DNA from: Frankia casuarinae
Lineage (GTDB): Bacteria; Actinomycetota; Actinomycetes; Frankiales; Frankiaceae
NCBI RefSeq assembly: GCF_000013345.1
Contig: NC_007777.1
Coordinates: forward strand, 5,208,001-5,272,000
Direction of reading: 5' to 3'
Length of the DNA: 64,000 bases
Part shown: positions 1 to 64,000 of the stretch, in pieces
Position numbering within the stretch: position 1 is the first letter of the stretch
Layout of the letters: every line of letters begins with the position of its first letter
Notes under the pieces: generated by a model
What the model was told of the DNA's origin: nothing
Seen by the model: the letters and a program-made list of their open reading frames with translations, nothing else
The model's database searches: none
Made by a program: the position numbers and the translations under genes

Positions 1-568
1 ACCAATCGGCGACCAACACACTCGTTGGCACGAACGAGGTCGCCTGCGCGAGACGCTTCCCCACGCTGTCCCCGCGCCGGATCCGCGTCTCCACCAGAGC
101 GCCGCGGTATTCGAACCATCCCGCGACCGCGCGGATCGCCTCGGTGGCGTAGCCGCTGCGCCGGCAGCCGAGCGCGATCGACACCCCGACCACCACCCGC
201 CGGCCGTGGGTCTCCGCCGCGAGCAGGCCCACCGCCGCCGATCCTGGCTGGCGACCCGGCTGGCGACCCGGCTGGCGACGCAGCACCCAGGTCAGGACCA
301 TGTGGCCGGCGCTCGCCCGACGGCGTAGTTCGCGCCGCAGCGCCCCCGCCGGATCGTCGGGATCGGGCGCCCCCGCGGCAGGATCGGTCCCGACGATTCC
401 GCCGAAGGGGCCGGATCCGTCACCGGAGGCGCCACGCGTGCCTGATCGCGGGGGGATGACCGTGAACGCCAGCGAGGGCGCGAGCTCCTCGGCGACGTAT
501 CCCGCGTTCCAAATGGTGAGCGGGAGTGCGAGTAGTCGGGAGGTGGTGAGTGTAGGGCCCTCACCCAC
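1..568 (-). CDS. GNAT-family N-acetyltransferase, 3' end cut by window edge
   Basis: An uninterrupted minus-strand frame runs from a GTG at 568 off the left edge (189 codons seen). The N-terminus reads like the first strand of a GNAT domain (GPTLTTSRLLALPLTIWN). Near the edge, RRSGYATEAIRAV followed by SVGKRLAQATSF matches the usual acetyl-CoA-binding and C-terminal GNAT motifs, as in ribosomal-protein Ser/Ala acetyltransferases of the RimJ type. The GTG overlaps the stop of the upstream epimerase-like gene by eight bases (GTGGGTGA), which fixes the start and implies translational coupling. A 12-bp unit repeated three times (about 241-277) encodes GRQP repeats in a loop. The acceptor substrate cannot be read from the sequence. 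Confidence 0.7.
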   Translation of the reverse strand, partial: MGEGPTLTTSRLLALPLTIWNAGYVAEELAPSLAFTVIPPRSGTRGASGDGSGPFGGIVGTDPAAGAPDPDDPAGALRRELRRRASAGHMVLTWVLRRQPGRQPGRQPGSAAVGLLAAETHGRRVVVGVSIALGCRRSGYATEAIRAVAGWFEYRGALVETRIRRGDSVGKRLAQATSFVPTSVLVADW

Positions 569-1856
569 GACGGGACGGCTCCCGGACCCCGAGCAGACCC
601 CGTTCCCGGAGCCAGGACTCGGTGCGGTTCATGCCCTCGGGCAGCCGCACGACCGGCGACCATCCCGTCCGGGCCCGGATCTTCTCGATGGAGAGGCCCG
701 CGTCGCGGGTCAGGGCGCGCACGGTGAGCGGACCGAGGTCCACCCGGGCGCGGGGATCGACTCCGGCCACCAGACGGGCACCTACACCGCGGATCAGGCC
801 CGGTCCCCGCCGCGACGTCGCCGAGTTCACCGGAACGGCCGGGGCCGCCGGGGCCGCCGAGCCCGCTGGCCGCACCGAGGTCGTCGAGACCGCCGGGACC
901 GGGTGGGTGGGGAGGGGTGGCGTCTCGGCCGCGGAATCGTCCACACCTCGCCTTCGGTAACCCTCCGCGAACGAACAGACACGATCAATCGCGTCGACCG
1001 CTCCGAAGACCCTGGCCGGTACGGAGCGGGGCGCCGCGATCGCGAGCATCTGACAGTAAAAGGTGAAGAAGTCGGCGGCAGACACCGACTCCCCCCCGGT
1101 CACGTGCAGCACCTCACCGGCGACCGCCGACCGGTCCGCACCGGCGACGGTGGTCACCGCCGTGACCACGTCGTCGACATGCACGGGGCTGAGCACACCC
1201 CAGCCGCCGTCGACGAGGACGAACCGCCCGGCCCGCATCAGCAGCACCGGCCAGAGGGTCCAGCGACCGGCCCGGGGACCGTAGGCATCCCCGATCCGTA
1301 GGACGGTCGCGCCGAGTCCGTGCGCAGCGGCCGACCCGACCGCCTGTTCCGCGGCGGCCATGGCGTCGGCGCGGACGTCGCCGGTCAGTCCGATCGGCGT
1401 GGTCTCGTCCAATGATCGGCCGACGGCTCGCGCGGGCCTGCGGTCCCCGGTCCCGCCGGGGACCGGGCCACTCGTCCGGGCAAGCACGTCCACGCAGGAG
1501 AGATGGACGAAGCGGTCGACCCCGGCCCGACCCGCGGCGTCGAGCAACGCCGCCGTGGCGCCGAGGGTCACCCGCCGGATCTCGGCGTCGGACACCCGTA
1601 CCGGCGCTCCGGCTCGGCCGGGACGCACCGGGGTCAGTTCCGCGACGCCACCGGTCCCGATGGCGGCGGCATGGATCACCAGCTCCGTGCCGTAAAAGGC
1701 CTTCTCCCACTCACCGGGACGGCTGACGTCGGCCTGCATGACACCCGGCGCGCGCCGGATGTCGATGGCGACAACGTCGTCACCGCGCCGCCGCAGCGCG
1801 TGGGCCAGCGCTCCGCCGAGGAAGCCGGCCGCGCCGGTGACCACCGCCCGAACCAA
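561..1856 (-). CDS. NAD-dependent epimerase/3-beta-HSD-like protein lacking YxxxK
   Basis: 431 residues. A Rossmann fold starts at residue 2 with VVTGAAGFLGG, followed by an acidic strand end (VVAIDIRR), the HAAA motif and, later, VLRIGDAYGPRAGRW and SPVHVDDVV. These are hallmarks of extended SDR proteins related to 3-beta-hydroxysteroid dehydrogenases. Where relatives carry the catalytic Tyr-x-x-x-Lys just before an AAEQ helix, this protein reads RADAMAAAEQ, so Tyr and Lys appear replaced by Arg and Met. A proline/glycine-rich insert follows the central strand. I chose the TTG at 1856 because AGGAGGAG lies five bases upstream and the start leads directly into the Rossmann motif; an ATG 66 bases further up has no such support. 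Enzymatic activity is doubtful; a binding or regulatory role is possible. Confidence 0.75.
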   Translation of the reverse strand: MVRAVVTGAAGFLGGALAHALRRRGDDVVAIDIRRAPGVMQADVSRPGEWEKAFYGTELVIHAAAIGTGGVAELTPVRPGRAGAPVRVSDAEIRRVTLGATAALLDAAGRAGVDRFVHLSCVDVLARTSGPVPGGTGDRRPARAVGRSLDETTPIGLTGDVRADAMAAAEQAVGSAAAHGLGATVLRIGDAYGPRAGRWTLWPVLLMRAGRFVLVDGGWGVLSPVHVDDVVTAVTTVAGADRSAVAGEVLHVTGGESVSAADFFTFYCQMLAIAAPRSVPARVFGAVDAIDRVCSFAEGYRRRGVDDSAAETPPLPTHPVPAVSTTSVRPAGSAAPAAPAVPVNSATSRRGPGLIRGVGARLVAGVDPRARVDLGPLTVRALTRDAGLSIEKIRARTGWSPVVRLPEGMNRTESWLRERGLLGVREPSRRG

Positions 1857-2114
1857 GGTCGCTCCTCCTGCCAGGATCACCCTCGCCGACGGCGCTGCCG
1901 CGCGGCCCGCCGGCCCGTCCACCGGCTGGGTCCGCGGGTTTTACCACGCTTGCTGCCGTGCTCGCTGCCGTGCTCGCTGCCGTCGGCGACGACCCGACCC
2001 TACGGGATCGACTACTGATCAGGACCGGGACATCCCCGCGAGTCGGGAGGATCGAGGTCGGGTGCACCTCCCGGGATGCCACGGGCCGGTCGCGCCCGGC
2101 AGGTGGGCCGGCCC

Positions 2115-2909
2115 TCACGGCGTCCCGAAGTCCTGGGTCCAGTAGGTGCCGTACCTGCCGCCCGTCGCGTAGCCCACGCCGATCCGGGTCAGCGAGCAGG
2201 TGAGGATGTTCGATCGGTGCTCCGGGCTGTTCATCCATCCGCGCATCACCTCGGCCACGGTGCGCTGACCGGCGGCGATGTTCTCGGCGGCGATGGAGAA
2301 GGAGAAGCCGGCGGCGGCGATCCGGTCGAAGGGCGAGCGACCGTCCGGGCTGCCGTGGCCGAAATAGCCGACCGTGGCCATGTCGACGCTGTGTGCCTGG
2401 GCCGCGGCGGCCAACCGCAAGTCGACGATCAACGGAGGACAACCGGCCGCCCGGCGCTCGAAGTTGGTCGAGGTCGCGACCTGACCGACCAGGCTCATCC
2501 AGGAGGCCGGCAGGTACGGCGGGTGGGGGGATGCGACGGCCGGGGCCGACGCGGACGGAGCAGTCACCGGCGCGGCCAGGGCCAGAGCCGCCGCCCGCGC
2601 GGCGGCCAGCTGATCCGGACCGGCCAGGCGAGCGGTGGGCGGAGGCTCGGCCCCGGGTCCGGTCGGCGCACCCCGATCCGCGATCCGACCCGCGATCGAC
2701 GTGGGGGGGACCCCGGCCGCCACCCCGACCACGCCCCGATCCGGCTGCGTGCCGGCGCGGCCGGCCAGGCGGTCACCGTCACGCGGTGCCGAATGACCAC
2801 CCGCGAGCAGCACGACCGTCAGAACCGCGGTCAAGGCCCCTGCCGCGCTGCAGAGGACGGGGCCGGCGCGACGCCGTCCCGCATGGTGCCGCCCGTGCTG
2901 TCGAAGCAT
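2115..2909 (-). CDS. CAP/SCP-domain (YkwD-like) exported protein
   Basis: 264 residues. A short basic N-terminus (RQHGRHHAGRRR) precedes a hydrophobic segment (AAGALTAVLTVVLLAGG, about residues 24-40), so the protein is probably exported or anchored. An Ala/Pro-rich linker covers residues 45-135. The C-terminal CAP domain, about 115 residues, carries the family signature: HSVDMATVGYFGHGSPDG, AAENIAAGQ, GWMNSPEHRSNIL and GVGYATGGRYGTYWTQDF. Bacterial CAP proteins of this kind are secreted and of mostly unknown biochemical role. The ATG at 2909 has GAAGGA a few bases upstream; the frame extends 58 codons further up without coding character. It stands alone between two minus-strand genes. Confidence 0.85.
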   Translation of the reverse strand: MLRQHGRHHAGRRRAGPVLCSAAGALTAVLTVVLLAGGHSAPRDGDRLAGRAGTQPDRGVVGVAAGVPPTSIAGRIADRGAPTGPGAEPPPTARLAGPDQLAAARAAALALAAPVTAPSASAPAVASPHPPYLPASWMSLVGQVATSTNFERRAAGCPPLIVDLRLAAAAQAHSVDMATVGYFGHGSPDGRSPFDRIAAAGFSFSIAAENIAAGQRTVAEVMRGWMNSPEHRSNILTCSLTRIGVGYATGGRYGTYWTQDFGTP

Positions 2910-3143
2910 CGAATCCTTCGGTGGTCGGACCCCCGACCGCGTACCTGGATCGATCAAGGTTAGCCGGCCATAGCCAGAAATTGCCATAGGAAAGGGAATT
3001 GATCGTCCAATGTGATCTGGTCGTAACGTCGTGGAGACTACCGGTCCACGGATCTCCCGGCATGATCCGGCGCCGCGGGGCACTGACGGACAACATCCCT
3101 GCGCTCCTCGCCCGCCCCCTCGGCGCTCCTCGCCCGACGCGGA

Positions 3144-3743
3144 CTACCGCGGCCCCTGGTCGGGGAGCCGGCCCGATCGCCGGCGCAGCAGCTCGCCGGC
3201 GATCCCGGCGATGACGGAGATGACGATCACTACGAGCGCGATCCACACCGCCGCGTCCCGCAGCCCAGGAATGGCGGCCGCCGTATAGCCCAGAAGGATC
3301 AATCCGGTCCCCCAGACGAGCGCCCCGAGCACGACCGCGATCAGAAAGCGGGACCATGACATCGCCACGGTCCCGGCGAGTACCGGCGCGAACGTCCTCG
3401 CCCACGGCACGAAGCGGGCCGCGACCAGGGTGATCGGCCCGAACCGCCGGTAGAATTCCTCCGTACGGGCCAGCACCGTGGCGTGCCTGCGTTCCAGGTA
3501 CGGCCGGCCGAGACGATGCCCGGTGTAGTAGCCCGCCGCCGCCCCGACGGTGGCTGCCGCCGCGACCCCGATCGAGAGGACCGCGACGGACACGTTCGAC
3601 GCCGCGTCCGCCGCCATCAGCCCGGCCGCGAAGAGAATGGTGTCACCCGGAAGCCAGAACCCGATCAGGATCCCGCTCTCGACGAAGATGACCGCGAAGA
3701 GGACGACGTACAGCGTCATCCCGGACAGGCTGCCGACGTCCAC
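3144..3743 (-). CDS. DedA-family membrane protein
   Basis: 199 residues, the usual length for DedA proteins, a family of undecaprenyl-phosphate/phospholipid transporters. Family motifs are present: VESGILIGFWLPGDT (F/LPGDT re-entrant loop), GYYTGHRLGRPYLERR, and RFVPWARTFAPVLAGT with the essential basic residues. Four or so membrane segments are visible, at about residues 9-30, 43-65, 129-152 and 165-188. I prefer the GTG at 3743 over the ATG at 3719 because it gives the typical short hydrophilic N-terminus and because a CACACT hexamer lies exactly six bases upstream, as expected for a leaderless transcript. A start at 3719 would remove eight residues. Confidence 0.85.
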   Translation of the reverse strand: MDVGSLSGMTLYVVLFAVIFVESGILIGFWLPGDTILFAAGLMAADAASNVSVAVLSIGVAAAATVGAAAGYYTGHRLGRPYLERRHATVLARTEEFYRRFGPITLVAARFVPWARTFAPVLAGTVAMSWSRFLIAVVLGALVWGTGLILLGYTAAAIPGLRDAAVWIALVVIVISVIAGIAGELLRRRSGRLPDQGPR

Positions 3744-3749
3744 TCGACC

Positions 3750-3755
3750 AGTGTG
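3750..3755 (-). promoter_or_regulatory. candidate -10 element of dedA-like gene (leaderless)
   Basis: CACACT on the minus strand, six bases before the GTG at 3743. It departs from TAnnnT at the first position only. No Shine-Dalgarno sequence is visible, in line with a leaderless mRNA. Confidence 0.35.
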
Positions 3756-3976
3756 CCGGCCCCTGGTCGGCACCCGCCGACCAAGTCGGCGGGGACCACA
3801 TCGCGCGGATCCGCACCGCGCCGGCGACGTCAGCCGCATCCGACCCCGGGACGGGGCAAGGCGTCATACCCTTCGCCCATCAGGAGTCCACGGCGGGCTT
3901 CGGCCCGATCCGGCTGCCCTGCACCGCGGGTGCATGGCTGATCGGCGCCCCTACAGGTTCGTAAGGAGCCCCACCG

Positions 3977-5014
3977 ATGCCCATCGCCACGCCAGACGTA
4001 TATGCCGAGATGCTCGACCGGGCGAAGGCCCAGTCCTTCGCCTACCCCGCGATCAACGTGACCTCGTCGCAGTCCCTGAACGCCGCGCTGCGGGGCTTCA
4101 CCGAAGCCGGCAGTGACGGCATCGTGCAGGTGTCCACCGGCGGTGCCGAGTACCTGTCCGGCTCGACGGTGAAGAACATGGTCCTCGGCGCGGAGGCACT
4201 GGCCGAGTTCGCCCACCACGTCGCGAAGGCGTATCCGGTCAACATCGCCCTGCACACCGACCACTGCCCGGCCGACAAGCTTGACACCTACATCCGCCCC
4301 TTGATCGCGATCTCGAAGAATCGGGTGGCCCAGGGACGCGAGCCGCTCTTCCAGTCGCACATGTGGGACGGCTCGGCGGTCCCCCTCGAGGAGAACCTCA
4401 AGATCGCCGAAGAACTACTCGCGGACGCCGCCGCCGCGAAGATCGTTCTCGAGGTCGAGATCGGGGTCGTCGGCGGCGAGGAGGACGGCGTCGTCGGCGC
4501 GATCGACGAGAAGCTCTACACGACGCCGGAGGACATGTGGCGGACGGCCGAGGTGCTCGGCACCGGCGCGAAGGGGCGCTACCTGCTCGCCGCCACCTTC
4601 GGCAACGTGCACGGTGTGTACAAGCCCGGAAACGTCAAGCTACGCCCGACGATTCTGCACGAAGGACAGGAGTACGTCGCCAGGAAGCTCGGGCTGCCAG
4701 CCGGCGCGAAGCCGTTCAACCTCGTCTTTCACGGCGGTAGCGGGTCGGCTCTCACCGAAATCCGCGAGACCCTCGACTACGGGGTGGTCAAGATGAACGT
4801 GGACACGGACACCCAGTACGCATTCACCCGCCCCATCGTGGACCACGTGTTCAAAAACTATGACGGCGTTCTCAAGGTGGACGGTGAGGTCGGCGTGAAG
4901 AAGGCGTACGACCCGCGTACCTACGGAAAGCTCGCGGAGAGCAGCATGGCGGCCCGCGTCGCCCAGGCGTGTGAGGACCTCCGTTCCGCCGGCACCAGCC
5001 TCGGGCGGGCATAG
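3977..5014 (+). CDS. fbaA: fructose-bisphosphate aldolase, class II
   Basis: 345 residues, typical length. Catalyses reversible cleavage of fructose 1,6-bisphosphate to DHAP and glyceraldehyde 3-phosphate in central carbon metabolism, in the cytoplasm. Class II zinc enzyme motifs are intact: HTDHC (residues 94-98), LEVEIGVVGGEEDG (zinc ligand Glu), GNVHGVY, FHGGSGS and the C-terminal AFTRPIVDHV region. A clear AAGGAG lies nine bases before the ATG. The gene is monocistronic: it is followed by a perfect 30-bp palindrome that should terminate transcription. Confidence 0.97.
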   Translation: MPIATPDVYAEMLDRAKAQSFAYPAINVTSSQSLNAALRGFTEAGSDGIVQVSTGGAEYLSGSTVKNMVLGAEALAEFAHHVAKAYPVNIALHTDHCPADKLDTYIRPLIAISKNRVAQGREPLFQSHMWDGSAVPLEENLKIAEELLADAAAAKIVLEVEIGVVGGEEDGVVGAIDEKLYTTPEDMWRTAEVLGTGAKGRYLLAATFGNVHGVYKPGNVKLRPTILHEGQEYVARKLGLPAGAKPFNLVFHGGSGSALTEIRETLDYGVVKMNVDTDTQYAFTRPIVDHVFKNYDGVLKVDGEVGVKKAYDPRTYGKLAESSMAARVAQACEDLRSAGTSLGRA

Positions 5015-5065
5015 TCGGGCCCAGGAGCGCACGCCGGCTGGCGGGATCGGTTCGTCGGATACCGG

Positions 5066-5095
5066 CCGCTTGTCCGCCGGCCGGCGGACAAGCGG
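5066..5095. terminator. perfect 30-bp palindrome downstream of fbaA
   Basis: Two perfect 15-base arms with no spacer (left arm CCGCTTGTCCGCCGG), 51 bases after the fbaA stop. No T-run follows, as is usual in GC-rich actinobacteria. Most likely the fbaA transcription terminator; the symmetry would act in both directions. Confidence 0.7.
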
Positions 5096-5930
5096 ACAGA
5101 TAGCCGCCGGCCGCGAACGGGCAACCGAGCAACCGCCGCCGCTCGTCCGAGGACATTCTCCGGACCCCTCGGTCCGACCCTCTCCATCATTTCCGGCGGA
5201 CGGAACGACCGGCACGCGGCGGACATCCGACCCGCCCCGGTCCGATGCACGACCCGCCGATTTCCCGTACTATGCCGGCCCGCGCGGTCCCCCGGTCGCT
5301 CCGACGGCTGGGGGACCACTGTTTAGCGGGCGCGGCATCCCGCTCCTCGCGTAACGCCGCCCCCGCCGGCAACCAGCAGGTTTCGGCCAAATGAGCGGAC
5401 ACGCACCGGACCTTCGGTAACCGTTCACCTACCGCCCCACCCCCAGGGAACCCCTTCGCCCACTGTGGTGATCCGACGGGCGCTTTTCACAGTCGGTGTC
5501 CGATTGAATCCGCCGTGTGCAAAAATCACAACGCCGCAAGTTACCGCCCGATTTCCGTTGTTTTTCTCACAAAAACAGGCTTCAATGGACGAAGCGTAGT
5601 ATCAGGCCGATCACTCGCGTCGATCTCGTAGCAGGGCCGTCACGCCTTTGTCGACATGTCACGCATCTGGCCTGATGTGGGACTCTCCGCTCATCGTCGA
5701 CCATCGGCAAACAGGGTGATCGGCCGAGCACAAATGCCTCCGCACGCCGTACCGCCAGGTTGATGAGCGGGCGCGCACGCGCGATACCAGGCCGCCAGTT
5801 CCTACTCAAGCAGGCGCGCCGAGTGTGCTCTTTTTCACGCACCCTATTCAATGCTTGGCGACTCGCCGGGCGGCGTGGTTATGGTTTTCGCCGTGCCCGG
5901 CAACAACGTCGGGCATTCGTCGGGCGGCAC
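5096..5930. other. long intergenic region before first rpf
   Basis: No frame here has convincing coding character. GC content drops around 5490-5580 (runs such as GTTGTTTTTCTCACAAAAAC), which suits a promoter or protein-binding region. A TTGGCG (5855-5860) and TATGGT (5880-5885) pair, spaced 19 bases, sits just before the riboswitch and is a possible promoter for the rpf transcript. Confidence 0.4.
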
Positions 5931-6142
5931 GCCGAATCCTGCCCCTGGCCGACGATTTCTCGAACCGGGCGGCAGGAACGGGGGACCCATCTCCGAGTAT
6001 CGAAAGGATTCGATGCTCTCGGGGTGAAGCCATGTGCGACGACCACCCGGAAAGGTATTTCCGGTGCGGCTTCCGTCTCCAGGGATCCCTGGCACGGCCG
6101 GGCAGTTCCCAGCCCGAATCCGACAGCTCACCTCGCAGGCGT
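5931..6142 (+). ncRNA. c-di-AMP riboswitch (ydaO/yuaA type) of first rpf gene
   Basis: The conserved blocks of the ydaO aptamer occur in order: GCCGAATCCTGCC (5931), GGCAGGAACGGGGGACCCA (about 5970-5990), CTCGGGGTGAAGCCA (about 6019-6032), and CCCGAATCCGACAGCTCACC followed by GCAGGCG (about 6113-6142). It ends 18 bases before the rpf start codon. In Streptomyces the same element precedes rpfA and lowers its expression when c-di-AMP is high. A second copy precedes the next gene. Confidence 0.88.
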
Positions 6143-6160
6143 GGGGAAGGACCACAAGAC

Positions 6161-6838
6161 ATGTCCGACGCACGTATCAGTGGCCGACAATGCCGCGCCG
6201 GTACCCGCAGCCGGGCCCGGGCCCTCGTGGTCGCACCAGTACTCGCGGCGGCGGTGGGCGGCACCTTCGCGCTCAGCCAGCCGGCCGATGCGGCCACCAC
6301 CTGGACGGGCCTGCGGCAGTGCGAGTCCGGCGGTGACTACACGACCAACACCGGCAACGCGTACTACGGCGCTTACCAGTTCTCCGCCAGCACTTGGCAC
6401 AGCCTCGGCTACGGCGGTCTGCCGCACCAGGCTTCCCCGGCCGTCCAGGACGAGGCCGCGCTCAAGCTCGCCCGACGGTCCGGCTTCGGCCAGTGGCCGG
6501 CCTGTGGCCGCGGGATGGGCGCCGACCAGCTCGCGGGCGGCTCGTCGAGCTCCTCGGGCCAGGCCTCGCGCACGACGGAACGCCGCGAGCTGACGGTCAG
6601 CCCCATCTCCATGAGCACCCCCGTATTCACCCGTAACCTGACGACCGCACTGGCCAGGCAGGTACGTGACGACGTGCGGGCCTGGCAGGCCCGCGTCAAC
6701 CATCTGGGCTATCCGATCACGATCGACGGCCGCTACGGACCACGCTCCGCCGCAGTCGCCCGCGCCCTGCAGGCCGCCAAGGGACTCGCCGTCGACGGCA
6801 TCGTCGGCCCGGCGACCTGGCGGGCCACCTTCCGCTGA
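6161..6838 (+). CDS. resuscitation-promoting factor, lysozyme-like cell-wall hydrolase
   Basis: 225 residues. The N-terminus has Arg residues and a hydrophobic stretch ending in QPADAATTW, an export signal with probable cleavage after ADA. The Rpf/transglycosylase-like domain (about residues 47-122) starts with WTGLRQCESGGDYTTNTGN, containing the catalytic Glu of the CESGG motif, and continues with YYGAYQFSASTWHSLGYGG. The C-terminal 60 residues form a peptidoglycan-binding domain (VRAWQARVNHLGYPITIDG, VDGIVGPATW). It should cleave peptidoglycan outside the cell, as Rpf proteins do during spore germination or exit from dormancy. The ATG at 6161 is preceded by GGAAGG and directly follows the riboswitch. 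Confidence 0.93.
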   Translation: MSDARISGRQCRAGTRSRARALVVAPVLAAAVGGTFALSQPADAATTWTGLRQCESGGDYTTNTGNAYYGAYQFSASTWHSLGYGGLPHQASPAVQDEAALKLARRSGFGQWPACGRGMGADQLAGGSSSSSGQASRTTERRELTVSPISMSTPVFTRNLTTALARQVRDDVRAWQARVNHLGYPITIDGRYGPRSAAVARALQAAKGLAVDGIVGPATWRATFR

Positions 6839-6881
6839 TCCTCCCCATCAGCCCCATCAGCTCCATCAGCTGATCCATTCG

Positions 6882-6900
6882 CTCCGCCCCCGTGGCGGAG
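6882..6900 (+). terminator. hairpin after first rpf gene
   Basis: CTCCGCC and GGCGGAG form a 7-bp stem with a five-base loop, 43 bases after the stop codon. Just before it lies a short run of CATCAGC repeats. Probably terminates the first rpf message, keeping the two rpf genes as separate units. Confidence 0.5.
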
Positions 6901-7211
6901 GGACGACCGCCGCGGGAACCGGACATCCCACCCCGGCGACACCGGTCAGGGGATCTCACCTCGACGACGGGCTGGCCCGACCTGTCTCCGGACGATCTCC
7001 GGTTGACGGCCCGTACGGGCCGGCCCGTACAACCCACCACCAGCATCACCAGGACCGCACCCTGACCGGCCTCCGGCAGGGCCGATCTTCGGCAGAGCCG
7101 ATCTTCGGCAAGGCCGACGAGGAACAGCAGGACCAGCGAGCCACCTGCGGAACCTGTATGGAAGTGGCACGATTCGCGCGATCCTCACTGGTTACTCCGG
7201 ACCACCCCGGT

Positions 7212-7241
7212 TTGCGCTCCATGAGCGGTTCTCGCTAGAGT
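7212..7241 (+). promoter_or_regulatory. candidate promoter of second rpf gene
   Basis: TTGCGC (7212-7217) and TAGAGT (7236-7241) are separated by 18 bases and lie about 40 bases before the second riboswitch, the position expected for a housekeeping-type promoter. Confidence 0.35.
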
Positions 7242-7280
7242 GCCGCTCACTCGCCTCGTCGGCGAGGCCGCCCGGACGGA

Positions 7281-7488
7281 CGCCGAGTCCTGCCCCCGTA
7301 CGAGCGGCCGGAACGAACATCGACCGCAGCGGGCAGGAGTGGGGGACCCACATTTCGGGCGCCGCAAGCGGCGTCCTTGGGGTAAAGCCGGTGCGTCCCG
7401 GCCCATGGTGGAGAGCGGTTCCCACCCGGGGTCGGATCCTCCGGCCGGGCCATCCCAGCCCGCACCCGACAGCTCACCCCGCAGGCGA
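7281..7488 (+). ncRNA. c-di-AMP riboswitch (ydaO/yuaA type) of second rpf gene
   Basis: Same ordered blocks as the element at 5931: CGCCGAGTCCTGCC, GGCAGGAGTGGGGGACCCA, CTTGGGGTAAAGCCGG, and CCCGCACCCGACAGCTCACC with GCAGGCG. The variable stems between blocks differ clearly from the first copy, so the pair is not a recent duplication. It ends 15 bases before the ATG at 7504, which suggests control of ribosome access or early termination. Confidence 0.88.
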
Positions 7489-7503
7489 CGGGATTGGACT
7501 GAC

Positions 7504-8223
7504 ATGCCCTCTGGGCGTCGTGGCGGCAGACATCGAGCACCGCAGGCCCCATCGCCCGCCGGTCGCATCCTGCGCACCACCGGCGCGGTCACGGCCATCG
7601 TCGGCAGCGGCCTCGCGGTCACCGCGGCTCCGGCGGGCGCGGCCACCTCCGACGACTTCGCCAAGCTCCGCCAATGCGAGTCCGGCGGCAACTACGCGGT
7701 CAACACCGGCAACGGCTTCTCCGGTGCCTACCAGTTCGACGACCAGACCTGGCACGGGCTCGGGTACTCCGGCCGCCCGTACCAGGCATCGCCCGCCACG
7801 CAGGACGAGGCGGCCGCGAAGCTCTACAACCAGCGGGGCTGGCAGCCATGGCCGTCCTGCTCGGTCAAGATGGGCCTGACCAACAACGGCCCGGCCAGTG
7901 TCCCGGGCGGCTCCGGTGACGTCATCCAGCAGGCCATCACCCCGGTGGAACCCCCCATGACGCTGGACCGGGCCCGCCGGGAGATGGGGGACGGCTCGTT
8001 CAGGGGCACGGTCCTCGACGCGTCCCTCAGCGACGACGTTCGCCCGGACGCCTTCGTCTGGCAGGACAGGATGCGTCAGAAGGGCTTCGTACTCACCGTC
8101 GACGGCAAGTTCGGACCGCAGTCGCAGGGCATCGCCGCGCTGTACTCGTACCTCACCCGGGTGAGCGACGGTCAACCCGGGGTCGTCGGCCAGAATCTGT
8201 GGAACGTCAGCGTCAGGGCCTGA
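7504..8223 (+). CDS. resuscitation-promoting factor with divergent C-terminal domain
   Basis: 239 residues. A basic, Arg-rich N-terminus precedes a hydrophobic signal segment ending at APAGAATSDDF. The Rpf domain (about residues 48-121) has FAKLRQCESGGNYAVNTGN with the catalytic Glu, then FSGAYQFDDQTWHGLGYSG. The last 75 residues (VWQDRMRQKGFVLTVDGKF, FGPQSQGIAALYSYL) look like a peptidoglycan-binding fold but are more diverged than in the neighbouring Rpf and lack the usual VGPATW ending. Extracellular muralytic role expected. Tandem location and matching riboswitches indicate joint response to c-di-AMP. Confidence 0.92.
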   Translation: MPSGRRGGRHRAPQAPSPAGRILRTTGAVTAIVGSGLAVTAAPAGAATSDDFAKLRQCESGGNYAVNTGNGFSGAYQFDDQTWHGLGYSGRPYQASPATQDEAAAKLYNQRGWQPWPSCSVKMGLTNNGPASVPGGSGDVIQQAITPVEPPMTLDRARREMGDGSFRGTVLDASLSDDVRPDAFVWQDRMRQKGFVLTVDGKFGPQSQGIAALYSYLTRVSDGQPGVVGQNLWNVSVRA

Positions 8224-8296
8224 CCGACCGGTCACCGTGCGCGCAGGGCAAGCGCGTCCGGGGTGACCTCCATGACGTGTGCGGCCGGTCGTCGGG

Positions 8297-8302
8297 CAGG
8301 AT
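8297..8302 (+). promoter_or_regulatory. candidate -10 element of DUF3151 gene (leaderless)
   Basis: CAGGAT lies exactly six bases before the ATG at 8309, and no Shine-Dalgarno sequence is present. It matches TAnnnT except at position one. Confidence 0.4.
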
Positions 8303-8308
8303 GCACTC

Positions 8309-8743
8309 ATGACGACGCCGTCCACCTCGGGAAAGCCCAACCTGCTCTCCGGTCCGCCGCCGACGCTCCTGCCCTCCGACGCGGCCGCGACCGATGCGCT
8401 GGTCGCCGGTGATCCGCCGGATGCCGTCGCCGCCCGGCTGCCCGCGTTCAGCGTGCCTTGGGCCGCGCTCGCCGAGCTCGCGCTCACCGGCGGACGACCC
8501 GTCGAGGCCTATGCCTACGCCCGCACGGGCTATCACCGCGGCCTCGACGCCCTGCGCCGCTCGGGCTGGAAGGGCAACGGGCCGATCCCCTGGTCACACG
8601 AACCCAACCGCGGGTTCCTGCGTTCGCTCGCCGCTCTCGGTCGGGCGGCCGCGGCCATCGGGGAGGCCGAGGAGGCCACCCGCTGCCGGACGTTCCTGGC
8701 CGACAGCGATTCCGTCGCTGCCAGTGAGCTCGGCTTCACCTGA
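8309..8743 (+). CDS. DUF3151 family protein
   Basis: 144 residues, matching the small actinobacterial DUF3151 family. Characteristic stretches are LLSGPPPTLLP near the N-terminus, YAYARTGYHRGLDALRRSGW, GPIPWSHEPNRGFLRSLAAL, and a C-terminal DSDSVAASELG. Family members are soluble helical proteins of unknown function, often found close to purA and the aldolase gene, as here. The ATG at 8309 is supported by family alignment from memory and by the -10 hexamer six bases upstream. Confidence 0.85.
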   Translation: MTTPSTSGKPNLLSGPPPTLLPSDAAATDALVAGDPPDAVAARLPAFSVPWAALAELALTGGRPVEAYAYARTGYHRGLDALRRSGWKGNGPIPWSHEPNRGFLRSLAALGRAAAAIGEAEEATRCRTFLADSDSVAASELGFT

Positions 8744-8822
8744 CAGTGAGTTCATCAGGCCGCGTCGGTGGTGGAGACCAGCGAGGATGCCGCAGCCGGC
8801 CCCACGACCCCGCCATCCCTAG

Positions 8823-8828
8823 TAACCT
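8823..8828 (+). promoter_or_regulatory. -10 element of purA (leaderless)
   Basis: TAACCT, a full TAnnnT match, lies exactly six bases before the GTG start of purA. There is no Shine-Dalgarno sequence. This is the expected arrangement for a transcript that begins at the start codon. Confidence 0.5.
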
Positions 8829-8834
8829 CGCCCG

Positions 8835-10118
8835 GTGCCTGCTCTTGTCCTCATCGGTGCCCAGTGGGGCGACGAGGGAAAAGGAAAGGCGACCGACCTC
8901 CTGGGCGGCGCCGTCGATTACGTCGTCCGGTACCAGGGTGGCAACAACGCCGGCCACACCGTGGTCATCGGGGCGGAGAGTTACGCGCTCCACCTGATTC
9001 CCAGTGGCATGCTGCGGGCCGACTGCGTTCCCGTGATCGGCAACGGGGTCGTCATCGACCCGGGCGTGCTGCTGGCCGAGATGGACGGGCTCACCGCCCG
9101 CGGCATCGACGTCTCCCGGCTCCTGATCAGCGCGAACGCCCATCTGATCATGCCCCATCACCGGGCGCTGGACCGGGTCATCGAGCGTTACCTGGGCAAG
9201 GCGCGGATCGGTACCACCGGTCGCGGCATCGGTCCCACCTACGGCGACAAGGTTGCCCGTACGGGCATCAGAGTGCAGGATCTCCTCGACCCGGGCATCT
9301 TCCACAAGAAGCTCGAACTGGTGCTACGGGAGAAGAACCAGGTCCTGGCCAAGGTCTACAACCGGCGCCGGATCGAGCTCGACGAGGTGGTCGAGGAGTA
9401 CGCCGACTACGCGAAACGCCTGCAACCCCACATCGCCGACACCGGTCTGATCCTCGACCGGGCGCTGCGCGCGGGCAAGGTCGTGCTGCTCGAAGGCTCC
9501 CAGGGCACCCTCCTCGACGTCGACCACGGCACCTACCCGTTCGTCACGTCATCGAACCCGACCGCCGGCTACGCGGCCACCGGCGCCGGCATCGGCCCGA
9601 CGAGGATCAGTCGGGTGATCGGCATCATCAAGGCCTACACGACCCGGGTCGGCGCCGGCCCCTTCCCCACCGAACTGGACGACAAGGTCGGAGAGGAGCT
9701 GCGCCGCATCGGCGGGGAGTTCGGCGTGACGACCGGCCGGGCGCGGCGCACCGGCTGGTTCGACGCCGTAATCGCCCGCTACGCGGTGCGGGTCAACGGC
9801 CTGACCGACCTTTTCCTCACCAAACTGGACGTCCTGTCGGGCTTCGACCGGGTGCCCATCTGCGTCGGCTACGACCTCGGCGGCGAACGGGTTGACGAGA
9901 TGCCCATGACCCAGACCGAGTTCCACCACGCCAAGCCGATCTACACCGACCTGCCCGGCTGGCACGAGGACATCTCCGACGTCCGGTCGTTCGCCGACCT
10001 GCCCGGCGCCGCGAAGGACTACATCAGGGCGTTGGAGGAGTTCTCCGGCGCCCCGGTGTCGGCGGTCGGCGTCGGTCCCGGGCGGGACCAGACGCTCGTC
10101 ATCAATGACCTGGTCTGA
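8835..10118 (+). CDS. purA: adenylosuccinate synthetase
   Basis: 427 residues, full length. Joins IMP and aspartate using GTP, the first committed step to AMP. Family signatures are present: [18 protein letters not shown] (P-loop and catalytic Asp), [10 protein letters not shown] (catalytic His), the second signature [33 protein letters not shown], and the base-binding C-terminus with TKLDVLSGF. The GTG start at 8835 puts the first strand ([10 protein letters not shown]) at the N-terminus. It is expressed separately from the purDEB group downstream. Confidence 0.97.
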
Positions 10119-10246
10119 AACGACTGGTCCGGAACGGACCTGATCTGATCCCGCCCGGCGCGGGCCGAGATCCGGTCGGTTCCGGTTGCACCCGGAAGCA
10201 TTACCGTCGACGCTTGGGCGGTCACGCAAAGCAATGACGTCCGGGG

Positions 10247-11137
10247 GTGGTGGCGGTGGCCGTTGTCAGGTCCCGGCCGTCGGATGACGATCCTTCCATC
10301 CCCGGGCGGACACCGCTGTCGCTGCCGGAACCGGCCGAAGCCCCGCAACCGGCCCGTTGGCCACCAGCCGTGAGACGCGGTTACCTGCACCCGACCGACT
10401 CCGACGCCTGGCCGGTCGGGTTCTCCCCCACCGGCGAGGCTCTGCCGCAGACCCTGACCGACGTGCTGCTGCGGGGCAGCCACGCCATCCGGAGCTCGAA
10501 GCGGGCCGAGGCACAGCGGCTCGAACGCGCCGCGGCCGTCGCCAGTCACGTCGACGCCCAGATCCGTGACTTCCTGGACTTCTGCGCGGCCGAACACCTG
10601 GTACCACCGGTCACGGTGCGGGCGACCCGCACCGCGCCGCACCGCGCGCCGGCGCGGTACCGTGCCGGGCGGCCGCTGCCCGCGCTGGACCTGAGCGAGG
10701 GCGGGGCGACACGGGCGACACGGGCGGTCACGGACCCGGCGGCCCGGGCCGACCCGGCGGATCGGGCGGACCGGGCGGATCGGGCGGACCGGGCGGACCG
10801 GGCGGACGCGGGTGAGGCGGCCGTTGACCCCGGTCGCCGCCGGCGTTGGCCGGGACGGCGGGAACGGCTGCAGGCGTGGCCGCTGCTGTACTGGCGCTGC
10901 GAGAACTTCCCGGCTGCGGGGCGGTCGCTGCACCTGTTCGTCGAACCGGGTGGGCGCGCCTTCGAAGGCCGCGACGATCCCGCCCCGCTGACCGTGCTCG
11001 GCCGGGAGGTCCGGGTCTGGCCGGTCGACGCCGCCGCCATCGTCGCGGGCATGGCCGAGGTGGACGCACGCCGCTGCGCGCTGCACCTGGTGCACGGCAT
11101 GGCCCACCTGCTCTGGCGGTCGGGTGTCGGGCTGTAG
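10247..11137 (+). CDS. hypothetical protein with Asp-Arg-Ala repeat
   Basis: 296 residues, family not recognised. Third-position GC is high and the frame is open, so it is probably real. The N-terminal half (about 50-135) has a conserved look (RRGYLHPTDSDAWPVGFSP, QRLERAAAVASHVDAQIRD). A low-complexity stretch follows, where a nine-base unit gives DRADRADRADRADA (about residues 168-187). The C-terminal third resembles a folded domain (PLLYWRCENFPAAGR, LHLVHGMAHLLWRSGVGL). No signal peptide or membrane segment. Two close GTG codons compete for the start. It lies between purA and purD. Confidence 0.6.
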   Translation: MVAVAVVRSRPSDDDPSIPGRTPLSLPEPAEAPQPARWPPAVRRGYLHPTDSDAWPVGFSPTGEALPQTLTDVLLRGSHAIRSSKRAEAQRLERAAAVASHVDAQIRDFLDFCAAEHLVPPVTVRATRTAPHRAPARYRAGRPLPALDLSEGGATRATRAVTDPAARADPADRADRADRADRADRADAGEAAVDPGRRRRWPGRRERLQAWPLLYWRCENFPAAGRSLHLFVEPGGRAFEGRDDPAPLTVLGREVRVWPVDAAAIVAGMAEVDARRCALHLVHGMAHLLWRSGVGL

Positions 11138-11223
11138 TCGCTCAGCGCGGATCGTCCCAGGTGATCGGCCGGGAGTCACCGGCACCGACCGGGCACGACG
11201 CGCACGATGATCAGCACACCCGC

Positions 11224-11229
11224 TACTGT
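11224..11229 (+). promoter_or_regulatory. candidate -10 element upstream of purD
   Basis: TACTGT followed by exactly six bases and a GTG at 11236. It could drive a leaderless transcript that starts with the small ORF at 11236 and continues into purD. Confidence 0.4.
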
Positions 11230-11235
11230 GGAACC

Positions 11236-11352
11236 GTGACCCGACCGAACTGCGACGACGCGATGCCCCAGACGGGGTTCGCCGGTTCGCGATGGCACCC
11301 GCGCCCGGTCCGGATCTCCGTCCCGGCGCCGCGCGCCAGGGACAACCGGTGA
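11236..11352 (+). CDS. candidate leaderless 38-residue upstream ORF of purD
   Basis: Begins at a GTG six bases after TACTGT and encodes 38 residues rich in Pro and Arg (MTRPNCDDAMPQTGFAGSRW at the start). Its TGA overlaps the GTG of a second small ORF as GTGA. I do not recognise the peptide. It may matter only as a translated leader; open frames of this size are common in GC-rich DNA, so confidence is low. Confidence 0.3.
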   Translation: MTRPNCDDAMPQTGFAGSRWHPRPVRISVPAPRARDNR

Positions 11353-11471
11353 CGGCCGCCACCGACCCTCGCGTCCCCCGCGCACGGCCGTGGCGGCGAC
11401 GCGGCCCGCTCCGCCGGCATTACCGGGAATTCGCCGCCGCGCACCGGGCCGCTGCTTGCGTCGCGAGGTGA
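11349..11471 (+). CDS. candidate 40-residue ORF linking to purD
   Basis: Starts at the GTG of a GTGA overlap with the preceding small ORF and stops four bases before the purD ATG. The product is very basic (RARPWRRRGPLRRHYREF). The arrangement would deliver ribosomes onto purD. GAGGTGA just before the stop also serves as the purD Shine-Dalgarno sequence. Unknown peptide, speculative. Confidence 0.25.
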   Translation: MTAATDPRVPRARPWRRRGPLRRHYREFAAAHRAAACVAR

Positions 11472-11475
11472 ACTG

Positions 11476-12786
11476 ATGAAGATTCTTGTTGTCGGCTCCG
11501 GCGGCCGTGAACACGCGCTGTGCCGGGCGCTCGCCCGCGATCCCCGGGTCGGCTCGCTGGTCTGCGCGCCCGGAAACGCCGGAACCGCCGAGCTCGCCGA
11601 GCCCCGCCCGCTCGACGTCGCTGACCCGGACGCCGTCGCCGACCTTGCTGAGGCGGTCGGCGCGGACCTCACCGTCATCGGTCCGGAGATGCCGTTGGTA
11701 ACCGGGGCCGCCGACGAGATACGCGCCCGCGGTCTCGCGGTCTTCGGCCCGAGCGCGGCCGCGGCCCGGCTGGAGGGCAGCAAGGCGTTCGCCAAGGAGG
11801 TCATGCGCGCCGCCGGGGTGCCCACGGCGGCCTCTCGCGACCACACCGAGATCGAGCCCGCCCTGGCCGACCTGGACGTCTTCGGGCCACCGTACGTGGT
11901 GAAGTACGACGGGCTCGCCGCCGGCAAGGGCGTCACGGTGACCGAGGATCGCGACGCGGCCGTCGCCGCGGTCCGCGCGAGCCTGCGCGGACCGGACGAC
12001 CGGGTTGTCCTCGAGGAGTACCTCGACGGGCCCGAGGTCTCCCTGTTCGCCGTGGTGACCGAGTCCGGCGCGGTCCTCCCGATGCTGCCGGCGCAGGATC
12101 ACAAACGGGTCGGCGACGGCGACACCGGCCCGAACACCGGGGGGATGGGCGCGTACACCCCGCTGCCCTGGGCCTCGCATGGCCTGCCGGCGAAGATCGT
12201 CACCACGGTGATCCGGCCGACGGTGGCCGAGATGGCCCGGCGCGGCACCCCGTTCACCGGTCTGCTCTACGCCGGGCTCGCGCTGACCACCCGCGGGCCG
12301 CGGGTGGTGGAGTTCAACGTGCGCTTCGGTGACCCCGAGGTGCAGGCCATCCTCGCCCTGCTCACGACGCCGTTGACGGACGTGCTCTCCGGCCGGCGGG
12401 CACCGGTGTGGCGCTCCGGCGCGGCGATCAGCGTCGTCGTCGCCGCGCACGGCTATCCGGCGGCCCCCAGGCTCGGCGACCCGATCCGCGGGCTCGCCGC
12501 CGCCGGCGCGCTGGCCGGCGTCGACATCCTGCACGCCGGTACCCGCAGGGAGCCGGATGGTCGGGTCGTCTCGGCCGGCGGCCGTGTGCTGTCCGTCACG
12601 GCCATCGGCTCCAACCTGGAGTCCGCGCGAGGATCGGCCTACGAGGCCGTCAGCCGCATCTCGCTGCCCGGCGCCCATTACCGCACCGACATCGGAGATC
12701 CGTCCCGGATGCGCCACGCGGCCGACGTCCGTCGAACGGACGTCGCGTCCGGCGAGGATCCCGCAGGACATAGAAAGAAGGAGTAG
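11476..12786 (+). CDS. purD: phosphoribosylamine-glycine ligase (GAR synthetase)
   Basis: 436 residues. Second step of purine synthesis: joins phosphoribosylamine and glycine with ATP. The N-domain begins KILVVGSGGREHALCRAL, followed by the ATP-grasp domain (YVVKYDGLAAGKGV, VVLEEYLDGPEVSLFAVV), the PurD signature GPNTGGMGAYTP, and metal-binding EFNVRFGDPEVQ. The last 30 residues, after the YRTDIGD motif, are an extra tail rich in Arg and Asp. Shine-Dalgarno GAGGTGA precedes the ATG. First gene of a purD-purE-purB run: purE begins three bases after its stop. Confidence 0.97.
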   Translation: MKILVVGSGGREHALCRALARDPRVGSLVCAPGNAGTAELAEPRPLDVADPDAVADLAEAVGADLTVIGPEMPLVTGAADEIRARGLAVFGPSAAAARLEGSKAFAKEVMRAAGVPTAASRDHTEIEPALADLDVFGPPYVVKYDGLAAGKGVTVTEDRDAAVAAVRASLRGPDDRVVLEEYLDGPEVSLFAVVTESGAVLPMLPAQDHKRVGDGDTGPNTGGMGAYTPLPWASHGLPAKIVTTVIRPTVAEMARRGTPFTGLLYAGLALTTRGPRVVEFNVRFGDPEVQAILALLTTPLTDVLSGRRAPVWRSGAAISVVVAAHGYPAAPRLGDPIRGLAAAGALAGVDILHAGTRREPDGRVVSAGGRVLSVTAIGSNLESARGSAYEAVSRISLPGAHYRTDIGDPSRMRHAADVRRTDVASGEDPAGHRKKE

Positions 12787-12789
12787 ACC

Positions 12790-13314
12790 GTGTCGCAGAG
12801 CACCCCCGGGCCGGATCATCCCCAGGTGGCGATCGTCTTCGGATCACCGTCGGACACCCAGACCATGAGCAAGGCCGGCGCCACTCTGGAACGCTTCGGT
12901 GTGCCCTACGAGCAGGTGTCGCTGTCGGCGCACCGCGCGCCGCGCACCCTCGCCGACTACGTGGGTCAGCTACGGGCCCGCGACATCTCGGTGGTCATCG
13001 CCGGGGCAGGCCTGGCCGCCGCGCTGCCCGGCACCATTGCGGCCCTCACCACGCTGCCGGTAATCGGCGTGCCGATCTCCGGCGGGGCGCTGGACGGCAT
13101 GGACTCGCTGCTCGCCATCGCGCAGATGCCGCCGGGCGTCCCGGTCGCGACCGTGGGTCTGAACAACTCGACGAACGCGGCGATCCTGGCGATCCAGATC
13201 CTGGCGCTGGCCGATCCCGATCTGGGGCTGAAGCTGGCCGCGTTCAAGGACGAGTTCGAGCAGGCCGCGGCGGACGGGCTGAGCGCGGCGGCCGCGGCCG
13301 GCAGCCAGCCATGA
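12790..13314 (+). CDS. purE: N5-carboxyaminoimidazole ribonucleotide mutase
   Basis: 174 residues. Converts N5-CAIR to CAIR in purine synthesis. The class I PurE signature is clear: VAIVFGSPSDTQTMSKAG, VSLSAHRAPRTLADYV (catalytic His), IAGAGLAAALPGTIAALT, and PISGGALDGMDSLLAIAQMP. The Ala-rich last 15 residues are a lineage tail. The GTG at 12790 is preceded by AAGGAG. The partner PurK is not in this window. Its stop overlaps the purB start as ATGA. Confidence 0.95.
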   Translation: MSQSTPGPDHPQVAIVFGSPSDTQTMSKAGATLERFGVPYEQVSLSAHRAPRTLADYVGQLRARDISVVIAGAGLAAALPGTIAALTTLPVIGVPISGGALDGMDSLLAIAQMPPGVPVATVGLNNSTNAAILAIQILALADPDLGLKLAAFKDEFEQAAADGLSAAAAAGSQP

Positions 13315-14618
13315 TCGGCCGGTACACCCTGGCGGAGATGGGCCGGGTGTGGTCGGAGGCGCACAAGTACGAGCTGTGGTGTCGCGTCGAGGTGCTGGTC
13401 ATGGAGGCGCACGCCGCCGCGGGCCGCATCCCCGCCGATTCCATCGAGCCGGTCCGGGCCGCCCCCGCTCCGACGCCCGAAGCCGTCGCCGAGGTGGAGG
13501 CCGTCACCCAGCATGACGTCATCGCCTTCCTGACCGCCTGGGCCGACCGCACCGAACCCCGGTCCGCCGCCGCCTACGTGCACTTCGGCATGACCTCCTC
13601 CGACCTGCTCGACACGGCGCTCGCGCTGCAGCTGGTCGAGTCGACCGACCTGCTGCTCGCCCGGGCGGACATTCTCGTCGCCGCGCTGCGCGACCTCGGC
13701 CTGGCCCACCGGAACACCCTGCGGGTCGGCCGGACGCACGGCATCCACGGCGAGCCGACGGTGTTCGGGCACCGCGTCGCGGACCTGGCGTTCGGGCTCG
13801 CCCGCTGCCGCGACCGGCTGCGCGCGGCCCGCGCGGACGTGGCCGTCGCCAAGATCTCCGGCGCGGTCGGGACGTACTCCAACATCGACCCCGACGTCGA
13901 GGCCTACGTGGCCGACAAGCTGGGCCTCACCGCGGCCCCGGTGGCCACCCAGGTCGTGCTGCGCGACGGCATCGCCTCCTGGGTCGCGGCGCTGGCCGGG
14001 CTCGCGACCGTCTGCGAGGCGGTCGCCCTGGAGGTCCGGCACGGCCAGCGCACGGAGGTCCGGGAGCTGTCCGAGCCGTTCGGCTCCGGGCAGAAGGGCT
14101 CCTCCGCGATGCCCCACAAGAAGAACCCGATCATGTCGGAGCGCATCGCCGGGCTCGCCCGGATCGTCCGGGCGCAGTACGTCCCGGTGCTGGAGGGCGT
14201 GCCGCTGTGGCACGAGCGCGACATCTCCCACTCCTCCACCGAGCGCATCGCGCTGCCGGATGCCGCCACCGGCGTCGACTACCTGCTGCACCTGACGACC
14301 CGGCTGGTCACCGGGCTGGTCGTGGACACCGCACGGATGCGGGCGAACCTCGATGCCACGGGCGGGCTGGTCTACACCTCGGCGGTGCTGCTCGAACTCG
14401 TCGAGACGGGGCTGTCCCGCGAGGACGCCTACGCTGTCACCCAGGCGGCGGCGATGGAGACCTGGCAGACCGGCGTGCCGTTTTGGGAAACGCTGCGCAA
14501 GCACGCCGGCGACCGCGGCCTGCCCCTGGACGAGGCCAGGCTCAACGAGGTGAGCCGGCCCGAGCGCTACACCGAGCGCCTCGGCTCGGTCTTCGACGCC
14601 CTGGCGGCCCTCACCTGA
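13311..14618 (+). CDS. purB: adenylosuccinate lyase
   Basis: 435 residues. Acts twice in purine synthesis, splitting fumarate from SAICAR and from adenylosuccinate. Fumarase/ASL superfamily motifs are present: HFGMTSSDLLDTALALQL, RTHGIHGEPTVFG (general acid/base His), and the mobile-loop signature GQKGSSAMPHKKNPI with the catalytic Ser. Start ATG is fixed by the ATGA overlap with purE, implying coupled translation. The next pathway gene, purC, has its own apparent promoter. Confidence 0.96.
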   Translation: MIGRYTLAEMGRVWSEAHKYELWCRVEVLVMEAHAAAGRIPADSIEPVRAAPAPTPEAVAEVEAVTQHDVIAFLTAWADRTEPRSAAAYVHFGMTSSDLLDTALALQLVESTDLLLARADILVAALRDLGLAHRNTLRVGRTHGIHGEPTVFGHRVADLAFGLARCRDRLRAARADVAVAKISGAVGTYSNIDPDVEAYVADKLGLTAAPVATQVVLRDGIASWVAALAGLATVCEAVALEVRHGQRTEVRELSEPFGSGQKGSSAMPHKKNPIMSERIAGLARIVRAQYVPVLEGVPLWHERDISHSSTERIALPDAATGVDYLLHLTTRLVTGLVVDTARMRANLDATGGLVYTSAVLLELVETGLSREDAYAVTQAAAMETWQTGVPFWETLRKHAGDRGLPLDEARLNEVSRPERYTERLGSVFDALAALT

Positions 14619-14703
14619 CCCGCACCCCCGCACCTGACCCGCCGCGCAGCCGCGCAGGCATGGCGCGGTGCCCCGGCCGGCAGGTGCTGTTGTTCTCCCT
14701 GGG

Positions 14704-14709
14704 TACGGT
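14704..14709 (+). promoter_or_regulatory. -10 element of purC (leaderless)
   Basis: TACGGT, six bases before the purC ATG, with no Shine-Dalgarno sequence. Same geometry as upstream of purA. Confidence 0.5.
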
Positions 14710-14715
14710 CTGTCT

Positions 14716-15627
14716 ATGCCGCTGACACATGAGGAATTCGCCGGACTCACCCACCTGGGTTCGGGCAAGGTCCGGGAGCTGTTCGCGGTCGGGGACGACG
14801 CCGTGCTGCTGGTCGCCAGCGACCGCATCTCGGCGTTCGACGTGGTCCTACCGACCGAGATTCCCGACAAGGGAGCCGTTCTCACCGGGCTTTCGCTGTG
14901 GTGGTTCGACCAGCTCGCCGACCTGGTCCCGTCCCACGTCGTCAGTTCGAACGTCGACGAGTACCCGGCCGAGCTCACTCCGTACACGGAGCAGCTGCGT
15001 GGCCGGTCGATGCTGTGCCGACGCCTGAACATGGTGCAGATCGAGTGCGTCGCCCGTGGTTATCTGACCGGCAGCGGGCTGAAGGACTACCAGCGCACCG
15101 GCGCGGTCAGCGGGCATCCCCTACCCACCGGGCTGGTGGACGGCAGCAAGCTGCCGGCACCGATCTACACGCCGTCCACGAAGGCGCCGATCGGTGAGCA
15201 CGACGAGAACATCAGCCGGGCCGACGCGGCCGGCCGGATCGGCACCGAGCTTGCCGCCGAGCTCGAGCGGCTGACCCTGCAGATCTTCGGCCGGGCCAGT
15301 GTCCTCGCAGCCGAGCGCGGCATCCTGCTCGCTGACACCAAGTTCGAGTTCGGTCATGACACCCAGGGCACGCTGCGGCTCGCCGACGAGGTCCTGACCC
15401 CTGACTCGTCCCGGTTCTGGCCGGAGGACACCTGGCGGCCCGGGGCCTCCCAGCCGTCCTTCGACAAGCAGTACATCCGTGACTATCTGACGAGTACCGG
15501 CTGGGACAGGACCGCGCCGGGGCCGGAGCTGCCCGCGGACGTTGTCGAGGCGACCCGGGTCCGTTACGTGGAGGCCTACGAGCGGCTGACCGGCATCTCC
15601 TTCAAGGACTACCTGTCCACCGTCTGA
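14716..15627 (+). CDS. purC: SAICAR synthetase
   Basis: 303 residues. Condenses CAIR and aspartate with ATP. Motifs: GSGKVRELFAVGDDAVLLVA, SDRISAFDVVLP, RLNMVQIECVARGYLTGSG, the nucleotide-binding LADTKFEFG, and LADEVLTPDSSRFWP. The ATG at 14716 gives the standard N-terminus; the frame extends 16 codons upstream but without family similarity, and the -10 element overlaps that extension. It lies 97 bases after purB and is probably a separate leaderless transcript. Confidence 0.96.
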   Translation: MPLTHEEFAGLTHLGSGKVRELFAVGDDAVLLVASDRISAFDVVLPTEIPDKGAVLTGLSLWWFDQLADLVPSHVVSSNVDEYPAELTPYTEQLRGRSMLCRRLNMVQIECVARGYLTGSGLKDYQRTGAVSGHPLPTGLVDGSKLPAPIYTPSTKAPIGEHDENISRADAAGRIGTELAAELERLTLQIFGRASVLAAERGILLADTKFEFGHDTQGTLRLADEVLTPDSSRFWPEDTWRPGASQPSFDKQYIRDYLTSTGWDRTAPGPELPADVVEATRVRYVEAYERLTGISFKDYLSTV

Positions 15628-15669
15628 CCGCGCTCGCACCGCGAACAACACGAGAAGTTATCTTCTGGG

Positions 15670-15722
15670 TACTATAAGTTCATCTTAGGTTCTCTCCTAG
15701 AAGGAGATCGAGATATCGAGAG
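15670..15722 (+). promoter_or_regulatory. promoter/operator region of 15735 gene
   Basis: A TACTAT hexamer (15670-15675) is followed by several small dyads: TAGG/CCTA around 15686-15699, an exact TCTCCT-AGA-AGGAGA repeat (15693-15707), and GATATC (15711-15716). AGAAGTTATCTTCT, with 5-bp arms, lies just upstream (15653-15666). The region is markedly AT-richer than its surroundings. The dyads could bind a regulator or fold in the leader RNA; the 15693 hairpin would hide an AGGAG. Confidence 0.35.
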
Positions 15723-15734
15723 AGGTGAGCTGCC

Positions 15735-16136
15735 ATGGCCACGAAGACGGACACCCCGCCACGGGCACGGCCACAGCCGCACCGGGAGGACACGGACACC
15801 TCTGCCCCTGAGCGGGACCAGCGGCAGCCGGCCGCGCCCACGGGCCCCGAGCGGTCGTCTGGCACACGCACCTTCACGGTCCGGGCACCGCTACTCACGT
15901 CGCGGTTCGAGGTTGGACGAGGTACGAGCATGCAGTGGCCGTCACTGGGCAAGAGCGCCTACTACCTGGGACTCGGCGGGCTCGCCGCGGCCTCAATCAT
16001 CGAATGGCCGGTCGCGGCGGCGATCGCCGCCGGCACCTACGTCGCGCAGCACACCCGCCCAGGAGCCCCCACGCCCTCCTCCCCCGAGGAGGCCGAGGCC
16101 CCTGAGCGGGCTGAGCCCACGCACGCCGGGGCCTGA
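15735..16136 (+). CDS. small hypothetical membrane-associated protein
   Basis: 133 residues, family not recognised. The first 60 residues are hydrophilic and Pro/Arg/Glu-rich. A central segment (about 72-103: SAYYLGLGGLAAASIIEWPV then AAAIAAGTYVAQ) could form one or two membrane helices. The C-terminus is acidic and Pro-rich. GAGAGGTGAG precedes the ATG. Codon use matches the chromosome. It is flanked by an unusual dyad-rich promoter region and a very strong terminator, so it is an independent transcription unit. Confidence 0.6.
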   Translation: MATKTDTPPRARPQPHREDTDTSAPERDQRQPAAPTGPERSSGTRTFTVRAPLLTSRFEVGRGTSMQWPSLGKSAYYLGLGGLAAASIIEWPVAAAIAAGTYVAQHTRPGAPTPSSPEEAEAPERAEPTHAGA

Positions 16137-16206
16137 ACTCCGGTGGACTCGCCGCCCCCACGAAGTGGCGCATAACGTCATAAAGCAACAAATTGCACCT
16201 TCCGGC

Positions 16207-16257
16207 GTGAGCAGAGGGCTTCGTTCGGGACGATCGCCCGAACGAAGCCCAGCTCAC
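16207..16257 (+). terminator. 20-bp-stem terminator before panC
   Basis: Perfect inner arms GGGCTTCGTTCGGG and CCCGAACGAAGCCC (16216-16229, 16237-16250) with a seven-base loop, extended by outer arms GTGAGC and GCTCAC. One of the strongest hairpins in the window; it separates the 15735 gene from the panC operon. Confidence 0.8.
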
Positions 16258-16336
16258 AGGGGAGGGCGGCAACCATTGCAGCCGAGTTACAGTTGCCAAC
16301 GACGTCCGGTACCCCATCCGAGGACTGGAACGGATC

Positions 16337-17482
16337 ATGACTACTGTTTCCTCCACCACGCCCGGCCGCCCATCGACGGAATCCCGCGATCAGGCGGCCA
16401 CCGCCACGGTCCCCTCCGCAAGGAGCATTGCCCCCTCCGCCCGGCCCAGCACGCTCCCCGGCTCGTCCCGTCCCGTCCTGGCCAGAGACCGGGCCGAGCT
16501 GCGCGCCGGGCTCGCCGCGCTCGACCGGCAGGCCAACATCGCCCGGCGGGGTGAGGGCGGTCCGCCCGCGCCGGACGACGCGCCCACTCGGGCGGCAGCC
16601 GGGCACCCGCGCCCGACCAGGGCCGTCGTCATGACAATGGGAGCGCTGCACGAGGGCCACGCCTCGCTGTTGCGCGCCGCCCGGGCCCAGGCGGACCAGG
16701 TGGTTGCCACGATCTACGTTAATCCGCTGCAGTTCGGCGCGGGTGAGGATCTCGACCGGTACCCGCGCACCCTGGCCGCCGATCTCGACGTGTGCGCGGG
16801 GGAGGGGGTCGATCTCGTCTTCGTCCCCCGGGCGATCCACGACCCGCCGCCGCTCGTCCGGTTGCAGGCCGGGCCGCTCGGTGAGCTGCTTGAAGGCGCC
16901 GCCCGTCCGGGCCATTTCGATGGGATGCTGACCCTGGTGGGGACCATGCTCCACCTGGTCCGTCCGGACCTGGCGTTCTTCGGGCGCAAGGACGCCCAGC
17001 AGCTGGTCTGCATCCGCCGGATGGTCGCGGACCTCGCCTTCGACGTCACCGTGATCGGCGTGGAGACCGTGCGCGAGCCCGACGGCCTCGCGATGTCGAG
17101 CCGGAACGTCTACCTGACCCCCGACCAGCGGCGCAGCGCGCTCGCGCTGTCCCGAGCGCTCGCCGCCGGGGCACGGGCCCAGGCGGGCGGGCGGGACACC
17201 GTGCTCGCGACCGCGCGGGAGGTTCTGGCCGCCGCGGACGGGGTGGACGTGGACTACCTCGCCCTGGCCAGCCCCGACGATCTACGTCCGGTCCGGAGCG
17301 GTCCCGCCCTGCTACTCGTCGCCGCCCGGGTGGGCACCACCCGCCTGATCGACAACATCGATCTCGTCCTGCCTCCGGAATCCCCGGCGCCGGCCCCCAC
17401 CGGAACTCCGGCATCAGCCGGATCCCCCGCCGTCACCCCCCGACCGGACCGTCCCGCCGACCGCGATCACCCGGGAGCCTGA
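16337..17482 (+). CDS. panC: pantothenate synthetase
   Basis: 381 residues, about 90 longer than typical PanC. Joins pantoate and beta-alanine with ATP. Core motifs: [19 protein letters not shown] (HIGH-like), [51 protein letters not shown]. The extra length is a disordered Ser/Pro/Ala-rich N-terminus (about residues 1-45), an insert around 70-95 and a Pro-rich tail. First gene of panC-panD-nadB-nadC-coaX; panD starts two bases after its stop, so beta-alanine supply and use are co-expressed. Confidence 0.95.
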
Positions 17483-17484
17483 CC

Positions 17485-17967
17485 GTGTTGCGCACCATGC
17501 TCACCGCCAAGATCCACCGTGCCACGGTCACCCAGGCCGATCTGCACTACGTGGGCTCCGTGACGATCGACGCGGACCTGCTGGCCGCCGCCGACCTGCT
17601 GCCTGGCGAGCAGGTCACGATCGTCGACATCAACAACGGCGCCCGGCTGGAGACGTACGCCATCGCGGGACCGGCGGGAAGCGGGATCATCGGTATTAAC
17701 GGTGCCGCGGCGCGCCTGGTCCAGCCGGGCGACCTAGTGATCATCATTGCGTACGGGCTCATGGACGACGCCGAGGCGCGCCGGCACGTCCCGAAGGTGC
17801 TGTTCGTCGACGCGGCAAACCGGATCATCGGGCACGGCGACGACCCGGCCGAACCGCTCCCCGGCGACCCGTCGAGCCTGCGTGGCGACATCCCGGTCGA
17901 CATCCCGGTCGACATCCCGGTACCCACAGCCGCGGCGGCGGTCCGATCGGCCATGGCTACGCAGTGA
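17485..17967 (+). CDS. panD: aspartate 1-decarboxylase precursor
   Basis: 160 residues. Makes beta-alanine from aspartate. The proenzyme self-cleaves between Gly24 and Ser25 (LHYVGS, motif intact) to form the pyruvoyl group. Core residues 1-118 are standard ([37 protein letters not shown]). The C-terminal 40 residues are a lineage tail in which a 12-base unit repeats about three times ([12 protein letters not shown], 17887-17922). GTG start at 17485 leads straight into [15 protein letters not shown]. Overlaps nadB by GTGA. Confidence 0.95.
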
Positions 17968-19664
17968 CCGTGCTACCTTGCCGGCTCGGCGCGCCCCGCC
18001 CGGGATGGATGCGCGCCGCGGACGTCGTCGTCATCGGTTCGGGCATCGCCGGGCTCACGACGGTCCTGCACCTGCGCCGGGCGCTGCCCGCCGCCCGGGT
18101 GCTGCTGGTGACCAAGGCGCACCTCGACGCCGGGTCGACCCGGTGGGCGCAGGGTGGGATCGCCGCCGCGCTCGCCGCGGAGGACTCGCCCGATGATCAT
18201 CTTGCCGACACCCTGGTCGCCGGCGTCGGGCTGTGCGACGAGGACGCAGCCCGAGTGCTGGTCCGCGACGGACCGGCGCGGGTGCGTGAGCTCGCCGAGC
18301 TCGGCGCCCGGTTCGATCGGACCACCGACGGCTCGTTCGCCCTCACTCGGGAGGGCGGCCATCTGCGCAACCGCATCATCCATGCGGGTGGGGACGCCAC
18401 CGGCCTGGAGGTGGAACGCGCCCTGATCACCGCCGTCCGGGCCGATGAGAGCATCGAGGTCATCGAACACGCCCTGGTCCTCGACCTGCTGCTCGACTCC
18501 GACGGCCGGGCCGCCGGCGCTACCCTGCACGTGCTGGGGGAGGGCAGCCGGGACGGCGTCGGCGCGGTGACGGCGGGCGCGGTGGTCCTGGCGACCGGCG
18601 GGATGGGGCAGATCTTCGCGTCGACGACCAATCCCGGCGTCTCCACCGGGGACGGGGTGGCGCTGGCTCTGCGCGCGGGCGCCGTCGTCGCGGACCTGGA
18701 GTTCGTCCAGTTCCACCCGACCGCCCTGTGGCTACCCCCGTCCAGGCCGGGCGCCGTCGCCGAACTGCTCGGGGGCCAGCAGCCACTGGTCAGCGAGGCC
18801 ATGCGGGGGGAGGGTGCCGTTCTCGTCGACGCGGCCGGCGAACGGGTGATGGCGGGCGTCCATCGGCTGGCCGACCTCGCGCCGCGCGACGTCGTCGCCA
18901 AGCAGATGTCGCGGGTCATGGCGGCCCAGGGGGTCGATCACCTGTTCCTGGACGCCCGGGGGCTGGGCGCGGCGACCATCGAGCGGCGGTTTCCCTCGAT
19001 CACCGCGCGCTGCCGGTCCGCCGGCATCGATCCGGTCGCCAGGCCGATCCCCGTCGCGCCGGCCGCCCACTACGCCAGCGGCGGGGTGCGCACGGATCTG
19101 TGGGGCCGCACGAGCGTGGCCGGCCTGTACGCCTGCGGGGAGGTGGCCTGCACCGGGGTGCACGGCGCCAACCGGCTCGCGTCGAACAGCCTGCTGGAGG
19201 GGCTGGTCTTCGCCGCACGCATCGCGGAGCACCTGGCCGGCACAGCGCCCGGCGGCCGGCACCGCGTCGCCATCCCCGCCGCGCCGGTGGTCGGTCGCGG
19301 CAGTGGTCTGACCGACCCCGCCGAACGCGCGGAGCTCGCGCGCGCGATGACCGACGGTGCCGGGGTGCTGCGCAGCGCGGACAGCCTGCGGGCGACGGCG
19401 AAGGTACTGGCCGGTCTCGGGGACCTGCGGGTCAGCGGGGCGACGGTCACGGCCGGGCCGCCGGCCTGGGAGATGACCAACCTGCGCACGGTTGCGACGG
19501 CCCTCGCCGCCGCCGCCGCCAGCCGGACGGAGACCCGCGGGTCCCATTGGCGAGAGGACTTCGGTGAGCGGGACGACGAACACTGGCTCGGCCGGATCCT
19601 CACCCGGCTCAATCCAGAAGGGGAACTGATCGTGGACGTCGAGCCCATGCGCGGCTCGCGGTGA
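17964..19664 (+). CDS. nadB: L-aspartate oxidase
   Basis: 566 residues. Flavoenzyme oxidising aspartate to iminoaspartate, the first step of de novo NAD synthesis. FAD-binding [20 protein letters not shown] lies near the N-terminus; [37 protein letters not shown] and [20 protein letters not shown] are conserved succinate dehydrogenase/NadB-type motifs with the active-site His and Arg residues. Start GTG overlaps the panD stop. The partner NadA is not in this window; in related genomes it usually lies next to nadB, so its absence here is worth noting. Confidence 0.95.
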
Positions 19665-20704
19665 GCGGTTCCGCGCCCGGCTCCGTCTGCGGGCCCGGTT
19701 CCGCCGGTGTGCCCGGCGGACGGCTCTCGCCCGCCACCCGCAGTGCCCTCGCCTCGGCCGGCCTCGACCCGGACGGGGTGGTGGCCCTGGTCGGCCGCGC
19801 GCTCGTGGAGGACCTCCCGGTCTGGGAGGAGAACGAGGTGACCGGCCAGATCGGCGCGGTCGACGCGACCTCCGAGGCGACGGTCGACCCCGCTCTCGTC
19901 GGGCACGGCGCCATCGTCTCGCGGGCCGCGGGCGTCGTCGCCGGCCTGCCGGTCGCCGCCGCCGTCTTCGAGAGCCTGCTCGGGCCGGCCGCGACCGTCA
20001 CCCTGACCGCTCGCGACGGCGACCCTGTCCCGCCGGGTACCACGGTGGCCTACGTCAACGGGCCGGTCCGCGGCCTGCTCACCGCCGAACGTACCGCGCT
20101 GAACCTGCTGTGCCACCTGTCCGGGATCGCCACCCTGACGCGGGCCTGGGTCGACGCGGTCGCCGGCACCGGCGCGATGATCCGCGACACCCGCAAGACG
20201 CTACCCGGCCTGCGCGCGCTGGAGAAGTACGCGGTGCGCTGCGGGGGCGGGGTGAACCACCGCATGTCGTTGACGGACGCAGCCCTGATCAAGGACAACC
20301 ACGTGGTCGCGGCGGGCGGCGTGGCGGCGGCGTTCGCCGCGGTGCGGGCACGGTTCCCCGGGCTGCCCGTCGAGGTCGAATGCGACACCGTCGACCAGGT
20401 CGCGGAGGCCGTCGATGCCGGATGTGATCTCATCCTCTGCGACAATATGTCGCTGGCGGACCTGCGAGCCGCGGTCCAGCTCGCCCGTCCGGCCGGGGTG
20501 CGGCTCGAGGCGAGCGGCGGCCTGACCCTGCGAACGGCGGCGGCGGTGGCAGCCGTCGGCGTCGACTATCTCGCCGTCGGCGCCCTGACCCATTCGGCGC
20601 CCGCTCTCGACCTCGGCCTCGATCTCGCCCTGGACCCCGATCATCGCCCGGGATCGGCCACCGCGGGCCCACCGATCGAGGATCTGATCGTGGAGGAATC
20701 CTGA
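19661..20704 (+). CDS. nadC: nicotinate-nucleotide pyrophosphorylase (carboxylating)
   Basis: 347 residues, longer than typical because of a 25-residue Gly/Pro-rich N-terminus and an acidic tail. Converts quinolinate and PRPP to nicotinate mononucleotide. Signatures: ALNLLCHLSGIATLTRAWVD, RDTRKTLPGLRALEKYAV, GGGVNHRMSLTDAALIKDNH, VEVECDTVDQ, and LEASGGLTLRT. GTG start overlaps the nadB stop (GTGA); coaX follows with a one-base overlap. Confidence 0.95.
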   Translation: MSGSAPGSVCGPGSAGVPGGRLSPATRSALASAGLDPDGVVALVGRALVEDLPVWEENEVTGQIGAVDATSEATVDPALVGHGAIVSRAAGVVAGLPVAAAVFESLLGPAATVTLTARDGDPVPPGTTVAYVNGPVRGLLTAERTALNLLCHLSGIATLTRAWVDAVAGTGAMIRDTRKTLPGLRALEKYAVRCGGGVNHRMSLTDAALIKDNHVVAAGGVAAAFAAVRARFPGLPVEVECDTVDQVAEAVDAGCDLILCDNMSLADLRAAVQLARPAGVRLEASGGLTLRTAAAVAAVGVDYLAVGALTHSAPALDLGLDLALDPDHRPGSATAGPPIEDLIVEES

Positions 20705-21456
20705 TGCTGCTCGCCATCGACGTCGGTAACACCAACACCGTCGTCGGCGTGTTCGAGGGTGAACACCTCGCCGACTCCTGGCGGGTGCGCACCGACCCGC
20801 AGGCGACCGCGGACGAACTGGTGCTTCTCTACCGCGGCCTGCTCGGCGAGTACCAGGTCACCGGTGTCTCGATCTGCTCAACCGTTCCCGCCGCGCTTCG
20901 AGCGCTGCGCCGGATGGTGGTCCGGGCCTTCCACGACATCCCGGTCGTCATCGTCGAACCGGGGACGCGGACCGGGGTTCCCATCCTCATCGACAATCCG
21001 AAGGAAGCCGGCGCGGACCGCATCATGAACACACTCGCCGCGCACCACCTCTACGGCGGGCCGGCGATCGTCGTCGACTTCGGCACCTCGACGAACCTGG
21101 ACATCGTCTCGGCACGCGGCGAGTTCATCGGCGGAATCTTCGCACCGGGCATCGAGATCGCGCTGGACGCACTCGCGTCCCGGGCGGCCCAGCTCCGTAA
21201 GGTGGAACTGGTCGCGCCACGTTCCGTCATCGGCAAGAGCACGGTCGAGGCACTCCAGTCTGGCATGATCTACGGCGTCGCCGGCCAGGTGGACGGCCTG
21301 GTACGCCGCATCCGGGCCGAGCTGGACACGGATGCGGTGGCGATCGCCACCGGGGGTCTCGCGTCCGTGGTCATCAAGGAAAGTGAGACCCTTGACCGTC
21401 ACGAGCCCCATCTGACACTCATCGGCCTGCGTCTCGTCTTCGAGAAGAATATCTGA
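20704..21456 (+). CDS. coaX: type III pantothenate kinase
   Basis: 250 residues. Phosphorylates pantothenate, the first step of CoA synthesis, using the product of panC upstream. ASKHA-fold motifs: LLAIDVGNTNTVVGVFEGE (phosphate 1), DNPKEAGADRIMNTLAAHH, VVDFGTSTNLDIVSARGEF (phosphate 2) and IATGGLASVV. TGATG junction with nadC. Closes the operon, so one transcript covers aspartate-derived beta-alanine, NAD and CoA precursors. Confidence 0.95.
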   Translation: MLLAIDVGNTNTVVGVFEGEHLADSWRVRTDPQATADELVLLYRGLLGEYQVTGVSICSTVPAALRALRRMVVRAFHDIPVVIVEPGTRTGVPILIDNPKEAGADRIMNTLAAHHLYGGPAIVVDFGTSTNLDIVSARGEFIGGIFAPGIEIALDALASRAAQLRKVELVAPRSVIGKSTVEALQSGMIYGVAGQVDGLVRRIRAELDTDAVAIATGGLASVVIKESETLDRHEPHLTLIGLRLVFEKNI

Positions 21457-21658
21457 TCCGGTCCCGACCGATCCCGACCGATCCCGACCGGGCTCGTTCG
21501 GGCTCGTTCGGGCTGCCTTACGGCGACCAGGCTAATTACGACGATCGTGCATCTCCGGGGCTTCGGCCGGTCCAGCGGATTAGGCAACCGACTCTGCCGA
21601 GCGACAGCCACCGGGTTCGACGGACCGCCCTCCCGCGACTCGGTTACGATTCCGTGCC
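21457..21658. repeat. short direct repeats after coaX
   Basis: Three copies of a ten-base CCGATCCCGA-like unit are followed by GGGCTCGTTC twice (21460-21511). No gene. The repeats may fold into a terminator-like structure for the pan-nad-coa operon, but no long perfect stem is present. Confidence 0.4.
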
Positions 21659-22576
21659 ATGCGGGACCGAATCTCGGGAACACAACCCGGCGTATCGTCA
21701 CATCCCGGCAGCGGATACTTCACTCATCCCTTTCTTGTCACCGCGATGGCAGCATTCTTGTTCGCCGCGGTTCCGATTACATACGGTTGGAATGATCCGG
21801 CTTCGGCCGGTCCGCAGCCCCGTACCCTGGCCGTGCTGGGCGACTCCTACTCCTCGGGAGAGGGCAATCCCCCCTTCGACTCGCTGGCCCCCCGGTGCCG
21901 GCGGAGCAGCCAGGCCTGGCCACGACTACTGGGCGGTATGGGATCGGGGGTCACCGTCTCGCTGTTCGCCGCGTGTTCCGGAGCCACCACCGGCGCCCTA
22001 CACGAGTCATTCAAGGGCGAGAAACCCCAGCTGGCCCAGCTACGTGCACTGGGCCGGGCCCCGGACGTCGTCACCATCACCATCGGCGGCAACGATGCCG
22101 GATTCGGCAGAGTCATCTTCAGTTGTTATGCGTGGAGATGCTTCTGGGATGGCAACGACCGCCGCGAGCGCGATCTTGTCACCAAGGAACTCCCGGGTGT
22201 CCTGAGCGCCAACTACACGGCGGTGAAGGCCGCCGCCCCGCATTCGCGGATCATCGTGGTCGGCTATCCCTACATATTTCCGGACAACCAACTCAACAAC
22301 ATCTGTACCTGGCTGACCAACAGGGAACGTCGACAGCTGACGAGGCTGAACAGACAGCTCGACCGGGTCATCAGAAAAGCCGCGTCGGATGCGGGAGTGG
22401 AGTTCGTCTCGACGGATCGGGTGCTACGCGGTCACGAAATCTGCACACCGGACCCGTGGGTGGCTCCGGTCAATCTGTTCGGACCGACACGTGATCTGAG
22501 CGCGCACCCCACCATGCACGGGCAGCAGGCCATCGCCGAGGCCGTCCAGCGCCATCTCGCCATGGACAGCTGGTGA
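21659..22576 (+). CDS. secreted SGNH/GDSL-family esterase
   Basis: 305 residues. An N-terminal hydrophobic segment (FLVTAMAAFLFAAVPITYGW, about 26-45) indicates export or anchoring. The SGNH blocks are in order: LAVLGDSYSSGEG with the nucleophile Ser, a Gly-containing block II, TITIGGNDAGFG (block III, oxyanion hole Asn), and SAHPTMHGQ with the catalytic His (block V). Cys pairs (APRCRR, AACSGA, SCYAWRC, NICTW, EICTP) fit the disulphide pattern of Streptomyces-type extracellular lipases. TACGAT eight bases before the ATG might be a -10 element. Substrate unknown; lipids or acylated glycans are plausible. Confidence 0.88.
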   Translation: MRDRISGTQPGVSSHPGSGYFTHPFLVTAMAAFLFAAVPITYGWNDPASAGPQPRTLAVLGDSYSSGEGNPPFDSLAPRCRRSSQAWPRLLGGMGSGVTVSLFAACSGATTGALHESFKGEKPQLAQLRALGRAPDVVTITIGGNDAGFGRVIFSCYAWRCFWDGNDRRERDLVTKELPGVLSANYTAVKAAAPHSRIIVVGYPYIFPDNQLNNICTWLTNRERRQLTRLNRQLDRVIRKAASDAGVEFVSTDRVLRGHEICTPDPWVAPVNLFGPTRDLSAHPTMHGQQAIAEAVQRHLAMDSW

Positions 22577-22686
22577 CGCGGGCCGACCATCCCGGCAACC
22601 GCGCGATGTCGAACCACTCATGATGCCGACCCGATGACTCGTGGGCATAGCACTGATGGCGACTCCAGTTGACGCCAGACATGAAG

Positions 22687-22705
22687 TTAGGCTTACTTAA
22701 AGTTA
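22687..22705 (+). promoter_or_regulatory. candidate iron box (DtxR/IdeR type)
   Basis: The 19-mer starting TTAGGCTTACTTAA matches the IdeR/DmdR consensus (TTAGGTTAGGCTAACCTAA) at 11 of 19 positions, including all of the left half-site core. It lies about 100 bases upstream of an FhuF-like ferric reductase gene, exactly where iron repression would be expected. Confidence 0.4.
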
Positions 22706-22799
22706 TGCTCATGCTCACGCTCACGCCACTCCGCGGGAGATCCCGCACCCTGGCACAGCTACGCCCGGCCCAGCCGCGACACACCTCCCGGTCCCGGCA

Positions 22800-23759
22800 G
22801 TGAAGCAGTCGGTGAACGAACGCCGCACCGGCTCGGCGGCGTCCCCGGCGGCGCCTTCCAGGGAGGTGGCCCCCGAGGGGACGGCGCCGGAATTCTCCGG
22901 GGGTACCGTTCAGTGCGCCGAACCGCCGTTCGAGGCGAGCCTGCGGGACCTCGCCGAGGTGCTGGAGCCACGCGGTGTGCAGTTCGGGATGCCGGACGGC
23001 CCGGGCTGGGCCGACTGTGCCTTCCTGACCGGGCCAGCAGGCGTGGCCGAGGCCTTGGCCCGGGTGGGCGACACGCACGGCGCCAGCCCGGAGGTCGCCG
23101 CGAGCTACCTGGCGAACTGGTACTCGGCGAACGTCGCCGCCCCGGCCATCGCCTGTTTCGTCCTCCTGCACCGGGTGCCGGCCCTGACCCCGGCGACGAT
23201 GTCCCTGCGCGTCCTCGACGGCGGCTGGTTCGACCAGACCGCGTTCCACCGACCGGCCATGACCGTCCTGGCGGATGACCCGATCGCGGGGGGCGCCACC
23301 GCCGGAGACGGGATGAATGCCCGGATCGGCGTGGTCGGGGACGTCGCCGCGTTGCGCGGTCGCCTGGTCGAGGAGGTGCTCGCGCATCTCCAACCGTTCG
23401 TCGAGGAGCTGCGGGGACGGGTCCGGCTCGGCCTTCCGGCGCTGTGGGGTGCGGTGGCCGCGCAGTGCGCCCGCGCCTTCCTGCTGACCGAGCGCGCGAC
23501 CGGCGATCCCCACCTCGGCCGAGTGGAGGCCGACGCCTTCTTCTCCCGGGCCACGCCCACCATCCGGGCCCGGCCCCGTTGGCACGAGTTCGTCCACCAC
23601 GGCCGACGGTACACCGGCATACGCCGTGGGTCGTGCTGCCTGGCCTACCGGCTTGGTGACGACTACTGCACCTCGTGTCCCTTTACTGGTGACCAGGATC
23701 GCGAGGAACGGCTGCGCGCCTGGATCGACACGCAGGGCAATGGAGGCCTTGCGGTCTGA
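22800..23759 (+). CDS. FhuF-like ferric siderophore reductase
   Basis: 319 residues. The C-terminus holds the 2Fe-2S cysteine signature RRGSCCLAYRLGDDYCTSCPF: CC, nine residues, then CxxC. E. coli FhuF has ten residues in that gap. The central region (SYLANWYSANVAAPAIACFV and LWGAVAAQCARAFLL) matches the helical FhuF/IucA-C-like reductase domain. It should reduce Fe(III)-siderophores in the cytoplasm after uptake. The first 45 residues are low-complexity; GTG at 22800 or 22812 could be the start. No transporter genes are adjacent, but a candidate iron box lies upstream. Confidence 0.8.
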   Translation: MKQSVNERRTGSAASPAAPSREVAPEGTAPEFSGGTVQCAEPPFEASLRDLAEVLEPRGVQFGMPDGPGWADCAFLTGPAGVAEALARVGDTHGASPEVAASYLANWYSANVAAPAIACFVLLHRVPALTPATMSLRVLDGGWFDQTAFHRPAMTVLADDPIAGGATAGDGMNARIGVVGDVAALRGRLVEEVLAHLQPFVEELRGRVRLGLPALWGAVAAQCARAFLLTERATGDPHLGRVEADAFFSRATPTIRARPRWHEFVHHGRRYTGIRRGSCCLAYRLGDDYCTSCPFTGDQDREERLRAWIDTQGNGGLAV

Positions 23760-23914
23760 GAGCCACCCGAAGTACAGCCCGAGTATGCGCACGTAAAGTA
23801 GTTACTCGCGAGATGCAAGCAAGATCCGTCGCCGAAACTCCCCAGGGCGACGACAATGAGTAACATTGACAACGCAAAACGATATACATGTGAGTTGAAT
23901 CACAACAAGATGCA

Positions 23915-23953
23915 CCTCCTCATCCACTACCGTCGGTAGCATCGGTGAGGAGG
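23915..23953 (+). promoter_or_regulatory. two-part perfect hairpin upstream of clpC
   Basis: CCTCCTCA (23915-23922) pairs exactly with TGAGGAGG (23946-23953), and inside it CTACC (23927-23931) pairs with GGTAG (23935-23939) around a three-base loop. The surrounding 23780-23915 stretch is AT-rich. It could be a terminator of the FhuF-like gene or a leader structure of the clpC transcript. Confidence 0.5.
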
Positions 23954-24013
23954 CTCACCGAGGTGGGACGCACCGCCTGGCGCGTCCCGCCGCACCGTAC
24001 GTCCGACCGGAGA

Positions 24014-24081
24014 CGTCGCGAAGCGGGTGGCGTCGCGAAGCGGGTGGCGTCGCGAAGCGGGTGGCGTCGCGAAGCGGGTGG
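24014..24081. repeat. four perfect 17-bp tandem repeats upstream of clpC
   Basis: The unit CGTCGCGAAGCGGGTGG occurs four times without a mismatch, followed by a partial CGTCG. Seventeen bases is not a multiple of three, consistent with a non-coding location, about 230 bases before the clpC start. Each unit contains CGCGAAGCG, so it offers four identical, roughly helically phased sites for a DNA-binding protein. Confidence 0.8.
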
Positions 24082-24308
24082 CGTCGTTCTGCTCTTGGCG
24101 GAACGACGTGACGGAGTCATGGCTGGTCGGCCACGGTTGCATTAGACGTCTCCGCTGGACGGCCGGCACTTGCGCCGGTCCGCCGCCCACGACGATGTGG
24201 GCGGTGCCGGCGGGTAGGTTTCTGTTCGATGCGTGAGGACATGCCTCGGCGGAGCTAGCATGCGGATACCGGCTGTCGTGTGGTCGGTCGCAGCTCGAAG
24301 GAGCGCAC

Positions 24309-26813
<2,505 letters not shown>

Positions 26814-26830
26814 GCGGTCGGGAATTCCGT

Positions 26831-26850
26831 GCCGCCTCCCGGGAGGCGGC
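26831..26850. terminator. 20-bp perfect palindrome after clpC
   Basis: GCCGCCTCCC followed directly by GGGAGGCGGC, 17 bases after the clpC stop. First of two adjacent hairpins. Confidence 0.6.
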
Positions 26851-26878
26851 CAGTCCGGTGACCCGGCGAGGGCCGGAC

Positions 26879-26918
26879 GCGATGGCCGGAGTAGCCCCGC
26901 GGCTGCTCCGGCCATCGC
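26879..26918 (+). terminator. 13-bp-stem terminator after clpC
   Basis: GCGATGGCCGGAG (26879-26891) pairs perfectly with CTCCGGCCATCGC (26906-26918); the loop contains a further AGCC/GGCT pairing. Likely the main clpC terminator. From here to 27175 I see no gene. Confidence 0.75.
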
Positions 26919-27175
26919 AGTCTCGGCCGCGTAGCCGGGCTGGTCGCTCCAGAGCTGGAACACGTTCGTTCTCTCACACATCGCTCGGTCGCACCGCTCG
27001 ATCGGCGACCGGTAACAGAATATGGGAAAATGTCAGCCACCGGGTAACCACCTTGCCGGCCGGGGCATCCGGCGAGATCGGGTCCGGTTGCCGGCGCAGG
27101 CACGAGCACAGGCACAACTTCATCGCCCCGAGGACGATTCGGACTGCTGGTTCGGCGAACGGGAGAGCTCCGCTG

Positions 27176-28642
27176 GTGACTGGTAGTCCCGACGTCGCGC
27201 TCGGCGTTCACCTGACCTTCGGCTCCGATCCCGCCACGTCCATGGTCGTCTCGTGGCTGACCCGAACGGCCGTCCCTCGGCCCCAGGTACGGTTCGGTCC
27301 GGCGGCTGGCGGATCTACCGGCTCGGTGACCGCGCTCACCCGTTCCTACACGGACGCCCTGACAAACGAGGTGGTCTTCGCCCACCATGCGCACCTGTCC
27401 GGGCTCCTGCCGGCTGCCGACTACCGCTATGACGTGGGTCATGACGGGCGCTGGGGCTTGGCCCACGGGTCGTTCCGCACGGCTCCGCGGCATCGGGCCG
27501 CCTTCAGCTTCACCTGCTTCGGCGACCAGGGCACCGACGAGCCGCACGATCCGTACGGCTCGGCTGCGTCACGCCACGTGATAACCGGAGTGGAACGCCT
27601 CGCGCCACTGTTCAACCTCGCGAACGGTGACCTGTCGTACGCCAACCAGCGCACGGATCCGGTTCGCGCCTGGTTCGACTGGTTCGCGATGATCAGCGCC
27701 TCCGCCCGGTTCCGGCCGTGGATGCCCTGCAACGGCAACCATGAGACCGAGCGGGGCAACGGAGCTCTGGGGCTCGCCGCCTACCAGACCTACTTCGCCC
27801 TTCCCCAGCACGACGAGGAGGCCTACCTCGCCGGGCTCTGGTACGCGTTCACCGTCGGCGGCGTGCGGTTCGTCATGCTCAGCGCCGCCGACGTCTGCTA
27901 TCAGGACAGCGGGCGGGTCTACCTCCATGGGTACAGCGCCGGCCGGCAGACCTCCTGGTTGAGACAGACCCTCAAACAGGCCCGCGCCGATCCCGGTATC
28001 GACTGGATCGTCGTCGGCATGCACCACGCCGCGGTGTCGACCGCGGTGGAGCACAACGGCGCCGACCTCGGTATCCGGGAAGAATGGCTGCCGTTGTTCG
28101 ACACCTACGAGGTGGATCTGGTGCTCTGCGGCCACGAGCACCACTACGAGCGCACTCATCCGCTGCGCGGGGTCGTGCCGGACAGCGCGACCCGGACTCC
28201 CCGCCCGGTCCCCGGCGCGACGACGCCCGCCCGGAAGACCGCTGACGGAGCGGGCGCCGCGGCCGGTGACGGGGCCGGTGACCTGCTCGACACCTCGGCG
28301 GGCACCGTCCACCTGCTCGTGGGCACCGGAGGATCCTCGTCGCCGTCCGCGCACGCACTGTTCGATCCACCCGCCTGCTGGGTCATCGTCGGCGTGCACG
28401 AACAGGATCCCGGCCGGTGGCATCGCCAATCGGTCCGGGCGAGAGAGGACGCGCCCTGGCTCGCCTTCCGGGCACCGGAGCATCCATACGCCTTCGCGGC
28501 TTTCGAGGTGGATCCAGGTGAACCGGGCGGCTCGACGAGCATCCGGGTGACCGTGTACGACTCCAGTGCACCGACGCCGGTCCCGTTCGACCGGTTCACC
28601 CTCGTCCGGCCACGCGCCGACGCGGCCGTGCCCACCACCTGA
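27176..28642 (+). CDS. purple acid phosphatase-like metallophosphoesterase
   Basis: 488 residues. An N-terminal fibronectin-like domain (about 1-100: LGVHLTFGSDPATSMVVSWL) precedes the metallophosphatase domain. Its dinuclear metal motifs are all visible: CFGDQG, NGDLSYAN (with the purple-enzyme Tyr ligand), CNGNHETE, VGMHHAA and CGHEHHYERTHP. A low-complexity insert rich in Pro/Ala follows the last motif. I chose the GTG at 27176 (GGGAGAG ten bases upstream); the frame continues upstream but is not protein-like. No signal peptide is seen with this start, unlike many secreted relatives, so location is uncertain. Substrates may include phosphate monoesters. Confidence 0.88.
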   Translation: MTGSPDVALGVHLTFGSDPATSMVVSWLTRTAVPRPQVRFGPAAGGSTGSVTALTRSYTDALTNEVVFAHHAHLSGLLPAADYRYDVGHDGRWGLAHGSFRTAPRHRAAFSFTCFGDQGTDEPHDPYGSAASRHVITGVERLAPLFNLANGDLSYANQRTDPVRAWFDWFAMISASARFRPWMPCNGNHETERGNGALGLAAYQTYFALPQHDEEAYLAGLWYAFTVGGVRFVMLSAADVCYQDSGRVYLHGYSAGRQTSWLRQTLKQARADPGIDWIVVGMHHAAVSTAVEHNGADLGIREEWLPLFDTYEVDLVLCGHEHHYERTHPLRGVVPDSATRTPRPVPGATTPARKTADGAGAAAGDGAGDLLDTSAGTVHLLVGTGGSSSPSAHALFDPPACWVIVGVHEQDPGRWHRQSVRAREDAPWLAFRAPEHPYAFAAFEVDPGEPGGSTSIRVTVYDSSAPTPVPFDRFTLVRPRADAAVPTT

Positions 28643-29547
28643 CCGGCCACCCGACCGAGAAGCCGTCGGACGGTGCGAAGCGGGCCGGTTCTGATCGCCC
28701 TTCCGGCGGGAGCTCAGGAATCGTGCCACGACCATGACAACCTCGATCTCGACCGAAGACCGTTCACCGCTCGCATCGTGTGACGGTATTCAACGTCAGA
28801 TCCGCCCCCGGGATAGCGTCACTCGCTGTGAGATCCGTCGGATTATTGGCGCCGGAACCACCGCCGCTGCACCGATCAGCTCGATGGATCCCGCCAATTC
28901 CGCGAACAAACCGCGCCCGCGCGGTGGCGGGCACATCCGGGACGACGAACGAGCCGAATAACATCATGTCAACATCATGGATACAACGGCGACCCACCAT
29001 GCGACGAAAGGACGACCGCGGAAGTTCACCGGCGCACGCGTATACCGGCGGCGCGGCAGCGGGCACTACAGAACTTCGTCGGGGGTACGACCCTGGGCCC
29101 GGTTGCCGATCCTTCCTCGGGCGGGAGCGACGGCACACCCCACGGAAGGATCGCAACCGACGGGCCGGCAGCGATCGCAAGGCCGATTTTTCAGGACTCC
29201 TCTGGACATCCACCAGGCGCCAGGAATATTTTTCCGCCAGCACGCCACAATTCACCGGGATAGCACGATCAATGCCCGGCTGAGGGACCGCCGTCTGGGG
29301 GGCGACCATTGGCTGAGAAGCAGCGAGCGGCCAGGGGGCTCCTGCCCTCAGGCCCACCCGCTATGACCAGGATTTTCGGACGGGACCAGCATTACGCGGC
29401 CCGGTATTACGGTCCCCGGAAGAAAGTATCACCGGCGGGTGCGAGCGGATTTGAAGACGCCCGGGAAGGCGTCGCCGCCGGATCCGTCGTCCTCGGCGCT
29501 TGTCGCGGCTGGCACGTTCAGCGACGCCGCCGGGTCCGGCGGAACGG
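28643..29547. other. 905-base intergenic region before GAP1-related gene
   Basis: No frame has convincing coding features. Base composition is less GC-rich in places, for example around 28960-28990 and 29180-29240. A TCATGTCAACATCATG near-dyad occurs at about 28964. It may hold promoters for the large downstream gene or decayed coding sequence. Confidence 0.35.
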
Positions 29548-32500
29548 GTGTCTACCGTGATCGATCACCTGGGGACGTCGATGGCGCGGTCCGGCCGGGC
29601 GGCGGAGGCAACGCGGCTCGACCAGATGATCTATGCCTGGCCGCGCCGAAGCAGGACGGGTGGCGAGGGTCACCTCCCGGCGGCGAGCTCCCTGGGCTCC
29701 ACGGTGACCAGGTCCTGGAGCGGGCTTCTCGCCGGCGAGGTCGAGCTCGACGAGAGCCGGGTCCCCCACCCACCGTCGGCGCTCGCCTACCTCATCCGAT
29801 CTCCGGATCATCCCGAGGCGCCGGATCATCTCACGGCGAGGGATCCGCACCGCATCCCGGAGGCGGCGCTCGTGCACCGGATCCGGATCCCGGAACGCGG
29901 CGGCGACAGCCGGGCTCGGCTGCGTGCCCACATCCTGATCGGCCGGGCGGACTATCTGACCGAACGGGTGGGGCTCGCGTTGTACGCGGCGGGTGGGGTC
30001 GTGGTGGGGAACTCCCGCACCATCCCGCGGCTGGCTCCCCTGCACCTGCGCGACCTCACCGCACGCCGGCGGACGGGCGAGCGGACCCTGCGCCAGTCGG
30101 CGCGCGCGGGGGTGCGGCGCGATCGGCTCGTCACGCTCATCGCGACGGTATTGGCATGGTCGCGGGCCGAGCGTCCCTTCGTGGTGGCCCACACCGGTTC
30201 GGATGAGGCGCTCATGCTGATGTGGGCCCTGGTGGAGATCCTCGAAGGCGTTCTGCCCTACCGGCTGACCTTCTCCACGCATGCGACCACCGTCCCTTCA
30301 GGCGCCACCCCCTCGGGCGCGCGGCACACCGACGAGCCAGGCCCGCGGTTCCTGTTTGTCCCGTTCGAACCAGAGTGTGCCGGCAACGGGGAGCCTGCCG
30401 CGATCCACGTGGATCCGCGGGTCGGGCCGGACGCTCCACCGATCATGACCGCCGCCGCCCGGCTGCTCGTGGACCTCCACGGCCGCGGTGGGATGCGGGG
30501 AATCGGCGACCTGCTGGCCCTGGTCGGTGACGAGATGTTCGACCCGAGCCGGCCGGAAGCCTGGTGCCGGCGGGTGATGGAGAACGGGGTCGAGAGGACC
30601 ACCGCGCCGCCGCCCGGCGGCGACCTGGCCACCCTCGCGGATACCGCGGGTGCTCCGCGTACGGGCGTCCCGGGTACCGCGAGTGGTTCGGGTACGTCGG
30701 GTCCCCCGGATCCGGCACCCCTCTCGACCACGACCGATGCCGTCGGCCTGGGACACTCGACGGCCCCGGCCGCGCCGGGCGATCCGGCACCGGCAGCGAC
30801 GACAGGCGCCGGAGCGCTCGCCGTCCGCGAACACCTCCGCGAACGGTACGAACGCCTGCGGGCTTCGAACTGGTCGAGCTCCGCCGAACAGGGCACGGCC
30901 GCGGACCCCGTGCGCCGTCTTTTCACCGCCCTCATCGAACCGGTAGGTCTGCCGGCGGACCTGGCGAGCGTGGAGCGGCTGCGCGGTCAGTTGCGCCGGG
31001 TCGCGGGGCTGCTGGCCGGCCCCGTCGCCGGCCCGGGCGGCGGGCTCGTGCCAGCGGCCCGGGCAGCGGGCCCCGGGCCCCGGGAACGGTTGCGCGAGGA
31101 GATCGTCGGCGTCATTCTGGGCCGGCTGCGGGAGGAGGAGCCGGCCGGCCGGATGATCGACAAAATCTCCAACGCGGTCGCCAACGCGGTCTCCGAGGAG
31201 CAGCGCCAGGTCGAAGGAACAATCTCCGCCCTCGCGGACGAACTCGCCGCGTTGCGGGTTCCTTCGCCCGCACAGGTCCACGACGAGCCACCGCGCCGGG
31301 ACGAGCCACCGCGCCGGGACGAGCCACTGCGCCAGGCAGTCCCGCTGCTCGCGGTCGCCCTGGAGTCGATCTTCTCGGGATACCGGATGACCTCCGCGCG
31401 CGACAACGCGATCCGGCTGGCCACGGAGACCGTCGAGGCGCTGCGCGCCGCCCGACCGGACCACCTGTCGGCGTCGCCTACCGGTGCTTCCCGACCCGCC
31501 CGACTCCCCGTCACCGTGCGCCGCGTCCCCCGACCTGCCACGCCGCCGCCCGCCACCCCGGAATCGGCCACCGCGCAGCCAACCGATCCGGGCCCAGGGG
31601 AACGGCGGCACCTGGAACGGCTGGAACGGGACGCGGGGAACGCCGTCATCCGACACGTCGCGGAGGCGTATCGGCAGGAGTGGTCGTACTGGGACGATCG
31701 TCTGCACCCGATCGACCGGCTGCTCGCCGCGTTGGGCGTCCCGCTGGGTATCTCCCTCAGCGACGCGGCGTACGACCCTCTCGTCGATCCGCTCGAGTCA
31801 CCCACCGAACTCCGCGAGCTCGCCGCGCTACGTGACCTGCTGCACTGCACCCTGCCGCAGCGCGGCGAGCCCGCCCGGTCTCCTCTCGGAACGGTCTCTC
31901 AACGCCCACCCGGCCACCGTACCGATGTCCTGGCCCGCGCCGCGAGCGACGTCACTCAGGCCATCACTCGACGGCTGGCCCCGGACGCCTACCAGAGCGA
32001 CCACGACCGCGCCGCCTACATCGACGCGGTGCACCGCGCGGTGACGACGATGCAGCGCGAAGTCGTGGAGATGTTGACCCGGCTGGTCGCGGGGCTCGCC
32101 GCGCTCGCGATCCCGGCGGCCGCGGTAGACCCCGCCGTCTGGGCCGGGCGCCGCATCGATCTGATCCATCAGACGCTGCGGGCCCTCTTCGACCTGTTCG
32201 GCCTGCCCGAGGGTTTCGAATTCGCCAGAGCCCTGGCAGACGAGGTGGTGACAGGCGCCGCACCGACGGGTGGCGGGTCGCGGTGGCCCCCGGAGTCGGC
32301 CGCGGCGAAAGTCGTGCGTCTGCTGCGCGAAACCCATGCCCGGGGAGCTGATGCGTTCCGGCTGCTCGTTCTCTACGCCCCGGGATGGCATACCGCCGAG
32401 GACATCCGCGATGACATCGCCTACGCGGGGGCCTCCCCGGTCGGGCCACCCGGCCGGCCCACGTCGCGGGCACATGAGGCGGAGGTACTCGGAGCCGGTG

Positions 32501-33243
32501 CGCGCCCGTATTTCGAGCGGTTGGTCGCGGTCGAGGCCGCGTCGGGACGAGGCGACGGGCCGCTGATGCAGACCGTGCGGCGCATCGCCGGCCTCTACCT
32601 GCCCGGCGCGTCCCACGAACCCGGTCCGCCAGGAGCACCAGGAGCACTCGAGAACGATCTACGTGTCCTGGGTGCGGAGCTCACCGCCCGCATTCCGCCG
32701 ACCTGGCCGGATGGTCCCGATCCGGCGATCGCCTTCCTCCGAGCCTGCCAGCTTGGCCAGCCGAACGCGGCCCGCATCTTCGGGCTGTTGGTCCGACACG
32801 TTCCGAACTGGGACGACGCCTGGGATCTGCACGAGGTTATCCGCCGGGACGGTGCCCCGGGCCAGGAAACCGCCCATCCGGAGGAGGGGCCGTTGACGGG
32901 TCCGGAGTTGGCCAGAGCGGCGGAGAGGTACTTCCGCCGAACAGTGCGGGGATCGGAGGCAGATCACCCCTTCCCCGCCGACCTGGAACGCGTCGTGCGC
33001 CGGCTGGTGGCGCTCTACCTCCCCGACGACCCGCGGCTGCGGGCCGCGAGCGAGCTGCCCGGCTTCGTCGAGAGCCAGGTGATCGCCGCGATCGGCCGAC
33101 CCGCACCGCTCAGGCGCCGCCGCCTGCTCCCGTGGCGCGCCACGACCGCCATGACCACCAGAGTCGCCGTGACCGCCGTGACCGCCGTGACCGCCGTGAC
33201 GTTGTGCCTGACCCTGATGATCTTCATCACCGTGACGCGTTGA
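29548..33243 (+). CDS. large GTPase-associated protein 1 (GAP1)-related protein with C-terminal membrane anchor
   Basis: 1,231 residues. The N-terminus ([21 protein letters not shown], then LPAASSLG) resembles the GAP1-N domain of proteins annotated as GTPase-associated protein 1-related in Streptomyces; WALVEILEGVLPYRLTFSTH and RFLFVPFEPE fit the following part of that domain. The middle (about 335-440 and 570-690) is disordered, including an 18-base repeat giving DEPPRRDEPPRRDEP. The C-terminal half is helical with repeated modules (ALVRHVPNW-like and RRLVALYLPDDPR versus RRIAGLYLPG). It ends with a basic stretch (RRRRLLPWR) and one membrane helix (about 1203-1228), partly made of AVT repeats. 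Related proteins occur in predicted conflict or signalling loci with a GTPase; none is seen here. A PP2C gene follows on the same strand. GTG at 29557 is an alternative start. Confidence 0.6.
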   Translation: MSTVIDHLGTSMARSGRAAEATRLDQMIYAWPRRSRTGGEGHLPAASSLGSTVTRSWSGLLAGEVELDESRVPHPPSALAYLIRSPDHPEAPDHLTARDPHRIPEAALVHRIRIPERGGDSRARLRAHILIGRADYLTERVGLALYAAGGVVVGNSRTIPRLAPLHLRDLTARRRTGERTLRQSARAGVRRDRLVTLIATVLAWSRAERPFVVAHTGSDEALMLMWALVEILEGVLPYRLTFSTHATTVPSGATPSGARHTDEPGPRFLFVPFEPECAGNGEPAAIHVDPRVGPDAPPIMTAAARLLVDLHGRGGMRGIGDLLALVGDEMFDPSRPEAWCRRVMENGVERTTAPPPGGDLATLADTAGAPRTGVPGTASGSGTSGPPDPAPLSTTTDAVGLGHSTAPAAPGDPAPAATTGAGALAVREHLRERYERLRASNWSSSAEQGTAADPVRRLFTALIEPVGLPADLASVERLRGQLRRVAGLLAGPVAGPGGGLVPAARAAGPGPRERLREEIVGVILGRLREEEPAGRMIDKISNAVANAVSEEQRQVEGTISALADELAALRVPSPAQVHDEPPRRDEPPRRDEPLRQAVPLLAVALESIFSGYRMTSARDNAIRLATETVEALRAARPDHLSASPTGASRPARLPVTVRRVPRPATPPPATPESATAQPTDPGPGERRHLERLERDAGNAVIRHVAEAYRQEWSYWDDRLHPIDRLLAALGVPLGISLSDAAYDPLVDPLESPTELRELAALRDLLHCTLPQRGEPARSPLGTVSQRPPGHRTDVLARAASDVTQAITRRLAPDAYQSDHDRAAYIDAVHRAVTTMQREVVEMLTRLVAGLAALAIPAAAVDPAVWAGRRIDLIHQTLRALFDLFGLPEGFEFARALADEVVTGAAPTGGGSRWPPESAAAKVVRLLRETHARGADAFRLLVLYAPGWHTAEDIRDDIAYAGASPVGPPGRPTSRAHEAEVLGAGARPYFERLVAVEAASGRGDGPLMQTVRRIAGLYLPGASHEPGPPGAPGALENDLRVLGAELTARIPPTWPDGPDPAIAFLRACQLGQPNAARIFGLLVRHVPNWDDAWDLHEVIRRDGAPGQETAHPEEGPLTGPELARAAERYFRRTVRGSEADHPFPADLERVVRRLVALYLPDDPRLRAASELPGFVESQVIAAIGRPAPLRRRRLLPWRATTAMTTRVAVTAVTAVTAVTLCLTLMIFITVTR

Positions 33244-33513
33244 TGCGGCGGCGAACAATCACCGTCTCGCGCCCCCCGATACGGGCCGTCACCGTTCATC
33301 GGAGGCATCCTTCGTGGCGCCCGCCTCTCGGCGGGGCCGCCCGGGCGTCGGCCCTACTCGGCCGCGCCCAAGTCTGGAACAATGCTCAGCACTTGTGTCA
33401 GTGTCGCGACACATACCCGGTCTCTTCTGAGTTGATGCCTTTAGGTATGAAGGAAGACGGCTGGCGACACGTCCTACAGCGTGATCGTAATTGCTACGGC
33501 GAGGACGGAGGCC

Positions 33514-34872
33514 ATGGGTAGCCCGCTGGTACCGATCATGCTCATTGTGATGCTGCTGGTGGGTGGGCTGGTCTTCGTCATCCTCAACAACCGGCCCGTC
33601 CGGCCCGGGGAGAACCAGCGACGCTCTCGTGGCCTCGACCATCAGCGCCACCGATACGGTACGGTGCCGATCCGTGACAGCTCTGACGCCACCCCGCCCG
33701 ACGGGATCGTGCCCGGCTTCGCCGAGCCGGCGCCGGTCTCCTCGGCAACCGGTGCGACGGGCAACACGGCGGACAGGTCAGCGGACAGCGCGAGCGGCGT
33801 CCCGGACGCAGGCGCGGCATGGGGAGGGGATGTGACCTCGCAGGTTTCCGTCGGCGGCGGTGAAGGCGACCGCGATCCCGACTCCACCGGCTGGACGCCA
33901 CCGCCCGCCGGTCAGCCGCACCTCGGGCCCGGTGCCTTCGGTGACGAACGGGCGGATGCCACCCGCTACTACGACCCGGCGACCGGCGACTATCCCCTCC
34001 CGCCACCCGGGGAACACGCGCCGGCTCCGCGCGGCGCCGAGTCAACCCGAACGGTTGAGGACACGCCGTGGGAGAGCTCCCCCACGGCGACGACCATCCC
34101 CGTGGCTCCGCCCGCTCCCCCGAGGGGGCAGACGGGCGATCTCATGGCGATCGAGCCGGAGCAGACGACGGCCGCCGCGCTGCGACTCGCCGCCGCGGGG
34201 CGCACCCGCCGGGGCAAACGCGGCGGTCCCAACGAGGACGCGTTCGTCGTCGTCGACGGGCTGCTGGCGGTGTCGGACGGGGTCGGTGGCGAGGCTGCCG
34301 GCCAGATCGCGTCCACGCTGACGGTCACCACGGTGGCGGGTTTCCGCCCGCAGTACGCCGAGGATCCGCTCGAGGGCCTGCGCAAGGCCGTGGAACGGGC
34401 GAACTGGGTGGTCCGGACCCGGGCTCGAGAGGAGCCGGCCTGGCTCGGCATGGCCTGCACGCTGGACGTCGTCATCCTCGGGCGTCAGCAGAGCACCGGC
34501 GAGTACCTCACCGTCGCACACGTGGGCGACAGCTCGGTGTGGTTGCAGCCCGGCAAGGGACGGCCGCGGGCACTGACCACGCCGCACGCGATCCGTAACG
34601 GTCCGTTGCTCAACGCCGTCGGGCTCGCTGACGAGATCGAGGCGGACATCTTCAGCGAGCCGGTCCGCGCCGGTGACCGGGTCGTTCTCGCCAGCGACGG
34701 CATCACCAAGGTGATGAGCCCGGAACAGCTCGACGGCCTGCTGAGCGCGCTGGGGCCCGAGCCGCCCGAGCGGGCCGCGGACGCGCTCGTCGAAGCGGCC
34801 CTGCTGGCCGGTGCCCGGGACGACACCACCATCGTCGTCGCGGATCTGGTGTCCGAACCCGCCGCCCGGTGA
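33514..34872 (+). CDS. membrane-anchored PP2C-family serine/threonine phosphatase
   Basis: 452 residues. One membrane helix at residues 5-25 (PIMLIVMLLVGGLVFVIL), then a disordered Pro/Gly/Asp-rich linker to about 215, then a PP2C domain. Metal-binding motifs are RGKRGGPNEDAF, LAVSDGVGGEAAG, VAHVGDSSVWL, VLASDGITKVM and GARDDTTIVV. The usual GDSR is GDSS and the DHS motif after it is replaced by TTPHAIRNG, so the active-site edge is altered, but all metal Asp residues remain. GGAGG lies just before the ATG at 33514. The catalytic domain should face the cytoplasm. Location 270 bases after the GAP1-related gene suggests a functional link. Confidence 0.85.
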   Translation: MGSPLVPIMLIVMLLVGGLVFVILNNRPVRPGENQRRSRGLDHQRHRYGTVPIRDSSDATPPDGIVPGFAEPAPVSSATGATGNTADRSADSASGVPDAGAAWGGDVTSQVSVGGGEGDRDPDSTGWTPPPAGQPHLGPGAFGDERADATRYYDPATGDYPLPPPGEHAPAPRGAESTRTVEDTPWESSPTATTIPVAPPAPPRGQTGDLMAIEPEQTTAAALRLAAAGRTRRGKRGGPNEDAFVVVDGLLAVSDGVGGEAAGQIASTLTVTTVAGFRPQYAEDPLEGLRKAVERANWVVRTRAREEPAWLGMACTLDVVILGRQQSTGEYLTVAHVGDSSVWLQPGKGRPRALTTPHAIRNGPLLNAVGLADEIEADIFSEPVRAGDRVVLASDGITKVMSPEQLDGLLSALGPEPPERAADALVEAALLAGARDDTTIVVADLVSEPAAR

Positions 34873-34876
34873 GTTC

Positions 34877-34920
34877 GTCCGGACACCCGGACACCCGGTC
34901 GTCCGGCCCGGTGTCCGGAC
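34877..34920. terminator. bidirectional terminator between convergent genes
   Basis: GTCCGGACACC (34877-34887) pairs perfectly with GGTGTCCGGAC (34910-34920). It lies between the PP2C gene and the convergent membrane-protein gene and can serve both. Confidence 0.6.
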
Positions 34921-34966
34921 GTCCTAGATAGACGGGCTGAGACCCGCCGACAGCCGCCCCGAGAAG

Positions 34967-36616
34967 TCAGGAGACGCGCTGACCGACCGGGCAGTCCAGG
35001 GCGCTGGCGCGGGTCAGGCCGTCGACGGACAGCCGGGCGGACAGGCGCACCGGTCCGGACGACTCGGTGAGAATGCCCGTCCAGCCCCCGGCCGCCCGGA
35101 AGACGCACGCCGTGCCCCCCGACAGCTGCCAGTAGGGGGTGTAGTGCACGAGCACCGTGGCGACCCCGGGCGCGTGGAAGTCGACCGCGACCGAACTCAC
35201 CCCCAGTTCGGTGAGCGAGGCCGGTCCCTGCACCAGGCCCGGGGAGTCGGTGACGAGCCACACCTTCCAGTGCGCGTTCTGCCAGGCGAGATCGAGATAA
35301 GGCAGACCGGCTCGCAGCAGCCTGGCCTCGGCGACCGCGGAGGGATCCAGCTCGACGTCGGGGAGGGCGACGTAGCGGATGCCGCGGGCGAGCAGCCACT
35401 CGTGGTAGGTCTCGGCGTTCAGTGTCCCGTCGTAGAACAGCGCGTTGTACTTGCTGTCGAGCTGGCGCAGCCAGCCGCGGGCCATGGGTACGGACGGGGC
35501 GACGAAGCGCGCCTCCCAGTGGGCCCGGGTGAAGGGGATCTCCACCCGCCCGGCCGACACCGGTGCGCCGCGGTCGAGGTAGTCGAGGAGCTCGGTGTAA
35601 TAGGCCTTCGACCCGGACGGATCGCCGTGGACAAGCAGCGCCCCGTGCACCGGCCCGATCTGCCAGCCGATCAGCGGGATCGCCACGACCGCGAGGACGC
35701 GGCGGCGTTCGGCGAGCAACAACGCCGCGGTAGGGCCGGCGAGCAGCGTCGCCGGTCGGGTGATGTTTCCGCCGATCTGGGTGGGCACGAAAAAGAAGAC
35801 CACTGCCGCGGCCGCCCAGAGCAACAGGCCGTGCCGGATGGGCCGGATGAGCCGGGCGTGCCCGGGCACGACGAGCAGGCCGACCGCGATGAGGGTCAGC
35901 AGCGACAGGAAGGTGAGCGCGGGAAAGGGCTGGTACCCGTCCTCGGGAAACGCGAGCGCGACGATGATGCCGGATCCGGCGCCGGCGAACGGGAGCGCCC
36001 GGCGCCATCCGATCGTCGGCAGCAACGCGAGGCCGACGAGCAGCACGAAGCCGCCGGCCAACGGAGACGCCAGCGACGACAGGACCGCGCCGATCCAGGT
36101 CAGCTTCGTGTGCCGTTCCCGCGCGCCGACCAGCGCCAGAGCACCGAAGGTCATCCCGAGCGCGAACGGCATGCGGCCCACGACGAGGTTCGCCACCGTC
36201 GAGACCGCGAACCAGACGAGGACCAGATCATGCCCGGTCCGCCGGCCAGGACCGCGGAGCAACCGGGTCACGATCATCGTCGAGGCGACGCAGGAGATCG
36301 CGCCGAGCGGCTGTACCCCGACAAGCGCACCGAGCGGGGGGAACAGCACACTGTAGCCGGGGATGGTGTGACCGCCGTACCACTGATCATCCCAGAGCAC
36401 CACTCCGCCGTGCCGGAACAGCCAGACCCGGTACTCCTGGGCGGGGGTGTCCGGACCGGTGATGCCAAGACCGACGCACAGCAGGCAGAGCGCGGCGGTC
36501 AGAATCCAGGGCCAGCGGCGAACCGCCACGACGACAGCGAGAACACCCCGCACGAGCGGTCCGCGGTGCCGCGGCGGCTCGAGGGCGATGGAAGGGGTCT
36601 GGGGCAGTGTGGCCAC
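34967..36616 (-). CDS. polytopic membrane protein, possible GT-C glycosyltransferase
   Basis: 549 residues with about ten membrane segments in the first 370 residues (for example ILTAALCLLCVGLGITG, AVVFFFVPTQIGGNI), then a 180-residue soluble C-terminal domain (AYYTELLDYLDRG, WEARFVAPSVPMARGWLRQL, GIRYVALPDVELDPSA). That topology and the loop between the first helices, containing DDQWYGGHTIPGYS, resemble GT-C glycosyltransferases and actinobacterial 6-pyruvoyl-type envelope proteins; I cannot assign a family. The GTG at 36616 has GGAG six bases upstream; GTG at 36727 or ATG at 36781 would add a disordered N-terminus. Divergent from the MptB-like gene, so an envelope glycan role is inferred. 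Confidence 0.6.
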   Translation of the reverse strand: MATLPQTPSIALEPPRHRGPLVRGVLAVVVAVRRWPWILTAALCLLCVGLGITGPDTPAQEYRVWLFRHGGVVLWDDQWYGGHTIPGYSVLFPPLGALVGVQPLGAISCVASTMIVTRLLRGPGRRTGHDLVLVWFAVSTVANLVVGRMPFALGMTFGALALVGARERHTKLTWIGAVLSSLASPLAGGFVLLVGLALLPTIGWRRALPFAGAGSGIIVALAFPEDGYQPFPALTFLSLLTLIAVGLLVVPGHARLIRPIRHGLLLWAAAAVVFFFVPTQIGGNITRPATLLAGPTAALLLAERRRVLAVVAIPLIGWQIGPVHGALLVHGDPSGSKAYYTELLDYLDRGAPVSAGRVEIPFTRAHWEARFVAPSVPMARGWLRQLDSKYNALFYDGTLNAETYHEWLLARGIRYVALPDVELDPSAVAEARLLRAGLPYLDLAWQNAHWKVWLVTDSPGLVQGPASLTELGVSSVAVDFHAPGVATVLVHYTPYWQLSGGTACVFRAAGGWTGILTESSGPVRLSARLSVDGLTRASALDCPVGQRVS

Positions 36617-36882
36617 GCGAGGCTCCGACCCGGGGTGCCCGGGCCCACCCGTCGCCGGGGCGGTCGACGCCGTCCGCCCCCCCGAGATGGCGTCAGGCGG
36701 GGAACCCGGGGTCGCGAGCGTTGTCACCCGCGACCCCCCCACACACCGACGACAGTCCATCCGCCGTCTCCGACCGGTCATCACCCGACAGCTTGCCCCG
36801 CGGGCGGCGTCAGGCCGCGCCCGTCCCGTCCGGACCGGGCAGCGGCAGGCCCCGACCGGCCGGCATCCTGGCCCCGACCAGG

Positions 36883-38571
36883 GTGACCCTGCTGGTCCTC
36901 GCCGGTGGCGGCGCCGCGGTCGTGGCCATGATGAGCGAGGGTCGGCTCGGTTCGCGCGATCCGCACACGACCGACCCTTCCTCCTGGTGGGGCATTCTCC
37001 CATCGGCGGCCTCGTCGGATACCGCAAGGGGCGTCCTGGCCGGCCTGGCGGCCCTGGGCATCATCACTCTGTGTCTGTGCTGGGGCGGACTTGTGCGCGC
37101 GACGATCGCCGGCCGCACCTCCCCGCGGGCCGCCCTCGCGGCGTGGATCGTCTGGAGCCTCCCGTTCGCGGTGGGCCCACCACTGTTCAGCCGGGACATC
37201 TACGCCTACGCCGCTCAGGGTGAGCTGGCGAGGCTCGGCCTGGATCCGGCGACACACGGCGTCTCCGCCCTGCTGACCGCCGAGGGCTCGGGCTCGGCGT
37301 TCGTCCGGGCCGTTGACCCCCGGTGGTGGAACACCCATGCGCCCTATGGCGGTGCCGCGGTCGCCGTGGAGAAGAGCGCCGCGGCCCTCGGCGGCGGGCC
37401 GGCCGGGACGGTCGCGCTGCTCAAGATAGTCGCGATCCTCGCAACGATCGCGATGGTCGTCCTGACGCTACGGCTCGCCGGACCGGAGCCGGGCCGACGG
37501 GCCCTGGTCATGGTGCTCGTCGCGGCCAATCCGGTCGTCGTCGTGCACCTGATCGGCGGAGCCCACCTCGACGCAACGGCCGCGGCGCTGCTCGTGGCGG
37601 CGCTGGTGGTGGACCGCCGACGGCTCGCCTCGGCACCGGCGCCCGGCCCGGAGGGAAGGAGCACGCCGACGGCTCGGCAGGCCGCGCTCGGCGCCGCGGC
37701 GACGGCGCTGGTCAGCGTGGCCGGAAGCGTCAAGGCGACCGCCCTCCTCGGCGTCGCCTGGCTGGTGCTGGCGCATCTGCGGGCCGCCCGGTCGGCGCGG
37801 CGTCCGATCCGCGCCGGCGCCGTGCTGCTCGCGGCCGATGCCGCCGCGGTCGCGCTCGCCGCGGGGCTGAGCATGGTGGCTGGCGGCTTCGGCCCGACCT
37901 GGATCCACGCGTTGTCCACGTCGGGCACCCTGACCACGGGGGCCGCACCGGCCTCGATTCTCGCCGCGGCGGTCGACGGGGTCGACGGCATGCTTGGTCC
38001 GGTCGGCCGCCATCCGTCCGGCGCCGAAACGCAGCGGGCGACTCGGGCCCTGTGCCTGGCCGGCGCGGCGCTGGTGGTGGCCTGGCTCGCCCTGCGCGCC
38101 TGGCGGGACCGGGACGGGTACACCGGCCGTCGGCACGACCTGATCGTGCTCGGCTACGGCGGGCTGGCGGTGGCGCTCGGCAGCCCGGTGCTCTACCCCT
38201 GGTACCTCGCGCTGTGCCTGCCGGCACTCGCGGTCGTCGTGGCCCTCGCCCGGTCAACCCCGCCGACGCCCCACCCTGGAACGGCCCGTCCCAGGACGCC
38301 GGGGATGCAACCACGCCGCATGAGGCGTCTCGGGGCGGCCGTCGAGCGGATCGTCGGGGGGGTCGGGGGGTGGACCATCGCCCTGGTGGTCGTCACGTCG
38401 GCCTGGCTGTGCCTGACGACCCTCGCGCCGCTCGCCGCGACCTGGCGGCTGCTCGGGCGCGTCGAGACGTCCCTGGCCGTCATCGGCTGCGCCGGCCTTG
38501 CGGCCGCGGGAACGGTCATCACGCTGGTCGCGATCCGGCGGCGGCACGCCACGCCCACCCGCAGACGGTGA
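36883..38571 (+). CDS. MptB-like polyprenol-phosphomannose-dependent alpha-1,6-mannosyltransferase
   Basis: 562 residues from this start, a dozen or so membrane helices. GT-C family hallmarks: FSRDIYAYAAQGELARLGLD with the periplasmic Asp, WWNTHAPYGGAAVAVEKSAA, LVAANPVVVVHLIGGAHLDA, GSVKATALLGVAWL, and SPVLYPWYLALCLPAL. These match MptA/MptB enzymes that build the alpha-1,6-mannan core of lipomannan and lipoarabinomannan outside the membrane. The start is uncertain: GTG at 36883 lacks a Shine-Dalgarno sequence, and the frame is open to 36607 with TTG codons at 36718 and 36789. Its 3' end overlaps the convergent GT87 gene by 53 bases. Confidence 0.8.
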   Translation: MTLLVLAGGGAAVVAMMSEGRLGSRDPHTTDPSSWWGILPSAASSDTARGVLAGLAALGIITLCLCWGGLVRATIAGRTSPRAALAAWIVWSLPFAVGPPLFSRDIYAYAAQGELARLGLDPATHGVSALLTAEGSGSAFVRAVDPRWWNTHAPYGGAAVAVEKSAAALGGGPAGTVALLKIVAILATIAMVVLTLRLAGPEPGRRALVMVLVAANPVVVVHLIGGAHLDATAAALLVAALVVDRRRLASAPAPGPEGRSTPTARQAALGAAATALVSVAGSVKATALLGVAWLVLAHLRAARSARRPIRAGAVLLAADAAAVALAAGLSMVAGGFGPTWIHALSTSGTLTTGAAPASILAAAVDGVDGMLGPVGRHPSGAETQRATRALCLAGAALVVAWLALRAWRDRDGYTGRRHDLIVLGYGGLAVALGSPVLYPWYLALCLPALAVVVALARSTPPTPHPGTARPRTPGMQPRRMRRLGAAVERIVGGVGGWTIALVVVTSAWLCLTTLAPLAATWRLLGRVETSLAVIGCAGLAAAGTVITLVAIRRRHATPTRRR

Positions 38572-40054
38572 CCAGTCCGACGTTGCGGACCACCAGGACC
38601 AGGCTCATCATGATCCGTCCCTGGACGACGTCGTTGTACCGCCACGGATAGACGACCTGGGAGAGCACAACGCAGATCAGCAGCAGCGCCACCCACCGCC
38701 ACGACGGTCCACCGGCCGGGACGGGGGCAGCCGGTCCACCAGCCGGGACGGTCAGGCCGCCGGAGCCGGCGGGCCGGGCCATCGCGATCCAGACCGCGAC
38801 GAGCGCCATGATCCACACGAGGTACTGCGGGCTGAGCACGCGGGCGGTCACGACCACGACAAGCAGCAGCGCGAGCGTGCGCCCCACGAGCACACCGGCC
38901 CGGCCCGCGCCGTCCGCCGCCGCGGGCGGACGCGCCCACCCCCACCACCACAGGGCCGAAATGGCGATCACTACGATCTCGGTCAACGAGCATGCGGTGG
39001 CCACGCCGCGGGCCAGCGGGGTGTCGAACTGGAGCGAACCGTAGGAATAGCCGGGTGCCGTTCCATGGCCGAGCATGTGGGCGACGACGAACGGCGTCGC
39101 GGCCACCGCCTCCACCTGTAGTCCGCGGGCCTGCTGCGCGCCGAGAAACCCGAACGCGTCCCGCCACCACCCGGTGAGCGCGAACAGCGCCGCGAGCCCC
39201 CCGACGGCGCACAGGACGCCGGCGGCAAGACGCAACCAGTCCGGCGAGGGCGCCGGGAATCGACCGGTGGGCCGGCCGGGGGGCGGATCGGGGGGCGGAT
39301 CGATGGACGCCGACCGACCCGGGGACCGGAGCGGCGGACGGGACAGGGCGATCAGCAGCAGGACCGGCCAGATCTTGAGCAGCGCACCCGCGGCGAGATG
39401 AAATCCCGCCCGGCCGAACCGGCCCGCGGCGAGCGCGAGCACGGCCGCGACCGCCGCCGCGGCCGGCAGCAGATCGAAACGGGCCAGCGCCACCGGTCCC
39501 AACGCGGTGAGACCCGCCACCCAGAACCCCGCCGCCGGGATCGAGCGACGCACCAGCGCGGCGGTCAGGACGGCGTCGACGGCCACCATCATCCCGACGA
39601 ACACCGCTCGATAGGGCAATCCCAGATAGGCGTGAGTTACGTCGGGCAACACGAACACAACTGCCGCGCCCGGCGGATACTGCCAACGGTCGTCACCGGT
39701 GGGCATCCCCTCGCCGCGACTGAGCCCGCGGCCCCACTCCGCATAGATGTGTAGATCGCCGAGCACGCTCTGCTGCATGCCGAACGCCTGGTCGGTCACC
39801 ACCAGGGTGACGAGGACGGCACGGCTGACCAGCCACCATGCCCAGAGGCGCCGGGCTGACCGGTCGGGGGTGCCGGCTCCGGGACGAGCGAGCGCGGCCG
39901 GCCGTCCGGGTGCGGACAAAGCCGGCCCCCCGGCGCGCCGCGGCACCGGGAGGCGGCTCGACGGGTCCGCGCGCACGCTCGCGACCGTACCCGCAGGTGC
40001 CTGGTGGGCGATGGCGCGCCCTGCGCGCACCTGACGGACGGCATCTCCCGTCAC
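38519..40054 (-). CDS. GT87-type (DUF2029) membrane mannosyltransferase
   Basis: 511 residues. A basic, disordered N-terminus (1-68) precedes about ten membrane helices. Typical GT87 features: GDLHIYAEWGRGLSRGEGMP, DRWQYPPGAAVVFVLP (the YPP motif), ALARFDLLPAAAAVAAVLAL, GALLKIWPVLLLIAL and VLSPQYLVWIMALVAVW. Related actinobacterial enzymes add alpha-mannose or arabinose from polyprenyl-phosphate donors to envelope glycans. The gene end overlaps the MptB-like gene tail to tail. The GTG at 40054 has no good Shine-Dalgarno sequence; a start further in is possible since the first 60 residues are low-complexity. Confidence 0.78.
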   Translation of the reverse strand: MTGDAVRQVRAGRAIAHQAPAGTVASVRADPSSRLPVPRRAGGPALSAPGRPAALARPGAGTPDRSARRLWAWWLVSRAVLVTLVVTDQAFGMQQSVLGDLHIYAEWGRGLSRGEGMPTGDDRWQYPPGAAVVFVLPDVTHAYLGLPYRAVFVGMMVAVDAVLTAALVRRSIPAAGFWVAGLTALGPVALARFDLLPAAAAVAAVLALAAGRFGRAGFHLAAGALLKIWPVLLLIALSRPPLRSPGRSASIDPPPDPPPGRPTGRFPAPSPDWLRLAAGVLCAVGGLAALFALTGWWRDAFGFLGAQQARGLQVEAVAATPFVVAHMLGHGTAPGYSYGSLQFDTPLARGVATACSLTEIVVIAISALWWWGWARPPAAADGAGRAGVLVGRTLALLLVVVVTARVLSPQYLVWIMALVAVWIAMARPAGSGGLTVPAGGPAAPVPAGGPSWRWVALLLICVVLSQVVYPWRYNDVVQGRIMMSLVLVVRNVGLVTVCGWAWRAAAGSRPA

Positions 40055-40173
40055 CTATTGTTTGCGCCATATCGAGTCACCACCGCGGCGCGCAACGGAG
40101 CGCGCCGTGGCCGGCGGACCGGGCGGCGCGTTCGGCGGCGAAGGGTGGCTCGAAACGCGCCGCGGAGGTGCCT

Positions 40174-41430
40174 GTGATCCTCGGATCCGGCTCAGCATGG
40201 GACACGGCCTGCGTTCAACTGGCGAACGCGGCTCGTCATCTGGGCCTTGACGACGGTATGCACGACCTGCTCCGCACGCCCCGCCGGGCGATCACCGTCA
40301 GCGTTCCGCTACAGCGCGACGACGGTCAGCTGACCGTGCTGACCGGCTATCGCGTCCAGCACAACCTCGCCCGTGGCCCGGGCAAGGGAGGGATCCGCTT
40401 CCACCCAACCACCGACCTCGACGAGGTCAAGGCGCTGGCGATGTGGATGACCTGGAAGTGCGCGCTGATGGGGATCCCCTACGGCGGGGCCAAGGGCGGC
40501 ATCGCGGTGGAACCGGCGATGCTCTCCCTGCCGGAACGCGAACGCCTGACCCGGCGCTACGCCGCCGAACTCGTCCCGTTGATCGGACCGGAGAAGGACA
40601 TCCCGGCACCGGATGTGGGCACCGACGAGCAGACCATGGCCTGGATCATGGATACCTACTCGGCGCACACCGGGTACACCACCACCGGTGTGGTAACCGG
40701 CAAACCGCTGTCCATCGGCGGTTCCGCCGGTCGGGCCGGGGCGACCAGCCTGGGGGTGCAGCTTTCGGTGTTCGCCGCGCTGCGCGAGACCGGGCGCGAC
40801 CCGCACGCGATGACGATCGCGGTCCAGGGCTTCGGCAAGGTGGGGGCGCTCGCGGCCCAGTACCTGCACGACGCCGGTTGCACTGTGGTCGCGGTCTCGG
40901 ACGTGAAGGGCGGGATCTACAACCCGCAGGGACTCAACCCGGCCGCCCTCATCCGCCATCTCGCCGGCGGCGCGGAGACGGTCGTCGGCTACCCGGGAAC
41001 CGACACGATCACCAACGACGAGCTCCTGGAGCTCGACGTCGACGTGCTCGTCCCCGCGGCGTTGGAGGGCGTCATCACGGTCGAGAACGTCGACCGGGTC
41101 CGCGCGCCGATCATCGTCGAGGGTGCCAACGGCCCGGTGACCGCCGAGGCCGACCAGGTCCTGGACGACCGGGGCGTCCTGGTGGTGCCGGACATCCTCG
41201 CCAACGGCGGCGGGGTGGCGGTCTCGTACTTCGAATGGGTGCAGGACATCCAGGCGTATTTCTGGTCCGAGGACGAGGTCAGCGACCGGCTCCGGGCGCT
41301 GATGGACCGCGCGTACCGCGAGGTCTCCCTGCTGGCCACGACCCAGAAGATCAGCATGCGCAACGCCGCGCACGTCATCGGGGTCGGCCGGGTGGCCGAC
41401 GCCCACCGGACCCGGGGTCTGTATCCCTGA
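40174..41430 (+). CDS. Glu/Leu/Phe/Val-type dehydrogenase
   Basis: 418 residues. Oxidative deamination of an amino acid (glutamate most likely) with NAD(P). Substrate domain: HNLARGPGKGGIRFHPTTDL, WKCALMGIPYGGAKGGIAV with catalytic Lys, and IPAPDVGTDEQTMAWIMDTY with the catalytic Asp. Cofactor domain: AVQGFGKVGALAAQYL and a Rossmann strand ending VSDVKGGIY. The GTG at 40174 has GGAGG five bases upstream, which settles the start; longer frames upstream are not coding. The short form is like archaeal and Bacillus-type GDHs. Divergent from the GT87 gene. Confidence 0.93.
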   Translation: MILGSGSAWDTACVQLANAARHLGLDDGMHDLLRTPRRAITVSVPLQRDDGQLTVLTGYRVQHNLARGPGKGGIRFHPTTDLDEVKALAMWMTWKCALMGIPYGGAKGGIAVEPAMLSLPERERLTRRYAAELVPLIGPEKDIPAPDVGTDEQTMAWIMDTYSAHTGYTTTGVVTGKPLSIGGSAGRAGATSLGVQLSVFAALRETGRDPHAMTIAVQGFGKVGALAAQYLHDAGCTVVAVSDVKGGIYNPQGLNPAALIRHLAGGAETVVGYPGTDTITNDELLELDVDVLVPAALEGVITVENVDRVRAPIIVEGANGPVTAEADQVLDDRGVLVVPDILANGGGVAVSYFEWVQDIQAYFWSEDEVSDRLRALMDRAYREVSLLATTQKISMRNAAHVIGVGRVADAHRTRGLYP

Positions 41431-41450
41431 CCGGCATCCCTGACCGGCGG

Positions 41451-41828
41451 TCATGACCGCCGCGCGCGCCCCGGGCGGCGCGGCGGTCGTGCCCCTGGGG
41501 CCGGCAGCCCTGGGGCCGTCGCAGCCTGCGCGGCCGCGGCGGCGACCGCCAGCAGCGTGTCGTGATCGTCCGCCGGGACGGACCGGTTGCGGCGCCGATG
41601 CCCGCACCGCTCGCAGACGTGCGTGATGACCAGATCGTGCGTACGGCTCTCCACCGCGACCGGCCGCATCACAGCGCCGCACCGCGCCGCCCGGTCGCCG
41701 GGGTTGACGTCGACGTGCCGCGACGACAGACAGGACGGGCAGTGGTTGGTGTACCCGTCACCACGCACGGCCGTCGCGCAGACCAGGCAGACGAAGTCCT
41801 CGGTGGTGCGGGTGAAGCGCCGGCTCAC
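41451..41828 (-). CDS. RNHCP-domain zinc-ribbon protein
   Basis: 125 residues. Begins MSRRFTRTTEDFVCLVC, then TNHCPSCLSSRHVDVNPGDR and ITHVCERCGHRRRNR. The three CxxC pairs suggest zinc ribbons; the family takes its name from an RNHCP motif, here TNHCP. Function unknown. The C-terminal 40 residues are Ala/Pro/Arg-rich. GTG at 41828 is chosen because the conserved domain begins there and TACCCT lies exactly six bases upstream. Confidence 0.82.
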   Translation of the reverse strand: MSRRFTRTTEDFVCLVCATAVRGDGYTNHCPSCLSSRHVDVNPGDRAARCGAVMRPVAVESRTHDLVITHVCERCGHRRRNRSVPADDHDTLLAVAAAAAQAATAPGLPAPGARPPRRPGRARRS

Positions 41829-41834
41829 CGGCCA

Positions 41835-41840
41835 AGGGTA
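41835..41840 (-). promoter_or_regulatory. -10 element of RNHCP gene (leaderless)
   Basis: TACCCT on the minus strand, exactly six bases before the GTG start, without a Shine-Dalgarno sequence. Confidence 0.5.
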
Positions 41841-42076
41841 GGCCACCACACGGCGTGCCCCGCCTGCCCGGAAGTCAATCAGCGCCAACGGTAGCCAATC
41901 GGGGCCCTCGGAGCTGGCCGGAACTCGGAGCTGGCCGGAACCGGGTGGGGGCCTCCCGCGAACATCTCATCGTATCCGCGCCGGGCGGCCGGGCCGTGGG
42001 CGGGACGTGTGTCGCCGGAGACGCCGAAGATGTCGGACCCACGGGGTGAAATAGTGGGCGGCGCACCATACCGGGC

Positions 42077-42490
42077 GTGGTACGTCGGCGCACCATCGCG
42101 CCCATCGTCCCGGATGCGTCCCGAGGAGGTCCCGCTGTGGAGGCAGCACATCCTCTGCCGCCCGAGAGACTGCCGCCCGAGAAACCGGCGCCCGAGAAAC
42201 CGGCGCCCGAGAAACCGGCGCGGGCGGACGTCCCGCCGAACGAACTGTCCGATCGCGATCGTCGCATGTTGCGCTTCGAGCAGGGTTGGTGGCGTCACCC
42301 GGGAGCCAAGGAGGAGGCGATCCGGGTCGAGTTCGGACTGTCATCAACACGCTACTACCAGTTGTTGAACCGGCTGATCGATTCGGAAGCCGCGCTGATA
42401 GCCGATCCGATGCTGGTCCGCCGGCTGCGCCGGCTGCGGGAGCAACGCCGGGCGGCCCGATCCGGCCGACATGACCGGGCCGAGAGGTAA
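42077..42490 (+). CDS. DUF3263 family protein
   Basis: 137 residues. The C-terminal 90 residues match the actinobacterial DUF3263 family (LSDRDRRMLRFEQGWWRHPG, AIRVEFGLSSTRYYQLLNRL, ADPMLVRRLRRLREQRR), a probable helix-turn-helix-like DNA-binding fold. The N-terminal part contains a 15-base repeat giving PEKPAPEKPAPEKPA (about 42176-42220). The GTG at 42077 is uncertain; the conserved domain only begins near residue 53. Stops eight bases before the LytR_C gene, so the two are one operon, as in other actinobacteria. Confidence 0.82.
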   Translation: MVRRRTIAPIVPDASRGGPAVEAAHPLPPERLPPEKPAPEKPAPEKPARADVPPNELSDRDRRMLRFEQGWWRHPGAKEEAIRVEFGLSSTRYYQLLNRLIDSEAALIADPMLVRRLRRLREQRRAARSGRHDRAER

Positions 42491-42498
42491 GACCACGC

Positions 42499-43164
42499 AT
42501 GACACATGCCACGAACGCACCGCAGCGGCGTCCCCACCGGTGGCGCCCGGACCGGCTCCACACCCTCGGCGCGGGCGTCGTCGCGGTTCTCGCCGTACTC
42601 GCGGGCATCCTGGTGGTCAATCTGCTGAACGGCTCGTCCAACACGGACGGCTCCACCACCCAGGTCGCGGCCCCGACGCGCTCGGCGCGGCCGGGCACGG
42701 ACCAAGCCGGCGGCGGCCGGACCACTCCGGCCCCGCCGCCGCACCGCGCGGCGGCCCCGGCCCCCGGCCCGAGGGCCACGAAGACGGCATCGGCGTCCCC
42801 GAAACCGACGCCGGCGCCGTCCGCGTCCACCGCGACGAAGCCGCCGGCCCCGCCGGGACCAAAGGCCACAGCCCCGGTGGTCGTCCTGAACAACTCGCGG
42901 ATCGCCGGACTCGCCGAGGTGGCCGCCAAGCAGGTCGAGTCGGCCGGGTTCCGGGTCGAGCGGGTGGGCAACTACCAGTCGATCTACAACGTCCCGGTGA
43001 CGACGGTCTTCTACGACGACGCCGACGCCGACGCCGCCCGCGCCCTGAAGGAGGCGATGCCGGGCATCGAGAGCATCGTGCCCCGGTCGAAGACCAGAAT
43101 CGTCTCCACCGACACACTGATCCTGGTGATCACCCGCGACTTCCCCGCCCATCCGGAAAAATGA
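42499..43164 (+). CDS. LytR C-terminal-domain membrane protein
   Basis: 221 residues. Short basic N-terminus, one membrane helix (about 24-44: GAGVVAVLAVLAGILVVNLL), a long Pro/Ala/Thr-rich extracellular linker, and a LytR_C domain (about 130-215: VVVLNNSRIAGLAEVAAKQV, GFRVERVGNYQ, TVFYDDADADAARALKEAMP). Such proteins are linked to the cell wall, where LytR_C accompanies LCP ligases, but no catalytic LCP domain is present. Shine-Dalgarno GAGAGG lies upstream. Confidence 0.85.
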   Translation: MTHATNAPQRRPHRWRPDRLHTLGAGVVAVLAVLAGILVVNLLNGSSNTDGSTTQVAAPTRSARPGTDQAGGGRTTPAPPPHRAAAPAPGPRATKTASASPKPTPAPSASTATKPPAPPGPKATAPVVVLNNSRIAGLAEVAAKQVESAGFRVERVGNYQSIYNVPVTTVFYDDADADAARALKEAMPGIESIVPRSKTRIVSTDTLILVITRDFPAHPEK

Positions 43165-43233
43165 TCACTTGACCGCCGCGCCGCGCTCCTCACCGGCGCC
43201 CGACCACCTCGACCCGTGACCGAGGAAGGCCCA

Positions 43234-44082
43234 GTGACCGAATCCGCGCCGAACAGCCCACCCGCCCCCCGCACACCCGCCGGGGGCGCTGGACTCGCCG
43301 CCCTGCTCACCGCGCCCGAACGCGCCCTGATCGCCCTCGACTACGACGGCACCCTCGCGCCGATCGTCCCGCGGCCGTCGGACGCCGTCCCGGCGCCGGG
43401 GGCGATGGATGCGCTGCGCCGGATCTCCCATGAGATCGGCACCCTCGCCATCATCACCGGACGGCCGGTGGACTCTCTGCTGGAACTGACCGGGCTGGAG
43501 AAGATCCCCGACTTCGGGAACCTGATCATCCTTGGCCAGTACGGACTGCAACGCTGGGACTCGGGCAGCCGCGCGATCAGCAGTCCCGAGCCGCTGCCCG
43601 GTGTCGCCGCGGTCCGCGCGGCGCTGCCCGAACTGCTCCGCGACGCCCCGGTCGGCACCGCCGTCGAGGACAAGCACCAGGCGCTGGTGGTACACGTGCG
43701 GCGCACCGCCGATCCGGACTCGGCGCTCGCCGCGCTCACGCCGGCGTTGACGGCCCTCGCCGAAGACCATGGGATGGAGGCGGCACCGGGCAAGCGAGTG
43801 CTGGAGCTGCGTCCGCCCGGGCACGACAAGGGCGGTGCGCTGCGCAGGCTCATCGCGGCCTGCCAGGCGCGCTCGGTGCTGGTCGCCGGGGACGACTACG
43901 GCGATCTGCCGGCATTCGAGGCCGTCGACGAGCTACGGGCGGGCGGGCTGCCCGGTATCACCGTGTGCAGCGACAGCCCGGAGGTCCCGGACGTGATCCG
44001 CGAACGCGCCGACCTGGTCGTGGGCGGGCCCCCCGGGATGGTCGCCCTGCTGGAGGTGCTGGTCGAGCGGCTCAGCGGCTGA
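43234..44082 (+). CDS. otsB: trehalose-6-phosphate phosphatase
   Basis: 282 residues. HAD-superfamily enzyme removing phosphate from trehalose 6-phosphate. Motifs: ALDYDGTLAPIVPRP (nucleophile Asp), LAIITGRPV, LGQYGLQRWDSG, EDKHQALVVHVR, LELRPPGHDKGGALRRL (Lys) and VLVAGDDYGDLPAFEAV (acidic pair). GTG at 43234 is preferred for its AGGAAGG; a GTG at 43216 is in frame but weakly supported. otsA lies downstream on the same strand, separated by a gene fragment. Confidence 0.93.
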   Translation: MTESAPNSPPAPRTPAGGAGLAALLTAPERALIALDYDGTLAPIVPRPSDAVPAPGAMDALRRISHEIGTLAIITGRPVDSLLELTGLEKIPDFGNLIILGQYGLQRWDSGSRAISSPEPLPGVAAVRAALPELLRDAPVGTAVEDKHQALVVHVRRTADPDSALAALTPALTALAEDHGMEAAPGKRVLELRPPGHDKGGALRRLIAACQARSVLVAGDDYGDLPAFEAVDELRAGGLPGITVCSDSPEVPDVIRERADLVVGGPPGMVALLEVLVERLSG

Positions 44083-44136
44083 CCGCCCGCGCCCTGTTCG
44101 CTCATCCCCGCAGAGCGCGCTCAGCCCGCCCGGGGC

Positions 44137-44310
44137 TCATCCCACCCGCATCAGCCGGTTCGTGTCCGGCGGGTGGTCGTCCTCCCGCAGGCGGATCCAC
44201 GCCGTCAGGGTGGGCTCGGCGCCACCGCCGTACGGCCGGTTCGGGCCGACCAGCATCTCAATGCCGACGACCCGCCGGTGCGTGTTCGTCAGCGCCACCA
44301 ACTCGATGAT
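44137..44310 (-). pseudogene. 3' fragment of a thioesterase-like gene
   Basis: A 57-codon minus-strand frame reads VALTNTHRRVVGIEMLVGPN then PTLTAWIRLREDDHPPDTNR and stops. It resembles the C-terminal half of acyl-CoA thioesterase-like (4HBT_3) proteins, in particular the conserved AWIRLRxD segment. An in-frame stop directly precedes it and no start codon or upstream domain is present, so it is a remnant. It lies between otsB and otsA, which are adjacent in many genomes, suggesting insertion and decay or a rearrangement scar. Confidence 0.45.
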
Positions 44311-44449
44311 TCATTACTGTACGTGATCTCTCTGGATGGAAAACCTGAGCCAGGGGCATTTCCGTGAGACATCTGTCGCCGATTCGTGAGCCTCCGCCGC
44401 CCAAAAATACGATCTTGATGGACCGGCGTACAGGGCTGAGCGGATGGCC

Positions 44450-44455
44450 TACTCT
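44450..44455 (+). promoter_or_regulatory. candidate -10 element of otsA (leaderless)
   Basis: TACTCT, seven bases before the GTG at 44463. No Shine-Dalgarno sequence at this start. Confidence 0.35.
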
Positions 44456-44462
44456 CCGCAGT

Positions 44463-46103
44463 GTGCGTCGGATGCCGGGAGCCGAGGAAGACACCCTGCC
44501 GCGGCTGTGGCCGACCGGCACCGCGCGGGTGCTGGTCGCCTCCAACCGGGGGCCGGTGGCGTTCGCCGTCGGGGACGACGGGAGGCTGCGGATCCGGCGG
44601 GGCGCCGGCGGCCTCGTCAGTGGCCTCAGCCGGGTGGCGGCCGACAACGGTGACGGTCCGATGGCGTGGGTGTGTGCCGCCCTCAGTGACGCCGATCGCC
44701 GGGCGGCGCGTTCCGCGCCTGCCGGCCGCCTCGATCTCGCCGGCCACGACACCGACGGCACCGCCGTCCGGATGCTCGACGTCGACCAGGTCGTTTTCGA
44801 CCGCGCTTACAACGCGGTCGCGAACCGCACGCTCTGGTTCATCCACCACCTGCTCTACGCGCCGGCGTCGCAGCCGGTCTTCGGCCCGGCGTTCCGCCGC
44901 GACTGGCAGGCGTACGAGACCTACAACGAGATGTTCGCCCAGGCTCTCGCGCACGAGGCCGCCCCGGGCGCCTCGGTGCTGATCCAGGACTACCACCTGA
45001 CCCTGGTCGCGGCCCGGCTGCGGGCGCTGCGGGCGGATCTGCGGATCGCCCACTTCAGCCACACTCCCTGGGCACCGCCGGAGTACTTCCGGATTCTCCC
45101 GGACGACGTCAGCGAACAGATCCTGCGCGGCATGCTCGGCGCCGACCGGCTCGGGTTCCTCACCGACGCCTGGGCCGACGCGTTCCAGGAATGCTGCCGC
45201 GACCTCCTCGGACTGCGGATCGACCGGCGGGCGGTGACCATCGGGACGGCCGGGTCGGGACGGGGAGCCGGGTCGGGACGGGGAGCCGGGTCGGGACGGG
45301 GAGCCGGGTCGGGACGGGAGGCCGGGTCGGGACGGGAGGCCGGGTCGGGACGGGAGGCCGGGTCGGGACGGGAGGCCGGGCGGCACCGAACGGTGCGGAT
45401 CGGGGTGCATCCGCTCGGCGTCAGCGCGGACGAGCTGCTTGGCCGGGCCGCCGCCACCGACGTGGCCGCCCGGGCCGCCGAGCTGGTCGACTTGGCCGGC
45501 GGGCGGCGGCTCATCGTCCGGGTCGACCGCACCGAGCTGTCCAAGAACATCGTCCGCGGTCTCGACGCCTACCGGGAGCTGCTGCGCACCCGTCCGGAAT
45601 GGCGCGGCAAGGTGATGCACCTGGTCTGCGCCTACCCGTCACGGCACGATCTGCCGGAGTACCGGGAGTACACCGCCGCGGTGCAGCGCCTGGCCGCGGA
45701 GATCGAGGACGAGTTCGCCACGGACACCTGGCTGCCGCTGCGGCTGGAGATCACCGACGACTACCCCCGGTCGATCGCGGCCCTCTCACTCGCGGAGGTG
45801 CTCGTCGTCAACCCGATCCGGGACGGCATGAACCTCGTCGCCAAGGAGGGGCCGATCGTCTCGACCAGGGATGCCGTCCTCGTGCTCTCCCGGGAGGCCG
45901 GAGCCTGCGCGGAGATGGGCACGGCGGCGCTGGTCGTCAACCCGTTCGACATCCAGGCGACCGCGCGGGCCCTGCACGCCGCCCTGACGATGCCCGCCCC
46001 CGAACGGCGTCGGCGCGCCGAGGAGCTGGCCGCCGTCGCCGGGCGGCTACCGCCCCAGCGCTGGTTCGCCGACCAACTGCACGCCCTCGCCGCCGACCGG
46101 TGA
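44463..46103 (+). CDS. otsA: trehalose-6-phosphate synthase with repeat insertion
   Basis: 546 residues, about 50 longer than usual. GT20 enzyme making trehalose 6-phosphate from a nucleotide sugar and glucose 6-phosphate. Motifs: [100 protein letters not shown], and the donor-binding [16 protein letters not shown]. Residues 263-304 are seven tandem copies of [12 protein letters not shown] (18-base unit, 45249-45374), inserted between the two Rossmann domains just before RIGVHPLGV. The GTG at 44463 is selected for the -10 element and fit to the domain; the frame is open to 44364. Confidence 0.9.
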
Positions 46104-46165
46104 CCGTCCGGTCTGCCCTGCCGGGGCCGAACGTCGACGCGCGGACCGCGTTCAGACGGCGGCGT

Positions 46166-46963
46166 TCAGACGGCGGCGGCCGCTCGCACCGCGCTGGCCC
46201 AGCCGGCGCCGACCGGGCCCGCCTCGACCGTGACGTTGTCGTACCGCGTCAGCAGGGCGGCGATGTCCGGGTGCCGCACCGCGTTCGCGACCAGGTGCAT
46301 CCGCCCGACATGGGGAGCCATGGCCAGGTCGCTGGCGGAATCGCCGATGGCGATCGCCTCGGCCGGTGACACCCCGCGCCGCTTGAGGTCGTAGGCGACC
46401 GCGTCCCCCTTACCCACACCGTCCGGGACCAGATGGTAGACGTGCGGATTCACCCCAAGATCAGGCATGTGGACCGGCGAGATCAGCCCGTTGTCACGCA
46501 TGCTCAACCAGGAGAATCCGGTCTCGGTGAGCCAGCCGTCGACCTCCGACACGTCGATCTTCCCGCGAAGCATGACGTCGACCTCCCGGCCGGAGTGCCA
46601 GGGGGTGTGCAGCTCCAGCCGCCCGGGGTAGCGCTCGACCATCCGGTCGAGCAGGTACTCCGGTACCTGGTCGAAGTCGGGCGGCATCGCGCCGCGCAGG
46701 ATCTCGCTGTCGCGCCCCTCGTTCCAGCCGACGATCGCGCCGAGCTCCCCGATGAACCCGTCCGCACCGAAGATCGCCGCGGCCTCGAGAAGCTGCGGAC
46801 GGGTACGCCCGCTGACCAGAACCAGCGCAATGCCGGCGTCGTGCAGCTCGGCGAGCGCGCGAGCCGGCTCCAGCGTGATCGCTCCCCCCTCCGCCCGGAA
46901 GAAACAACCCTTGGGACCGACCATCGTGCCGTCAAGATCGGTATAGACGACGCGGATACTCAC
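46166..46963 (-). CDS. HAD-family (Cof/IIB) sugar-phosphatase-like hydrolase
   Basis: 265 residues. HAD motifs: VVYTDLDGTMVGPKG (nucleophile and acid Asp), LVLVSGRTRPQLLEAA (motif II Ser region), and AIAIGDSASDLAMAPHVG (motif IV). The long cap insert between (about 85-190) is the C2/IIB type seen in sucrose-, trehalose- and mannosyl-3-phosphoglycerate phosphatases. GTG at 46963 has AGGGAG nine bases upstream. It converges with otsA and is near otsB; a role in compatible-solute metabolism is possible but not shown. Confidence 0.85.
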   Translation of the reverse strand: MSIRVVYTDLDGTMVGPKGCFFRAEGGAITLEPARALAELHDAGIALVLVSGRTRPQLLEAAAIFGADGFIGELGAIVGWNEGRDSEILRGAMPPDFDQVPEYLLDRMVERYPGRLELHTPWHSGREVDVMLRGKIDVSEVDGWLTETGFSWLSMRDNGLISPVHMPDLGVNPHVYHLVPDGVGKGDAVAYDLKRRGVSPAEAIAIGDSASDLAMAPHVGRMHLVANAVRHPDIAALLTRYDNVTVEAGPVGAGWASAVRAAAAV

Positions 46964-47172
46964 TGTTACAGACTCCCTGGCTCTGGCATGATCGGGTCGA
47001 TCTCCGGGCATGGGGGCACGCGCGGCCGGTAGGAGCGGGCAGGCCCCGCCCGCACCGGTGGGACCACACCGAGAAACCTCCGACCGACCCATATCATGTC
47101 CACAACCAGAGGCAACACCGGTGCACGACCACCCGCGCACGGTCTACAGTACGGACAGACAACTTCATCTGG

Positions 47173-47285
47173 CTCATCCAGAGGGGCAGAGGGAACGGCC
47201 CAGCGAAGCCCCGGCAACCACCCGCATCCCGTGCGCGGCAGGTGCTAATTCCGGCCTGGTGGCAGACTGCCCCGGGAAAGATGAG
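47173..47285 (+). ncRNA. SAM-I (S-box) riboswitch of thrC
   Basis: The S-box core is well conserved: CTCATCCAGAGGGGCAGAGG, AACGGCCC...GAAGCCCCGGCAACC, CGGCAGGTGCTAATTCC, then GGCAGACTGCCCCGGGAAAGATGAG. P1 pairs CTCATC (47173-47178) with GATGAG (47280-47285). The 3' strand of P1 runs directly into AGGAG (47284-47288), eight bases before the thrC ATG, so SAM-stabilised P1 would cover part of the ribosome-binding site. Most S-boxes control methionine or SAM supply; here threonine synthase is the target. Confidence 0.92.
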
Positions 47286-47295
47286 GAGCTTCTTC

Positions 47296-48573
47296 ATGAC
47301 ACTCGCGCCCGAGCGTGCCACCAGTCCCACCCTCGAGGTCGCGAACCCCGCGGTCTCGCTGTCCTGTCGGCACTGCGGCGCCACCTACCCGCTGTCCCCT
47401 ACGCATGTGTGCGTGGAATGCTTCGCTCCTCTGGAAATCGCCTACGACCCGGACCTGCTGGCTCGTGTGACCCGAGAGTCCATCGAACGTGGTCCGGCGA
47501 ACCTGTGGCGTTACGTCGGGCTGCTGCCCGCCGGGCATGACCCGGCGCGGCGGGTCTCCCTCGGGGCCGGCTGGACGCCACTGCGCCCGGCCCCGAGGCT
47601 CGCCGCGGAGCTGGGGATGAAGACGCTCTATATCAAGGACGACAGCGCCAACCCCACCCACTCCTTCAAGGACCGGGTCGTCTCCGTGGCGCTCACCGCC
47701 GCCCGTGAGCTGGGCTTCACCACGGTCGCCTGCGCCTCGACGGGCAACCTCGCGCAGTCGGTGGCGGCGCACGCGGCCGGTGCCGGGCTGCGCTCGGTGG
47801 TGCTCGTACCGCACGACCTCGAGGCTGGCAAGACGGTCTCCACCGGGGTGTACGGCGGGACGCTGGTCGCCATCCAGGGCAACTACGACGACGTGAACCG
47901 GTTGTGCAGCGAGCTGGCCGGAGAGTACGAATGGGCGTTCGTCAACGTCAACGTCCGCCCCTTCTACGCCGAGGGATCCAAGACGCTCGGCTACGAGGTC
48001 GCCGAGCAGCTCGGCTGGCGGCTGCCCGAGCAGGTCGTCGTGCCGATCGCCTCCGGTTCACTGCTAACAAAGATCGACAAGGCCTTCGGTGAGCTCGGCC
48101 GGCTCGGCCTGGTCGAGCCGACGCCGTACAGGGTGTTCGGTGCGCAGGCGGCCGGCTGCAACCCGGTGGCCGCCGCGTTCGCCCGCGGCGTCGAGACGGT
48201 CGCCCCGGTCCGGCCCGCCACAATCGCCAAGTCGCTGTCGATCGGCAACCCGGCCGACGGCCCCTACGCCCTCGACGTGGCTCGGCGGACCGGCGGGGCT
48301 ATCACGGACGTGACCGACGAGGAGATCATCGACGGGATCCGGCTGCTCGCCCGCGCCGAGGGCGTCTTCGGCGAGACGGCCGGTGGCGTCACCGTGGCCA
48401 CCCTGCGCAGGCTGCTGCGCGAGGGGCTGCTCGACCCGGCCGCCGAAACCGTCCTTTACAACACCGGCGATGGGCTGAAGACGCTCGACCCCCTCGTCGA
48501 GACGGGCGGACCGACCGCGACGATCAAGCCGTCGCTGCGCGCCTTCGAGGCCGCCGGCCTCGGCGACGACTGA
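47296..48573 (+). CDS. thrC: threonine synthase
   Basis: 425 residues. PLP enzyme converting O-phosphohomoserine to threonine. The N-terminus has a zinc-ribbon-like CRHCGATYPLSPTHVCVECF, common in this subfamily. PLP-binding Lys is in DDSANPTHSFKDRVVSVAL; phosphate-binding ACASTGNLAQSVAAHAA and IASGSLLTKIDKAFGELG follow. The ATG at 47296 is preceded by AGGAG, which overlaps the riboswitch P1 stem. O-phosphohomoserine can be a branch point between threonine and methionine in actinobacteria, which gives SAM control a metabolic rationale. Confidence 0.95.
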   Translation: MTLAPERATSPTLEVANPAVSLSCRHCGATYPLSPTHVCVECFAPLEIAYDPDLLARVTRESIERGPANLWRYVGLLPAGHDPARRVSLGAGWTPLRPAPRLAAELGMKTLYIKDDSANPTHSFKDRVVSVALTAARELGFTTVACASTGNLAQSVAAHAAGAGLRSVVLVPHDLEAGKTVSTGVYGGTLVAIQGNYDDVNRLCSELAGEYEWAFVNVNVRPFYAEGSKTLGYEVAEQLGWRLPEQVVVPIASGSLLTKIDKAFGELGRLGLVEPTPYRVFGAQAAGCNPVAAAFARGVETVAPVRPATIAKSLSIGNPADGPYALDVARRTGGAITDVTDEEIIDGIRLLARAEGVFGETAGGVTVATLRRLLREGLLDPAAETVLYNTGDGLKTLDPLVETGGPTATIKPSLRAFEAAGLGDD

Positions 48574-48700
48574 CTCGGGCCCGGCACGGCACAGCGCATT
48601 CGACGAACTTCGTGGACCACGCCGGACCAACGGAAGGGCCGCGGACGACGGCGGGGTGCCGCGGGGGATCGGCGTCGGGCACGCGGAACCATGGGCCAGC

Positions 48701-48726
48701 TTGCACTCACCCAGGCCGAGTGCTAA
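48701..48726 (+). promoter_or_regulatory. CIRCE operator 1 of groEL
   Basis: TTGCACTC, nine bases, GAGTGCTAA. This is the HrcA operator with one mismatch from TTAGCACTC-N9-GAGTGCTAA arms. It lies about 180 bases before groEL. Confidence 0.88.
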
Positions 48727-48734
48727 ACAAGACC

Positions 48735-48760
48735 TGGCACTCTCGCCTAGGGAGTGCCAA
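48735..48760 (+). promoter_or_regulatory. CIRCE operator 2 of groEL
   Basis: TGGCACTC, nine bases, GAGTGCCAA: a second HrcA-type inverted repeat, its centre 34 bases from the first. Arms are perfectly complementary to each other though they differ slightly from the consensus. Confidence 0.85.
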
Positions 48761-48766
48761 GGCTGA

Positions 48767-50524
<1,758 letters not shown>

Positions 50525-50564
50525 TCCAGCTCGTCACCCGCTGTACCCTGCACCACCGTCTGGA

Positions 50565-50599
50565 CGAGGGCGGCTCCGGTTCTCCCGGGGCCGCCCTCG
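50565..50599 (+). terminator. groEL terminator
   Basis: CGAGGGCGGC and GCCGCCCTCG form a perfect 10-bp stem with a 15-base loop, 41 bases after the stop codon. Confidence 0.75.
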
Positions 50600-50644
50600 T
50601 GCGTTCGCCCGTGCATCACGGCCGAAGGCTCCGTGCGGGGAAAG

Positions 50645-50682
50645 GCTTGCCCCCGCGGACGGGAGGTTCCGCGGGGGCAAGC
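50645..50682. terminator. 15-bp perfect inverted repeat after groEL
   Basis: Left arm GCTTGCCCCCGCGGA (50645-50659), eight-base loop, exact reverse complement at 50668-50682. Second strong hairpin after groEL, possibly a back-up terminator. Confidence 0.7.
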
Positions 50683-50847
50683 TCTCTGGCGTGGGAGCCG
50701 GGCGCCACTCGGGACGGAGCGAACGCCGGAAGGCACTCCCAAAGACGATCTTTCCAAGAACGCTCTTCTCGGCCGCCATCGACGGCGACCAAATTATCAT
50801 CGGGTAATCCAAGAGACAAGAGCTTTATATCACTCCTTTTGAACAAT

Positions 50848-50880
50848 TCGAAGGTCGTCTTCGTTAGACTTCGACCTTTT
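50848..50880 (+). terminator. AT-rich hairpin before Uma2 gene
   Basis: AAGGTC and GACCTT enclose an inner GTCT/AGAC stem, followed by TTTTG. It lies in an unusually AT-rich stretch (about 50755-50945). It looks like an intrinsic terminator or leader hairpin for the next gene. Confidence 0.4.
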
Positions 50881-50949
50881 GTCGCGACACGGACAATTAA
50901 CGCATGCCAGCTTTAGACAGCGGCCACGGCAACAGGCACGATAGCCATC

Positions 50950-51540
50950 GTGGTTCAGGCCCCCGCACAGCCGCGCTCCCATCGCCCCTCGATGACCGTT
51001 CCCACCCCCCCGGTCACCGTGGAAGATCTCGACACGGGCGGGCATGACGACGCTCGGTTCGAACTCCTGGACGGCTTGTGCGTCCTGCGACCATGGCCGA
51101 CACCGCTGCGGGCCCGCGTCACGGCGCGCCTGGTCCGGATCCTGGCGGACACGGCCACCTCCGGAGCTCATATCCTGCCGGCCGGGATCGGGGTGGAGCT
51201 GTCCCCCCGCAGTCTGCTCGTGCCGGACGTCGTGGTGGCGGCGGCGAGTGGTGACACCGGCCGTCGGTTCCGGGACACCCCGTCCCTCGTCATCGAAGTG
51301 GCCGACGCCAGCACCCGGCGCTACAACCGCACCCTCAAACTCGATCTCTACCGGCAACGCGGCGTGCCGTCCTGCTGGCTGATCGACCCGGACACCGCCA
51401 CCATCGAGGCGTACGACCTGGTCGCCGACGCGTACCTCGCCACCCGCACGGTCAGCGGGAAGGAGACCTTCACCGCCACCCAGCCCTTTCCGGTGGCGAT
51501 CCAGCCGGCCGAGCTGATCGACCCGCCCGACTCGGAGTGA
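50950..51540 (+). CDS. Uma2-family PD-(D/E)xK nuclease-like protein
   Basis: 196 residues. Uma2 family signature: ARFELLDGLCVL (start of fold), LLVPDVVVAAA (catalytic Asp), PSLVIEVADAS (Glu) and NRTLKLDLYRQRGVPSCWLI (Lys). The family is abundant in cyanobacteria and actinobacteria as isolated putative endonucleases, role unknown. A CACGAT hexamer seven bases before the GTG could make it leaderless. The upstream region is AT-rich and unlike neighbours, consistent with acquisition by transfer. Convergent with XPB. Confidence 0.85.
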   Translation: MVQAPAQPRSHRPSMTVPTPPVTVEDLDTGGHDDARFELLDGLCVLRPWPTPLRARVTARLVRILADTATSGAHILPAGIGVELSPRSLLVPDVVVAAASGDTGRRFRDTPSLVIEVADASTRRYNRTLKLDLYRQRGVPSCWLIDPDTATIEAYDLVADAYLATRTVSGKETFTATQPFPVAIQPAELIDPPDSE

Positions 51541-51592
51541 TGGCGCGACGCCGACCGCTACCCCGGGAAGCCCGCCGAAGGCCCGTGCGGGG

Positions 51593-53230
51593 CTAGCAGA
51601 CGTCGTCGGCGTCGACGATGGTGTAGGCGTAGCCCTGCTCGGCGAGGAATCGCTGGCGGTGCGCCGCGTACTCCTGGTCAAGGGTGTCGCGGGCCACCAC
51701 CGTGTAGAAGTGCGCCGTGCGGCCGTCGGCCTTGGGCCGCAGCACCCGACCGAGCCGCTGGGCCTCCTCCTGGCGGGAACCGAACGTGCCCGAGACCTGC
51801 ACGGCCACCCCGGCCTCCGGCAGGTCGATGGAGACATTCGCGACCTTGGAAACGACCAGTGTGGTGATCTCCCCGGTCCGGAACGCCTCGAACAGTCGCT
51901 CCCGCTCCCGGTTACGGGTGGAACCCTGGATGACCGGGGCGTCCAACAGTTCCCCGAGCTCGTCGAGCTGGTCGAGATACGCGCCGATCACCAGCACCCG
52001 GTCATCGGAGTGCTGGCGGACGAGACGCTCCACCACCGCCCGCTTGCTGCGGGCGGTGGCACACATCCGGTACCGCTCCTCCGGCTCGGCGACGGCGTAG
52101 GCCATCCGCTCGTCCTCGGTGAGCGTGACGCGCACCTCGGTGCACTGCGCCGGCGCGATCCAGCCCTGTGCCTCGATCTCCCGCCACGGGGCGTCATACC
52201 GCTTCGGCCCGATCAACGAGAAGACGTCGCCCTCCCGGCCGTCCTCCCGGACGAGGGTCGCGGTCAGGCCGAGCCGACGACGGGACTGGATGTCGGCGGT
52301 CATCCGGAAGACCGGCGCCGGGAGCAGATGCACCTCGTCGTAGACGATCAGACCCCAGTCCCGGGCCCCGAACAACTCCAGGTGCAGGTATTCGCCCTTA
52401 CGCCGGGCCGTCATCACCTGGTAGGTGGCGATGGTGACCGGCCGGATCTCCTTGCGCTCCCCGGAGTACTCGCCGATCTCCTCCTCGGTCAGCGAGGTGC
52501 GGCGCAGCAGCTCGTGCCGCCACTGCCGGCCGGCGACCGTGTTCGTAACCAGGATCAGCGTGGTCGCCCCGGCCTGGGCCATGGCCGCGGCGCCGACGAT
52601 GGTCTTCCCGGCGCCCGCAGGCAGCACGACGACCCCCGACCCGCCCTCCCAGAACCCGGCTACCGCGCCCTTCTGGTAGTCGCGCAGCTCCCAGCCGTCC
52701 TGGCGCAGGTCGATCCGGTGCGCCTCGCCGTCGACGTAGCCGGCGAGATCCTCCGCCGGCCACCCGAGTTTGAGCAGCACCTGCTTGAGCCGGCCGCGCT
52801 CGGAGGGGTGCACGGCGATCGTGTCGTCGTCGATGCGGGAGCCGAGCATCGGCACGACCTTCTTGGCCCGGGCCACCTCGACGAGCACCACCCGGTCGAG
52901 AGCACGCAACACCAACCCGTGGGCCGGGTCATTTTCCAGGCGCAGCCGACCGTAGCGATCCATCGTGTCGGCGATGTCGACGAGCAGGGCGTGCGGCACG
53001 GCGTAACGGGAGAAGCGAACCAGCGCATCGACAACCTGCTCGGCGTCATGACCGGCGGCCCGGGCGTTCCACAGCGCCAGCGGCGTCACCCGATAGGTGT
53101 GCACGTGCTCCGGAGACCGTTCGAGCTCGGCGAACGGAGCGATGGCCGACCGCGCCTCGACAGCACTGGGATGCTCGACCTCGAGCAGCAACGTCTTGTC
53201 CGACTGGACGATCAACGGGCCGTCCGTCAC
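51593..53230 (-). CDS. XPB/ERCC3-type DNA repair helicase
   Basis: 545 residues. Superfamily 2 helicase related to eukaryotic XPB. An N-terminal domain (1-175) with XPB-like FSRYAVPHALLVDIADTMDR and DGWELRDYQKGAVAGFWEGG (Q-like motif) leads to Walker A LPAGAGKTIVGAAAMAQAG, DEVH box IVYDEVHLLPAP, motif III GLTATLVREDG, and motifs IV-VI (VIQGSTRNRERERLFEAF, VSKVANVSIDLPEAG, FGSRQEEAQRLGRVLRPK). Orthologous in context to Rv0861c of M. tuberculosis, next to a helicase-associated protein gene. GTG start at 53230. Confidence 0.93.
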   Translation of the reverse strand: MTDGPLIVQSDKTLLLEVEHPSAVEARSAIAPFAELERSPEHVHTYRVTPLALWNARAAGHDAEQVVDALVRFSRYAVPHALLVDIADTMDRYGRLRLENDPAHGLVLRALDRVVLVEVARAKKVVPMLGSRIDDDTIAVHPSERGRLKQVLLKLGWPAEDLAGYVDGEAHRIDLRQDGWELRDYQKGAVAGFWEGGSGVVVLPAGAGKTIVGAAAMAQAGATTLILVTNTVAGRQWRHELLRRTSLTEEEIGEYSGERKEIRPVTIATYQVMTARRKGEYLHLELFGARDWGLIVYDEVHLLPAPVFRMTADIQSRRRLGLTATLVREDGREGDVFSLIGPKRYDAPWREIEAQGWIAPAQCTEVRVTLTEDERMAYAVAEPEERYRMCATARSKRAVVERLVRQHSDDRVLVIGAYLDQLDELGELLDAPVIQGSTRNRERERLFEAFRTGEITTLVVSKVANVSIDLPEAGVAVQVSGTFGSRQEEAQRLGRVLRPKADGRTAHFYTVVARDTLDQEYAAHRQRFLAEQGYAYTIVDADDVC

Positions 53231-53527
53231 CCGCCACCGCCCTTTCCGTCCGCCGTAGGTTCCGCCGTGGGTATCGACCCATCAGTGAACCACCAACACG
53301 AGCCGCCCTGCACCGATCGGTGCGGTGCGGGCCACCGGCGTAGCACCGGCACGATCACACCGGCGGCGCGCTGCTCGTTCACCGGCGCCCTTCGACGGTA
53401 CAGCCGACCACCGACACGGTAACCAGAGGGGCCGAAGCCCGACCGAAACCACCGCGGGTCCCGCGGGCAAGCGGGCACACCGGTACCGGTACAGGTACCG
53501 GCCCACCGGCCCACCGGCCCGCCCGGC
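53231..53527. other. intergenic region between helicase genes
   Basis: About 300 bases with no supported gene. Contains a GGTACCGGTACAGGTACCGG dyad-like repeat and a run of CCCACCGG repeats (about 53482-53522). It may carry the XPB promoter. Confidence 0.4.
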
Positions 53528-56041
53528 TCATGGCGGATCGGCGAGATCCTCCGCGGCGGCCGACCAGTCCGCCGCCACCGGCGGTCCGCCGAACGCGTCG
53601 TCGATGTCAGCGACGCCGGTCACCCGGTGCAGGACGAAACGACGCGGGCCGGCGCTGAGTTCGTCCCACGCGGTGAGCCAGCCGCCCTCGACGACGGTGG
53701 GCCGCACGATCCGGTCGCTCGGCGCACCCTGCTGGTCAACGTAGCCCAGCAGCACCCGGCGCCGGTCCCGGACGGCTCCCTGCAGCAGCACCAGGATCAA
53801 CGGCGCGGACCGGGTGAGCCCGACCTCGATGCCGGGAACCTCGCCGGCCGCCCGGACCGCCCGCGCGCTGTCGTCGCCCCGGCGGACCAGCCGGACCACG
53901 TCGCGCAGCTGGTTGATCCGGGTGTCGGCCACGTCGACCGACGCCGCGCGGGGACGCGCCGGCGTCCGATGGGCGGCGGGCCGGCGCAGCACCACCCGCC
54001 CGTCCGGGGCCTCCGCGACCGGGGCGAACCCGGCGTTGCGCAGGCCGGCGAGCATCTCCGCGGTCGGCAGTGGGGAGATGACGATCGTCGGCGCGATCCG
54101 GCGCAGCCCCAACGCCTGGGTACGCCGGTTGGCGACCACCTCGGCGAGCAGCGCCGTGTCCTCGCAGCGCAGGTAGCTCGCGGCGGGACCGGCCCGCAAC
54201 CGGCCGTGCCGCCGGGCGGTGTCGTCGATCAGATAGGTGAGGGCCTGCGGCACCCCGCCTCGACCGAGACGGACGAGCATCGCGTGGATGTCCTCCGCTA
54301 CCAGGCCCGAGTCCAGGCCGCGACGCAGCGAGGCCTCGGAGAACCGATAGACGGTGGCCGCGCCCGCGGACTCGACATCCGCCATCCGCGCCAGCTCCGC
54401 AGCCACCCGGGGTACCAGCGGGCCCGGGGCAACCGCGGTGAGATCCCCCTGCAGCAGCAGCTCCTCGACCGGCTCGGGCAGCAGCGGCGCAAGCGCGTCG
54501 GCGAGCCTGACGCACAGCCCTGGATCACCAGCCGCCGATCGGCTCGGCACGCCCACGTTCCGCGTCGGATCGGCGTTCTCCGCGTCGAGCTGGGCGGCGA
54601 GTAACCGACCGACCGTGCTCGGCGCGCCCCGGCCGGTCAGCCCGAGCAGCTCGGCCTCGACGATCGTTCCGTCGATCATCCCGGCGAGCAGCATTCCGCC
54701 GCGCCGGGGCGCTCGCCAGGTCAGCAGGGCACGCAACGACTCCGCGGTCGGCACCACCCCTGCGGGCGCCGCGGCCAGCGCCCGCAGGACCTGGGCACGC
54801 AGGTCCTGCACGGCCGGCCGCCGCACGTCCAGCGACAGGGGAGCGATCTGCCGGCCCCGTTCGTCCCGCTCGCCGACCAGCCAGGCGGCGGTCGGCGAGC
54901 GCAGCCAGCCCTCGACCAGTACGGCCCACCGGGCCGCCACCAGGTCGGTGCCCCAGCGGTCGTAGGCCGTGGTCGGCACGTACTGGACGTCAACCCCCGC
55001 GGTCGCGTCAACCAGGCCGGCCGCCGCGGCCAGCTCCACCACGAAGGCCGCGGTCCGCTCGTCAACGTCGAGCAGTTTCGCGGCGGCCCGCAGGTCCCGC
55101 ACGCTCAACCCGCCGGTGCGCAGCGGAGTGACCGGGCTCGCGCCCCAAGCGTCCAGCAGGGTGGTGACCCACCGGACGAGGGTGTCCGCCGCCAGGGCCG
55201 CCACGGCGTCAACCGCCGCCACCCCGACGACCTCTCCCTCGACGGCGGGCGGATGCGGGTGCAGGACCCCGGCCGGATGCTCGCCGCGCACGACCAGCCC
55301 AACCTCGCGCGGCAGCTCGACGGTCTCCTCGTCCAATCCGACGAGCAGGCCGCGGGCGAGTAGTTCCTCCACCGGGGTTCGGGCCGCGGACACCCCCAGC
55401 AACCGGCCCGCCTCCGTGGTGGCGCCGAGCGCCGGACCCGCGGCCAGCCGGTCCAGCAGCTGCCGCGCCCGGGAGGAGCAGGTCTCGATCCACTCCCGCA
55501 CCCGATCCGCGTCCGCGAAGGCGTCGCTCAACGCGTCGATCATCGCTTCCCGGACGGCGACCCCGGTCGTCGTCTCGTCGACCGCGCCCCGGGGCACCGG
55601 CAGGCCGGCCGCGGTCAGGAGCCGGGCGAGCTGGGACTGCCGGTACGTCGTCAGGCAGGCTCGCACGGGACGGCCGAGCCCCAGCGGGCGCACGCCGAGG
55701 AGGTCGACGACCATCCCGGTGACCCGCAGCTCGGCATCGTCGCCCCAGATGAGCCCGAGGTCACGAAGCCGGCCCACCGGCTCGGACACCTCCGAATGCC
55801 CGCAGAACCTTGTCAGCTCCGCCAGGGACACCGGCCGGGGAAGGATCGTCAACGCCTCCAGGAGCTCGCAGGCGCCCGTGTCGAGACGTTCCAACGCGCG
55901 GGCCACGCTGACCCGGATCTCCAGGCGGGCCGCAAGCACCTCGAAGTCCGGTGGGGGCGGCGTCGCCAGGTCCGGCCGTAGGAGGAAGAGCCGGGTCAAC
56001 GCCTGATCCGGAAGCGCACGCAACCAGTCCACAAGGGTCAC
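53528..56041 (-). CDS. helicase-associated-domain protein (XPB partner)
   Basis: 837 residues. Matches actinobacterial helicase C-terminal/associated proteins (Rv0862c type). The N-terminus [20 protein letters not shown] and [18 protein letters not shown] is a winged-helix-like region. The middle is Ala/Leu-rich and helical. The C-terminal third ([50 protein letters not shown] and [20 protein letters not shown]) contains the Helicase_C_3 domain and a WYL-like segment that often binds nucleic acid or nucleotides. No Walker motifs, so not itself a motor. Same strand as XPB and upstream of it; a joint DNA-repair role is inferred from conserved adjacency. Confidence 0.82.
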
Positions 56042-56127
56042 GGGCGCTGTCCTGAGGCCTCGGCGGCCGGCATCGACACCCTCACGACGGTAGCTGGCGC
56101 GACGCCAGGCCGACAGGGCGCCGTCGC

Positions 56128-56643
56128 TCAGCCGGGCCGTGCCGCGTCACCTGGGCGGATGCCGGATTCGCAACCGCGGCGGACACCGGCACCGCGGCGA
56201 CGGGTGATGGCCCCGCGCGGCAGGTCGTCGTGCCGTCCAGCCGCTCCACCGCCGATCCCGACCCGGGCCGTCCCCACCTGATCGAGCACCCATCCGCAGC
56301 TGGTGTCCCACCGCAGTACCGCGATCGCCGGATCGGTACCGCCCAGCGGAGACAACACCGCAAACGCCCAGTCGGGTGCGCCGGTCGAGGTGCGGATGCC
56401 GGTGATGCGCAGACCATCCGGCGACACCCTGGACACCAGCGGGCTGTCGAAGACCGCCGCCGTGATCGCGGCGGCCTCGGCCTCGGTGGGCAGCCGGCCG
56501 GGTCCGTCGGAGGCGTCCGGGAGCTGCCCGGCCCGGCCGTTGCCGGCATGGCCCTGCCCGGCCCGGTCCTGGCCCACCCGCCCCTGGCCGCCACTGTTCA
56601 CGGTCAGGGGTGCCGCAGGAGAAGGTGCGGGTCTTGGACGCAC
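56128..56643 (-). CDS. hypothetical protein, 171 residues
   Basis: Family not recognised. The N-terminal third is Gly/Arg/Gln-rich low complexity ([18 protein letters not shown]). The middle looks folded: [56 protein letters not shown] and [15 protein letters not shown], reminiscent of small secreted actinobacterial domains. The C-terminus is basic. GTG at 56643 is chosen for a GGGAGG four bases upstream. No obvious signal peptide with this start. Same strand as the helicase-associated gene. Confidence 0.5.
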
Positions 56644-57064
56644 GTGGCCTCCCTGGATGCTTTGGCAGGCCAGGACGCGCGCTCGGCCGAACATCGGCGA
56701 CCAGGATGCCCGAGACGGGCCTCTTCGCGGCGAGGTCGACGGAATGCGACAGACCTACCGATACCGATTTCACACGCCCGGGGCCATCGGATGCAAGAGG
56801 ATTCGGCAAACTGGGCGCAACCAATTTCGCCGGGACCGCTTCTCCTGCTCCGCCGGCCCGGATGGTCCGCGTGGCCGAGGATCCACAGGTTACCTGGACA
56901 TTGCTTCGATCATACTCAATGGAGACCATAAAGCGACAAGTACGGCAACGGTGACAACAATCGCTCTCTGGTCGACAAACCTCTGCGTTGTATGCCATCT
57001 TTGCGAACTTTTTACGGGCCTGAGCCGCGAAGCCCAATCTCCGCCGACGGCGCCGGTCCAAGCC
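56644..57064. other. 420-base intergenic region
   Basis: No supported gene. The right half (about 56890-57010) is relatively AT-rich and likely contains the promoter of the 56128-56643 gene. No long dyads seen. Confidence 0.35.
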
Positions 57065-58255
57065 CTAACGACGCCGGTCGAACTGATCCACGAGGAAGGA
57101 CAGATGGTTCACCCGTCCCCAGTCCGCGACCCGGGACATCGTCCCGGCGTCACCGGGCAGGGCCAGTGTCCGGCCGAGCGAGACGCCGACGACGAGGACC
57201 GCCGCGAGCACCGCCGCCTGAATCGCGCTGAGTACCGGGTTACGCGGCTGGCGGCCCCCTCCAGCCGGGACTCGGGTACCGGCTCGGGTACGGGCTCGGC
57301 TACCGGCCACGCGGCCGTGCGGGCGGGCCGGCTCCGAGACGGCGGCAGCGTCGCCGGCATCCGGCCCGTCGACTTCAGGACTCCCCCGCCGACCCTGTCC
57401 CGGCGGGTCCGCTCGTGGCCGGCCGGAGGCAGCGCCCGGTGACATCCGATCCGGGGCGCGCCGGGGTTCCCCGGCGGTCCGTGGGCCGTCGTCCCTGATC
57501 GCGTGCTGGTACCCGGTGAAGCTGACCTCGTCCAGTAGCCCGGAACCCGGCCGAAGTCCGGAACCCGGCCGACCGCCGCCCCGGGAGAAGCCGTCCGGGT
57601 CCGGAGGAGATCCCCGGTCCAGCCCGGACGGCGCGCGCGGGTCCGGGGGAGACGAGGAATACGCGGGTCGGTGCCGGGGGGCATCGACCCCACCCGGCGG
57701 GGAGACACCCGCGCCGCGTGGGTCGGGCCAACCGCCGCGATGGTCGGATCGCTGCGCCGGCTCGGATCGCTGCGCCGGCTCGGGCCGCTCCCCGGGCGGG
57801 ACCGGCCCGCCCGGGGGCCGCCAAGCCGAGGCCGGCCGATCAACCTGCGCTGGCGTCACTGTATGAGATTGTACGATATCGTACGGTGTTGGATTGTCAC
57901 CGTACGCCGGTCCGTCGAACGTCGGCGCGGCGGCTCGCGGCGAGTGGCGGGGCTCGGGCCTCCTGGCGGATCTCGTCGCCAGCGTGCTGAACGCGACGAT
58001 CCGGCCCTCGGACGGCTGGCGGCGCCGGGGCGCGGCGGTTCCCTCAGCTGCCGGACCCGACCGGGGAGCGGCCCGAGCCGCGTTGGCAGGGAGATCACGC
58101 ACGGGGTCCGAGAAGTTCCGCGCCGGGTCGCGAACCGGACCGGCGGGTGGGCCGGGATCGGCGCCATCGCCCACCCGACCATGGTCCACCCGACCATGGT
58201 TCAGTCGCGGCTGCGCGCGCGTGCCACCGTGCGAGTTCCTGCCCTCAGCGACCAT
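57065..58255 (-). CDS. disordered hypothetical protein with C-terminal membrane segment
   Basis: 396 residues, family not recognised. Most of the chain (1-345) is Pro/Gly/Arg/Asp-rich and should be disordered, with short repeats (EPAQRSEPAQRS, RPGSGLRPGSGL). One hydrophobic helix near the C-terminus (VLSAIQAAVLAAVLVVGVSL) is followed by 35 residues ending HLSFLVDQFDRRR. That tail resembles the juxtamembrane part of larger exported enzymes, but the frame stops there and no continuation is found downstream. ATG at 58255 has AAGGGG nearby; a TTG start further up is also in frame. Confidence 0.5.
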   Translation of the reverse strand: MVAEGRNSHGGTRAQPRLNHGRVDHGRVGDGADPGPPAGPVRDPARNFSDPVRDLPANAARAAPRSGPAAEGTAAPRRRQPSEGRIVAFSTLATRSARRPEPRHSPRAAAPTFDGPAYGDNPTPYDIVQSHTVTPAQVDRPASAWRPPGGPVPPGERPEPAQRSEPAQRSDHRGGWPDPRGAGVSPPGGVDAPRHRPAYSSSPPDPRAPSGLDRGSPPDPDGFSRGGGRPGSGLRPGSGLLDEVSFTGYQHAIRDDGPRTAGEPRRAPDRMSPGAASGRPRADPPGQGRRGSPEVDGPDAGDAAAVSEPARPHGRVAGSRARTRAGTRVPAGGGRQPRNPVLSAIQAAVLAAVLVVGVSLGRTLALPGDAGTMSRVADWGRVNHLSFLVDQFDRRR

Positions 58256-58511
58256 CACCCGCCCCTTCCCGCCCCCGGCGCCTGGGCGCCACGTCACCGC
58301 ACCATCCACCGACGACGCGAACAACGCCGACAATCACCACCCTACGGAGGTGGCCCAGGACAACCCCGACACCGACCACGGTCATATATCGCAATCTACC
58401 CCAGAGTAGTCCTACCAATACGAATCGGAACAGGCGGCCCATCGGTGATCACACCACTTTTCGGTGTTCCATCAGGACATTCCTCCCGGAGCCGGGCCGG
58501 GCCGGGCCGGG

Positions 58512-58949
58512 CTAACGCTTCTTGACCCGGCACACCCGTTCGAGGATGAGGCCCCCGGTTAACAGCACCATCGCCGCAGCCAACCCGAGACCCGCGGTGA
58601 GCGCGTCGCCGCCCGCGGTCGGGAACTCCCCCGTGCGGGGCATGGTGTAGCCGAACACACCCGCCCAGATGCCGGCGAGCGCCGCTCCGACGACGGAGCT
58701 CGCCTTGGCCAACGCGGCGAGCCGGGCGACCGTGAGCGGGAGGATCGGCCGCGTTCCCGGCCGCCCCTCCAGCCGGCGACGGGTCAGGGATGCGACCTGG
58801 AGCTCGATGGCACCGATCATGAGAACCGACACCGACGCCGTTCGCGGCAGCGTGGGAATCGATCGGTACGCCCACCACAGCAGCAGGTACCCGAGTACCC
58901 CGAACGCCACCGCGACCGCGATGAGATCACGTGCCCGGGTCGGTCTCAC
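58512..58949 (-). CDS. DUF3180 membrane protein
   Basis: 145 residues, four predicted membrane helices (about 8-28, 36-56, 85-105, 113-135). MRPTRARDLIAVAVAFGVLG at the start and the conserved small loops match DUF3180. Found next to folK in mycobacteria and other actinobacteria (Rv3605c type); function unknown. GTG overlaps the folK stop by four bases, so it is the last gene of the folate operon. Confidence 0.88.
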   Translation of the reverse strand: MRPTRARDLIAVAVAFGVLGYLLLWWAYRSIPTLPRTASVSVLMIGAIELQVASLTRRRLEGRPGTRPILPLTVARLAALAKASSVVGAALAGIWAGVFGYTMPRTGEFPTAGGDALTAGLGLAAAMVLLTGGLILERVCRVKKR

Positions 58950-59551
58950 CTGGCCGCCTCTTCGGCGTCACTGCCGCCGACGGCGGGATCGGTGACGGCA
59001 TCGGCCCCCGGATCCGCCTCGACCACGGGATCCGACAGCGACCACGGGATCCGGCGCAGACCGGCCGGGTGCTTCCCCGCGGCCATCCGGGCGACCAGAT
59101 CGGCGACCCGCCCGTGCCCGGGCAGCGTCGCCTCGGGATCAACGTCCAGCCAGGGCACGCAGACGAAGGCCCGCAGATGTGCTCGGGGATGCGGCACGAG
59201 GATCTCGGGGTCGTCACTGCGCAGGTCACCGATCGCGATGACATCGACGTCGAGCGTTCGCGGGCCCCACCGGACGGCCCGGACCCGCGCGGCCCGTTCC
59301 TCCACCTCGCGGACGACCTCGAGCAGATCACGCGGGGGTGCCGGGCGCACCAGGACGACGGCGTTCAGGTAGTCGTCCTGCTCGGGTCCACCGACGGGTG
59401 CCGTCTCGTACACCGGTGAGCCGGCGAGCACCCCCAGCGCGCGGTCGAGCCGATGGACGGCGGCGGACAGCCGGCCCAGACGATCGCCGAGGTTGGACCC
59501 GAGCGACAGCACCGCATGCTCCGGCCGGGTCATCATCCGGTCACCCGCCAT
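58946..59551 (-). CDS. folK: 6-hydroxymethyl-7,8-dihydropterin pyrophosphokinase
   Basis: 201 residues. Transfers pyrophosphate from ATP to the pterin in folate synthesis. HPPK motifs: LSLGSNLGDRLGRLSAAVHR, VYETAPVGGPEQDDYLNAVV, RWGPRTLDVDVIAIGDL (metal-binding DVD) and LVPHPRAHLRAFVCVPW. The last 45 residues are an Asp/Pro-rich tail not found in the core enzyme. The ATG at 59551 overlaps folB by eleven bases; Met6 and Met7 are possible alternative starts. Confidence 0.95.
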   Translation of the reverse strand: MAGDRMMTRPEHAVLSLGSNLGDRLGRLSAAVHRLDRALGVLAGSPVYETAPVGGPEQDDYLNAVVLVRPAPPRDLLEVVREVEERAARVRAVRWGPRTLDVDVIAIGDLRSDDPEILVPHPRAHLRAFVCVPWLDVDPEATLPGHGRVADLVARMAAGKHPAGLRRIPWSLSDPVVEADPGADAVTDPAVGGSDAEEAAR

Positions 59552-60023
59552 CGGTGACGACCCCCGCGGCCGCGGCCGGCGCGGTCACCGACTCGACGCC
59601 GTCGACCCGGTTGCGGACGATCGTCACCGCGACATCGGCGAACGGAACCGCGATCGGGGCCGCGGGCTTGTGGACAGTCACCTCGGCCCGCATCACCCGA
59701 CCGTCCCGCAGACAGGCGCGGACGAGTCGATCGGCGAGGGTCTCAATCAGATTCACGGGTTCTCCGGTGACGATCCCGGCAAGGGTCTCGGCAAGCTCGC
59801 CGTAGTGCACGGTGCGGGTCACGTCGTCGTGGAACGCCGCCGAAGAGAGGTCGAGCCACAGCGTGGCATCGACGACGAACTCCTGGCCAAGATCCCGTTC
59901 CGCCGCCAGAACCCCGTGGTAGCCGCGAGCCCGCAGCCCCGACAGGGTGATCCGGTCGAGCGACGTGGCCCTCGATTGGGAGGCGACCTCCGCTGCGGAG
60001 CCCGTCACCGCGGAGCCCGTCAC
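59541..60023 (-). CDS. folB: dihydroneopterin aldolase
   Basis: 160 residues. Converts dihydroneopterin to 6-hydroxymethyldihydropterin. Motifs: DRITLSGLRARGYHGVLAAE, FVVDATLWLDLSSAAFHDDV, VHYGELAETLAGIVTGEPVN, LIETLADRLVRACL and VTVHKPAAPIAVPFADVAV (catalytic Lys). The GTG at 60023 overlaps the folP stop as GTGA; a 15-base repeat around the start offers GTG codons at 60035 and 60008 too. Confidence 0.94.
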   Translation of the reverse strand: MTGSAVTGSAAEVASQSRATSLDRITLSGLRARGYHGVLAAERDLGQEFVVDATLWLDLSSAAFHDDVTRTVHYGELAETLAGIVTGEPVNLIETLADRLVRACLRDGRVMRAEVTVHKPAAPIAVPFADVAVTIVRNRVDGVESVTAPAAAAGVVTDGG

Positions 60024-60955
60024 CGCGGAGCCCACGGAACCTCCCGATCTTCCACGCGGCCGGGATCCACGGCCCGGCCGGGATCGGCCTCGGGTCCGTC
60101 CCCGCGCCGGTCACTATCGTCCCGCCAGGCGCGCACGACCCGCACGGCGTCGGCGGCCGGCCGGACGGCGTGCACCCGCACGCCCCACACCCCGGCCGCG
60201 GCCAGCAACGCGGTGGTCGCCTGGGTGGCGTCGTCCCGGTCGGCGACCGGCCGGGCCGGGCCGTTCGCGTCCGCCAGTACCGAGCCGAGAAACGACTTGC
60301 GGGACGTGCCGACGAGCAGCGGCCGGCCGAGCGCGACGAAGGCGTCGATGTGGCGCAGAAGCGTCCAGTTGTGCCGGGCGGTCTTGGCGAAGCCGATGCC
60401 GGGGTCGAGGATGACCCGATCCTCGGCGATCCCGGCGGCCAGCACGGCCCCGAGCCGGTCCACGAGCTCCGCGACCACCTCCGCGACCACGTCGCGGTAC
60501 ACCGCCCGGGACGCCATGTCCGCACTGGTCCCCCGCCCATGCATCAGCACGTAGTGCACGCCACGGTCGGCGACGAGACCGAGCAGATCGGGATCGGCGC
60601 CGCCGGACACGTCGTTGACGAGCACCGCCCCGGCGTCGACCGCGGCGGCGGCCACAGCGGCACGGCTGGTGTCGACGCTGACCCGGACGCCCGCGGCGGC
60701 GAGCTCGGCCACCACCGGAAGCACGCGACGCATCTCCTCGGCGGCGATGACCCGAGACGCGCCCGGTCGGGTCGACTCACCACCGACGTCGACGAGATCC
60801 GCCCCGTCGTCGGCCATCCGCAGCCCGGCCCGGACCGCGTCCAGCGGATCGAGGTAGGTACCGCCGTCCGAGAACGAGTCCGGCGTGACGTTGACGACGC
60901 CCATCACCCTGGTCAGGCCGCCCGGCAGGAGGAGTTCCTCGACGGTCCCGCTCAT
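60020..60955 (-). CDS. folP: dihydropteroate synthase
   Basis: 311 residues. Joins the pterin pyrophosphate to p-aminobenzoate; sulfonamide target. Signatures: VMGVVNVTPDSFSDGGTYLD, GADLVDVGGESTRPGASRV, VSVDTSRAAVAAAAVDAGA, VLVNDVSGGADP, ILDPGIGFAKTARHNWTLL and LLVGTSRKSFLG. The C-terminal 35 residues are an Asp/Arg-rich extension. ATG at 60955 has GGAGG six bases upstream and overlaps the GNAT stop (ATGA). Confidence 0.96.
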   Translation of the reverse strand: MSGTVEELLLPGGLTRVMGVVNVTPDSFSDGGTYLDPLDAVRAGLRMADDGADLVDVGGESTRPGASRVIAAEEMRRVLPVVAELAAAGVRVSVDTSRAAVAAAAVDAGAVLVNDVSGGADPDLLGLVADRGVHYVLMHGRGTSADMASRAVYRDVVAEVVAELVDRLGAVLAAGIAEDRVILDPGIGFAKTARHNWTLLRHIDAFVALGRPLLVGTSRKSFLGSVLADANGPARPVADRDDATQATTALLAAAGVWGVRVHAVRPAADAVRVVRAWRDDSDRRGDGPEADPGRAVDPGRVEDREVPWAPR

Positions 60956-61893
60956 GGGAGACCTCCACCGGACGTCGCGTCCAGCGGCGCACGGCGGTAG
61001 GTGTAGCGGTAGACCGGCCGGAAACCAAGATCGGCGTACAGGCCCCGCGCCGCGGCGCTGACCTCTTCGACCTGCAGATACGCATGAGTGGCGCCTCTGC
61101 CCGCCGCCCACTCGGCGAGTGCCGCGATAACCCGGCGGGCCGCGCCCCGGCCACGGGCCACGGGCAGGGTGGCCATGCTGTAGACACCCAGCCAACGGTC
61201 GTCCGCGATGCCGCGTCCGACCGCCGCCGGCATGCCGTCCACGGTCAGGGTGATGTAGATGGTGGGCAGCCGCAGCGCCGAGAGCACCGCGAGCGTGCCG
61301 GGCCGCTGCGCGTTGAACGTCGTCAGCACCTGGCCGGCGACATCCAGCCACTCATCCGCCGGCGTGGTGGTGACGGTCATCCCCACCGAGCCGGCAGCCG
61401 CCGGTGCCCGGTCGGCACCACTCACAAGGCCGGCGAGAGGCGCCGTGCAGACGTCGGTAGGACCGGTGTCGTCGTACCCGGCGGCGTCGAGGACCGCGCC
61501 GAGCCCGGTCGGCCGGGAGAAGGGTGTCAGCTGGAAGGTCGGCGGCAGACCGGCGGCGGTGTAGAAATCCCGCACCGTGGCAAGCGCCGCGGCGAGGTCG
61601 GGCACGTCGCCGCGGGCCCAGACCGAGTTGCCTCGCCGGGACGACCCGGCGGACTCGCGCAGCACCCACCCGGCCCGTTCGACCTGGCGCAACGGCGGCC
61701 AGGCCCGGTGCGCCAGGTCATCGAGCTCACGGGCCAGGGACGCGTCGGCGGACGGCAGGTTCGTCCGCGGCCCGACCAGCGGATCGGCGGGACACCGCGC
61801 CACACGGTCATCAGGCACGGCGCGCCGACCACGGCCGGCCTGGTCGACACCAGCTGCGCGACCTGCCGGCCGGAAAGCACGTCGGGGGGCCAT
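60952..61893 (-). CDS. GNAT-family N-acetyltransferase in folate operon
   Basis: 313 residues. The N-terminal half (LARELDDLAHRAWPPLRQVE, GWVLRESAGSSRRGNSVWAR, YTAAGLPPTFQLTPF) is an N-terminal GNAT-like lobe; the C-terminal half has the acetyl-CoA motif LPVARGRGAARRVIAALAEW, AYLQVEEVSAAARGLYADLG and FRPVYRYTYRR. Double-lobe arrangement as in several actinobacterial acetyltransferases. ATG at 61893 chosen because TATCGT lies five bases upstream; the frame is open to an ATG at 62034, adding a repeat-encoded tail. Its ATGA overlap with folP makes it the first gene of the operon. Substrate unknown. Confidence 0.85.
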   Translation of the reverse strand: MAPRRAFRPAGRAAGVDQAGRGRRAVPDDRVARCPADPLVGPRTNLPSADASLARELDDLAHRAWPPLRQVERAGWVLRESAGSSRRGNSVWARGDVPDLAAALATVRDFYTAAGLPPTFQLTPFSRPTGLGAVLDAAGYDDTGPTDVCTAPLAGLVSGADRAPAAAGSVGMTVTTTPADEWLDVAGQVLTTFNAQRPGTLAVLSALRLPTIYITLTVDGMPAAVGRGIADDRWLGVYSMATLPVARGRGAARRVIAALAEWAAGRGATHAYLQVEEVSAAARGLYADLGFRPVYRYTYRRAPLDATSGGGLP

Positions 61894-61898
61894 CGACC

Positions 61899-61904
61899 AC
61901 GATA
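61899..61904 (-). promoter_or_regulatory. candidate -10 element of GNAT-fol operon
   Basis: TATCGT on the minus strand, five bases before the ATG at 61893; no Shine-Dalgarno sequence at this start. Confidence 0.3.
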
Positions 61905-61915
61905 CCGAGGCTACC

Positions 61916-61983
61916 GATCCGAACGCGGGGATGGACGACCCGAACGCGGGGATGGACGACCCGAGCGCGGGGATGGACGCCGG
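61916..61983. repeat. 21-bp tandem repeat upstream of fol operon
   Basis: Just over three copies of a 21-base unit containing CGAACGCGGGGATGGACGAC, with one GAACG to GAGCG change. It lies either in the leader of the GNAT-fol transcript or, if the ATG at 62034 is used, in the coding sequence (SSIPAFG repeats). Confidence 0.7.
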
Positions 61984-62026
61984 CGCCGATCGGACCAACA
62001 TCGGGTCCCCCAGCTTCACCTTTTCG

Positions 62027-62053
62027 GTAATCATGACAAGGTGTCATGATTAC
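62027..62053. promoter_or_regulatory. perfect 27-bp operator-like palindrome
   Basis: GTAATCATGACA (62027-62038), spacer AGG, then TGTCATGATTAC (62042-62053), its exact reverse complement. It is AT-rich in GC-rich surroundings and lies about 135 bases before the GNAT-fol start. It is symmetrical like a dimeric repressor site and lacks a terminator context. The cognate regulator is unknown. Confidence 0.7.
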
Positions 62054-62352
62054 AAAGCTATTGCCGCCTCGTTCCCGTTCTGGAGCGAACCGGCGGCGGG
62101 CCGCATCCCGGCCTCCCTCGGCTCGTCGCCCGGGACCCTCCCGGGCCGGGGCGATGATCCACAAGCCTGCGCCGCGCGATCCTGTCGGTCCTGCCAGCGC
62201 CCCCCTTCCTCATCCCGCCACCGCCGACCGGCGAGCTCCACCGCCGCATCGCACCGCCGCCGGCTTGCCCGCCAAACATGATCGGCAGAGGAAACCTCCG
62301 GGTAACACCACGCAGAGCCACGATGACAGGAACTTTGCGCACCAATAATCAT
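62050..62352 (-). pseudogene. possible remnant of an HxlR-type regulator
   Basis: A 100-codon minus-strand frame begins with ATG at 62352 behind GGAGGG. It contains RRCDAAVELAGRRW, very like the conserved start of the HxlR winged helix (C-x-A-x-E-L-x-G-x-R-W), but the following recognition region is absent and replaced by Arg/Gly-rich sequence. Either a decayed gene or chance similarity; the frame ends in the 27-bp palindrome. Low confidence. Confidence 0.25.
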
Positions 62353-62353
62353 C

Positions 62354-62663
62354 ACCCTCCGGCGCAGCCTCCCTCCTACTATTGACAAAGCGAGACACAG
62401 GCCAGATCCGGTCGGACCAACCAGAGCGACCGGAACGACCGGCCGGCGGCAGCGAGGCCGTCGTACGACCGCCGGGAGACTTCGGCCGTTGATCGCTGGA
62501 TCCGGCCGGACCGCCGTCAGGGAGGATGGCGGTCGCGGCACCGATGCGGGCGCGTGGTCTCACTGTGCGCCCCCGGTCGGTCGCTTCTCGCGGTGGGCTC
62601 TACCCCCACTACCTTGTCGTCACGGTCACGACCGTGGTGCTGTCTGAAGGAAGGACGCGCGGC
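62354..62663. other. intergenic region upstream of TPR gene
   Basis: About 310 bases without a supported gene. Contains CTCCTACTATTGACAAAG around 62372 (a TTGACA at 62383) and GAAGGAAGGA just before the 62664 start. A promoter for the rightward gene is likely here. Confidence 0.35.
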
Positions 62664-64000
62664 ATGCCGCAGTCGAGCGGATCTTCACCGACGCGCGGGC
62701 CCGACCCCGGGGCCTGGGTCCCGGCGAGCCGGGCGGCCCCTCTCCCACCCTGGTGGGCGACCACCGAGTCGATCGTCATCCCGCCGGCGCGCATCCCTCC
62801 GGACGACCACCCCGAGGACTACGAGCCGGCGCCACCGCCCCAGCCTTCGATGACGAAAGCCGCAACGAGCCCCACCGATGTGTCGCCGGCACCCGCGGGC
62901 ACGCCATCCTTCGGCACTGTGAGCGAAGCACCATTCGGCGCTGTGAGCGGAGCGATCCCGGCGCAGCCGACACCGTCGTCGGCCCCCCACACCACACGCC
63001 TCGGCGCCCCGGCCCCCGGTGCCTCGGACCGCAGGCAGTTCCATCGCTATGCGGGAGCGGCGGTCATGACCGCGATCCTCGCCGAGGGACAGATCATGGA
63101 GGTCTCGGACGTCCTCGCGGCCAGTCCGATCCAGCTCGCCCTGGAACGCGCCGACGATCTGCTCGACGACCTCCTCGACGCGCACGAGGCGACCCCACCC
63201 GCGCACATCCTGGCCCAGACCGAGCGGTTGCGCCGCGGCCTGGAGCGACTCAGCCGGCGGTCCATCCCCGCCGGCGACGCCCACCGGCGCGACGTGCTGC
63301 GGGGGCGGGTCGCCGTGCTGGGTGCGGATGCGGCCTTCAAACTCGGTGACATCGAGACCGCGCGGTCGCTGACGTCGCTCGGGTTCCAGGCGGGGCGCTC
63401 GGTGGGTGAGGGTGCGCTTCGCGGTTCGGCCCGGGAAGTCGCGGCCGTCAACGAGTTCTACGCCGGCCGGCCCGACGAGGCGCTCCGCCTTGCCCGGGAC
63501 GGGCTGACCCACGTCAGTGGCGGTGCCGTGCGGGCCCGACTTGTCTGCCAGGAGGCGCGTGCCCTCGCCGCCCTCGGTGACGTGCGGGGCGCGGCCCAGG
63601 CCCTGGACCGGGCGTACGACCTGGCGGACGCCATCCCGGCGGACCAGTGGGGCCGTCCCGGTCCGAGTTTCGACCAGTTCAATCCGGTCGAGGTGCCCTA
63701 CAACGCCACGACGGCCCTGTGTCTACTCGGCCGACCACAGGCCGCCCAGGAACACGCGGATCTCGCCCTGCCGAAGCTGGACGGGATGAACGCCCCGGGA
63801 TTCCGGTCGGTGATCCGCCTCGATCTCGCCCTGGCGCTGGCCCGGCAGGGTCGCCTGGAACTCGACCAGGTCTGCGCCCTGGCCACCGAGGCGATCCAGA
63901 TCTCCTGGGGGCGAACCGTGGCCTCCGTCTCGGGACGCGCGGATCAGCTGCTCGCGGCCACCCGGCCGCACAGCGAGGTGCGCCAGGTGCGGGACCTCGC
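62664..64000 (+). CDS. TPR-type regulatory protein lacking HTH, cut by window edge
   Basis: 445 codons are visible and the frame is open at the right edge. Residues 1-120 are Pro/Ala/Ser-rich and disordered. From about 123 (ASDRRQFHRYAGAAVMTAIL) it resembles the region that follows the helix-turn-helix in actinobacterial XRE/TPR regulators, and a run of helical repeats follows (AAFKLGDIETARSLTSLGFQ, NEFYAGRPDEALRLARDGL, CQEARALAALGDVRGAAQAL, YNATTALCLLGRPQAAQEHA). No HTH precedes the repeats. GGAAGGA precedes the ATG. Such HTH-less TPR proteins are common in Frankia and Streptomyces and probably bind partner proteins. Confidence 0.72.
   Translation, partial: MPQSSGSSPTRGPDPGAWVPASRAAPLPPWWATTESIVIPPARIPPDDHPEDYEPAPPPQPSMTKAATSPTDVSPAPAGTPSFGTVSEAPFGAVSGAIPAQPTPSSAPHTTRLGAPAPGASDRRQFHRYAGAAVMTAILAEGQIMEVSDVLAASPIQLALERADDLLDDLLDAHEATPPAHILAQTERLRRGLERLSRRSIPAGDAHRRDVLRGRVAVLGADAAFKLGDIETARSLTSLGFQAGRSVGEGALRGSAREVAAVNEFYAGRPDEALRLARDGLTHVSGGAVRARLVCQEARALAALGDVRGAAQALDRAYDLADAIPADQWGRPGPSFDQFNPVEVPYNATTALCLLGRPQAAQEHADLALPKLDGMNAPGFRSVIRLDLALALARQGRLELDQVCALATEAIQISWGRTVASVSGRADQLLAATRPHSEVRQVRDL

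Follow-up and report, generated by a model that had tools for sequence, protein, structure and literature searches.

Two adjacent genes on the forward strand of the closed, 5,433,628-bp genome of Frankia casuarinae are the subject of this analysis; they lie in a stretch of 64,000 nucleotides (the window; Table 1). The first begins with GTG and encodes a protein of 1,231 amino acids, hereafter the giant, and the second encodes a predicted membrane PP2C phosphatase; both open reading frames were found as the original prediction had described them. The start of the giant is consistent with those of its orthologues, which lie ~20 residues ahead of the first conserved motif. Eight proteins were searched with PADLOC, which gave matches for the Clp gene only.

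Table 1. Features of the locus, with positions counted along the window.
Feature	Position	Strand	Basis or remark
Clp ATPase gene	24309-26813		Pfam; upstream of the giant
Purple acid phosphatase (PAP) gene	26858-28642		Pfam; upstream of the giant
Gap, site of gene U in other species	28643-29547	+	No U match; DNA weakly resembles the region 5' of U
Giant, GAP1-like protein, 1,231 aa	29548-33243	+	ORF; orthologue in each of the 13 genomes of the genus
Conserved N region, GAP1-N/M-like, ~334 aa	29608-30609	+	A2 profile; hhalign 99.3-99.5% to the DO-GTPase-linked family
Module X	30790-31527	+	X-Y duplication, 95.4%
Module Y	31600-32277	+	X-Y duplication, 95.4%
Module R1, holding IAGLYLPG	32275-32637	+	R1-R2, 97.3%; helical in a low-confidence model
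Module R2, holding LVALYLPDDPR	32650-33087	+	R1-R2, 97.3%
C-terminal membrane segment of the giant	33178-33234	+	Hydropathy 2.34; nine of the ten full-length giants have such a segment at the C-terminus
Block AGTCTGGAACAATG between giant and PP2C	33371-33384	+	Of 13 loci in the genus, 12 have it unchanged and one has a single substitution
Membrane PP2C phosphatase, predicted	33514-34872 (possible earlier start 33481)	+	Pfam, hydropathy, PDB alignment
94-bp junction, site of the TrkA_N-RyR gene in other species	34873-34966	+	All 11 loci of the genus extending beyond PP2C carry the gene
ORF without Pfam match	34967-37027	-	Downstream of PP2C

The giant carries a single strong hydrophobic segment, at its C-terminus as predicted (residues 1211-1229), besides a weaker one (residues 839-857, hydropathy 1.71) within a repeat. 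Two duplications were recognized in its interior. R1 and R2 are two copies of one module (hhalign over 102 columns), of which IAGLYLPG and LVALYLPDDPR are the closing motifs, and X and Y, located N-terminal to these, form the second pair (182 columns). The modules had been predicted to be repeated and helical: the repetition is borne out, and the helices are those of a low-confidence model (pLDDT 53 for R1-R2), which, like that of the N region (pLDDT 34), was too poor for a fold search. The X, Y and R modules matched neither GAP1-C nor the C-terminal parts of seven of the GTPase-linked proteins described below.

Residues 1-350, used as a single query sequence, recovered the giant from 12 of 30 genomes, every one of them in the genus of the window (g1): the window's own genome and 11 of the 12 others, the exception (G007) showing pieces of the giant. 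Giant sequence lies directly ahead of the PP2C gene in all 13 g1 genomes, so that the neighbourhood survey extends the adjacency beyond a single strain. Ten of the copies are full-length single frames, those of G001 and G007 are split across contigs, and in G008 the two ends of the giant gene occupy opposite ends of one contig. Across ten g1 loci, identity to the window's proteins is 71-79% for PP2C and 38-52% for the giant. The giant gene is maintained under selection, as (i) it forms one uninterrupted full-length frame in 10 species, and (ii) dN is lower than dS in its N/M region in all four species pairs. Neither single-sequence tblastn against plasmids nor pattern scans of genome and viral contigs found relatives of the giant. 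A DotU match to the giant (E 0.33) was rejected as noise, and a weak match to the giant profile at L059 of G009 (E 0.0018, 49 positions) as chance, the ORFs there being unlike the giant.

Proposed relationship of the giant N region to GAP1

In the passages of eLife 2020;9:e52696 (PMC7159879) drawn on here, GAP1 is described as lying downstream of DO-GTPases and as occurring in N1 and N2 types. A GAP1-N-like start had been ascribed to the giant, and direct searches did not recover it: Pfam returned no family at E <= 1, hence no match to the GAP1-N1/N2 or GAP1-M models, and hhalign of the N region gave 0.1% against GAP1-N2/M and 4.3% against a wider GAP1 set, with a score of 27.7 that falls within the background (23 unrelated families scored up to 29.4 against the giant). 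GAP1-C was likewise absent from the giant by hhalign (0.1%). What stands of the original claim is a likeness through an intermediate family.

When the N regions of 11 giants were made into a profile and run against 246 genomes of the class, two matches outside g1 came up, in G162 (4.6e-4) and G014 (0.009). Both are encoded directly 3' of a DO-GTPase2 gene (PF19993, 8e-6 and 5.5e-6, slightly below the Pfam cut-off), and the G162 protein is identical to one from Thermobifida fusca NBRC 14071. In the pooled loci, to which DO-GTPase loci of the family had been added, all seven matches of a giant-only profile at E < 0.1 were the gene directly 3' of the GTPase gene, five of the seven coming from loci fetched for their GTPase. 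We refer to the unannotated actinobacterial family encoded directly 3' of DO-GTPase genes as the linked family. The giant N region aligned with 12 linked proteins lacking a GAP1-N2 match at 99.3-99.4% (score 152-159, 265-268 columns), and at 99.5% after ten more members were added (scores of 152-166 overall). The 12-member family in turn aligned collinearly with GAP1-N2+M at 73% (score 46, 211 columns); with the ten added members the values were 68.5-73.3%, at scores of 45-46 over 211-214 columns overall, and the alignment ran on into GAP1-M, to columns 233-234 of the GAP1 profile. Scores did not exceed 15.1 for reversed alignments; for 30 column shuffles the maxima were 19.2 (giant) and 16.1 (GAP1), and for the 23 unrelated families 21.0 against the linked family and 21.6 against GAP1.

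The 12 seed proteins were recognized partly with a profile (A3) that contains giants; the independent evidence for their membership is the position after a GTPase gene. A profile of the linked family without any giant (A5) matched in 27 of 296 whole genomes, the absences being soft, as in the search with the N-region profile, because only the best 7-8 candidates per genome were scored. The window's genome was matched in one place only, namely the giant N region (1.7e-20). Among 10 A5 relatives outside the profile, seven have a DO-GTPase gene within 1.5 kb upstream, one has GTPase-like sequence downstream, and two have none. Excluded from the counts were two fetched GTPase loci in which the profiles revealed no GAP1-like neighbour: L165, whose GTPase is part of an ORF of 1,017 aa, and L166, with a weak GTPase match. 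Nine of the 10 complete GTPase-linked proteins possess a membrane segment, which falls within the last 60 residues in eight; in the L060 protein, ~357 residues follow it. Sequence searches of the PDB with profiles of the linked family and of the giant yielded nothing usable.

The comparisons support indirectly, at the level of sequence, that the giant is related to GAP1 via the GTPase-linked family, the onward link being moderate. With the GAP1-N2 type (PF20013, PF20014, PF20052) the giant appears, via the linked family, to share the collinear N+M arrangement; also in common are the position after a GTPase gene in its relatives and a C-terminal membrane segment, which the passages of PMC7159879 report for GAP1-N2 systems. 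It differs in having no Pfam GAP1 match and no GAP1-C, with four helical repeat modules instead, and in the absence of a GTPase from its locus, none having been detected in the window's genome either. Since GAP1-C and the GTPase were both searched for and found missing, we do not assign the giant to GAP1. Neither a GTPase-less GAP1 relative nor an N region of the giant's type was found in the passages of PMC7159879 or by our literature searches.

The GTPase, the kinase and gene U

A profile built from 15 DO-GTPase genes (A4) detected no such gene in the window's genome and at least one in each of the 12 other g1 genomes; PF19993 gave only a P-loop match of 25 positions in the former. The usual GTPase is missing here, as predicted. 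Nor was a DO-GTPase gene found in the 11 giant loci fetched from other genomes (L020-L030), and neither in these nor in the window is the giant encoded 3' of, or fused to, a DO-GTPase. The locus thus falls outside the definition of a DO-GTPase/GAP1 conflict system (GTPase, GAP1 and variable parts), its GTPase being absent.

In all 11 fetched loci, a gene we call U stands ahead of the giant, and in four of them (L020, L023, L025 and L027) the end of U and the start of the giant share 4 nt. Four U proteins gave no Pfam match above the cut-off. The U profile matched the opening gene (830-1,105 aa) of operons ending in a GTPase and a GAP1-like gene: L060 (1e-32), L163 (1e-26), L154 (1e-24), L159 (1e-24), L220 (3e-15), L161 (7e-8), L167 (5e-7) and L221 (6.5e-4), that is, 8 of the 15 linked loci at E < 1e-3. 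The other seven had no U-like match at this threshold (L155, 0.22). Profile-profile comparison of U with the opening genes gave 98.6% over 189 columns. The gene directly before the GTPase matched protein kinases at E < 1e-3 in five of eight scanned loci, three of them above the Pfam cut-off. Because U resembles the first gene of operons of the order U-like, kinase, GTPase, GAP1-like, the giant locus appears to keep the outer operon genes, the kinase and the GTPase having dropped out.

Two further genes are missing from the window, as was also seen when six-frame translations of the loci were searched for the presence or absence of genes. The 905-bp gap ahead of the giant contains no remnant of U as protein in any of the six frames, and the DNA similarity noted in Table 1 is weak (9e-5 and 0.004). 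Behind PP2C, the window lacks at this locus the TrkA_N-RyR gene (Pfam), which follows PP2C in the six g2 loci as well as in the 11 g1 loci that extend far enough.

We consider it likely that the giant goes back to the GAP1-like component of a DO-GTPase operon of actinobacteria and has continued without the GTPase, and that the two-gene form arose by gene loss. The homology chain, the gene orders, the losses, the membrane segment and the coding constraint on which this rests were computed. The ancestral order would have been U-like, kinase, DO-GTPase and GAP1-like; in g1, U and the GAP1-like gene would have come to sit between the PAP and PP2C genes without kinase or GTPase, and the window strain would additionally have lost both U and the TrkA_N-RyR gene that follows PP2C. 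What we infer beyond these results is an adaptor role, contacts with other proteins and any control of the phosphatase. The giant would be an adaptor anchored by its tail and facing the cytoplasm. Its N/M region, the part that probably docks on the GTPase in relatives, and its duplicated helical modules would now bind other proteins at the membrane. The neighbouring PP2C gene, apparently an older resident, would encode the best candidate for a putative partner.

The PP2C phosphatase and competing readings

The PP2C protein probably comprises 452 rather than 463 amino acids, since GGAGG stands 5' of the ATG at 33514 and the gene caller chose the same start. As predicted, it has an N-terminal membrane segment (33526-33582; residues 16-34 of the 463-aa form, hydropathy 3.04). 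The predicted catalytic domain (~34201-34869) matches PF13672 (1.6e-11) and NF033484 (1e-29, under the latter's own cut-off), and its sequence carries the metal-binding motifs expected of a PP2C, namely NED, DGxGG, SDG and DD/DN, whose roles in these phosphatases are established. Almost the entire catalytic domain can be aligned with the Stp1/PstP-type phosphatases 1txo and 2cm1, of which 2cm1 bears the name PstP; the protein differs from them in its N-terminal membrane segment. The window's genome has another PP2C gene, at 5297256, which may, as we presume from its position, be PstP proper.

Orthologues of the PP2C (E < 1e-80) occur in 32 of the 35 genomes of the family (f1), including 19 outside g1. 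Six-frame searches found no giant ahead of PP2C in any of these 19 loci (L096-L113 and L060), and the linked family in L060 alone, within a separate operon; the stretches reach at least 2.3 kb upstream of PP2C, except that of L112 with 370 bases. PP2C is therefore older at this place than the giant, or else the giant has been lost several times. In g1 the two genes are ~270 bp apart, and the block AGTCTGGAACAATG between them may be part of a PP2C promoter; in the other genera, a search of the 900 bases 5' of PP2C that allowed up to three substitutions did not find it.

The sister genus (g3) provides a second view of the same PP2C. Three of its five genomes carry a DO-GTPase-like gene 0.3-0.4 kb after PP2C (hhalign 97.7% and 94.9% against DO-GTPases; 8.8% for a Clp control). 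In the fourth, a linked operon (L060) is convergent with PP2C, the stops lying ~45 bases apart, and in the fifth (L109) no GTPase-type gene lies beside PP2C. The protein encoded after the GTPase-like gene in the first three was also considered as GAP1-like and rejected (0.1%). GTPase-type genes next to the same PP2C in four of five genomes lend partial support to a real link. Of the 15 linked loci, one (again L060) contains PP2C, as do 3 of the 13 GAP1-N2 loci, all three from one genus (g23), presumably Streptomyces; the stretches compared differ in length.

The giant and PP2C might constitute a single membrane module with phosphatase output under the control of the giant, in place of the GTPase/kinase switch. 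The adjacency throughout g1, the membrane segments that hydropathy assigns to both proteins, the g3 neighbourhoods and the retention of exactly these two genes in the window strain after the loss of U and TrkA_N-RyR all point this way. Nevertheless, the 19 loci with PP2C and no giant ahead, the single linked locus with PP2C nearby, and the spacing with its conserved block speak against it, and we regard both this reading and functional coupling of the two proteins in general as tentative possibilities on the unlikely side. A dedicated GAP1-PP2C two-gene module, the central proposal of the original prediction, is unproven, because PP2C is the older gene and sits near so few linked operons; the two-gene appearance in the window is due to the disappearance of neighbouring genes that other species retain. 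The pairing is not new either, since theme 3 of the actinobacterial GAP1-N2 systems, as given in the passages of PMC7159879, comprises kinase, PP2C and vWA genes. The giant locus resembles theme 3 in having PP2C beside a GAP1-type gene; it differs in lacking the kinase, vWA and GTPase genes, and its PP2C is of another lineage, standing at the same place in most of the family without a giant. It is a speculative and rather unlikely idea that a GAP1-type membrane adaptor freed of its GTPase was rewired to PP2C as output, and that the same PP2C gained GTPase- or GAP1-type neighbours in separate lineages because it is a real partner.

It is also conceivable, though in our view unlikely, that in other species the giant acts in trans with DO-GTPases encoded at other loci, being an orphan with a secondary role in the window strain. 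DO-GTPase-like genes at other loci in all 12 other g1 genomes agree with this; the window strain, in which none was detected, nonetheless has an intact giant. That the N region is unrelated to GAP1 would fit the lack of Pfam matches and the insignificant direct comparison with GAP1-N2/M, yet the strong match to the linked family with clean controls, even with the step from there to GAP1-N2/M only moderate, and the separate evidence from U render this improbable. Finally, a decaying remnant without function, as the missing GTPase and kinase and the loss of U and TrkA_N-RyR in the window could suggest, is very improbable given the single open frame in 10 species, dN < dS in every pair compared, and the membrane segment retained in nine of ten giants.

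Implications

We return to the preferred reading, in which the giant descends from a DO-GTPase operon. A GAP1-like family lies regularly 3' of actinobacterial DO-GTPase genes, and the members scanned are unmatched by current Pfam models, so that DO-GTPase/GAP1-like systems are probably under-counted. The g1 locus amounts to a natural experiment, in which GTPase and kinase are absent and an outer component is still under selection. The window strain, with no detectable DO-GTPase, offers a direct test of GAP1-type function without a GTPase, and the same setting tests whether the neighbouring PP2C takes over. The locus resembles what is left, at the outer positions, of a signalling system of a known kind after the loss of its GTPase switch, and as such it may serve as a test case for the dismantling or reuse of systems of this kind.

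The PP2C neighbourhood in the genus and its sister genus

Of the genus's 13 loci, 12 have an exact copy of a 14-base block lying 5' of the PP2C gene (window 33371-33384), and the remaining one differs by one substitution. At locus L030 (G008:C401), the giant gene is split between the two ends of one contig, with its C-terminal portion on one side and its N-terminal portion on the opposite side, an arrangement that is probably an assembly artefact. DO-GTPase-type genes adjoin the PP2C orthologue in four of the five genomes of the sister genus g3 (L106, L107, L112 and L060), which may reflect a functional link or an insertion hot spot. The GAP1-like protein of L060 has an internal membrane segment followed by ~357 residues, which, judged by eye, have a penicillin-binding-protein-like appearance.

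GAP1-like proteins with and without a DO-GTPase

No DO-GTPase gene was found inside the fetched stretches around the GAP1-like relatives of genus g6. Elsewhere, DO-GTPase genes directly precede a GAP1-like family, of which Pfam matches none of the scanned members; the five tabulated are examples, and further members exist. This family perhaps represents a third GAP1-N type.

Coordinates of GAP1-like and DO-GTPase-type features (locus numbering)
Locus	Coordinates	Feature	Context
L106	12149-13174	DO-GTPase-type	adjoins PP2C, g3
L107	12819-13892	DO-GTPase-type	adjoins PP2C, g3
L112	2372-3397	DO-GTPase-type	adjoins PP2C, g3
L060	7480-11094	GAP1-like	PP2C-adjoining case, g3
L154	6434-9178	GAP1-like	directly after DO-GTPase
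L155	6702-8486	GAP1-like	directly after DO-GTPase
L164	3986-6586	GAP1-like	directly after DO-GTPase
L117	5977-8799	GAP1-like	directly after DO-GTPase
L220	5891-8251	GAP1-like	directly after DO-GTPase
L218	8263-9768	GAP1-like	g6
L219	7406-8929	GAP1-like	g6
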